Shown here: positions 1 to 37,487 of the stretch, piece after piece
Numbering within the stretch: position 1 is the first letter of the stretch
Layout of the letters: every line of letters starts with the position of its first letter
Assembly: GCA_905233525.1 (NCBI GenBank)
Contig: CAJOEW010000004.1
Location: 1 to 37,487, forward strand
Reading direction: 5' to 3'
Source of the DNA: an uncultured Synergistales bacterium
GTDB taxonomy: Bacteria > Synergistota > Synergistia > Synergistales > Aminobacteriaceae
DNA: 37,487 nucleotides
Position numbers and translations under genes: made by a program
Notes under the pieces: generated by a model
The model's input: the letters and a program-made list of their open reading frames with translations, nothing else
Told to the model about the DNA's origin: nothing
The model's database searches: none

Positions 1-273
1 GTTATTTTTTTCGAGCCTGTATAAATCCGCATGAACGATTAAAATATTTTCGCACTCGTATTCATTCATAATCGTAAATGACGGACTGCGGACTCCTGAT
101 TTTATTCCGAAATATGAACAGACACCGCGTACAAAAACAGTTTTGCCTGAGCCTAAATCGCCATGTAATAAAATTATTGAGCCGGGCGTTATGCATTTCC
201 CGAACTCAATACCTAAATTAAACGTCTCTGACTCGGAGCGCGTTATAAAAAAATTTTCGCCGTTGATTTTCAT
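1..273 (-). CDS. tsaE: tRNA threonylcarbamoyladenosine biosynthesis ATPase TsaE (partial, C-terminus beyond window)
   Basis: The reading frame from the ATG at 273 runs open to the window edge and gives 91 residues beginning MKINGENFFITRS. It carries a P-loop (HGDLGSGKT, about residues 38-46), then RSPSFTIMNEYE and HADLYRL, which are the classic TsaE/YjeE signature blocks. The family is a small P-loop ATPase that works with TsaB and TsaD to make t6A37 on ANN-decoding tRNAs in the cytoplasm. The start overlaps the stop of the upstream small membrane-protein gene (ATGA at 273-270), so it is probably translationally coupled and is the last visible gene of this minus-strand operon. Full family length is about 150 residues, so roughly 60 residues are missing. 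Confidence 0.93.
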   Translation of the reverse strand, partial: MKINGENFFITRSESETFNLGIEFGKCITPGSIILLHGDLGSGKTVFVRGVCSYFGIKSGVRSPSFTIMNEYECENILIVHADLYRLEKNN

Positions 274-515
274 TTTTGATCGCCGCGTTTTGAATTGCGT
301 TTCTTAACAATCATTCTGAATATAACAGCCGAAGCGCAAAAAACAGCCGCAAATAAAATACTCTTCGGAATTTCAAGGCTTGCTCCGCTGAATCTCGTTG
401 CACCGAAAATAAAAGCGCAGGCAACAGCAAAACTGACAGTACTCATTAAAATTCCGCGCTTTCTGATTTTTTCGGATTTCTCGATCTCTTTATCCCAATC
501 AACTTTATGACGCAT
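270..515 (-). CDS. Small two-span membrane protein of unknown function
   Basis: This is an 81-residue protein with a charged N-terminus (MRHKVDWDKEIEKSEKIRKR), two hydrophobic stretches at about residues 23-43 and 49-68, and a basic tail (KKRNSKRGDQK). That layout fits a small inner-membrane hairpin with both ends cytoplasmic. It lies 14 bases after nnrD and overlaps the tsaE start by ATGA, so it is embedded in the operon and likely real. The SD is weak: GAAGGGA sits about 20 bases upstream, within the end of nnrD. I do not recognise a family. Confidence 0.7.
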   Translation of the reverse strand: MRHKVDWDKEIEKSEKIRKRGILMSTVSFAVACAFIFGATRFSGASLEIPKSILFAAVFCASAVIFRMIVKKRNSKRGDQK

Positions 516-529
516 GGTTTATAAAAAAA

Positions 530-1369
530 TTATTCCCTTCTGTCTCGTCTGAGTGATTTAATAACTTGCCTTAACATATTTGCGATTTCAGAGGCAAGCA
601 CTCCGTCAACGCCGTTGTATGATAACAAATCGCCTGCTATTCCGTGAATGGACGCTCCTAAAACAGAGGCATTAAAAACATCTAAACCCATTCCCAAAAA
701 CGCGCCTATACAACCTGCTAATACATCGCCTGAACCTGGTACAGCAAGCTCAGGGCCTCCTCGGTTAACTTGAATAATTCTATCGCTGTGAGCTATTAAC
801 GTTCCATGGCCTTTGAGCACAACACATCCCCAGCGTTTTGCAAGTTCGATCGCTGCGTTTTGTCTGTCAGCTCTTACATCGTCCGATGAAATTCCTAACA
901 AGCGCGCAGCTTCACCTTCATGAGGAGTTATAACGGCATTCGCACGGTAAATTACATCTTCTTTACGTTCAGCGAGAGCAAATAATCCGTCGCCGTCAAT
1001 TAAAATTTTTCCGTGCCATTCATTCCAGAGCCTGACGATAAAATTTATTCCGCTTCCTTCACGCTCGAGTCCCATTCCTGCGACGACTGCATCAAATTTT
1101 TCATTCATGACGTAATCTCCCCAATGGGCTTTATTATCTTCAGCGTGATAAACAATTTCAGGCAATCTCGCAGCACAAGCATTACACGCCGTTTTACATG
1201 AAAGCAGCGTAACGACTCCCGATCCTGATCGTAATGCACCTAAAGCACTTAACGAAGGCGCGCCGGGATAATGTTCAGAACCGCCAGCGATTAAAATTCT
1301 TCCGCGCGAGCCTTTATGCATTGTTTCAGGACGAAGAGGAAGCAAATTTCTTAAGTCCTTACGATTCAT
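530..1369 (-). CDS. nnrD: ADP-dependent (S)-NAD(P)H-hydrate dehydratase
   Basis: The 279 residues form a ribokinase-like YjeF C-terminal domain. Visible blocks are GRILIAGGSEHYPGAPSLSA near the N-terminus, VVAGMGLEREG, a DGDGLFAL stretch, ITPHEGEAARLLG, VLKGHGTLI, and the anion-hole motif GSGDVLAG with its catalytic Asp. The enzyme dehydrates damaged NADHX/NADPHX back to NAD(P)H using ADP. The N-terminal epimerase domain (NnrE) found in many bacterial fusions is absent, so this is the stand-alone form. The start is only 2 bases after the dehydrogenase stop, and an AGGGTG SD lies within the end of that gene, so the two are coupled. Confidence 0.93.
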   Translation of the reverse strand: MNRKDLRNLLPLRPETMHKGSRGRILIAGGSEHYPGAPSLSALGALRSGSGVVTLLSCKTACNACAARLPEIVYHAEDNKAHWGDYVMNEKFDAVVAGMGLEREGSGINFIVRLWNEWHGKILIDGDGLFALAERKEDVIYRANAVITPHEGEAARLLGISSDDVRADRQNAAIELAKRWGCVVLKGHGTLIAHSDRIIQVNRGGPELAVPGSGDVLAGCIGAFLGMGLDVFNASVLGASIHGIAGDLLSYNGVDGVLASEIANMLRQVIKSLRRDRRE

Positions 1370-1371
1370 GA

Positions 1372-2337
1372 TTACACCCTGACCAAATTCGGAGGCGTTA
1401 AACCTTTTAAAACGGCCTCAACATTTTTAGCGACCATGAAGCCCATATTATCACGAGTCTCATACGTAGCTGAACCCATATGAGGAACTAACACAACGTT
1501 GTCAAGTTCTTTAAGACCTGGATCAATTTCAGGCTCATGTTCGTAGACATCAAGTCCGGCTGCTGCGATGATTTTATTTTTCAGAGCATAGACTAAGGCT
1601 TTCTCATCAACGACAGAGCCTCTAGCTGTGTTTATTAAAATTGCGGTCGGTTTCATTTTTTTAAACTCTTCAGCGCCGATCAAATGTTTAGTCTTATCAG
1701 TTAAAGGCACATGCAGCGATATGAAGTCCGAATTTTTTAACACGTCATCAAGATTATTAACGCGTGTTGCTCCGATCTCGTCAAGCTCTTTAGAATTGTG
1801 AGTGTTATTAAAATAAATCACTTTCATACTAAAACCTAACGCAGCCTTACGGCCAAAATTAGATCCGATTCTGCCTGCTCCGATTATTCCGAGAGTTTTG
1901 CCTGTGATGTCATAACCAAATAAATTTAACGGCGACACTTCGAATTTATCAACCGAACGGGCATATTTATCACTAACGACGATTTTACGGGCAGCAGCAA
2001 ACATCAAACAGAAGCCTAAATCCGCCGTAGCGTCATTCAAAATATCAGGAGTATTTGTGACGAAGATATTTTTTCTCTGAGCTGCTTTAATATCGATATT
2101 ATTAAAACCTACTCCATAATTTGCAATGAGTTTTAAATTTTCGCCTGCTGAATTTATTAAGCTCTCGTCGATATTGTCATTGATTCTTGTAACGACGGCC
2201 TTGTAATTTTTGAAAGCGTTAATCAATTCATCGCGCGTCGCTGGTCTTGGTTCTGTATTAGCGTCAAAATCAGTGAGCTTTTTAAGAGCTTCCATGGCGG
2301 CAGGCGTTAAAGCTCTTGTTACGTAAAGTTCTTTCAT
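1372..2337 (-). CDS. D-2-hydroxyacid dehydrogenase (glyoxylate/hydroxypyruvate reductase-like)
   Basis: The 321 residues have the D-isomer 2-hydroxyacid dehydrogenase architecture: a catalytic half, a Rossmann insertion with GIIGAGRIGSNFGRK, then the NTARGSVVDE block containing the catalytic Arg, YEHEPEI with the Glu, and VLVPHMGSAT with the catalytic His. These enzymes reduce 2-oxoacids with NAD(P)H in the cytosol. The motif context (ANYGVGFNNID, HMGSAT) resembles glyoxylate/hydroxypyruvate reductases more than PGDH or D-lactate dehydrogenase, but the substrate cannot be fixed from sequence. There is no ACT domain. An SD (AAAGGAA) lies about 11 bases before the ATG. It follows the cyclophilin gene by 8 bases. 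Confidence 0.88.
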   Translation of the reverse strand: MKELYVTRALTPAAMEALKKLTDFDANTEPRPATRDELINAFKNYKAVVTRINDNIDESLINSAGENLKLIANYGVGFNNIDIKAAQRKNIFVTNTPDILNDATADLGFCLMFAAARKIVVSDKYARSVDKFEVSPLNLFGYDITGKTLGIIGAGRIGSNFGRKAALGFSMKVIYFNNTHNSKELDEIGATRVNNLDDVLKNSDFISLHVPLTDKTKHLIGAEEFKKMKPTAILINTARGSVVDEKALVYALKNKIIAAAGLDVYEHEPEIDPGLKELDNVVLVPHMGSATYETRDNMGFMVAKNVEAVLKGLTPPNLVRV

Positions 2338-2345
2338 AAAATCAA

Positions 2346-2900
2346 TTATTCCTTTCCGTCGCCTGTTATAACGATTGAATTTATAACGACATCTTTCAAC
2401 GGTCTATCAGCTTTATTAGTTTTAACATGGCCTATATTTTCGATTATATCCATGCTTTCGATTACGTGTCCGAAAATTGCATGACGGCCATCAAGCCAAG
2501 GAGTCGGAACGAGTGTAATAAAGAATTGCGAGCCGCCGGTATTAGGACCTGCATTCGCCATGGATAATATACCTGCGGAATCGTGTTTTAATCCTTCGCC
2601 GAACTCGTCATCAATTGAATAGCCTGGGCCTCCGCGTCCTGTACCTGTAGGATCTCCGCCCTGTATCATGAAATTATCAATGACGCGATGAAAAATTACG
2701 CCGTCATAAAAATTATTTTTAGCGAGTGTAATAAAATTCTCTACGGTTTTAGGAGCTAAGTCTGAATACAATTCGATCTTAAAATTTCCCATATTGGTAT
2801 TAAATTCTGCGATCGGCCGTTTAGATTTTCCCCAAGTGATAGCTGAAAAGAGAGGTAACATAACTACGACAATAGTTAAAATTTCGATTAGTCTGCGCAA
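2346..2900 (-). CDS. Exported cyclophilin-type peptidyl-prolyl cis-trans isomerase
   Basis: I start this at the TTG at 2900 because AAAGGAG sits 8 bases before it (2908-2914). A longer ATG-started frame (from 2930) would place that SD inside the gene. The 184-residue product begins MRRLIEILTIVVVMLPLFSA, a signal peptide or membrane anchor, so the enzyme acts in the periplasm or at the cell surface. The cyclophilin core is complete: FHRVIDNFMIQGGDPTGTG (catalytic Arg, QGG), NAGPNTGGSQFFITL and WLDGRHAIFGHV. It catalyses prolyl isomerisation during folding of exported proteins. It is the first gene of the minus-strand operon running to tsaE, and a TATAAT box lies upstream (complement of 2948-2953). 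Confidence 0.93.
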   Translation of the reverse strand: MRRLIEILTIVVVMLPLFSAITWGKSKRPIAEFNTNMGNFKIELYSDLAPKTVENFITLAKNNFYDGVIFHRVIDNFMIQGGDPTGTGRGGPGYSIDDEFGEGLKHDSAGILSMANAGPNTGGSQFFITLVPTPWLDGRHAIFGHVIESMDIIENIGHVKTNKADRPLKDVVINSIVITGDGKE

Positions 2901-2947
2901 TAAAAAAACTCCTTTCAAAATGCAAAACAAGTTAATTAAACGTTTGT

Positions 2948-2976
2948 ATTATATAAAAAATGCTAATTATTTATAA
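2948..2976 (-). promoter_or_regulatory. Probable promoter of the cyclophilin-to-tsaE operon
   Basis: On the minus strand TTATAA, a 17-base spacer and a perfect TATAAT (complement of 2948-2953) lie about 50 bases before the TTG start at 2900. The -35 is poor (3 of 6 to TTGACA), so the -10 carries the call. Confidence 0.5.
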
Positions 2977-3132
2977 TTGCGTGCGGTGCTGAAAATTTCG
3001 GTGTGCATTATTTTTTTTGAGAGTGTTAAATTTTGCGTGAGTGTTTTAAAAATTTTTTCGTGAATGATTTTGCGAGCATGTTTAAAAAATTCTGCGTTAA
3101 AAGATTTTGTCCTTGCAACAGTAAAAACTCGC

Positions 3133-3161
3133 TTGACGTTACTTTACAGCTAAAGTAAAAT
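3133..3161 (+). promoter_or_regulatory. Promoter with embedded operator-like dyad, upstream of the aconitase operon
   Basis: TTGACG (3133-3138), a 17-base spacer and TAAAAT (3156-3161) form a near-consensus housekeeping promoter. The spacer and the first part of the -10 are occupied by a perfect inverted repeat, TTACTTTA-CAGC-TAAAGTAA (3139-3158). A repressor dimer bound there would exclude RNA polymerase. The rest of the 2901-3321 gap holds the divergent cyclophilin promoter, AT-rich sequence and a leader ORF; I see nothing else in it. Confidence 0.65.
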
Positions 3162-3224
3162 CCGATTTGTTTTGTTCCCAAGATGAGAGCTTTTTTAAAT
3201 TTCATAACTGGAGGCTGATAATTT

Positions 3225-3329
3225 TTGAATACAAATAAGAAACAATTCAGGCATTGTTTGTTGCTTTCAGTTCCTGCGAATTTTTCATCTCAAAAAAATA
3301 CTACTGGGGGGTATAAATCTCATGATTAA
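3225..3329 (+). CDS. Putative 34-residue leader ORF overlapping the aconitase start
   Basis: A TTG at 3225 is preceded by GGAGG (3210-3214) at 10-base spacing and opens a 34-codon frame beginning [15 protein letters not shown]. Its TAA stop (3327-3329) lies just inside the aconitase gene, whose ATG is at 3322. Aconitase itself has only a G-run (GGGGGG, 3306-3311) as SD. The arrangement suits translational coupling or a leader peptide. The peptide has no run of one amino acid that would suggest classic attenuation. It could also be chance, since it is short and starts at TTG. Confidence 0.4.
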
Positions 3330-5610
3330 ACTTTATGACGGTGGAGTATACCTTGTTAAAGGAACGGATCTTGTTCCCGAAAGCGAGGCCGCAAAAGTAA
3401 AACAGTTGACAGGACACGACGCTAATAAGGATGAAGCTAAAAAAGGTACGATCGCTTACGGCATTTTAAAATCACATAATACAGCCGGCGATATGGATCA
3501 TTTAAGAATCAAATTCGACTCAATGGCTTCGCATGATATTACGTTCGTCGGAATTATTCAGACTGCCAGAGCCTCAGGAATGAAAAAATTCCCGCTTCCG
3601 TATGTTCTTACGAACTGTCATAACTCGCTTTGCGCAGTAGGCGGAACGATTAACGATGATGACCATTATTTCGGATTGTCATCAGCTAAGAAATACGGCG
3701 GAATTTATGTACCTCCTCATATCGCAGTTATTCACCAGTTTATGCGCGAGATGTTTGCAGGCTGCGGAAAAATGATTTTAGGTTCAGACAGCCACACACG
3801 TTACGGCGCACTTGGAACAATGGCTATCGGTGAAGGCGGCGGCGAGCTTGTTAAACAATTATTGCAAGATACTTACGATGTAGCATATCCCGGAGTTGTT
3901 GCGATTTACTTAAAAGGTAAGCCGGCTCCTTATGTCGGACCTCATGATGTAGCGCTCGCAATCGTTAAAGCCGTATTCAAAAATGGTTATGTTAAAAATA
4001 AAGTCATGGAATTTGTTGGCCCTGGCGTTTCAAGCATGACAACGGATTACAGAAACGGCGTTGACGTTATGACAACTGAAACAACGTGCTTATCATCAGT
4101 ATGGCGCACGGATTCAGATACAAAAGCTTTCTTAGCACAGCACGGACGCGAAGGCGATTATAAAGAATTGAATCCTGCGGAAGTTGCTTATTATGACGGC
4201 TGCGTTGAGATCGATCTTTCAACAATCAAACCGATGATCGCGTTGCCTTTCCACCCGTCAAACGGCTATGAGATTAAAGAGCTTTACGCAAATTTAAAAG
4301 ATATCCTCGCTGAAACTGAAAAAGCTGCTGAGAAAGTTGCTGGAGGTCGTGCTGATTTCAAACTTCTTGATAAGATCACTTCCGACGGCAAGTTAATGGT
4401 ACAGCAGGGAGTTATCGGCGGTTGTGCAGGCGGAAATTATACTAACGTTGTTGAAGCTGCTCACGCTCTTAAAGGCAAATCATGCGGTTACGGCGAATTT
4501 TATTTAAGCGTTTATCCGTCATCACAGCCTGTATTTGTTGATCTTGACCGTAAAGGCTTGTTAGCTGATTTAATGGACGCTGGCGCAATCATTCGTACAG
4601 CATTCTGCGGACCATGCTTCGGAGCCGGCGACACACCTGCAAATAACGCGTTATCGATCAGACATACGACTCGTAACTTCCCGAACCGTGAAGGATCAAA
4701 ACCAGGTAACGGCCAGATGTCAGCAGTAGCACTTATGGATGCTCGCTCAATCGCAGCAACAGCAGCCAACGGCGGAAAATTAACCAGCGCTGAAGATATG
4801 GACTGCTGGGGAAATATTCCGGAATATCATTACGATGACAAAGCTTATAAATCTCGTGTTTATTGGGGATTTGGCAAAGCTGATCTTGATCAGGATATCC
4901 GCTTCGGACCGAATATTAAAGACTGGCCTGAGCAGGAGCCTTTGGCTGAAAATATTTTATTGCGTGTTGTTTCAAAAATCCTTGACGAAGTTACAACGAC
5001 CGACGAATTGATCCCGTCAGGCGAAACATCATCATTCAGATCGAATCCTTTAGGACTTGCTGAATTTACGTTATCAAGACGCGATCCTGAATATGTCGGA
5101 CGTGCTAAAGATGTTCAGAAGATCGAGAAAGCCAGATTATCAGGCGAAGACGTTACAAAGGGCGAATTAGCTTCAGTTTACGCTGCTATCAAATCAGTTG
5201 ACGCGAATGTTAAACCGGCAGACATTGAGATCGGTTCAACAATTTACGCTAACAAACCAGGCGACGGTTCAGCACGTGAGCAGGCTGCTTCATGTCAGAG
5301 AGTTTTAGGCGCTCTTGCTAACATTACTCAGGAATATGCTACGAAGCGTTACCGCTCAAACTGCATGAACTGGGGAATGATCCCGTTCCATTTGAAGGGC
5401 GATCCTAATTTCGAAGTAGGCGATTATGTTTATGTACCTGGTATCAGAAAAGCTCTTGACGATAACAAGCTTGACAGCATTAAGGCTTACGTTATCAAAG
5501 GCGGAAAAGTTGAAGAGGCCGAGCTTTATATCCAGGCTATGACAGGCAACGAGCGCGACATCGTTAAGGCCGGATGCTTAATCAACTTCAACAGGAACAA
5601 AGCGAAATAA
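3322..5610 (+). CDS. Aconitate hydratase, YbhJ-type aconitase-family protein
   Basis: This 762-residue aconitase-superfamily protein has the [4Fe-4S] ligands in the form GGCAGGNY (Cys368) and CGPCFGAG (Cys429, Cys432). Classic AcnA/AcnB/IPM isomerases usually have a C-T-N context at the first Cys; this Gly-Cys-Ala-Gly-Gly variant and the length match the YbhJ 'hydratase' branch. [12 protein letters not shown] near residue 154 is the substrate/Ser block of the family. The swivel domain follows at about 590-760. The gene sits 80 bases before NADP-isocitrate dehydrogenase, so it most likely converts citrate to isocitrate for 2-oxoglutarate/glutamate synthesis. The superfamily and the Fe-S site are seen directly; the citrate substrate is inferred from the neighbour. 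The best upstream SD belongs to the overlapping leader ORF. Confidence 0.88.
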
Positions 5611-5628
5611 TTTAGAGTGTTTATTATT

Positions 5629-5657
5629 CCCTTCGATTGAAAAAGATCGGAGGGTTT
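5629..5657 (+). other. Intercistronic stem-loop between aconitase and icd
   Basis: CCCTTCGAT (5629-5637) can pair with ATCGGAGGG (5646-5654) through nine pairs, one of them G-U, around an 8-base loop. Only three T residues follow, so it is a weak terminator at best. An mRNA processing or stability element that sets the aconitase:icd ratio is equally likely. Confidence 0.5.
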
Positions 5658-5690
5658 CAATATAAAATCTGAAAGGAGAAAATTATCACC

Positions 5691-6896
5691 GTGAGTAAAA
5701 TTAAAATGGCTAATCCCATCGTTGAGATGGACGGCGACGAAATGACACGTGTTCTTTGGAGAATCATTAAAGAGGATTTATTAAGTCCGTTCGTTGAGCT
5801 TAACATGGAATATTACGATCTCGGACTTGAAGAGCGTGACCGTACAGGCGATAAAGTAACATGGGAAGCAGCTGAAGCTATTAAAAAACATCGCGTCGGT
5901 GTAAAGTGCGCAACGATCACACCTAACAAGCAGCGCGTCGAAGAATATAATTTACATGAAATGTGGAAAAGCCCTAACGGTACGATCCGTATGGTTCTCG
6001 ATGGAACAGTTTTCCGTGCACCGATTTTAACAAATTGCATTCATCCCGTCGTAAAGAATTGGAAGAAGCCCATTACAATCGCACGTCATGCTTACGGAGA
6101 TGTTTACCGCGGAACAGAATTCAGAGTACCGGAACCAGGTAAGGCCGAATTAGTTTTCACAGGTAAGAACGGCGCAAGCTTCCGTGAAACAGTTTACGAT
6201 TACGAGTGCCCTGGCGTTCTTCAGGCTATGTATAACAAAGACACGTCAATAAATTCATTTGCTCGCAGCTGCTTTGAATACGCTTTAGCCACAAAACAGG
6301 ATCTTTGGTTCTCAACAAAAGATACGATCTCAAAACAGTATGACCAGACGTTTAAATTACGTTTCCAGGATATTTTTGAGAAAGAATACGAAGCTAAATT
6401 CAAAAACGCCGGCATTACATATTTCTATACGTTAATTGATGACGCTGTTGCACGTGTAATGCGTTCAGAAGGCGGATTCATTTGGGCGTGCAAAAACTAT
6501 GACGGCGACGTTATGAGCGATATGGTTTCAACGGCATTCGGTTCACTTGCTATGATGACGAGCGTATTAGTTTCACCGGATGGCAATTTCGAGTACGAAG
6601 CTGCTCACGGAACAGTCACAAAGCACTGGTACAGATACAAAGAGACCGGCAAAATGACCTCAACGAATCCTGTCGCAACGATTTTCGCATGGTCAGGTGC
6701 TTTAAGAAAACGCGGAGAATTTGACGGCAATAATGATCTCGTAGCGTTTGCTAACAAGCTTGAAAAAGCAACAGTCGACACAATTGAGAGCGGAGTTATA
6801 ACAGGCGACCTTAAGAACCTTTGCGAGCTTCCTGCCGAAAAAATTCAGGTCAAAGACTCAAAAGAGTTCATCGAAGCTATCGCCGCGAAACTGTAA
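5691..6896 (+). CDS. icd: NADP-dependent isocitrate dehydrogenase, eukaryotic-type (homodimeric)
   Basis: The 401 residues begin MSKIKMANPIVEMDGDEMTR and align by eye with the eukaryotic/type II NADP-IDH family (length about 400-415): CATITPNKQRVEEY, KSPNGTIRMVLDGTVFR, IARHAYGDVYRGTEF, YTLIDDAVARVMRSEGGFIWACKNYDGDVMSD, AAHGTVTKHW and TSTNPVATIFAW. It oxidatively decarboxylates isocitrate to 2-oxoglutarate. The GTG start is chosen because AAAGGAG lies 12 bases upstream; the next ATG, five codons in, would be 27 bases away. It follows the aconitase gene, so the pair forms the citrate-to-2-oxoglutarate arm, and a terminator follows at once. Confidence 0.95.
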   Translation: MSKIKMANPIVEMDGDEMTRVLWRIIKEDLLSPFVELNMEYYDLGLEERDRTGDKVTWEAAEAIKKHRVGVKCATITPNKQRVEEYNLHEMWKSPNGTIRMVLDGTVFRAPILTNCIHPVVKNWKKPITIARHAYGDVYRGTEFRVPEPGKAELVFTGKNGASFRETVYDYECPGVLQAMYNKDTSINSFARSCFEYALATKQDLWFSTKDTISKQYDQTFKLRFQDIFEKEYEAKFKNAGITYFYTLIDDAVARVMRSEGGFIWACKNYDGDVMSDMVSTAFGSLAMMTSVLVSPDGNFEYEAAHGTVTKHWYRYKETGKMTSTNPVATIFAWSGALRKRGEFDGNNDLVAFANKLEKATVDTIESGVITGDLKNLCELPAEKIQVKDSKEFIEAIAAKL

Positions 6897-6924
6897 GATT
6901 TATTTACGCGATTGAAATTATTTC

Positions 6925-6960
6925 CTCCTGTTGATTATTTCGATGGGAGGATTTTTTTGT
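6925..6960 (+). terminator. Rho-independent terminator after icd
   Basis: TCCTCCT (6925-6931) pairs with GGGAGGA (6947-6953, one G-U) across a 15-base loop, followed by seven T residues (6954-6960). It isolates the aconitase-icd operon from the pyruvyl transferase gene. Confidence 0.8.
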
Positions 6961-7053
6961 GTTAAGATATCCGCGCAGCGCGTTGTAAAATATTTTTGGC
7001 TCGTTGAAGATTTTATAGACTTTAAATTTTTGTAGACACGCTGAAAATTTTAT

Positions 7054-7118
7054 AAAGGAATGTTGACGAAATGCACGAAAATGATATAATGTCCTGTCTT
7101 GTCCTGTCCTGTCCGTAA
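7054..7118 (+). CDS. SD and start region of the pyruvyl transferase, read in the current (out-of-frame) repeat phase
   Basis: AAAGGA (7054-7059) lies 11 bases before ATG 7071. Translation from that ATG gives MHENDIMSCLVLSCP and stops at TAA 7116-7118, just past the pentanucleotide repeat. One added 5-base unit would shift this frame into the pyruvyl transferase frame (...SCPVRKVLLVTF), so this is probably the true 5' end of the next gene in its off phase. The rival reading is a real promoter here (TTGACG 7063-7068, 16 bases, TATAAT 7085-7090), which would start transcription downstream of this ATG. Confidence 0.5.
7092..7115 (+). repeat. Pentanucleotide tandem repeat (TCCTG)n, candidate phase-variation tract
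   Basis: The units are TCCTG, TCTTG (one variant), TCCTG, TCCTG, then partial TCCG (7092-7115). The tract lies between an SD-served ATG and the conserved start of the pyruvyl transferase domain. Slippage by one unit changes the reading frame. The count is low and one unit is degenerate, so slippage would be slower than at longer tracts. Confidence 0.75.
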
Positions 7119-8217
7119 AGTATTGCTTGTAACTTTTCACGGTGCAAATTATGGAATGGCTTTGCAAAATTATGCGTTACAAAATGTTTTAAAATCATTC
7201 GGCCTTGAAGTTTATAATTTATTTGACAAAACACCGGTCAAAAATCGCTTTGTTTATGTTGCAAAAAAGATCGTTAAATTTTTTCTAGCGCTGTCAGGTG
7301 TAAAAAAATATCAGCCAGAATTTTCATCAACAAGAAAAGCACGCGATAAAAAAAATGATTCGTTTTATGAAAAATTCTTAGACAATAAAATATACATCAC
7401 TCGAAATTCCATTCTAGATCCTGATAATAAAGCCCGCTGGTCTGAATACGATTATGCCATAGTCGGTAGTGATATGGTGTGGCATTGGAGCGAAACTGAA
7501 GACGAATTTAAATATTATTATCTGGCGTTCGTTGAGCCTGAAAAAAGAATCAATTACGCTCCAAGCTTCGGCCTTTCAAAATATGCATTTGAAAATCAGG
7601 AATTACATAAAAAATATTTAGCTGAGTTCGAAAAATTATCCTGCCGTGAATCAAGCGGTTGCGAGTTGTTAAAAAATATGACCGGACGCGAAATTGTTAA
7701 CGTGCTTGATCCTTCAATGCTGCTTACTGTTGATGATTATAAGGCTATCGCTAAAAAACCTGATTATGAAATTCCTGAGCATTATGTCATATCGTACTTT
7801 ATCGAAGAGCTTTCAAAAGATGATAAACGCGATTATAAACATGTGATCGAAAAAGTTGCCGGCGGTTTGAAAAATATTGACGTGTTTAATCCAAATGAAA
7901 AAAAATATTTTGCTACGTCGCCTGATGAATGGTTATGGCTCATGGAACATGCTGATTTTATTTTTACAAATTCCTTTCACGGCGCTGTGTTCTCAATATT
8001 ATTTCATAAGCAGTTTATTTCGTTTGAACGCAGAGCCGGCGGTATGCATCAAAAAATTGAAGACTTGTTATCACGTTTTAATCTCAATAATAGAATTTAC
8101 AGAAATGACGCTAAGATCCCTGACGGTGATATCAATTATAAATTTGTTGACGAAAAATTAAACAGCTTCCGAATAATCTCAATGAATTATTTGCGCGATT
8201 GCCTGAATATAAAATAA
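7099..8217 (+). CDS. Polysaccharide pyruvyl transferase family protein, 5' end at a frame-shifting repeat
   Basis: The domain begins KVLLVTFHGANYGMALQNYALQ and continues with YDYAIVGSDMVWHW, NYAPSFG, CRESSGCELL, VLDPSMLL and FTNSFHGAVFSI, the recurring blocks of PF04230 (WcaK/CsaB-like). These enzymes transfer pyruvate ketals from PEP to sugars of capsule, EPS, LPS or cell-wall polymers. The open frame is 372 codons from a TTG at 7099 that lies within the repeat and has no SD. The only good SD+ATG (7054-7073) is in another frame and would join this frame if the repeat gained one unit or lost two. The gene stands alone between a terminator (6960) and another promoter (8225-8253), with no glycosyltransferases nearby. 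Family call is secure; the substrate is unknown. Confidence 0.85.
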   Translation: MSCPVRKVLLVTFHGANYGMALQNYALQNVLKSFGLEVYNLFDKTPVKNRFVYVAKKIVKFFLALSGVKKYQPEFSSTRKARDKKNDSFYEKFLDNKIYITRNSILDPDNKARWSEYDYAIVGSDMVWHWSETEDEFKYYYLAFVEPEKRINYAPSFGLSKYAFENQELHKKYLAEFEKLSCRESSGCELLKNMTGREIVNVLDPSMLLTVDDYKAIAKKPDYEIPEHYVISYFIEELSKDDKRDYKHVIEKVAGGLKNIDVFNPNEKKYFATSPDEWLWLMEHADFIFTNSFHGAVFSILFHKQFISFERRAGGMHQKIEDLLSRFNLNNRIYRNDAKIPDGDINYKFVDEKLNSFRIISMNYLRDCLNIK

Positions 8218-8224
8218 TAAGCCG

Positions 8225-8253
8225 TTAGTTAGATTTATGGCAGGATTTATAAT
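8225..8253 (+). promoter_or_regulatory. Probable promoter for the secreted TPR-protein gene
   Basis: TTAGTT (8225-8230), a 17-base spacer and a perfect TATAAT (8248-8253), 40 bases before the start at 8293. Confidence 0.55.
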
Positions 8254-8292
8254 AGCTCAAAATAAAAAACTCGCTGAAAGGATTTTTTTAGA

Positions 8293-10218
8293 ATGAGAAA
8301 ATTTTTTATAGTCCTGCTGATATTTTTTTTAAGTACTGAAATTTTATACGCAGCTCAGGCTCCAAGAGCTAACCTTGATGAATCTGAAACAGCTTTCACA
8401 AATGCTTATGTATATTTTTTGAACCGCGATTACTGGAATACTCAAACGTTTTTAGAAGAGGCTTTGAGCTTAAATACTTATCTCGTTGATTACTATTTAA
8501 TGACCGCCATAACTCAAGACAGAATGGGAAATGGATTAAATGCCGCCGCGTCATTAACAAGCTTTTTAGAAGTACGACCGCTCGACGCTTCAGCACCTCG
8601 TATCGCTGCAAGTTTAGCTGAACAAGACAGAATATTAGACGCTGTTTTAAATACTGCTCCGTTTTCCGTAAGTTGGAAGCTCGCAAGAACAGACGTTCAA
8701 AATTTATGGGAGACCGGTTACAGAAGACCTTTAAGTATAACCGGCATGGGTAAAATAAAATCTTTAGGCGAATTGGTCTGCATATCTGATACTTTCGGCG
8801 ATCGCGTTTATATCCGTCCAGGCTTGAGAGGTAAAAATCCTTTGCAGGTTTTCGCAGGTTATCAACGGCCTTTCAGAATAGTGGAAGTGCCTGAACCTGT
8901 AATAACAATTCCTAAGGGCGATAATACTTTTTATATATTCTCAAATTTCGGAGATGTATACGCCTTTCAAAATTTAAACACGATTGAAGATCCTGTATCT
9001 CCTGATTTAATTGGCTCTATACCTGCAAGAATAGTTACTGACGCTGAAATGTTATCATCAAGATATTTCGCAATATCAGATCCGGCTCAACGTAATATAG
9101 TTTTTTATAGAACAAGCGATTTAGAACCGTCTTATATATGGTCGCCAAAAGATAATCCTGATGAATTATTATTTGAACCTGTCGCAATTGAACGTTACGC
9201 CGAATGGTTAGCTATTGCAGACAGAGCTAATAATAGAGTGTACATGTTAAATATATCGACTCATGAATCTTTTGCTATAAATAATATTCCAAGGCCGCGC
9301 GATTTATTATGGTCGCCTCTCGGTGAATTGTTCGTATTAACTGAAAGCGGAAGCATTAAAGATTTTATAATAGATTTCGGCACTCGCTCATTCGCTGAAA
9401 ATAATTTAAACCAGCCTGAAAAATGGGACGATCTTAAAGGGATTTGGGCTTTGTTTCATTCTCCGACGGGTGAATTGCGTTGTATGGAGATTGGCGCGTC
9501 CGGTGTTGTTAACGCTCATATGAATCCGGAAAGACACGGCTCAATCGGATTTTTAAGCACGTACCGCCCATCTTTATCGGTTGAGACTGAAGGCCGTGAA
9601 AGCTTTATTATTAACGCAACATTTTCAACGCCGTTTATAGATTATGTACGAAAATCAAGACCTGTTGCACAAGCTGCTTGGAATGACCGTTCAATGCGTG
9701 CTAATGTTTCTTGGCAGCCTAAAGGAAATTTTGACGGACTTTTAATTTATAGAACTCTTCCGCGCGGTCAGTCTGTACCAATGAGTTTGCGTCCTGCTTC
9801 TGTTAAAGACGGCAGCGAAATAAGATCCGTGCTCTCTTCAAATTGGTTATTACACCGTGACACACTCACTAATATTATTATTGACTCGGCTATAAATTTC
9901 ACAGCGAATGAATTAAAAAATTTATTACACTTCTGTTTATTGAACGGATTGGAACTTGATATACTCGCAACTGAAACGCCGTCATTAGCTTTAACAAGAG
10001 CTTCAGGCTTCACAGGCGGCAAAACTATTTACGGACTACACAGCGATCCAGAATTATCCGCGCCGGATACTCACGTTCAAATTCAAATTCCTTTACCGTC
10101 TGAATTATCGTCATCAGGTTATCCAGGCCGGTCAATGTTAGCAGTTTATCTCGATTCAGGTTTAATACAATCACGCGCTTGGATGCCGTTATGGCCTGAT
10201 CTGTTTGAAGATAAATAG
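8293..10218 (+). CDS. Exported protein with TPR-like N-terminus and propeller-like region, function unknown
   Basis: The 641-residue product begins with a clear signal peptide (MRKFFIVLLIFFLSTEILYA, cleavage near AQA). Residues about 27-120 are helical and TPR-like (AYVYFLNRDYWNTQTFLEEAL, then YLMTAITQDRMGNGLNAAASLTSFLEV). Residues about 150-400 contain recurring beta blocks such as GDNTFYIFSNFGDVYAF, EWLAIADRANNRVYML and LLWSPLGELFVLTESG, which suggest NHL/YWTD-like propeller blades. The C-terminal third (about 430-640) looks like a separate domain, with DGLLIYRTLPRG and LDSGLIQSRAWMP. SD AAAGGA precedes the ATG. The next gene, also exported, lies 46 bases on. I do not recognise the family; an envelope or periplasmic scaffold role is a guess. 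Confidence 0.8.
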   Translation: MRKFFIVLLIFFLSTEILYAAQAPRANLDESETAFTNAYVYFLNRDYWNTQTFLEEALSLNTYLVDYYLMTAITQDRMGNGLNAAASLTSFLEVRPLDASAPRIAASLAEQDRILDAVLNTAPFSVSWKLARTDVQNLWETGYRRPLSITGMGKIKSLGELVCISDTFGDRVYIRPGLRGKNPLQVFAGYQRPFRIVEVPEPVITIPKGDNTFYIFSNFGDVYAFQNLNTIEDPVSPDLIGSIPARIVTDAEMLSSRYFAISDPAQRNIVFYRTSDLEPSYIWSPKDNPDELLFEPVAIERYAEWLAIADRANNRVYMLNISTHESFAINNIPRPRDLLWSPLGELFVLTESGSIKDFIIDFGTRSFAENNLNQPEKWDDLKGIWALFHSPTGELRCMEIGASGVVNAHMNPERHGSIGFLSTYRPSLSVETEGRESFIINATFSTPFIDYVRKSRPVAQAAWNDRSMRANVSWQPKGNFDGLLIYRTLPRGQSVPMSLRPASVKDGSEIRSVLSSNWLLHRDTLTNIIIDSAINFTANELKNLLHFCLLNGLELDILATETPSLALTRASGFTGGKTIYGLHSDPELSAPDTHVQIQIPLPSELSSSGYPGRSMLAVYLDSGLIQSRAWMPLWPDLFEDK

Positions 10219-10264
10219 TAATATATTAACGCTCGTGCAAATTTTTTAATGGAGTTGATTTTTT

Positions 10265-10960
10265 ATGCGTAAATTATTTTGTGTAATAGCTTTATTATTC
10301 GCGCTCGCAACGTCTGTAAATGCTGAGTTGAAAGGCTGGCAGGATCCTGACTGCAATCCTGGTGGACTGCATAAAATTTTTATAGAGCCTGTAAAATTTA
10401 ATCTCAATGCCGGCGATAATTTGATGCCTCCTAAAAAACAACAGGTCGAGCTTGCTTCATGGGCGGTTGACGAATCTATTAAATCTCTCAGAAAAAACAG
10501 ACCAGTCGTTAAAAATTATACTGACTTGTTAAAAGATCTCACGTTCATTTACAGCAGCCTGGATCCTAGAAATTTTCATGAAGTCGTTAAAAAATCTAAT
10601 GAGACCGGCTATCAGGCTTTTATAAGAATCGATATCGAGCAGGAATTTAAATACGAACATGTCCCTGAAACTACACGCACATACACAGAATATAAAGACA
10701 TTAACGAATATGACCGCAACGGAAAATTGATCAGAACAACCAGAATCCCATTTGAGAAAACTGAAACCGTACCGGCTCATGACGTGAAATATTTACATAC
10801 AATTTGTAAATCATGGCTCTTTAACACAGATATAAAAGACCGCGATCACAAAGCTGCAGCTGAATATAATTTATACCGCGAATATCAGGGCGGCGATGTC
10901 ATGAAAGTCGTAGAGAACGCAATTAGAGCATGTGTTAAAAAAATGCTGACAGGTAAATAA
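10265..10960 (+). CDS. Exported protein of unknown function
   Basis: The 231 residues start with a signal peptide (MRKLFCVIALLFALATSVNA, cleavage before ELKGW). The mature part has alternating strands and helices (KIFIEPVKFNLNAGD, QVELASWAVDESIKSLRK, NETGYQAFIRIDIEQEF) and a charged central stretch with TYTEYKDINEYDRNGKLIRTTRIP. The layout recalls small envelope proteins that assemble like lipoproteins (DUF4136-like), but there is no lipobox and I would not assign a family. The SD GGAG is 10 bases before the ATG. It is probably co-transcribed with the preceding exported protein. Confidence 0.75.
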   Translation: MRKLFCVIALLFALATSVNAELKGWQDPDCNPGGLHKIFIEPVKFNLNAGDNLMPPKKQQVELASWAVDESIKSLRKNRPVVKNYTDLLKDLTFIYSSLDPRNFHEVVKKSNETGYQAFIRIDIEQEFKYEHVPETTRTYTEYKDINEYDRNGKLIRTTRIPFEKTETVPAHDVKYLHTICKSWLFNTDIKDRDHKAAAEYNLYREYQGGDVMKVVENAIRACVKKMLTGK

Positions 10961-11000
10961 GCAAATTAGCCCTGAAAAAATTTTAAGGTTTGTGCACGGG

Positions 11001-11009
11001 TGATATACT
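11001..11009 (+). promoter_or_regulatory. Extended -10 promoter of the asd-hom-lysC operon
   Basis: TGATATACT (11001-11009) matches an extended -10 (TG-N-TATACT), 40 bases before the asd start. I see no convincing -35, as expected for this class. Confidence 0.5.
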
Positions 11010-11049
11010 ACCAGAAAATTTTTAATTGCTTTACAGGAGTTTTTATTAC

Positions 11050-12132
11050 ATGAAAAAATATAACGTCGGAATTTTAGGAGCTACCGGCATGGTTGGACAG
11101 AGATTTATTCAGATTTTACACAATCACGCCTGGTTTAATATAACTGAGATCGCAGCAAGCCCTAACAGCGCCGGTAAAACTTATCAGGAAGCTATGCAGG
11201 GACGCTGGTTACTTGATGAGCCTGTACCTGAAAACGTTAAGGACATGAAATTAAAGGACGTAAATAATATTAACGAGATCGCTAAAAATGTTGATTTCGT
11301 TTTCAGCGCGGTTAACCTCTCAAAAGATGAGATCAAAAAAATTGAAGAGGATTATGCACGCCACGAGATACCTGTAGTTTCAAATAACAGCGCTCACAGA
11401 TGGACACCAGATGTACCGATGATCATTCCTGAAATAAATCCTGAACACGCCGAAATTATTAACGCTCAAAAAAAACGTTTAGGCACTTCAAAAGGATTTA
11501 TCGCCGTAAAGCCTAATTGTTCAATTCAGAGTTATACGCCTGCTCTAGCTGCCTGGAAAGAATTTCAGCCTTATGAAGTAATCGTAACAACATATCAGGC
11601 AATTTCAGGCGCTGGAAAAAATTTTGATACATGGCCGGAAATGAAAGGCAATATAATCCCGTTCATATCAGGTGAAGAGGAAAAATCAGAGAAAGAACCG
11701 TTAAGGATATTCGGCCGTATTGAAAATAATATTATCGTTCCGGCTGAAGAACCTGTCATATCTGCTCAATGCGTCCGCGTGCCTGTTTTATATGGTCATA
11801 CGGCTGCAACGTTCGTTAAATTTAAAAAGAAGCCTGAAAATAAAGATGTTCTGATCGAAAAATTAAGAACGTTTAAAGGCGTTCCGCAGGATTTAAAATT
11901 ACCGAGCGCACCTGAGAATTTTATTAAATATTTCGATGAAGATAACCGGCCTCAAGTTGCTTTAGATGTCAATTACGGCGGCGGCATGGGTGTAACGTTC
12001 GGGCGTTTGCGTGAAGATAATATTTATGATTATAAATTCGTCGGACTCTCTCATAACACATTAAGAGGTGCTGCTGGCGGTGCTGTTGAATGTGCTGAAT
12101 TATTGGCTGCTCAGGGGTATATATCGAAATGA
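11050..12132 (+). CDS. asd: Aspartate-semialdehyde dehydrogenase
   Basis: I start at the ATG at 11050 (MKKYNVGILGATGMVGQRF) because CAGGAG lies 10 bases before it; an upstream ATG at 11026 would precede this SD. The 360 residues show the NADP-binding GATGMVG loop, the catalytic Cys in KPNCSIQS, YQAISGAGK, VRVPVLYGHTA, and a C-terminal SHNTLRGAAGGAV. Insert pattern and length are of the archaeal/fungal-type ASADH rather than the E. coli type. The enzyme reduces aspartyl phosphate to the semialdehyde, the branch-point intermediate for threonine, methionine, lysine and diaminopimelate. Its stop overlaps the hom start (ATGA). Confidence 0.93.
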   Translation: MKKYNVGILGATGMVGQRFIQILHNHAWFNITEIAASPNSAGKTYQEAMQGRWLLDEPVPENVKDMKLKDVNNINEIAKNVDFVFSAVNLSKDEIKKIEEDYARHEIPVVSNNSAHRWTPDVPMIIPEINPEHAEIINAQKKRLGTSKGFIAVKPNCSIQSYTPALAAWKEFQPYEVIVTTYQAISGAGKNFDTWPEMKGNIIPFISGEEEKSEKEPLRIFGRIENNIIVPAEEPVISAQCVRVPVLYGHTAATFVKFKKKPENKDVLIEKLRTFKGVPQDLKLPSAPENFIKYFDEDNRPQVALDVNYGGGMGVTFGRLREDNIYDYKFVGLSHNTLRGAAGGAVECAELLAAQGYISK

Positions 12133-13304
12133 TTAGTATTGCTGTCTTAGGTTATGGAACTGTCGGAAGCGGAGTCGTTGATGTCGTAAAAAATAATTGC
12201 GCTCAAATTAAAAATACTCTCGGCGATGATGTAAAAGTTAAATACGTTTTAGATATACGCGAGTTTGAAAATTTGCCTGAGCTTGTTCACGACATAAATA
12301 TTATTCTTAATGATCCTGATATAAAAATCGTCTGTGAAACAATGGGCGGTAAAAAACCTGCGTTTGAATTTACAAAATCAGCTCTTGAGCGCGGCATTTC
12401 AGTGTGTACATCAAATAAAGAATTAGTCGATGCTCACGGCGTTGAATTAAGCAACATCGCACGCGAAAATAATTGCAGCTATTTATTTGAAGCTAGTGTA
12501 GGCGGCGGCATTCCAATTTTAAGGGCGTTGCGTGAAGCTTGCGGACAGGAAAAAATTACGGCTGTAATCGGAATTTTAAACGGAACTTGCAATTATATTT
12601 TAACTAAAATGAAATCCGGCGTTGATTTTGAGGACGCTCTTAAAGAAGCTCAAGAAAAAGGCTTTGCAGAACGTAATCCATCAGCAGACGTTGAAGGCCA
12701 TGACACTGCACGCAAGATCGCTATTTTGGCCTCACTCGTTTCAGGTAAGCGCGTTTCATATGAAAATATCGTGTGTGAAGGAATTACAGGTATTACAGCA
12801 CGCGATTTTAAATACGCTGAAAAATTATCAATGTCCGTTAAATTATTAGGATTATTTGAGCCTGAGAATAAATTTATTTTGACAGCGCCTTTTTTAATTC
12901 CGTCTGAACACGCTTTATATAATATTAACGGCGTTTTTAACGGTATTTTGATTCGCGGCAATATGGTTGATGATTTAATGTTCTATGGACGCGGAGCCGG
13001 TAAACTTCCTACAGCGAGCGCCGTTGTTGCTGACGTTATAGAATGTGCACGCGAAAATAAAAATATTCCTAACGGCTTGTCACCTGAAATTTTAACGCTT
13101 GGCGATATAAATAACCGTTCATGCAAATTTTTCGTAAGAGTAAATAATAAGGCTAAAGCTCTTGAGAATTTTAATAATATAACTGAAATTGACTGCGGCT
13201 TTGATGATGAGTTTGCTTTTATTACTGAACCTATGACCGGATTTGAATTTGATAAAAAAATTTCGGACGTAGGCTTGAAAAATAAATTGAGGTTGCTCTC
13301 ATGA
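12129..13304 (+). CDS. hom: Homoserine dehydrogenase
   Basis: The 391 residues carry an N-terminal Rossmann GYGTVGSGVVDVV, CTSNKELVDAHG, the family block ASVGGGIPILRALREA, GILNGTCNYILTKM, ADVEGHDTARKIAILA with the catalytic Asp/Lys region, and YGRGAGKLPTASAVVAD. It reduces aspartate semialdehyde to homoserine. Many bacterial enzymes have a C-terminal ACT domain (total about 430 residues); here only about 50 residues follow the catalytic domain and they look too short for a full ACT domain, so threonine feedback may act elsewhere. It overlaps asd by ATGA and lysC in the same way. Confidence 0.94.
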   Translation: MISIAVLGYGTVGSGVVDVVKNNCAQIKNTLGDDVKVKYVLDIREFENLPELVHDINIILNDPDIKIVCETMGGKKPAFEFTKSALERGISVCTSNKELVDAHGVELSNIARENNCSYLFEASVGGGIPILRALREACGQEKITAVIGILNGTCNYILTKMKSGVDFEDALKEAQEKGFAERNPSADVEGHDTARKIAILASLVSGKRVSYENIVCEGITGITARDFKYAEKLSMSVKLLGLFEPENKFILTAPFLIPSEHALYNINGVFNGILIRGNMVDDLMFYGRGAGKLPTASAVVADVIECARENKNIPNGLSPEILTLGDINNRSCKFFVRVNNKAKALENFNNITEIDCGFDDEFAFITEPMTGFEFDKKISDVGLKNKLRLLS

Positions 13305-14623
13305 TGAAAAAAGTTGTGAAATTCGGCGGAAGTTCTTTAGCTGACGCTGATCAATTTGCTAAAGTCAAAAATATTATCATGGCTGACAGCGATCGGGCGT
13401 TCGTTGTTCCGTCTGCTCCTGGCAAGAGATTCAACGGCGATATAAAAATTACTGATTTGTTATACGAATGCTTTGAGCTTGCTAACGAAGGGAAAAATTT
13501 TTATGAACCTTTTCAGGCAATTAAAGACAGATATAACGGAATAATTCAGGCATTGAATTTAAATATGTCGCTCGCTGATGATTTTAATGCCATCGAAGAA
13601 AATTTATTAAACTCTCCTCAACGCGATTATATTGCTTCACGCGGCGAATATCTTAACGGCAGGATCATGGCTGAATATTTAGGACGCGAATTTATAGATC
13701 CTAAAGACTATATATTTTTTGACGAAGCCGGAAATTATGATCATGCTAAAACTATTCCGGCGTTGGGTGCTCGTCTTGAAAATCTTGACGGCGCTGTTAT
13801 ACCAGGATTTTACGGCAGCGATATTAACGGCAATGTAAAAACATTTTCGCGCGGAGGTTCTGATATTACCGGCTCAATAGTTGCAAGCGCGTGTAATGCA
13901 AGCGTATATGAAAACTGGACGGACGTTTCAGGATTGTTAATGGCTGATCCTAAAATCGTAAGCAGTCCTGCCGTCATAAACAGTATTACGTATAAAGAGC
14001 TTAGAGAACTTGCTTATATGGGTGCCAGCGTTATGCATGAAGATGCGATTTTTCCTGTTAAGCGCGCTGGTATTCCGATTAACATACGCAACACAAATAA
14101 GCCCGATGACGCTGGAACATGGATCGTAGAAAATACGGCCAAACGTTCAAAATATATAATCACGGGAATTTCTGGACGTAAGGATTTTTGTTCAGTTATT
14201 ATTGCAAAAGATTTAATGCATTCTGAAGTCGGATTCTGTCGTAAAGTTATTCAAGCCTTCGAAGAAAGCGGAATCTCAATTGAGCATATGCCTTCCGGAA
14301 TTGATACAATGACTGTAGTTGTACAGGAAAATAAATTTATTGATAAAGAGCAGCAGGTTTTAAACAGGATCTCAAAATCCGTATCAGCTGACAGTATTGA
14401 CGTAGAGGCCGGCGTAGCTTTAATAGCAGTTGTCGGGCGCGGTATGAGAATGCAGAGCGGAACAGCAGCAAAAATTTTTACAGCACTGTCAGAAGCACGC
14501 GTTAATGTCCGAATGATCGATCAAGGAGCTTCAGAATTAAATATCATTGTCGGTGTAGCCAATGAAGATTTTGAACGCGCTGTAAGATCTATATATCATA
14601 TTTTCGTAGACAACGGACATTAA
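13301..14623 (+). CDS. lysC: Aspartate kinase (monofunctional)
   Basis: The 440 residues begin MMKKVVKFGGSSLADADQF with the amino-acid kinase KFGGSS motif. SRGEYLNGRIMAEYLG, FSRGGSDITGSIVA and DVSGLLMADPKIV complete the kinase domain, and two ACT-type regulatory segments follow from about residue 285 (ITGISGRKDFCSVII...; VALIAVVGRGM). It phosphorylates aspartate, the first step of the pathway, so asd-hom-lysC provides aspartate-to-homoserine plus the branch to DAP/lysine. ATG 13301 overlaps the hom stop; the second ATG at 13304 is equally possible. A strong terminator follows. Confidence 0.94.
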   Translation: MMKKVVKFGGSSLADADQFAKVKNIIMADSDRAFVVPSAPGKRFNGDIKITDLLYECFELANEGKNFYEPFQAIKDRYNGIIQALNLNMSLADDFNAIEENLLNSPQRDYIASRGEYLNGRIMAEYLGREFIDPKDYIFFDEAGNYDHAKTIPALGARLENLDGAVIPGFYGSDINGNVKTFSRGGSDITGSIVASACNASVYENWTDVSGLLMADPKIVSSPAVINSITYKELRELAYMGASVMHEDAIFPVKRAGIPINIRNTNKPDDAGTWIVENTAKRSKYIITGISGRKDFCSVIIAKDLMHSEVGFCRKVIQAFEESGISIEHMPSGIDTMTVVVQENKFIDKEQQVLNRISKSVSADSIDVEAGVALIAVVGRGMRMQSGTAAKIFTALSEARVNVRMIDQGASELNIIVGVANEDFERAVRSIYHIFVDNGH

Positions 14624-14658
14624 AAAAATTTTGTGATCAATATCTATTTTCAAGACAT

Positions 14659-14689
14659 CCGGAAGTTTTATGGGCTTCCGGTTTTTTTT
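14659..14689 (+). terminator. Strong rho-independent terminator after lysC
   Basis: CCGGAAG (14659-14665) and CTTCCGG (14675-14681) form a perfect 7-bp stem with a 9-base loop, followed by eight T residues. Confidence 0.93.
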
Positions 14690-14730
14690 ATACTTGAAAA
14701 CATAAATGCTTACTAAAAAAATAATTGTGT

Positions 14731-14736
14731 TATAAT
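14731..14736 (+). promoter_or_regulatory. -10 box for tRNA-Leu/rpsT
   Basis: A perfect TATAAT sits 22 bases before the tRNA-Leu 5' end. No good -35 is seen at 16-18 bases. Confidence 0.5.
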
Positions 14737-14758
14737 ACGGCGCGTGATTGAATTCCGA

Positions 14759-14844
14759 GCCGGGGTGGCGGAATGGCAGACGCAGTAGACTCAAAATCTA
14801 CCGGGTGCAAGCTCGTGGGGGTTCAAGTCCCCCCTCCGGCACCA
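14759..14844 (+). tRNA. tRNA-Leu (anticodon CAA)
   Basis: This is a class II tRNA. The acceptor GCCGGGG pairs with CTCCGGC (one G-U), the anticodon stem GTAGA/TCTAC encloses CTCAAAA (anticodon CAA, reads TTG), a long variable arm follows (CGGGTGCAAGCTCGTG), then the T arm with GTTCAAGTC. Discriminator A and CCA are encoded. It lies 23 bases before rpsT and is probably on the same transcript. Confidence 0.96.
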
Positions 14845-14867
14845 AAATATTTTTTCAGGGGTGCAAT

Positions 14868-15134
14868 ATGCCAAATAAGAAATCAGCTGAAAGACGCGTA
14901 AGAATCGCAGAACGTAACAGGTTATATAACAAACAGTGGACATCAAGATGCAAGACAGCCGTTAAAAAAATGTTGGCTTCAGCAGATGCAAATGACATTG
15001 AGGCAGCTAAAAATAATTTTAATATCGCTCAGAGCGTCATTGATAAAGCAGTCGTTAAAGGTGTCATGCATAAAAATACAGCGACTCGCAGAAAAAAATT
15101 GATGGCAAAACATTTAAAAGCTTTAACAGCATAA
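14868..15134 (+). CDS. rpsT: 30S ribosomal protein S20
   Basis: The 88 residues begin MPNKKSAERRVRIAERNRLYNKQ and end NTATRRKKLMAKHLKAL, which is S20 throughout: basic and all-helical. It binds 16S rRNA in the 30S body. AGGGGTG precedes the ATG by a few bases; the start gives the family's usual length. A longer in-frame extension through the tRNA gene is not coding. Confidence 0.96.
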   Translation: MPNKKSAERRVRIAERNRLYNKQWTSRCKTAVKKMLASADANDIEAAKNNFNIAQSVIDKAVVKGVMHKNTATRRKKLMAKHLKALTA

Positions 15135-15173
15135 GCATAAATTAAAAGCAAGGCAACAATATACGCAGTAAAA

Positions 15174-15210
15174 TCCCTCTCTGTAATGAACAACGGCGAG
15201 GGAAATTTTT
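15174..15210 (+). terminator. Probable terminator after rpsT
   Basis: TCCCTC (15174-15179) and GAGGGA (15198-15203) form a 6-bp stem with an 18-base loop, followed by AATTTTT. It is modest in strength. Confidence 0.55.
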
Positions 15211-15275
15211 GTATCTAAATAAAATAAAAGCGCGTTCACATAAACAAAACATACAATTAAAAGGAGCAATATCTC

Positions 15276-15683
15276 ATGAGTAAAACACATAAACAAATTA
15301 TGGAAGACTTTAAAATTATGATTAACACCAATGATTTAAATTTAGCCGAAAAGATTATAGCTTCCGATGCAGAATTTCAAAGCCTTACATCTGATGAGCT
15401 TCTGTACGGCGGTAAAGGTTATCTCTCTGTTGTTGAATTCATGCGTAAAAGCTTTTCTGATATCCATTGGGAATTTGAAGACATGGCCGCAGAAGGTAAT
15501 AAAATTGCTGTGAGCTGGATATGTTCGGGAACACATGACGGCGATTTTATGGGAATGCCTCCTACTGGTAAAAAATTCTCGTTTCGTTGTATGAACTTCT
15601 ATTATTTCAATGATGAAGGCAAAATTATAAAAGATGTCGCAGCTGAAGGTATGGCAGGCTTGTTAAAAGCTTTGAACGGCTAA
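15276..15683 (+). CDS. SnoaL-like ester cyclase/NTF2-fold protein
   Basis: The 135 residues have the SnoaL-like pattern: a helical N-terminus, GGKGYLSVVEFMRKSFSDIHWEFEDMAAEGNKIAVSW, GTHDGDFMGMPPTGKKFSF and NFYYFNDEGKIIKD. The GxFxGxPPTGK block is typical of the family, which forms small NTF2-like barrels in the cytosol. Members range from polyketide cyclases to proteins of unknown role; no polyketide genes are near, so the substrate is unknown. AAAGGAG precedes the ATG. Confidence 0.8.
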   Translation: MSKTHKQIMEDFKIMINTNDLNLAEKIIASDAEFQSLTSDELLYGGKGYLSVVEFMRKSFSDIHWEFEDMAAEGNKIAVSWICSGTHDGDFMGMPPTGKKFSFRCMNFYYFNDEGKIIKDVAAEGMAGLLKALNG

Positions 15684-15729
15684 AATTCACGCACTCAAAA
15701 TAATTTTATTACTCGCAAAAAAATCTCTC

Positions 15730-15758
15730 TTGCAAAAATAAAAACTCTGTTGTAATAT
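15730..15758 (+). promoter_or_regulatory. groESL promoter
   Basis: TTGCAA (15730-15735), a 17-base spacer and TAATAT (15753-15758) place the transcript start a few bases before the CIRCE element. Confidence 0.75.
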
Positions 15759-15775
15759 TCCGCGCGTCGTTTTGA

Positions 15776-15802
15776 TTAGCACTCTTTAAAGTTGAGTGCC
15801 AT
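15776..15802 (+). promoter_or_regulatory. CIRCE operator (HrcA binding site)
   Basis: TTAGCACTC (15776-15784), nine bases, then GAGTGCCAT (15794-15802). The left arm is perfect to consensus. The right arm keeps GAGTGC and departs at the last three bases (CAT instead of TAA). Its position just after the promoter and before groES fits HrcA repression that is relieved by heat or GroEL titration. Confidence 0.92.
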
Positions 15803-15833
15803 TAACTGAAAAATATTAGGAGGATTATAAAAA

Positions 15834-16124
15834 ATGAAGCTTAAACCATTGGGCGACAGAATAGTTGTAAAAGTTTTGGCTCACGAGGAGAAAACTAAAA
15901 GCGGAATCGTTTTACCTGACACAGCTAAAGAGAAACCAACAGAAGGCGAAGTAATAGCGGTAGGTTCAGGAAAAATATTAGATAATGGACAAAAACAGCC
16001 GGTCGAATTAAAGCCAGGCGACAGAATTATATTCAGCAAATACGCAGGAACTGAAGTTAAGATCGACGGCGAAGAGCTTGTAATTTTCAGCGAGCGCGAT
16101 GTATTAGCTGTCATCGAGAAATAA
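15834..16124 (+). CDS. groES: Co-chaperonin GroES (Cpn10)
   Basis: The 96 residues begin [40 protein letters not shown], which includes the mobile loop that binds GroEL, and end [17 protein letters not shown]. It forms the heptameric lid of the chaperonin cage. AGGAGG precedes the ATG by about 10 bases. It is followed by groEL after 27 bases and shares CIRCE control. Confidence 0.97.
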
Positions 16125-17789
<1,665 letters not shown>

Positions 17790-17827
17790 AGCCGAAAATT
17801 ATAGTAGACATAAAAATAACTTCATTG

Positions 17828-17859
17828 AGACTCTTGCTTTTACGCAGGAGTCTTTTTTT
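17828..17859 (+). terminator. Rho-independent terminator after groEL
   Basis: AGACTCTTGC (17828-17837) pairs with GCAGGAGTCT (17844-17853) through ten pairs (one G-U) with a 6-base loop, followed by a T run. Confidence 0.92.
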
Positions 17860-17890
17860 GCGCTTTAATTTTGCGTTTTTGTAAATCTTA

Positions 17891-17896
17891 TATAAT
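17891..17896 (+). promoter_or_regulatory. -10 box for dut
   Basis: A perfect TATAAT 35 bases before the dut start; the TTTTGC at 17869-17874 (16-base spacing) is a weak -35. Confidence 0.5.
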
Positions 17897-17931
17897 GTGC
17901 AAGTTTATATTTTTTCATAGGAGCTATAGAC

Positions 17932-18375
17932 ATGGACTTGCATATAAAAATTTCAAAAATAAATGAAGACGCTCATATACCTGAATATAAAACTCAAGGA
18001 TCTTCAGGAATGGATTTATATTCAGTTGATGATGTTAACATAGAAGCTTATAAGGCCGCGTTAATTTCAACAGGTCTTATAATTGAAATTCCTGACGGCT
18101 ATGAAGGTCAGGTCAGGCCGCGTTCTGGAATGGCTTTAAAATCTCAATTGACCGTATTAAATTCTCCAGGCACAATTGACTCAGATTATAGAGGCGAGAT
18201 CAAAATAATTTTATTCAACGCGAACGACAAAGCCATAAAAATTAACAAAGGCGATCGAATTGCACAACTTGTTATTATGCCGGTGATTCATGCAAAATTT
18301 GAGGTTGTTGACTCTTGCGAGCTTACCGAATCAAAACGAGGTGCAGGAGGTTTCGGAAGTACAGGAAATAAATAA
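17932..18375 (+). CDS. dut: Deoxyuridine 5'-triphosphate nucleotidohydrolase (dUTPase)
   Basis: The 147 residues carry all five trimeric dUTPase motifs in order: SSGMDLYS, RPRSGMALK, LNSPGTIDSDYRGEI (with the catalytic Asp), GDRIAQLVI and the C-terminal RGAGGFGSTG arm. It hydrolyses dUTP to dUMP and PPi, which keeps uracil out of DNA and supplies the dTMP pathway. SD AGGAG precedes the ATG by about 9 bases. Confidence 0.97.
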   Translation: MDLHIKISKINEDAHIPEYKTQGSSGMDLYSVDDVNIEAYKAALISTGLIIEIPDGYEGQVRPRSGMALKSQLTVLNSPGTIDSDYRGEIKIILFNANDKAIKINKGDRIAQLVIMPVIHAKFEVVDSCELTESKRGAGGFGSTGNK

Positions 18376-18406
18376 AACAACCGGCTTATAATTCGCTCGT
18401 GTGTAA

Positions 18407-18412
18407 TATAAT
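18407..18412 (+). promoter_or_regulatory. -10 box for hpf
   Basis: A perfect TATAAT 25 bases before the hpf start; no convincing -35. It would allow growth-phase-dependent expression separate from dut. Confidence 0.4.
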
Positions 18413-18437
18413 TTACTTAACTGGAGGTGTTTTATTC

Positions 18438-18965
18438 ATGGATATACGTTTTGTTCAGCGCGGTGCTGAGATTGAGGGCAGCTTAAGGGATTACATGGAG
18501 AAAAAAATTTCGCGCATGGAAAAATTTTTCAAGAAGATTCTTAACTGTCAAATTGTCATCAGCCAGCACAAAGGTAATTTTAACGTCGAGACTACGGCAA
18601 ACGCCAACGGTGTTATTTTGAGAGCCGAAGAGAACGCGCATGAGCCAAGAACAGCATTTGATCAGGCGTTAAAGAATTTAGAGCGCAGGATTAAAAAATA
18701 TAATTCTTACCTGAAAGATCATGCACAATTAAGCGTGAGTGATTTTACGTTCAGTGTTGAAGAGCCGGAAGAAATTAGCGACGCGCCGGAAATCAGTAAG
18801 ATCAAAAAGATTCAGATCCACCCGATGAACGCAGAAGAAGCTATTATGCAAATGGAATTAGTCGGCCATGCTTTTTTCATGTTCCAAAATGCTGACACAG
18901 GCGATATAAATGTTGTATACAAGCGCAAAAACGGAGCTTACGGATTATTAGAGCCTGAGCATTAA
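18438..18965 (+). CDS. hpf: Ribosome hibernation promoting factor, long form
   Basis: I start at ATG 18438 (MDIRFVQRGAEIEGSLRDYMEKK) because GGAGGTG sits about 9 bases upstream. The 175 residues have the N-terminal HPF/YfiA domain (residues 1-100, with RIKKYNSYLKDH) and the C-terminal dimerisation domain (about 118-175: KIKKIQIHPMNAEEAIMQMELVGHAFFMFQN). The long form alone pairs 70S ribosomes into 100S dimers in stationary phase. A strong terminator follows. Confidence 0.95.
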   Translation: MDIRFVQRGAEIEGSLRDYMEKKISRMEKFFKKILNCQIVISQHKGNFNVETTANANGVILRAEENAHEPRTAFDQALKNLERRIKKYNSYLKDHAQLSVSDFTFSVEEPEEISDAPEISKIKKIQIHPMNAEEAIMQMELVGHAFFMFQNADTGDINVVYKRKNGAYGLLEPEH

Positions 18966-18996
18966 ATTTTTGTGTTGATAATAATTTTTGAGATTG

Positions 18997-19026
18997 TCCC
19001 TCGATTTTTGGTCGAGGGATTTTTTT
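18997..19026 (+). terminator. Rho-independent terminator after hpf
   Basis: TCCCTCGA (18997-19004) and TCGAGGGA (19012-19019) form a perfect 8-bp stem with a 7-base loop, followed by seven T residues. The complementary strand has fewer T residues on its far side. Confidence 0.93.
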
Positions 19027-19039
19027 GAGCGTTTTAATT

Positions 19040-19762
19040 TTAAATATCCGCGTTTAACTGGTACGTGATATCTTTAATTTTTTTATCGCTTGAGAAACCG
19101 AATGACAAGTACGAAATTTCGTTAATGTTATATTTATAATTCACGTCGTTTTTTTCATCAGGCGAGCCTAATAATTTCGCAGCTTTGTCAATGCTGTCAC
19201 CGATCTTAATTCCGCCGAATGATTTATTATTTTGCGCCTTAGTGATATAAATCATGACAGGATTATTATTTAAAAATTCAACCTCGCAGCCATCCCAGAA
19301 AAATAAATTTTTATAATAATTTCTCACATCGCCTTCAATCGTTTGTTTTGGACGTGCTTTTGGTTCTCCGAGATTTGCGAAAGCTCTTAACGGTTTGCAG
19401 CCTGTATATTTAAACATCTCCGTAACAATTTTACATAACGCCGTTTTTTGTTCGTCGCCTCTAAATTGCGGAATAAAATACTGAGCAGCTACCCAACCTG
19501 TGCCGGCCTCTTCTGGGTGATCGATTTCATACCATGTCATGCCGTCGGAAGCAGTTACACCTAAAACTATAACGCGGTTAAATTCAAATAGTTTCGCTAA
19601 AATTTTTGAGTTAGTATTAGGATCCTCACGGACTCTTACGCCGTTGCCTGTACAAATTCCGATCGCAGGGAAAATCTTTATGCGTTCGTATTCTTCTGAA
19701 AACGCCTGCGGACAAAACATTAAGCACGAAATAATTAAACATGCAGTAAATAATTTTTTCAT
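19040..19762 (-). CDS. Exported SH3b-domain protein
   Basis: The 240 residues begin with a signal peptide (MKKLFTACLIISCLMFCPQAFS). A bacterial SH3 domain spans about residues 33-95 (GNGVRVREDPNTNSKILAKL, then DGMTWYEIDHPEEAGTGWVAAQYF). The C-terminal part (about 180-240) contains FGGIKIGDSIDKAAKLLGSPDEKNDV, which resembles the short alpha/beta repeat of SmpA/BLIP-like proteins. SH3b domains usually bind cell-wall or surface ligands, so an envelope role is likely but unproven. An AGGAGG SD lies 10 bases before the ATG. Confidence 0.83.
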   Translation of the reverse strand: MKKLFTACLIISCLMFCPQAFSEEYERIKIFPAIGICTGNGVRVREDPNTNSKILAKLFEFNRVIVLGVTASDGMTWYEIDHPEEAGTGWVAAQYFIPQFRGDEQKTALCKIVTEMFKYTGCKPLRAFANLGEPKARPKQTIEGDVRNYYKNLFFWDGCEVEFLNNNPVMIYITKAQNNKSFGGIKIGDSIDKAAKLLGSPDEKNDVNYKYNINEISYLSFGFSSDKKIKDITYQLNADI

Positions 19763-19789
19763 GTTGAAAGCCTCCTATTTTTGTATTTG

Positions 19790-19798
19790 ATTCTATCA
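19790..19798 (-). promoter_or_regulatory. Extended -10 for the SH3b protein gene
   Basis: On the minus strand TGATAGAAT (complement of 19790-19798) matches an extended -10 about 35 bases before the start; no clear -35. Confidence 0.4.
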
Positions 19799-19821
19799 CT
19801 CGCACAAATATTTAAGCTCAT

Positions 19822-19853
19822 ATGAAAATTTTAATGAGCGGTCGAATTTTCAT
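19822..19853. repeat. Inverted repeat in the gap between the SH3b and DUF2232 genes
   Basis: ATGAAAATT (19822-19830) and AATTTTCAT (19845-19853) form 9-bp arms around 14 bases. It could be a weak AT-rich terminator for the upstream rpsF operon (minus strand) or an operator for the SH3b gene. Confidence 0.45.
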
Positions 19854-19885
19854 GAAAGGAATTTTATTTTAATAACGCCTGAAAT

Positions 19886-20803
19886 TTATGACTGCCTGCG
19901 TTTTATATGCCAGCTGATCGCGCCCATTCCCATTATTATCACAAACGGCCACATCATAGGCAAAATTATCAACATCGCGAAAATTAAAGCCCTTAAAAAA
20001 TTATTTTTTGAAGTGTATTTATCAAGCAGCCAATTTATCAGCGATAAACCTTGAACGAATAATAACAGGTCGATCAAAATCTGAATATTGACCGCAAAAA
20101 AATATAACGTCGTGTATTCTTCCGCGTCGACGAAATAATTTAAAACCAGTCCGATTATTAAAGCAAAAATTAACGAGCGCGGAAATTTCCAATCTGAAAA
20201 TTTGTTAACGGTCACAGGCTTGACGCTCGCAGCACTGAAATATTTTTCGAGAACAGCGCCGCAGATAACATAATTTAAAAACGCCTCTATACCTGAATAT
20301 ATAATTACCATTAACGGAATCATATGAGGGAATATAAATAACACCCGTCTTGCAGCTGATATTATCTCTTGAGTATCTCCGCCGTAAAGCTGATTCAAAA
20401 TAATTAACATGTTCGCTATATCTATCTCGAAAAAATTTGAGCCTGTGAAAATTCTATAAGCGATCATTAAAATCAATTTGCCTAAGACAGCGACGGAAAA
20501 GCATATTAAAATATTTTGAGCGGCTGAATATTTTTTATCGGACTTCGCAAGCAAATATATAACGCCTGCAATCGGTGCAGAGTTTATAAAAAAATAAAAG
20601 GCCATGACCGGTGATATAAATAATAATAAAATGATCTCAATCAAAATTTCAGCAGCTATAGATTTTTTATGGCCGTCTAAACATGCAAGAACAGCCAGAG
20701 GCAACGCACAAAGCGAAAATCCTGCAAGACCAATAAAAGGAATAAATACTCCCGTAAAAATTAAAGCCAGCGAAATTATTACCGTTATTATTATCCGTGC
20801 CAT
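19886..20803 (-). CDS. YybS-like DUF2232 integral membrane protein
   Basis: The 305 residues are mostly hydrophobic with about eight membrane segments, starting MARIIITVIISLALIFTGVFI and ending in a basic tail (KRRQS). Length, topology and position directly downstream of rpsR match the DUF2232/YybS family, which follows rpsF-ssb-rpsR in many bacteria. An ECF-transporter S-component-like fold has been proposed for the family; the function is not established. It starts 15 bases after rpsR. Confidence 0.75.
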   Translation of the reverse strand: MARIIITVIISLALIFTGVFIPFIGLAGFSLCALPLAVLACLDGHKKSIAAEILIEIILLLFISPVMAFYFFINSAPIAGVIYLLAKSDKKYSAAQNILICFSVAVLGKLILMIAYRIFTGSNFFEIDIANMLIILNQLYGGDTQEIISAARRVLFIFPHMIPLMVIIYSGIEAFLNYVICGAVLEKYFSAASVKPVTVNKFSDWKFPRSLIFALIIGLVLNYFVDAEEYTTLYFFAVNIQILIDLLLFVQGLSLINWLLDKYTSKNNFLRALIFAMLIILPMMWPFVIIMGMGAISWHIKRRQS

Positions 20804-20818
20804 GACCTTTAAAAAATT

Positions 20819-21112
20819 TTAGTCCAATGAATAGGGAAGCAATGCCATATATCTAGCGCGTTTCACTGCTTCTGTAATTAAACGCTGGTGTTTAGCACAA
20901 TTACCAGTTACACGGCGTGGAATGATCTTACCGCGCTCGCTGATATATTTGCGTAATTTCTCAACGTCCTTGTAATCTACATGCTCCTGTTTCTCAACGC
21001 AGTAATAACAAAATCTCGGTCTGCGTCTTGAAGCTCCGCGTCTCATTGCACCGCCGCGCACTGTTGCTCCACCGCGTGAGTCGTTTTGCGCAATATTTTC
21101 ACGTTCATTCAT
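20819..21112 (-). CDS. rpsR: 30S ribosomal protein S18
   Basis: I start at MNERENIAQ (ATG at 21112) because AAAGGAGG lies about 10 bases before it; a longer ATG-started frame would put that SD inside the gene. The 97-residue protein carries [49 protein letters not shown]. The three Cys (FCYYC and NC) are compatible with a C+ (zinc-binding) S18. S18 pairs with S6 on the 30S platform, and both are encoded here. Confidence 0.96.
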
Positions 21113-21148
21113 AATTTTTAATCCTCCTTTCGCATTCATAAAGCAATT

Positions 21149-21667
21149 CTAAAACGGTATATCGTCGTCAGAATTACTATCATCAAAAGCACCGTCATTT
21201 AAGCTTTTGCCGAAATCGCCGCCGCCGTTAAAATTATCATTCATTCCGCCGGATCCGAACGTCTGATTCCATTCCTGGCTAAAATCACCAGCGTTATTAG
21301 AACCATTTTGACTTCTTGCTTGTTGGCGGTCGCCGTTTGAACTTCCAAGCATTGTTATATTATCGGCGTAAATATCTGTTGTAAATTTTTTTGATCCATC
21401 GCGTGCTACAAAGCTTCCGGTTTTAATTCTGCCCTCGACAAGAACTGGTGAGCCTTTACGCAAATACTTTCCGAGAGTTTCAGCCATAGCTCCCCAAACA
21501 ACAATAGGAATATAATCTACAACGTCCTGTAATTCGCCATTATTATTCTTGTATTTTGAATTGACCGCCAAATTAAAACGCATATAAGAACGCCTGTTAA
21601 CGGTGGATCTCAAATCAGGATCGGCTGTCAAATTTCCGGCCAGTATTACTTTATTGAAACCGCGCAT
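21149..21667 (-). CDS. ssb: Single-stranded DNA-binding protein
   Basis: The 172 residues start MRGFNKVILAGNLTADPDLRST. The ATG at 21667 has CAGGAG 10 bases upstream; an in-frame TTG two codons earlier would be too close to it. The OB fold occupies about residues 1-110, followed by a Gly/Asn/Gln-rich linker and the acidic tip DDDIPF that recruits repair and replication partners. It lies between rpsF and rpsR, as in many bacteria. Confidence 0.96.
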   Translation of the reverse strand: MRGFNKVILAGNLTADPDLRSTVNRRSYMRFNLAVNSKYKNNNGELQDVVDYIPIVVWGAMAETLGKYLRKGSPVLVEGRIKTGSFVARDGSKKFTTDIYADNITMLGSSNGDRQQARSQNGSNNAGDFSQEWNQTFGSGGMNDNFNGGGDFGKSLNDGAFDDSNSDDDIPF

Positions 21668-21689
21668 AAACAATCAGCTCCTGTCAAAA

Positions 21690-21971
21690 TTACTCATCTA
21701 CCACGAGCAGCAAGAATCTATAAAGATTCGCACGCAGTCCGAGAATACGCTTAAGTTCAAAAGTTTGCGCAGGCTCAAGCTCAAAATTGAACAGCACATA
21801 ATAACCTTCAGTCTTTTTGCGAATAGGATAAGCAAGGGTCTTTTTTCCCCATGCGTCAGTTTTTTTGACAGTGCCGCCTAAATTTGTGACAACCTCTTCG
21901 ATTTTAGCGGTCTCTTCTGACTGGTTCTCGATGCCGGCATCAAGAATTACGAGCATTTCATAATTACGCAT
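21690..21971 (-). CDS. rpsF: 30S ribosomal protein S6
   Basis: The 93 residues (MRNYEMLVILDAG, then GKKTLAYPIRKKTEGYYVLFNFELEP, then LRANLYRFLLLV) are S6 end to end. GGGAGGTG lies about 7 bases before the ATG. It is the first protein gene of the rpsF-ssb-rpsR-DUF2232 operon and is preceded by tRNA-Pro, about 110 bases upstream. Confidence 0.96.
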   Translation of the reverse strand: MRNYEMLVILDAGIENQSEETAKIEEVVTNLGGTVKKTDAWGKKTLAYPIRKKTEGYYVLFNFELEPAQTFELKRILGLRANLYRFLLLVVDE

Positions 21972-21999
21972 TACAACTTCACCTCCCTTCGGACAAACG

Positions 22000-22025
22000 G
22001 CCTCATGTTTAAAATTTACAGAGGC
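22000..22025 (-). promoter_or_regulatory. rpsF leader hairpin, candidate S6:S18 autoregulatory element
   Basis: In the mRNA sense, GCCTCTGT (complement of 22018-22025) pairs with ACA-T-GAGGC (complement of 22000-22008) with one bulged T and a 9-base AT loop, directly followed by CCG. Many bacteria have an S6:S18-binding structure with a conserved CCG in the rpsF leader. Position and CCG fit, but I cannot verify the fold. Confidence 0.3.
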
Positions 22026-22081
22026 AGGGCTATAAAAAAAGACTCGCGGTCAAAAACACAAGCCTTAATTATTTTTTCAAC

Positions 22082-22159
22082 TGGTCGGGACGAGAGGATT
22101 CGAACCTCCGACCCCCTGCACCCCATGCAGATGCGCTAGCCAGACTGCGCTACGTCCCG
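22082..22159 (-). tRNA. tRNA-Pro (anticodon GGG)
   Basis: On the minus strand the acceptor CGGGACG pairs with CGTCCCG. The D arm GCGC/GCGC, anticodon stem TCTGC/GCAGG with loop ATGGGGT (anticodon GGG) and T arm GGAGG/CCTCT with TTCGAAT are complete. Discriminator A and CCA are encoded. Confidence 0.96.
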
Positions 22160-22176
22160 AATTAAATACGCGAGAT

Positions 22177-22204
22177 ATTTTAACTGAAAATAATTGCACG
22201 TCAA
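22177..22204 (-). promoter_or_regulatory. Promoter of tRNA-Pro (and perhaps the rpsF operon)
   Basis: On the minus strand TTGACG (complement of 22199-22204), a 16-base spacer and TAAAAT (complement of 22177-22182) end about 18 bases before the tRNA 5' end. Confidence 0.7.
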
Positions 22205-22269
22205 GTTAATTACAGGTAATGCAAAAATTTTTATACACGCGAAAAATTTACAAGCTCAAAAAAAATTTC

Positions 22270-23685
22270 TTAAGGCTTCACAAATAAATATACGCTCATT
22301 AAAAATATTACAAGCACTGTGAAAAATTCTTGACGCTTAGTAAACCTGATACGCTTGCAAATTACATATACAAATGCCCAAATCCCTACACTCGCTAATA
22401 ATTCGCTGTATGGTATTTTATCGGTGATGTAAACGCTGAAATATTTAGATATATTATTCCAGAACGCAAATAAATTTTCTGCAGGTGTCAAAAATAATCC
22501 GCTGAAAGGAATTTTTAAGAACAGCATTATAATTCCTATACTCGCAAGCGAAAATACAAACGAAAAATATACAGGCGCAAATAAATTTAAAAATATACCA
22601 ACCGCAGGAAGATCACCGAATATATACGCAACTTGAGGAAATGTCGCCGCAAATACAACCGGACTTATTAAAAGCCATAAAAATTTTTTATTAACGCGGC
22701 TTCTATGCATGGCTGCGATCGTTAATGCCGCTATAACCGATAATCTATAGCCTATATCAAAATATAAATACGGCCATATTGTTAATAATAATACTCCTGC
22801 AAAACTCACGTTATTTAATCCGTTTGAAGGCCGCCCTAAAAATTTTGAGATTAGATAAACTTGAAGCATTAAGCCCGCTCGAAGTGCACTCGGTGAAGCT
22901 CCGGTTAAGATAATATAAAGCCATAATATCACGCTCAATATAATATTATTCTTGAAAAATAAACTTGCGCATAAAATTAAAATACCAACGTGAAAACCTG
23001 ATACCGCTAATAAATGACTCGTGCCTGTATTCCTGTGAAGCTCGCTTAATTTTTCGTCGCGTTCTCCTAATAATGCAGCCTTTAAATATGCGCATGTTAA
23101 TTCGTTCGTGTGAATTGAAAGCCAGCGTGAAATTAAAAATCTTAGTCTGTGCAAATTAAATTCCGGCTCTAAAACTTTTATATTGTAAATCGATAACCAG
23201 CCGTCTACATCATGCCCTCGCCAATATAAAAACTCGTTAAAGCCGCGTGATTTGATGTTTGATTTTTTAAGCGGTCTAGTTACTCCGTCAAATGTTATTC
23301 TCGTGCCTTCAGGATAATTTAAAAACGGCGTGCGTATTAAAAAATTTCCGGCGTGCGTTTTTATTACAGCGATGTGCATTTTTCCCCACGTACGAGTGAA
23401 TGTTACAAGACCTTCTGAACGTTTAAAAGTTATGTTTGATTTCGGCTCATCGTAAGCAAATGTAAAATATATTCTCAATGCACATACAAAGCTGATAAAA
23501 ATAATTGCAGCAAAAATTTTTAACTGGCCTTTACGATCGCGCGTGTATGTGAAAATTAAAAGCCATGCGCAAATAACAGGAGCTGATAAAATCAAATGCC
23601 ATTGTCCAAATTTTATAGCGAGCGCAATCCCTGATATTAAGCCTCCGAAAATTGCGAGCATAGGAAATTCAACAAGCAAAGGCAT
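22270..23685 (-). CDS. comEC: ComEC/Rec2-type DNA uptake channel, without metallo-beta-lactamase domain
   Basis: The 471 residues comprise N-terminal membrane segments, a soluble beta-rich domain of DUF4131 type (about 85-175) and the Competence (PF03772) polytopic region with the hallmark GTSHLLAVSGFHVGIL near residue 225 and SALRAGLML. Full-length ComEC is usually 700-800 residues with a C-terminal metallo-beta-lactamase domain; this protein ends after the last membrane segments and no such domain is encoded next to it. It follows comEA by 10 bases, so the two form one DNA-uptake operon. Confidence 0.9.
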   Translation of the reverse strand: MPLLVEFPMLAIFGGLISGIALAIKFGQWHLILSAPVICAWLLIFTYTRDRKGQLKIFAAIIFISFVCALRIYFTFAYDEPKSNITFKRSEGLVTFTRTWGKMHIAVIKTHAGNFLIRTPFLNYPEGTRITFDGVTRPLKKSNIKSRGFNEFLYWRGHDVDGWLSIYNIKVLEPEFNLHRLRFLISRWLSIHTNELTCAYLKAALLGERDEKLSELHRNTGTSHLLAVSGFHVGILILCASLFFKNNIILSVILWLYIILTGASPSALRAGLMLQVYLISKFLGRPSNGLNNVSFAGVLLLTIWPYLYFDIGYRLSVIAALTIAAMHRSRVNKKFLWLLISPVVFAATFPQVAYIFGDLPAVGIFLNLFAPVYFSFVFSLASIGIIMLFLKIPFSGLFLTPAENLFAFWNNISKYFSVYITDKIPYSELLASVGIWAFVYVICKRIRFTKRQEFFTVLVIFLMSVYLFVKP

Positions 23686-23695
23686 TTTTTTATAA

Positions 23696-24427
23696 TCACC
23701 TGATCAAAATCTGATCGCGCATTTTATTTAATTTTGCTTCACCAATTCCGCGAATATTTAATAAATCTTCGACAGTGTGAAATCTTCCGTGAGCATTTCT
23801 ATATTCAATTATTCTGCGTGCTGTAACAGTTCCAACACCGCGCAATTTAATTAACTCGTTTTCAGAAGCGTAATTTATATCAACTAGATCCGAATTATTT
23901 CGAACGCCGTTATTTTTTTCGTAGACGATATCATAATCATTAACGCGCGTTTTAATCGGAGTGCCTGGCGCATTTATTTGAGTGCTTATTTGATTTTGCA
24001 ATTGATTATCATTCTCGTATATCGTTTGAACATGAACATGCGACTCATCTTTTAAGCGTGCTGATAAATTTATGTGTGTGCTGTCAGCTTGTGGCGTAAA
24101 ACCTCCTGCAGCTTCGATCGCCTGAAAAATCCTGGAATCCTCGGATAATATATATACGCCTGATTTTTTTACAGCGCCGGTTACGTAGACATATATTTTT
24201 TTATTATCTTGATCGGGTTTTATTTCGTCAGGCTGTTTAGAAATTTCGTTGTTAAGATTTTCGCCGGCTGGTTGTGAAAAATTTCCGCTCTCATCGTTCA
24301 CAGGAATAATCAATCCTACGATCAAACCTGCCAGAATAAATAATAATAAACCTGACACAGGAATGAAAAATTTTTTATTCGCCATGAAAATATTTTTAAG
24401 CTCGTCAATTTTAAAAAAAACGTTCAA
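23696..24427 (-). CDS. comEA: Competence protein ComEA, SLBB plus helix-hairpin-helix DNA receptor
   Basis: The 243 residues start at TTG 24427 (AAAGGAG about 13 bases upstream). A single membrane anchor (about 19-41) is followed by an acidic Asn-rich linker. An SLBB domain covers about 76-135 (YVYVTGAVKKSGVYIL, AAGGFTPQADSTHINLS). Two helix-hairpin-helix motifs close the protein (ASENELIKLRGVGTVTARRII; TVEDLLNIRGIGEAKLNKM). It binds incoming double-stranded DNA at the outer face of the membrane and hands it to ComEC, encoded just downstream. Confidence 0.93.
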   Translation of the reverse strand: MNVFFKIDELKNIFMANKKFFIPVSGLLLFILAGLIVGLIIPVNDESGNFSQPAGENLNNEISKQPDEIKPDQDNKKIYVYVTGAVKKSGVYILSEDSRIFQAIEAAGGFTPQADSTHINLSARLKDESHVHVQTIYENDNQLQNQISTQINAPGTPIKTRVNDYDIVYEKNNGVRNNSDLVDINYASENELIKLRGVGTVTARRIIEYRNAHGRFHTVEDLLNIRGIGEAKLNKMRDQILIR

Positions 24428-24506
24428 TTTCGTAACAACACTCCTTTAAATTTAAGCTGATTTGAATTATATTTCAGTTCAGAAATTTTTAAGGAGGCAA
24501 TTTTTT

Positions 24507-25049
24507 ATGCTTTATGATTATTACGTTGTTGACACAAAAAATCAGCAAGTACCACTGAAAAATTTTGAAGGTAAAGTAATTTTAATCGTCAATACTGCTA
24601 CAGGTTGCGGCTTCACTCCTCAATATGAGCAGCTCGAAAAAATGTATGAGCAATATCATGATCAAGGCTTTGAAATTATTGATATTCCCTGCAATCAGTT
24701 CGGCGGTCAGGCTCCAGGAACAGATCAGGAAATCCACCAGTTTTGCACGCTCAATTACAACACGAAATTTTTACGCATGAAGAAATCCGACGTTAATGGC
24801 GCAAATGCATTACCGTTATACAAATTCTTAACTACCTCGCAAAAATTTAACGGCTTCGATAAAGATAATAAATTAACGTCAGTGCTTGAACAAATGCTCG
24901 CTAAAGAGGATCCGGATTTTGCTAAGAAGTCTGATATCAAATGGAACTTTACAAAATTCGTAGCTGACCGTAAAGGAAATGTAATCGCCCGTTTTGAACC
25001 TACAGCCGATATGAGTAAAGTTGAAGCCTGTGTAAAATCATTGCTGTAA
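24507..25049 (+). CDS. Glutathione peroxidase family (thiol peroxidase, Cys type)
   Basis: I start at ATG 24507 because AAGGAGG lies 9 bases upstream; the longer in-frame start at 24462 would be upstream of that SD. The 180 residues have the GPx fold signatures NTATGCGFTPQYEQLEKMY (peroxidatic Cys, TGC codon, not selenocysteine), DIPCNQFGGQAPGTDQEI and IKWNFTKFVADRKGNV with the conserved Trp-Asn-Phe. Bacterial Cys-GPx enzymes are usually reduced by thioredoxin, and a thioredoxin gene follows by 23 bases. Confidence 0.94.
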   Translation: MLYDYYVVDTKNQQVPLKNFEGKVILIVNTATGCGFTPQYEQLEKMYEQYHDQGFEIIDIPCNQFGGQAPGTDQEIHQFCTLNYNTKFLRMKKSDVNGANALPLYKFLTTSQKFNGFDKDNKLTSVLEQMLAKEDPDFAKKSDIKWNFTKFVADRKGNVIARFEPTADMSKVEACVKSLL

Positions 25050-25072
25050 ATTTCGGAGGCTAGTTATAAAAA

Positions 25073-25387
25073 ATGGTGAAGAAAATTTTAAACGACGATG
25101 CAACAGAATTAAGCGCGAGCAAGTTTGCATTATTGGACGTTTCTGCAACATGGTGCGGACCTTGTAAAATTCTTGCGCCGATTATTGAAGAGCTGTCAGA
25201 AGAATACGCCGGCAAAGTTGATTTTTATAATGCTGATGCCGAAGAAAATCCGGAGCTTTCACAAAAATTAGGCGTTCGTAATATTCCGTACATCGCATTT
25301 TTCAAAAACGGTGAATTGATCGCAAATACTGTAGGCGTTCAACAAAAAGAGTCTTTATCAGAATGGATAGACGCTTGCATGGCCTAA
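25073..25387 (+). CDS. Thioredoxin
   Basis: The 104 residues contain SATWCGPCKILAPIIEEL (CGPC active site near residues 29-32) and the cis-Pro block VRNIPYIAFFKNGE, with the full length of a classic thioredoxin. SD GGAGG precedes the ATG. Its position after the Cys-type peroxidase suggests it is the electron donor for peroxide removal. It is probably a specialised second thioredoxin rather than the general TrxA, but this cannot be told from the window. Confidence 0.93.
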   Translation: MVKKILNDDATELSASKFALLDVSATWCGPCKILAPIIEELSEEYAGKVDFYNADAEENPELSQKLGVRNIPYIAFFKNGELIANTVGVQQKESLSEWIDACMA

Positions 25388-25407
25388 CGCGTTATTAAAA
25401 AAATAAA

Positions 25408-25460
25408 CCGCGCTCGAAAAATTGCATTAAACAAAATCCGGCGCGGCTAATTAAATTTTT
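25408..25460. terminator. Possible bidirectional terminator between trx and the convergent membrane-protein gene
   Basis: CCGCGC (25408-25413) can pair with GCGCGG (25441-25446) over a long AT-rich loop, with a T run (25456-25460) beyond. The large loop lowers confidence. Confidence 0.35.
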
Positions 25461-25471
25461 AATTACGTAAA

Positions 25472-25852
25472 TTATTTTCTGGTCTTCGTATCGTGATATT
25501 TAACATCAATGATAACGTCTTCATCTCTGTTTAAATTTTTGTTAACCGGAAAATCTACGCTGCGGCCTGTAAAATATTTATATCCAAAACGTCCGGCCAT
25601 GCCAAATAATGCTGTTAATATTCCCCATGATAAAAGCCTGAACAAAAATATCGGAAGCACGAACAACGCAAAATATACTATACTGACAACTAAACCGGCT
25701 GCAGTTATGAACATCGGCGAAAATACAAGTAATAATATTATTCTCTCGTGTGTATCAGCCTCGCGCCAAACTGACATAACGTAATCCAATCCGCCCAAAT
25801 AAAACGACGGCTTTATAAAATTCATGAGGTAATCCATAATATTTTTCAGCAT
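25472..25852 (-). CDS. Small membrane protein of unknown function
   Basis: The 126 residues have an amphipathic N-terminus (MLKNIMDYLMNFIKPSFYLGG), two membrane segments at about 37-62 and 66-88, and a charged tail (NKNLNRDEDVIIDVKYHDTKTRK). SD AAAGGAG precedes the ATG. It is convergent with trx and divergent from the transporter gene. I do not recognise the family. Confidence 0.7.
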   Translation of the reverse strand: MLKNIMDYLMNFIKPSFYLGGLDYVMSVWREADTHERIILLLVFSPMFITAAGLVVSIVYFALFVLPIFLFRLLSWGILTALFGMAGRFGYKYFTGRSVDFPVNKNLNRDEDVIIDVKYHDTKTRK

Positions 25853-25904
25853 TTAAAAAAACAACTCCTTTAAAAATTTCAATGCGTAATAATATCACTT
25901 TCAT

Positions 25905-25933
25905 TTGCAAGCGTGATTTTTTGTAATTATACT
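25905..25933 (+). promoter_or_regulatory. Promoter of the LplT-like transporter gene
   Basis: TTGCAA (25905-25910), exactly 17 bases, then TATACT (25928-25933), about 35 bases before the start. Confidence 0.75.
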
Positions 25934-25967
25934 AACGCACTTGAATTTAATTTTTTTAGGAGTGTAA

Positions 25968-27248
25968 TTGATTTTGAATCAGTTTAAATTATTTTTCACG
26001 CGCCGCTTTATGCCGTTATTCCTGACACAATTTTTAGGAGCGTTCAACGATAATTTTTTTAAGAGCGCCTTAATGATGTTGATCACGTATAGATTAGGCG
26101 AGGCTGCTGGCGTTGACTCTAGAATTCTTGTGAACATTGCCGCAGGGATTTTTATATTACCGTTTTTTGTATTTGCTGCGCCTGCCGGAGATCTTGCTGA
26201 TAAACATGACAGATCAATTTTAATGCGTGCGATCAAATTTGCTGAAATAATCATCATGGCCGGAGCTGCTATAGGATTTTATTTGCATAATATGTGGTTT
26301 TTATTAGCCGTATTATTTTGCATGGGTGCTCAGTCAGCTTTTTTCAGTCCTGCAAAATACAGTATATTGCCGCAGCATTTAAACGAAGATGAATTAATCG
26401 CCGGTAATGGTTTAATTCAAATGGGAACGTATCTAGCAATATTGACCGGTACAATTTCAGGCGGCCTTATGATTTTGAGAGATAACGGTATTTATTTGGT
26501 AGGAGGTCTTGCTGTAACGATCGCTGCTGCCGGTTGGTTATCAAGTTTATTTATTCCGCCGACGAAACCGATCGATCCTGATTGCAAAGTTTCATACACT
26601 CTTGTAAATCGTACGATTGAGATGTTTAAAGATGTCGTGCCGATGAAAAATGTATTTTATCCGATGTTAGCTATATCTTGGTTTTGGCTGGTAGGCTCTG
26701 TATTTTTGGCTCAATTCCCGACGTATGCAAAGACTATTTTAGGAGCTGATGAGAGCGTCGCAACAAGTTTTCTAGCAATATTTTCAATGGGTATAGGCTT
26801 AGGTTCAATGGTATGCAATTATATTTACAAGGGCGAGATCTCTGCGAAATATGTTCCTGCTTCTGCATACGGTATAGCATTAGCAAGCGTGTTGTTATGG
26901 TACGTGAGCGATCGTCCTGCTGTTGATGAAAGCGCGCAAATTATAGGAATGGCTGAATTTTTCACGAATCCCTCAAATTTATCGATACCGGTCAGTTTAT
27001 TTATAATAGCTTTTTGCGGAGGATTATATATAGTTCCGTTATACGCAGTCATGCAAAACAGAGCGCCTGAAGATAAATTATCAGGTGTTATAGCCTGCGC
27101 GAATATCACTGACTCAATTTTCATGGCTGTTGCTGCTGTTGGAGCGAGTATTTTAATTTCAATGGGCGTTACGATTCCGCAGATATTTTTGAGTGTAGCT
27201 TTACCGACGTTAATTGTAGGTTTAGCCGTGAATGTTTTTGCGCGTTAA
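25968..27248 (+). CDS. Major facilitator family, LplT-like lysophospholipid transporter
   Basis: The 426 residues show 12 membrane segments and the LplT/Aas transporter N-terminus (FFTRRFMPLFLTQFLGAFNDNFFKSAL), with PAGDLADKHDRSILMRAIK as the MFS loop 2-3 motif and AFFSPAKYSILPQHLNEDELIAGNGLI. LplT flips lysophosphatidylethanolamine across the inner membrane for re-acylation. The partner acyltransferase (Aas), often fused or adjacent, is not here. Two TTG starts are possible: 25968 (5 bases after AGGAG) and 25974 (11 bases). It overlaps the convergent gene by 4 bases at its stop. Confidence 0.85.
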   Translation: MILNQFKLFFTRRFMPLFLTQFLGAFNDNFFKSALMMLITYRLGEAAGVDSRILVNIAAGIFILPFFVFAAPAGDLADKHDRSILMRAIKFAEIIIMAGAAIGFYLHNMWFLLAVLFCMGAQSAFFSPAKYSILPQHLNEDELIAGNGLIQMGTYLAILTGTISGGLMILRDNGIYLVGGLAVTIAAAGWLSSLFIPPTKPIDPDCKVSYTLVNRTIEMFKDVVPMKNVFYPMLAISWFWLVGSVFLAQFPTYAKTILGADESVATSFLAIFSMGIGLGSMVCNYIYKGEISAKYVPASAYGIALASVLLWYVSDRPAVDESAQIIGMAEFFTNPSNLSIPVSLFIIAFCGGLYIVPLYAVMQNRAPEDKLSGVIACANITDSIFMAVAAVGASILISMGVTIPQIFLSVALPTLIVGLAVNVFAR

Positions 27249-27811
27249 ATTTTATTATTGCTTTCAATTTTTTGAAGCGTCTTTAAAATTCCGTTAAGCT
27301 TATTCATAATTCCGGGCGTGTCCAATTCTTCTTCAGGTTTTGGAGCGTCCGATATTTTTTTAATTTCAGGAAGGATTTTATTTTTCACACTTACATTTAA
27401 TTTATTTAATACGTCTTTAATTTCAGTCAGGATTTTTATTTGATCGTTGAGCTTTGAAATTTCTGCGTTATTATTTTTCATGAGAGCGAGCGATTTATTC
27501 AAAGCCGTTAAAATTCTTTGAAGCTCCAGAGTATTTTCAGATAAGGCTTGAATATTTTTAAATGTAACGCTTTTAACGATATCGGATAATAATTTTTGGC
27601 CTTCTCGGTTTTCTTTGCGTGCGTTAAAGATTTGCGACGATAAATTATCAGTAAGAGCCTTGAAATTTTTTTCTCTGAACTCTATAGAACTCATTAAAGC
27701 CTCGTGAATATCATCAAGAGAATTTTTTATGATCACGAGCGCAAAATATAAACCTGCCATTAACGCCGCGAATATTATTATAATAACAGCTATGATCCAG
27801 AAATTCGACAT
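27245..27811 (-). CDS. Membrane-anchored coiled-coil protein
   Basis: The 188 residues start with one membrane segment (about 4-29: FWIIAVIIIIFAALMAGLYFALVI). The rest is helical and coiled-coil-like with regular Leu/Ile spacing (LQRILTALNKSLALMKNNNAEISKLNDQIKILTEIKDVLNKLN) and ends EELDTPGIMNKLNGILKTLQKIE. Such proteins often scaffold at the membrane, but I assign no family. No SD is near the ATG: a TATAAT lies 6 bases before it, so the mRNA may be leaderless. Confidence 0.7.
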   Translation of the reverse strand: MSNFWIIAVIIIIFAALMAGLYFALVIIKNSLDDIHEALMSSIEFREKNFKALTDNLSSQIFNARKENREGQKLLSDIVKSVTFKNIQALSENTLELQRILTALNKSLALMKNNNAEISKLNDQIKILTEIKDVLNKLNVSVKNKILPEIKKISDAPKPEEELDTPGIMNKLNGILKTLQKIESNNKI

Positions 27812-27833
27812 GACGGCATTATAAAATATTCCT

Positions 27834-28556
27834 ATGCGAATGAAAATAATTATGAACTCGTTTTTAATGGCAATGAGCTTTTTAACGTCTGTACCTGTTG
27901 GAAATAATATAGACTGGAATAAAGATAATCTGCGTTATTTTTGTATCATGCTGCCAATAATCGGAGCTGTTATCGGAATTTTATTAGCGTGTGCAAATTT
28001 TTTAATCACGAATTTTTCAGGACGGTCAAATTTTTTTAACGGCGCTTTGATGACGTTATGCAATTTAATTATTACCGGCGGATTACATTTTGACGGCTTC
28101 ATTGATACTTGCGACGCGTTATTTTCACATAGAGACATGGAAGCCCGTTTAAAAATTATGTCCGATCCAAATATTGGAGCGTTCGGTGCAGCAGGCTGTG
28201 TTATGAATTTGATATTTAAATGCGCGTTGTTCGGTGAGATAAATTTTAATTTCAAGCTTGTTTTAATTCCTGTATTATCGCGTTTAGGAATGGCATTATT
28301 ATTAAATAACTTACCGTTCGCAAAATCAGACGGTCTTGCGAAAATTTTAGGATCGGCGCGCGTTAAGCATGATAATATTTATTTTATTATTCTCGCAATA
28401 ATTTCAGCTTTGATCGATTGCAGATTAACATTTATAAATTTTCTGGTATTTATATTATGGCGGAGGTGCTGCATGAAAAATTTTAACGGTATCACAGGCG
28501 ATCTATTAGGCGCGTATATTGAGCTTGACGAGATAATTTTATTATTATGCATTTGA
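27834..28556 (+). CDS. cobS: Adenosylcobinamide-GDP ribazoletransferase (cobalamin synthase)
   Basis: The 240 residues are polytopic and carry CobS signatures: SFLTSVPVG near the start, YFCIMLPIIGAVIG, and GGLHFDGFIDTCDALFSHRDMEARLKIMSDPNIGAFGA, which includes the conserved acidic residues. It joins adenosylcobinamide-GDP to alpha-ribazole at the membrane. The ATG at 27834 lies 22 bases from the divergent gene; a second ATG at 27852 gives the usual family N-terminus (MNSFLMAMSFLTS). Neither has a clear SD. The stop overlaps the next gene. Confidence 0.93.
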   Translation: MRMKIIMNSFLMAMSFLTSVPVGNNIDWNKDNLRYFCIMLPIIGAVIGILLACANFLITNFSGRSNFFNGALMTLCNLIITGGLHFDGFIDTCDALFSHRDMEARLKIMSDPNIGAFGAAGCVMNLIFKCALFGEINFNFKLVLIPVLSRLGMALLLNNLPFAKSDGLAKILGSARVKHDNIYFIILAIISALIDCRLTFINFLVFILWRRCCMKNFNGITGDLLGAYIELDEIILLLCI

Positions 28557-28918
28557 TAATCGGAGGCCGTTACATGGGTAAACGTGCTTACGCTATGAAG
28601 ACGCACGATAAAATTAAAACGATATGCGATCTTGCAAATGAAGATTTAAAAGAATCCGACATGATCATAAATTTGCATTCAGGCGTAAGAAATTTAATGC
28701 GTCATGATATTGAGCCTGTAAATTATTTTATTGAACATCTTGATATTATCCGCAATAGTGTTTTAATCGGCGATGATATAAACTGCGGAGTAATTCCAAT
28801 TGAAAAATTTGATAGACAATGGCGCGACGCAACAGGAATTTTATATCAGGAGCTGGCTTTAAAATCTGATACAGTTACTTATATTTGGTCAGGTCTGCCG
28901 CTGAAATTGAAAGGTTAA
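28547..28918 (+). CDS. Short CobU-like adenosylcobinamide kinase/guanylyltransferase
   Basis: The 123 residues begin LIIGGRYMGKRAYA, a Walker-A-like loop (GGxxxGK, but Arg where Ser/Thr is usual). The C-terminal half has NCGVIPIEKFDRQWRDATGILYQELALKSDTVTYIWSGLPLKLKG, which matches the CobU block with GIVP and the terminal SGLPLxLK. Typical CobU is about 180 residues; the middle section with the guanylylated His motif is shortened. It overlaps cobS by 10 bases, so coupled translation and a role in the same nucleotide-loop assembly are likely. Confidence 0.75.
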   Translation: MHLIIGGRYMGKRAYAMKTHDKIKTICDLANEDLKESDMIINLHSGVRNLMRHDIEPVNYFIEHLDIIRNSVLIGDDINCGVIPIEKFDRQWRDATGILYQELALKSDTVTYIWSGLPLKLKG

Positions 28919-28930
28919 AATAATTTCGCC

Positions 28931-29701
28931 ATGAAATATATATTTTTTGATATCGATCATACTTTAGTGAGCCATAAAAATAAAAGCCATATTCCGGATC
29001 AAACGCTTTTAGCACTTAAATTATTACGTGAAGCCGGCCATGTTACAGCAATAGCAACAGGACGGGCATATTTTTTGACGCGTTTATTAGCCGATGAATT
29101 AAAAATAAATACGCTCGTATGTGCTGGAGGCGCTGAAATAATTTTAAACGGGCAAAAGATTTTTAAATCATATCTGCCTGCGAATGCCATTGAAAAATTT
29201 AATGAAGCCGCTGAAAAATTCCCTGATATCGTTTTAGCTACTGACGGCGAATATTTTTATACATCAGGAGCTTTTAACGACGCTCGCGAATATTTTAAAT
29301 CACAAGCCGGTTATGAATGTTTCAAGCCTCTTAAAAAAATATCCAGCGCGTTAATTTGTTATATGATTTTGCCGCCTGAACAGGTTGATGATAAACACGG
29401 CATGTTTAAAAATCCTCCAGAGGGTGTGCGTTTGGAACTAATGCACGGATTTGTAGAAGCCCGTAATGAAAACACATCAAAATGGCTTGGAATAAAAACG
29501 CTTATTGAAAAATTACATGCTGATATAAATGACGTTATCACATTCGGCGATGGAGCTAACGATATCGAAATGATCGCGCGTGCAAAAATCGGAGTCGCTG
29601 TCGGAAAATCAAAAGCTGTTCATGAAGTTGCGGATTATATAGCAGATGATATTGATGACGGCGGAATTTTAAAAGCTTGTAAGGATTTAGGCTTGATATA
29701 A
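28931..29701 (+). CDS. Cof-type HAD hydrolase
   Basis: The 256 residues contain HAD motif I (FFDIDHTLV), motif II (AIATGRAYFLTRLLA), a type IIB cap domain (about 85-185), the motif III region (NENTSKWLGIKTLIE) and motif IV (TFGDGANDIEMIARA). Cof family members dephosphorylate sugar phosphates, flavins or PLP in the cytosol; the substrate cannot be set from sequence. It follows the short cobU-like gene by 12 bases, so it may supply the missing phosphatase step of cobalamin synthesis, but CobC is from another fold and this is only a guess. Confidence 0.9.
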   Translation: MKYIFFDIDHTLVSHKNKSHIPDQTLLALKLLREAGHVTAIATGRAYFLTRLLADELKINTLVCAGGAEIILNGQKIFKSYLPANAIEKFNEAAEKFPDIVLATDGEYFYTSGAFNDAREYFKSQAGYECFKPLKKISSALICYMILPPEQVDDKHGMFKNPPEGVRLELMHGFVEARNENTSKWLGIKTLIEKLHADINDVITFGDGANDIEMIARAKIGVAVGKSKAVHEVADYIADDIDDGGILKACKDLGLI

Positions 29702-29728
29702 ATAATTTTAATAACGGAGGTTTTTAAA

Positions 29729-32700
29729 CTGGTTTATAGAATTTACACCGAACATAATGAAAATTTAGAGGCTCAATCGCTTTTAAATGAATTAAAAAAT
29801 ATTTCCGGCTTTGAAAATTTATCGCGCGTTCGTATTTTAAACCGTTATGACGTTCAGGGACTTGAGCTTAATATTTTAGAGAAATGCGAGTATGAAATTT
29901 TTGCTGAACCTTGTACGGATTCGATCTTAAAAAAAATTCCGGACGCTGATTTTATTTTAGCAGTCGAATATTTACCAGGCCAATACGATCAAAGAGCTGA
30001 CGCTGCCGAACAATGCGCTGCGCTGTTATCAGGAATAAGACCGGTTATCAGAACAGCTAAGATATATTTATTTTACGGCTCATGTGAAAATTTCGAAGCT
30101 GTTAAAAAAATTTTGATCAATCCTGTTGAAGCTCGCGAAGCCGCATTACACGAATATGATACTCTGATCGAAGATTATCCGGTGCCGGCAGATGTAGAGA
30201 TTATAAAAAATTTTAACTCAATGAATCACAACGAGCTTGAAAATTTAATCTCAAAATATAATCTCGCAATGAATGTTGATGATTTAATATGCTGTCAAAA
30301 ATTTTTCACGTCTGAAAACCGCGAACCGACTTTAACAGAAATAAAAGTGCTTGATACTTACTGGTCAGATCATTGCAGACACACGACATTTTTAACGAGC
30401 ATTGACGCTGTAGAAATTGAAGACGATAAAATTAAAAGCGCCTATGAAAATTATTTAAGCTTGCGCAAGAAATTAAATTATCCTGATCAAAAGCCTGTAA
30501 ATCTCATGGACATAGCTACGATCGGCGCGAAAATAATAAAACCGTCCGCTCTCGTCAAATCAGAGGAAAATAACGCCTGCACAGTTAAAATAAATATCGC
30601 CGGTGAAGACTGGTTATTATTATTCAAGAATGAGACTCACAATCACCCGACTGAAATTGAGCCGTTCGGAGGTGCAGCAACATGTATAGGCGGAGCTATA
30701 AGAGATCCTTTATCAGGCCGGGCTTATGTTTATCAGGCAATGCGCGTTACGGGAGCTGCTGATCCTTTTACGAAGACGTTAGCAGGAAAATTAAGCCAGC
30801 GTGAAATTATTACGAAAGCTGCTGCCGGTTATAGTTCATACGGAAATCAAATCGGTATACCAACGGGCTTAGTCGAAGAAATTTATCATGAAGGTTACCG
30901 CGCAAAACGTTTGGAAGTTGGAGCCGTAATAGCTTGTGCGCCTGAAAAAAATGTTATTCGCGAAAGACCAAAAGCCGGCGATTGTGTTTTATTATTAGGC
31001 GGGAGGACAGGCCGTGACGGTTGCGGAGGTGCTACAGGTTCTTCAGTGTCGCATAACGAAAATTTTATAACTACCCGCGGTGCAGAAGTCCAAAAAGGTA
31101 ACGCTCCGGAAGAAAGAAAATTACAAAGGCTTTTTAAAAATCCTGACTTCACAAAATTGATCAAGCGCTGTAACGATTTTGGAGCCGGCGGTGTGAGTGT
31201 AGCTGTTGGAGAATTGGCTGACGGTTTAGATATAAATTTAGATGCCGTGCCTTTGAAATATGCAGGACTTGACGGAACAGAAATAGCAGTCAGTGAATCT
31301 CAAGAGCGAATGGCAATAGTAATAGATTCAAATGATATCGAAAAAATAAAAGCTCTCGCCGAAAATGAAGACGTACAAGCCAGTTTAATAGCTCGTGTTG
31401 ATGATTCAGGCCGTATGAAAATGAAATGGCGCGGTAAAGAAATTTTAAACATCACACGCGAATTTATTAACACGAACGGTGCAGAGCGTCATATAAAAAT
31501 TAAATCGCGTTCGAAAAATTATGACCGCGTTCAAAAAAATAACTGGCATGAAATTTTGAGCGATCTTAATATTTGTTCACACCGCGGATTATCTGAACGC
31601 TTTGACAGTACAGTCGGTGGCCAGTCTGTTTTAATGCCGTTCGGAGGAAAATTCCAAAAGACTCCGTCTCAAGTCATGGCTGCGAAAATCGGCAATACAG
31701 ATAAAGCTTCTATAATGTCATTTGGCTATAATCCTTATAAATTTTCGCGTTCGAGTTATGACGGAGCTTATTTAGCAGTTATCGAATCGATATCAAAAAT
31801 AATTTCAGCCGGCGGAAATTTGAGCGAATGCTGGTTAACTTTTCAGGAATATTTTGGCAAACCTTCGGATGATCCTTTACGTTGGGAAGATCCTTTTGAT
31901 TCATTATTAGGAGCTTTGAGTGCGCAGACAGATTTTAATATAGCAGCGATCGGCGGAAAGGATTCTATGAGCGGAAGCTTTTACACTCATGACGGAAAAA
32001 TTTTAGATGTTCCGCCTACGTTAATATCGTTTTGCGTGAGCGTTGCCGATGTTGAAAAAATTATATCGCCTGAATTTAAAAAGCCTGGCTCACGTGTAAT
32101 ATTACTGCGTCCTGAACTTGATAAAAATCTGCCGGATAAAAACAGCCTGTTAAAAATTTTCGCATTCGTTGAAAAGATGATCGCTGATAAAAAAATAATA
32201 TCGGCTTCTGTTCCAACATTCGGCGGAATTGGAGCTATGATTTTTAAAATGTGTTTAGGCAATAATTTCGGCTTTGAATTCAATAAAAATTTTGCTCGTG
32301 AAAAATTATTTGAAGAGATTGACGGCGGATTTATTCTTGAAATTTCTAACGAGCTTGAAAAAATTGATGTGCCGTATATTGAGCTTGGCCAAGTTATAAA
32401 CGAGCCTGAAATAATTTTCGGTGAAGAGCATTTAAAGATAGGCGAGCTTGAAAAAATTTATAATGCTCCGTTTGAAAAAATATTCCCTGTTGAGATTGAC
32501 GCGGGCGAGATTATAAAACTTCCTGCTGTAAAAATTGCGCCTCGAAAAAATAATTATGCCGGTGTAAAAATCACGAAGCCTAAATTTTTAATACCAGTAT
32601 TTGCCGGAACGAATTGCGAATATGAAACAGCGCGCCATGTTAACGAAGCTGGAGGCGAGTCGGAAATTTTTGTAGTACGTAATTTAACGCCTGACGCTAT

Positions 32701-33364
32701 GAAAAGATCTGCTGAAGAATTTGCTGATAAATTAAAAAAATCGCAAGCGTTAATATTACCCGGCGGATTTTCAAACGGTGATGAGCCTGACGGTTCCGGA
32801 AAATTCATAGCTATATTTTTGCGCAGTGCTGTTGTAAGAAGTTCAGTTGAAAATTTATTAGCGCGTTCAGGTTTAATTTGCGGAATATGCAACGGATTTC
32901 AAGCGCTTGTAAAAACGGGATTACTTCCATACGGAAAATTTAGCGAGCCTGTTATAGCACTGACATTTAACAAGATTGGCCGTCATCAGTCAAAGATAGT
33001 TCGCGTGAAAGCAAACACGAATAATTCAGCGTGGTTAAGAAAAATTCATGCCGGAGAAATTTTTTCTACAGCGATATCTCATGGAGAAGGCAGAATTTTT
33101 TGTGAGCGTGAAGTATTAAACGAGTTAGCCGAAAATGATCAAATTGCTGCTCAATATGTGGACATGGCCGGCGATCCGAGTATGAACACTGCATTTAATC
33201 CTAACGGCTCATTAGGTGCTGTAGAATGTTTAATTTCGCCCGACGGTAATATTTTAGGCAGAATGGGACATGTTGAGCGAGCCGGAAATAATTTATACAA
33301 GAACGTTACAGGAAATTACGACATGAAAATTTTTGAATCGGCCTGCGAATATTTTATGAATTAA
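29729..33364 (+). CDS. purL: Phosphoribosylformylglycinamidine synthase, single-chain PurL, probable CTG start
   Basis: The frame is open from a stop at 29699. There is no ATG, GTG or TTG before TTG 30113, yet residues upstream of 30113 are clearly coding (VYRIYTEHNENLEAQSLLNEL; EYLPGQYDQRADAAEQC; IRPVIRTAKIYLFYG), matching the PurS-like N-terminal domain of large PurL. GGAGG (29716-29720) sits 8 bases before a CTG at 29729, giving 1211 residues. Further on are YWSDHCRHTTFLTSI, FKNETHNHPTEIEPFGGAATCIGGAIRDPLSGRAYVYQAMR and a C-terminal glutamine amidotransferase (ILPGGFSNGDEPDGSG; GICNGFQAL with the nucleophile Cys; AISHGEGRIF). It converts FGAR to FGAM in purine synthesis. Confidence 0.95.
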   Translation: MVYRIYTEHNENLEAQSLLNELKNISGFENLSRVRILNRYDVQGLELNILEKCEYEIFAEPCTDSILKKIPDADFILAVEYLPGQYDQRADAAEQCAALLSGIRPVIRTAKIYLFYGSCENFEAVKKILINPVEAREAALHEYDTLIEDYPVPADVEIIKNFNSMNHNELENLISKYNLAMNVDDLICCQKFFTSENREPTLTEIKVLDTYWSDHCRHTTFLTSIDAVEIEDDKIKSAYENYLSLRKKLNYPDQKPVNLMDIATIGAKIIKPSALVKSEENNACTVKINIAGEDWLLLFKNETHNHPTEIEPFGGAATCIGGAIRDPLSGRAYVYQAMRVTGAADPFTKTLAGKLSQREIITKAAAGYSSYGNQIGIPTGLVEEIYHEGYRAKRLEVGAVIACAPEKNVIRERPKAGDCVLLLGGRTGRDGCGGATGSSVSHNENFITTRGAEVQKGNAPEERKLQRLFKNPDFTKLIKRCNDFGAGGVSVAVGELADGLDINLDAVPLKYAGLDGTEIAVSESQERMAIVIDSNDIEKIKALAENEDVQASLIARVDDSGRMKMKWRGKEILNITREFINTNGAERHIKIKSRSKNYDRVQKNNWHEILSDLNICSHRGLSERFDSTVGGQSVLMPFGGKFQKTPSQVMAAKIGNTDKASIMSFGYNPYKFSRSSYDGAYLAVIESISKIISAGGNLSECWLTFQEYFGKPSDDPLRWEDPFDSLLGALSAQTDFNIAAIGGKDSMSGSFYTHDGKILDVPPTLISFCVSVADVEKIISPEFKKPGSRVILLRPELDKNLPDKNSLLKIFAFVEKMIADKKIISASVPTFGGIGAMIFKMCLGNNFGFEFNKNFAREKLFEEIDGGFILEISNELEKIDVPYIELGQVINEPEIIFGEEHLKIGELEKIYNAPFEKIFPVEIDAGEIIKLPAVKIAPRKNNYAGVKITKPKFLIPVFAGTNCEYETARHVNEAGGESEIFVVRNLTPDAMKRSAEEFADKLKKSQALILPGGFSNGDEPDGSGKFIAIFLRSAVVRSSVENLLARSGLICGICNGFQALVKTGLLPYGKFSEPVIALTFNKIGRHQSKIVRVKANTNNSAWLRKIHAGEIFSTAISHGEGRIFCEREVLNELAENDQIAAQYVDMAGDPSMNTAFNPNGSLGAVECLISPDGNILGRMGHVERAGNNLYKNVTGNYDMKIFESACEYFMN

Positions 33365-33411
33365 AAAAAATTTCCCTCCCAAGTGAAAAGCTTAAGGAGG
33401 GATTTATTTTT
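33365..33411. terminator. Bidirectional terminator between purL and the methyltransferase (repeat copy A)
   Basis: TCCCTCC (33373-33379) pairs with GGAGGGA (33396-33402), extended by AAG/CTT inside. T-rich sequence follows on the plus strand, and on the minus strand the stem is followed by AAATTTTTT. About 45 bases here closely match the terminator at 34570-34615. Confidence 0.85.
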
Positions 33412-34327
33412 ATTTGTGCTTAAAAATATGTTTTATAGCTCTGATTGCTGATGATGTTTTTGGAAAAGCGTCCCACATGAAATTTTTCAAAGCTGGTATA
33501 AAACCTTTAGGCTTTCTATTTAATGAATTAGCATACATAATTTTTTGAAAGTCCAGGACGTGATCAAAGAATGTTATATACTCAGGATAATATTTGGCTA
33601 AAATTTTTTTTATGCTGTTCAAATCTTCAGGCCATATTACACACGGCAATTTATGTATTTGGCTTTCAGGTACAGTATCAACAGGCAATGATATCCAGGG
33701 ATTTAATAACGCTTCAAAAACGTTGCCAATATATTTAAAAGTGTCGTCAGTGATTTTGAATGCGCCTATATTAGCAAAATGAGGGATATTACGTCCGTAT
33801 TTGCGTTTGTAGTTAGAATTATCTTCAGTTTCAGGTGCAGGCGATAATTTTTCATCTGATACGGCATGGCTCCATAAATACCGGCAAGCCAAAAAATTAG
33901 CTGCAAAGAAATGCGCTGCAATATCATGAAGTATCACCCATGAATTATTATTCCTTTTCATGAACGGCAGTACACATAAAAAATTTAAGCTTTCCCACGG
34001 GTGAATATGCATTGTATCTATTAAAACGAGATCAATATCTCCACCGATCTCTTCAATAAATTTTGACACATCGCCGCCTCTGTAAATTGTCCATTTATTT
34101 TTTAATTCCGGGAATTTTTCATCGACAAGAAAACCTGATTGCTTATCCGGATATCTATATGCGTTCTCACAATAATCAACTGAGTATAAATGAGCGCCGT
34201 CAATATCTTTTATGGCATTCAAAATTAAAGCCGCACTGCCTCCGCTTGAAACGCCGACCTCAAGAATTTTTTTAGGCTTCAAAAAACGTATTACTCCATT
34301 GAAAAAATAACGCTCGTTCTTGCCCAT
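33410..34327 (-). CDS. Class I SAM-dependent methyltransferase (Methyltransf_24/CmcI-like), 5' end at a frame-shifting repeat
   Basis: From the ATG at 34327 the frame gives 305 residues with the SAM-binding ILEVGVSSGGSAALIL, then LYSVDYCE, YRGGDVSKFIEEIGGDIDLVLIDTMHIHPWESLNFL and WVILHDIAAHF. This is the Methyltransf_24/cephalosporin-hydroxylase-like family common in surface polysaccharide loci. The same frame remains open and plausibly coding upstream (HSFAKIIPENFERERLDEIYSDIEKYSE) to about 34414, where it enters the heptamer repeat, so ATG 34327 (which has no SD) is not the natural start. The SD (AAAGGA) and TTG at 34497 are in a different frame and would connect if the repeat gained one unit or lost two. 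Substrate unknown. Confidence 0.85.
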   Translation of the reverse strand: MGKNERYFFNGVIRFLKPKKILEVGVSSGGSAALILNAIKDIDGAHLYSVDYCENAYRYPDKQSGFLVDEKFPELKNKWTIYRGGDVSKFIEEIGGDIDLVLIDTMHIHPWESLNFLCVLPFMKRNNNSWVILHDIAAHFFAANFLACRYLWSHAVSDEKLSPAPETEDNSNYKRKYGRNIPHFANIGAFKITDDTFKYIGNVFEALLNPWISLPVDTVPESQIHKLPCVIWPEDLNSIKKILAKYYPEYITFFDHVLDFQKIMYANSLNRKPKGFIPALKNFMWDAFPKTSSAIRAIKHIFKHK

Positions 34328-34392
34328 TTCAGAATATTTTTCAATATCGGAGTAAATCTCATCAAGGCGTTCACGTTCGAAATTTTCAGGGA

Positions 34393-34497
34393 TTATTTTT
34401 GCAAAAGAATGGCCGTTGCTCGTTGCTCGTTGCTCGTTGCTCGTTGCTCGTTGCTCGTTGCTCGTTGCTCGTTGCTCAATTGTGATGGATTTTGCAA
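34393..34497 (-). CDS. Start region of the methyltransferase in its current (out-of-frame) repeat phase
   Basis: AAAGGA (complement of 34508-34513) lies 10 bases before TTG 34497. Translation gives MQNPSQL, three copies of SNEQRAT, then AILLQK and a stop at 34393-34395. This stop closes the frame shortly after the repeat. It is best read as the off-phase 5' end of the methyltransferase gene rather than as a separate protein. Confidence 0.5.
   Translation of the reverse strand: MQNPSQLSNEQRATSNEQRATSNEQRATAILLQK
34415..34477 (-). repeat. Heptanucleotide tandem repeat, (GTTGCTC)9, candidate phase-variation tract
   Basis: Nine perfect units (plus strand GTTGCTC; coding strand GAGCAAC) span 63 bases with no mismatch. 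The lack of divergence suggests recent or ongoing slippage. It lies between the SD-served TTG at 34497 and the methyltransferase coding sequence. Each unit shifts the frame by one; three units encode SNEQRAT. Confidence 0.97.
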
Positions 34498-34567
34498 TTT
34501 TGTCAAGTCCTTTCTTACTGATTTTATGTAAAAAAATTTATAACGCCTGAATTTTATCATAAATGCG

Positions 34568-34606
34568 CAAAAAAATTTCCCTTCCAAGTCAAATGCTCAG
34601 AAGGGA
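34568..34606 (-). terminator. Terminator after flagellin (repeat copy B)
   Basis: On the minus strand TCCCTTC (complement of 34600-34606) pairs with GAAGGGA (complement of 34578-34584), followed by AAATTTTTTT. It separates flagellin from the methyltransferase. Confidence 0.88.
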
Positions 34607-34636
34607 TTTATTTTTTCATATTGTTTTAATTTTAAA

Positions 34637-36844
34637 TTACATGCTCATTAAACTGCGTATAGTGCCTTGTGTTAAGCCTTGAGCCTGCGTTAACATTGAG
34701 CTGCTTGTGCTGTTTATTATTTGCAGTTTTATGAACTCCATCATTTCTTTAGCCATATCAGCGTCCATTATGAGGCTCTCTGATTTTTCAAGATTGGCGC
34801 TCGTTTGAGTTAAGCTGCTGGCGCTTGTTTCAAGTTCATTCATGTAACTTCCGACTTTAGTACGTTGTACGGAAATTGTGCGTATAGCGTTATCAATCGT
34901 AGTAATAGCTTTCGACGCGCTGTCATGAGACAATAAATTTATCTCATCGATTCCAAGTGCGGAAGCAGTTACATCAGCGATATCAATCTGCATTTCCTCG
35001 CCAAGATTTTGTCCGACTTGAAACGCTGTACTTGTATTCACGATATGAACATTTGCTACATAAGGCTCGCGTTCATTGCTGGATAAGACATAACGCTTTG
35101 TATTTTCATCCCATGAGGCTTTAATATTAGCGTTGTGATCAAATTCAATATCAACATTGGGATTTATAACGCCGATCAATTTATTTTCGTTAGTGTTGAT
35201 ATTGCGTTGAATCGTTGAGCCTGTATGAGCATTCGTTATATTTGCCGTGTAAGTATTTTCCTTTGATTCCTGGATTGTGTTTAATCCGAGCTTTGAGATC
35301 AATTCCTGGTTTGATGATGAAAAAGTTAATTCTCCTGCACGACCTGCCACAGCTGAACGAACAAGTAAAGTATATGCAACAGCTTCAGAGCCTGTATTTT
35401 GAGCATCATTCTCATTAACGAACGTCACAAATTTGTCATTATTATCAGTGTAAAGATTTTGGCCTAAGTCATAAGCTACAGCATCATTTAATTTTCTTCG
35501 AACGTCTGCTATTGTGTCAGTAGAATAAATTAAAATTGATGTCGATTTGCCATTGCCCTGAGTGATTTTTATATCTTGAGGCTGATCAAGCAAAAATGTT
35601 CCGCTCGAATTATAGAAATCAGGAATATCCACTAAATGCGGCGCTTCTTCTTCAATATCGTAAGCAAGATTGACCATATGAGAATTATCTAACGAGCCTT
35701 CACCGCCTCCGATATCGTCAATTTCATCGCTGCCGGCCTCTGCTGTAACTTGACCGCCTGAATATAAATCGGTATCAACTTTTATAACGCCGTTTGTTGA
35801 ATTCCATGCTCCTCCGATTCCTGCTGCGCTTTCTCCTCCGATTGCATTAAGCGAGCCGTTTTCATCATTGCTCTTTAAAATTCTTAACGTTGATGAAAAA
35901 TCAAGTTCGAGTCCAGCCCTTCCGCTTCCGCTTATTAACGAGTTATCGCCGTGCAGAAATAAATCGACATTTGCTCCTGACATATCAAAAGCGCTAACGC
36001 CGTCTTCTTCGCCAGCGTCAATGTTTACGTTATTCAAACGTATTTGAGCTTTAACGCCTTGAGCAACTACGATTTTATTATTTGTAGCGCCGTCAGAACC
36101 GTTAATAATATAATTGCCGTCACCAGTAATATTTAAAACGCCGTCCGTAAAATTCCAGCCGTTACCAGACGTTTTACCAGTATCAGTATCAACGCCTTCA
36201 GTTAAATTTATTTCGTAATCGTATTCGCTGTCATCATCGCTTGGATCATCGATCTGGACTGTAAATATATTGCTCTTTTGGACTTGTGCCTGACCTGCTT
36301 TAGCGCGGACTTCGATTCTATAATTACCTTCAGCGCTTTTCTTTTGACCGAATTGATCAAGAACAGTGAGCGAGCCTTTAATATGAACTTTTGTATTCAC
36401 ATTATCGGATGTCCATGTACCTGCTGAGCTTCCGTCTAACAGTCTTTTACAGTTAAACGTAGTATTATGCGCGAGGTCATCAATATTTTTTTTAAGGGCT
36501 TCCATTTCGATTTGAATATAATTTCTATCGAACTGAGTTAAGCTTTCGCTTGCAGCCTGTACAGACAATTCGCGCATACGTTGTAACATTGAGTTAATTT
36601 GATTCAGACCGCCCTCAGCAGTTTGTAAGAGTGATATACCGTCTTCAGAATTTTTAACGGCGCGATCGACTCCAGCTTTTTGAGAGGAAATTTTTTCACT
36701 GATAGCCACTCCGGCCGCGTCATCTGAGGAAGTACTGATACGCCGTCCTGTAGATAAAATTTTGGCAGTTCGTTCAATTGAGTTATTAACTCTCGTCAAT
36801 GAATTGAATGCCGAAGTGATTGACGGATTATATCCTATCTTCAT
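34637..36844 (-). CDS. Flagellin with large central beta-helix-like insertion
   Basis: The 735 residues start with a canonical flagellin D0/D1 half (1-145: SITSAFNSLTRVNNSIERTAKILSTGRRIS, DDAAGVAISEKI, QTAEGGLNQINSMLQRMRELSVQAA) and end with the matching C-terminal half (about 640-735: AITTIDNAIRTISVQRTKVGSYMNELE ... MLTQAQGLTQGTIRSLM). Residues about 225-390 form Gly/Asp/Asn-rich beta repeats (GVLNITGDGNYIINGSDGATNNKIVV; AGIGGAWNSTNGVI; GGQVTAEAGSDEI) like the beta-helix repeats of gut bacterial surface proteins. Residues about 420-640 add further outer domains. The filament subunit is exported by the flagellar type III system. AGGAGG precedes the ATG by about 11 bases. A terminator follows. 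Confidence 0.95.
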   Translation of the reverse strand: MKIGYNPSITSAFNSLTRVNNSIERTAKILSTGRRISTSSDDAAGVAISEKISSQKAGVDRAVKNSEDGISLLQTAEGGLNQINSMLQRMRELSVQAASESLTQFDRNYIQIEMEALKKNIDDLAHNTTFNCKRLLDGSSAGTWTSDNVNTKVHIKGSLTVLDQFGQKKSAEGNYRIEVRAKAGQAQVQKSNIFTVQIDDPSDDDSEYDYEINLTEGVDTDTGKTSGNGWNFTDGVLNITGDGNYIINGSDGATNNKIVVAQGVKAQIRLNNVNIDAGEEDGVSAFDMSGANVDLFLHGDNSLISGSGRAGLELDFSSTLRILKSNDENGSLNAIGGESAAGIGGAWNSTNGVIKVDTDLYSGGQVTAEAGSDEIDDIGGGEGSLDNSHMVNLAYDIEEEAPHLVDIPDFYNSSGTFLLDQPQDIKITQGNGKSTSILIYSTDTIADVRRKLNDAVAYDLGQNLYTDNNDKFVTFVNENDAQNTGSEAVAYTLLVRSAVAGRAGELTFSSSNQELISKLGLNTIQESKENTYTANITNAHTGSTIQRNINTNENKLIGVINPNVDIEFDHNANIKASWDENTKRYVLSSNEREPYVANVHIVNTSTAFQVGQNLGEEMQIDIADVTASALGIDEINLLSHDSASKAITTIDNAIRTISVQRTKVGSYMNELETSASSLTQTSANLEKSESLIMDADMAKEMMEFIKLQIINSTSSSMLTQAQGLTQGTIRSLMSM

Positions 36845-36873
36845 GATAAATAACGCCTCCTGCTATGTAATTT

Positions 36874-36910
36874 TCATCATGATACTGATATATTTTTCGG
36901 ATCATCATGA
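36874..36910. repeat. Direct repeat pair upstream of flagellin
   Basis: TCATCATGA occurs at 36874-36882 and 36902-36910, a 28-base period that is close to integral helical turns. Each copy contains the palindrome TCATGA. It lies in the flagellin promoter region; I find no good sigma-28 box (only TCCGAAAA on the minus strand, 6 of 8 to GCCGATAA, lacking a proper -35). Confidence 0.5.
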
Positions 36911-36944
36911 GTAATAATAAAGCTCTGAAATTCCGACAGCGTAT

Positions 36945-36950
36945 TATAAT
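36945..36950 (+). promoter_or_regulatory. -10 box upstream of the Pro/Glu-rich protein gene
   Basis: TATAAT, within the palindrome ATTATAAT, about 40 bases before the start at 36987. TCCGAC (36932-36937) and GTCGGA (36961-36966) flank it as an inverted repeat that would partly cover the SD in the mRNA if transcribed from further upstream. Confidence 0.4.
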
Positions 36951-36986
36951 AAAATAAATAGTCGGAGGAATGGGAAAAATAAAATT

Positions 36987-37487
36987 ATGGATGAATTGAC
37001 AGCCGAAGAAAAATTAAGACGGGATTTAGAAGATTTTATAAACTCAAAAGAATTTGCGGAAGAACCAGCAACGCCCGTCCGCAAAAAGAATAATACTACA
37101 CATAACACGAACGCGTCTGAAAAAAAGCAGCAAGTCATCGATACATTTTTGGACATCGAAAAGGAATTAAACTCAGATGATAATATTTTGCCTTTGAGGA
37201 TCAGCTCGTCTTCAAAAAAGGCGCGAACAGATAAAAAATCTAAACGCAAGCGAGAGAATCAACACACGCAAAAAAAATTACCAGAGCCGGAACTCATAAA
37301 GGAACTTGAGTCTGTTCTTGACAGCGAGCCGGAACCAGAGCCAGAACCGATTATTGAACCTGCGCAAGAACAGGAAATTATTTCTGAACCGGAACAAGTT
37401 ATCGAACAACAGCCAGAGCCGGGACAAGAACAAGCGCAACAATCAGAACAAGAACCGATTATTGAACCTGCACCGGAACCAGAAATT
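36987..37487 (+). CDS. Pro/Glu/Gln-rich protein of unknown function (partial, runs off window)
   Basis: The frame from ATG 36987 is open to the window end (167 codons so far). It begins MDELTAEEKLRRDLEDFINS, has a strongly basic segment around residues 73-92 (SKKARTDKKSKRKR), then from about residue 100 an acidic low-complexity region of PEPEP, EPIIEPA and EQ repeats that continues past the edge. No signal peptide or membrane segment is seen yet. GGAGG (36964-36968) is 18 bases upstream, longer than usual. Composition suggests a long extended linker; a domain beyond the edge would define the function. The gene is divergent from flagellin. Confidence 0.75.
   Translation, partial: MDELTAEEKLRRDLEDFINSKEFAEEPATPVRKKNNTTHNTNASEKKQQVIDTFLDIEKELNSDDNILPLRISSSSKKARTDKKSKRKRENQHTQKKLPEPELIKELESVLDSEPEPEPEPIIEPAQEQEIISEPEQVIEQQPEPGQEQAQQSEQEPIIEPAPEPEI

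Follow-up and report, generated by a model that had tools for sequence, protein, structure and literature searches.

Does a perfect heptanucleotide array lying between a ribosome-binding site and a methyltransferase gene decide whether the enzyme is made, and from which codon is the enzyme then read? The locus lies on the minus strand of the window, the whole stretch of 37,487 nucleotides analysed here, from an uncultured Synergistales bacterium. Its elements are the following, all on the minus strand:

34578-34606: terminator-like hairpin closing the flagellin gene
34551-34561: extended -10-like TATGATAAAAT (P1), picked out by eye, candidate promoter of the mRNA containing the Shine-Dalgarno (SD)
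34508-34513: SD AAAGGA, at an SD-start spacing that matches other array leaders
34479-34506: promoter-like element P2, TTGACA-N16-CACAAT, scoring 10/12 and ending one base before the array
34495-34497: TTG, most likely the start codon, out of frame with the enzyme at nine units
34415-34477: perfect heptamer array (GAGCAAC)9, stop-free in all three frames
34393-34497: OFF-state frame of 34 codons, opened by TTG 34497 and running through the array to its stop at 34393
33410-34414: Methyltransf_24/COMT-like O-methyltransferase frame 3′ of the array, conserved from about 34405
34325-34327: ATG of the annotated-style start, encoding an internal and invariant Met (residue 29); no SD found by eye

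The array and the reading frames

A first-pass annotation, made from the letters alone, had described a perfect (GTTGCTC)9 array, an SD AAAGGA and a TTG at 34497 reading into it and stopping at 34393, and an enzyme frame devoid of ATG, GTG or TTG before ATG 34327. Our analysis recovered each of these elements at the same coordinates. TRF identifies a single array (34414-34477, period 7, 9.1 copies, 100% match), read on the minus strand 34477-34415 as (GAGCAAC)9, 63 bases with zero mismatches; no second array of this unit was found in an assembly-wide search. The enzyme frame is open from a TAA stop at 34540, across the array, until the stop at 33410, and a scan of this frame from 34540 found no ATG, GTG or TTG upstream of ATG 34327. 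At nine units it includes ATT codons at 34498 and 34480, the first of which overlaps TTG 34497 and lies 9 nt from the SD; weak initiation at ATT 34498 is a possible leak at this unit number.

Unit number was then changed in silico. TTG 34497 is in frame with the enzyme at N = 1, 4, 7, 10 and 13, in agreement with the annotation's proposal that one added unit or two lost would fuse the SD-served start to the enzyme. Two properties of a translational SSR contingency locus are present: a unit that is not a multiple of three, in an array placed early in an open reading frame, and, in silico, a one-unit change that brings the gene into the frame of the SD-served start or takes it out. The methyltransferase is probably its own transcription unit, since the terminator-like hairpin closes the flagellin gene upstream. 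At 735 aa this neighbouring flagellin (window 34637-36844, minus strand) is long; a large insert separates its conserved ends, and the protein is a possible target of glycan modification.

We consider it highly probable that the locus is a slipped-strand contingency locus acting on a glycan-type O-methyltransferase, a reading in which slippage in vivo, the start codon and the substrate are what we infer. Ribosomes would start at TTG 34497, the most likely start codon, behind the SD AAAGGA and enter the heptamer array; because seven is not a multiple of three, each unit gained or lost would shift the enzyme frame. At nine units the frame would end after 34 codons, an OFF state with at most leaky initiation at ATT 34498. 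With 7, 10 or 13 units, read-through would yield the O-methyltransferase at full length, its N-terminal heptad tail being variable.

The enzyme and its probable N-terminus

The enzyme belongs to Methyltransf_24 (Pfam, E 8.7e-12), with its conserved motifs present and its 333 residues intact. A SAM fold, motif I (EVGxxxGG) and a structural match to solved O-methyltransferases assign it to the COMT-like class I O-methyltransferases. The predicted structure (pLDDT 80, pTM 0.80) includes a confident helix at residues 13-26, before M29. Structure search returned COMT-like O-methyltransferases including mycobacterial MeT1 (best E 1.1e-7), with TM values normalised to the query of only 0.35-0.44, which appear too low to settle the substrate class. 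The most likely substrate is a surface or flagellar glycan, a guess from context that draws on the adjoining flagellin and the glycan genes behind other arrays. A phage-borne gene was also considered and rejected: searches of viral contigs with the locus and with the enzyme each gave no match.

Of 36 sampled congeners, 14 have a homologue; 24 genomes representing other genera in the order yielded none. Alignments with the congener homologues begin at query residue 3-9, which places their first residue 20-26 residues ahead of ATG 34327 (residue 29), and the FERERLDxIY...YSEM segment upstream of this codon is conserved among them. The annotation had held that coding extends upstream of ATG 34327 and that homologues beginning there would speak against it. 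The alignments bear out the first point, and the congener homologues with an ordinary SD-ATG start (L014, L018, L020, L024) have their start at least 20 residues ahead of this Met. Because homologues align and start 20 or more residues upstream and a conserved helix precedes M29, ATG 34327 is an internal, invariant Met and not the natural start.

It might still be argued that the enzyme is made constitutively from ATG 34327, the array being merely untranslated leader DNA: this ATG is the first of the frame and its Met is invariant in 16 homologues. Such a start, however, has no visible SD, would lose conserved helix residues and disagrees with the upstream starts of the SD-ATG homologues; arrays before the gene, moreover, retain stop-free units. 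With homology and an ordered helix both lying upstream, we rejected this start and judge constitutive expression from it very improbable.

Arrays ahead of homologous methyltransferases

The position of the array is conserved upstream of homologues, the unit is not, with counts from 4.1 to 11 across other species:

ACTCAGG x4.1, GCATCAC x6.9, CAAGCCA x4.3, ACACAGC x11
TCGGTTA x8.7, GGTATCG x4.3, GAGCAAC x4.6, GATTCAG x5.9

The comparison of unit counts among relatives suggested by the annotation therefore gave same-place arrays that differ in both unit and count. The SD-served start is in frame with the enzyme in L009 and L025, and not in L016 and L026. The carriers, all Synergistaceae MAGs, come in many cases from goat, deer and reindeer; some are labelled Fretibacterium sp.

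These homologues also bear on whether the gene could be a decaying pseudogene with a neutral repeat, as its out-of-frame state in the assembly and the 22 other congeners without detectable homologue might suggest. We regard this as exceedingly unlikely: all 333 residues and the conserved motifs are intact, in-frame homologues exist elsewhere, and a 63-nt repeat without substitution suggests recent turnover.

Arrays across the genome

Perfect arrays of at least 2.7 units were surveyed over 1.48 Mb of the genome. We observed 21 heptamer and 6 octamer arrays, against 0.33 of each expected from an order-3 Markov control, plus single arrays of 10-, 11- and 14-mers. The array-linked genes are mostly glycan genes: GT8 (3), polysaccharide pyruvyl transferase (3, plus one in the window), MBOAT acyltransferases (3) and DUF4422 (3), together with GT1, GT2, a priming sugar transferase, a UbiA-family enzyme, a radical SAM protein and a second Methyltransf_24 protein. 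None of the 27 distinct units contains a stop codon in any frame (P 0.001), and 7 of the 23 loci with an assignable start are ON, matching random-phase expectation. The methyltransferase locus would be one of about 30 array switches in this genome, mostly on glycan genes. A further candidate lies within the window, on the plus strand, and is built like the methyltransferase locus:

7054-8217, plus strand: second candidate switch, polysaccharide pyruvyl transferase
Its parts, plus strand: SD (7054-7059), TTGACG (7063-7068), ATG 7071, TATAAT, TGTCC x3 (7100-7114)

ATG 7071 is out of frame at three TGTCC units and in frame at one or four. Poly-G/C tracts of 10-11 bases were also seen, several inside glycosyltransferase-type genes (L035:2097, L047:15846, L061:15419, L082:15280, L095:8236); they are probably further contingency loci.

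One leader, present in six copies, provided a proxy for slippage. Over 75 nt, five of the copies share 93-99% identity, and the sixth is 85-88% identical; the six carry 4.75, 3.75, 4.25, 2.75, 10.75 and 7.75 octamer units and lead, where comparable, into unrelated sequence (18-32% identity). Such near-identical leaders with 2.75 to 10.75 units and unrelated downstream DNA suggest that unit number evolves faster than the flanking DNA and that the leader moved from one gene to another. A contig end is found within 160 nt of five of the 32 arrays (L041, L056, L078, L105, L106; 0.4 expected), an excess that fits equally length polymorphism or repeated leaders breaking the assembly.

The contingency reading of the methyltransferase locus is thus favoured by its exact frame logic, by homology and a helix upstream of ATG 34327, by the differing same-place arrays of congeners, by 21 heptamer arrays where 0.33 were expected, by stop-free units, by the differing leader copies and by 7 of 23 loci being ON. 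Counting against it are the start TTG, weaker than the ATG of many sister loci, and the possible leak from ATT 34498.

Two leader architectures

Array leaders follow two architectures. In type I, to which the methyltransferase locus belongs, the frame of the array continues into the gene and is fused to it. In type II, the array is carried in a short leader ORF, of which one exit frame extends for about 40-130 nt, to a stop that falls on or beside the start codon of the following gene (ATGA, TAATG); of the two remaining frames, at least one and usually both stop early. A loose coupling criterion (stop at -16 to +20 of the ATG) was dropped, as 46% of ordinary gene starts satisfy it, and coupling was tested with a tight criterion (stop within 3 nt of the start) and with exact ATGA overlap. 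A stop within 3 nt was found in 8/12 leaders of the first set and 9/16 of the second (congener) set, compared to 13-14% of control positions, and exact ATGA in 8/16 compared to 9% in controls (P 3e-5).

In three congener methyltransferase leaders, L013 (1355-1507), L019 (1325-1491) and L023, the long frame passes through strong hairpins that have a T tract behind them (z -4.4 to -5.8); the outer arms of these hairpins include the region of the gene's own SD. We predict that a ribosome translating the ON frame would open up the hairpin and then reinitiate at the ATGA. The terminator logic of these leaders would parallel the established pil1 case, the coupling step being our own inference. Many type II leaders have no obvious terminator, and at the methyltransferase locus, where the frame is fused, no hairpin was found after the array.

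A promoter-like element at the array edge

Taken alone, P2 of the methyltransferase locus (10/12) is not above shuffle expectation. Across 34 similarity-thinned leaders, we found TTGACA-N16-18-TATAAT with its -10 hexamer directly adjoining the array's first base; at this edge the element scores a mean of 9.9/12, whereas other offsets in those leaders average 6.6 (p 4e-16), and six elements are perfect. The layout is as follows: the SD is just 5′ of the -35, the start codon falls within the spacer, then come the -10 and the array. This plan of SD, start codon, sigma-70-like element and array would be common to many array switches. Leaders L070:12927, L084:1522, L075:10111 and L165:13325 are examples with a near-consensus sigma-70 element at the array.

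TTGACA within the 14 nt before the first ATG was found in only 1 of 957 ordinary ORFs. An array-blind search with the pattern AGGANNTTGACAN{16,18}TATAAT found matches in 24 of 43 congeners and in 1 of 145 other Synergistota; a reversed-pattern control gave one match. Tandem arrays directly follow the motif on its 3′ side at 26 of the 31 pattern loci fetched, a few of which overlap leaders used to derive the pattern, and one other ends 8 nt past the motif. The offset scan, the 1/957 background and the array-blind search together counter the objection that TTGACA and TATAAT arise by chance in A+T-rich DNA. Judged by eye, the reading frame of TATAAT with respect to the start codon is not always the same, and this speaks for constraint at the nucleotide rather than the protein level.

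With a near-consensus element flush with the arrays and a cassette that predicts arrays in most loci fetched, one may ask whether the array acts as the initially transcribed region of P2, tuning promoter output or mRNA stability and not frame. However, the predicted P2 transcript would begin inside the array, devoid of SD and start codon, and P2 alone could not express type I genes; nearly all leaders keep an SD and a start codon, type II stops sit on the next start codon, and units avoid stop codons. We therefore view a purely transcriptional role as quite improbable. In the contingency reading, the upstream -10-like P1 (34561-34551) would drive type I expression.

More tentatively, and with rather low expectation, we can imagine that the genus possesses a portable mutational cassette: the sigma-70 promoter in the start of the leader ORF would hold the transcription bubble on the first unit, initiation would create and expand the array, and transcription would drive the switching rate, the same device serving types I and II. 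New to us is a cassette particular to this genus: its near-consensus sigma-70 promoter and the leader start codon overlap, and the -10 abuts the array.

Relation to known switches

The methyltransferase locus itself would belong to a known kind of switch; the novelty lies in the cassette system. Its closest likeness in build is neuO, the capsule O-acetyltransferase gene of the E. coli K1 prophage CUS-3, where a heptanucleotide AAGACTC array in the 5′ coding region sets the frame (PMC13001214). Both are of the type I build, a heptamer array in the 5′ coding region of a glycan-modifying enzyme with slippage setting the frame, but neuO is ON at counts divisible by 3 and the methyltransferase locus at N = 1 modulo 3. 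Furthermore, neuO is a single prophage gene for a sialate O-acetyltransferase, whereas here an unrelated enzyme of Methyltransf_24 type and COMT-like fold is one of about 30 loci, and no relative of it was found in viral contigs.

In pil1/pil3 of Streptococcus gallolyticus, GCAGA pentamers in a leader-peptide ORF decide by frame whether a terminator is crossed, as experimentally established for pil1 (PMC3894217). The type II leaders L013, L019 and L023 follow the same leader-ORF/terminator logic and have this leader-attenuation architecture. The methyltransferase locus, in contrast, is fused, with neither leader ORF nor terminator and with heptamers instead of pentamers, and the type II ON frame here also ends on the start codon of the gene (ATGA).

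At hmw1A/hmw2A, unit number tunes transcription. In this Haemophilus influenzae system the heptamer arrays lie near the promoters of a surface factor (PMC8262952); at the methyltransferase locus, by contrast, the array is inside an open frame and downstream of the -10. Phasevarions (PMC4525171) involve phase-variable DNA methyltransferases such as ModA and share with our locus a methyltransferase behind a 5′ tandem repeat. The enzyme here is, however, a COMT-like small-substrate methyltransferase of Methyltransf_24, with no DNA methylase domain, and a phasevarion role was rejected.

A literature search retrieved no report of repeat-driven phase variation in Synergistota, weak evidence of absence as most subscription journals lay outside it. 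If our reading is true, a gut Synergistaceae genus would carry many independent sugar-gene switches per genome, a surface-diversifying capacity like that of Campylobacter or Neisseria in an uncultured commensal lineage. The cassette, an array-anchored promoter-like element with two output architectures, would offer a testable system for the origin of long-unit repeats and for asking whether transcription governs their mutation rate.

Heptamer or pentamer arrays were also observed near some more distant homologues of the methyltransferase in Brachyspira (L128, L130, L131, L134, L139, L141), L130 being of the type II (ATGA) build. These arrays suggest transfer or convergence across phyla.
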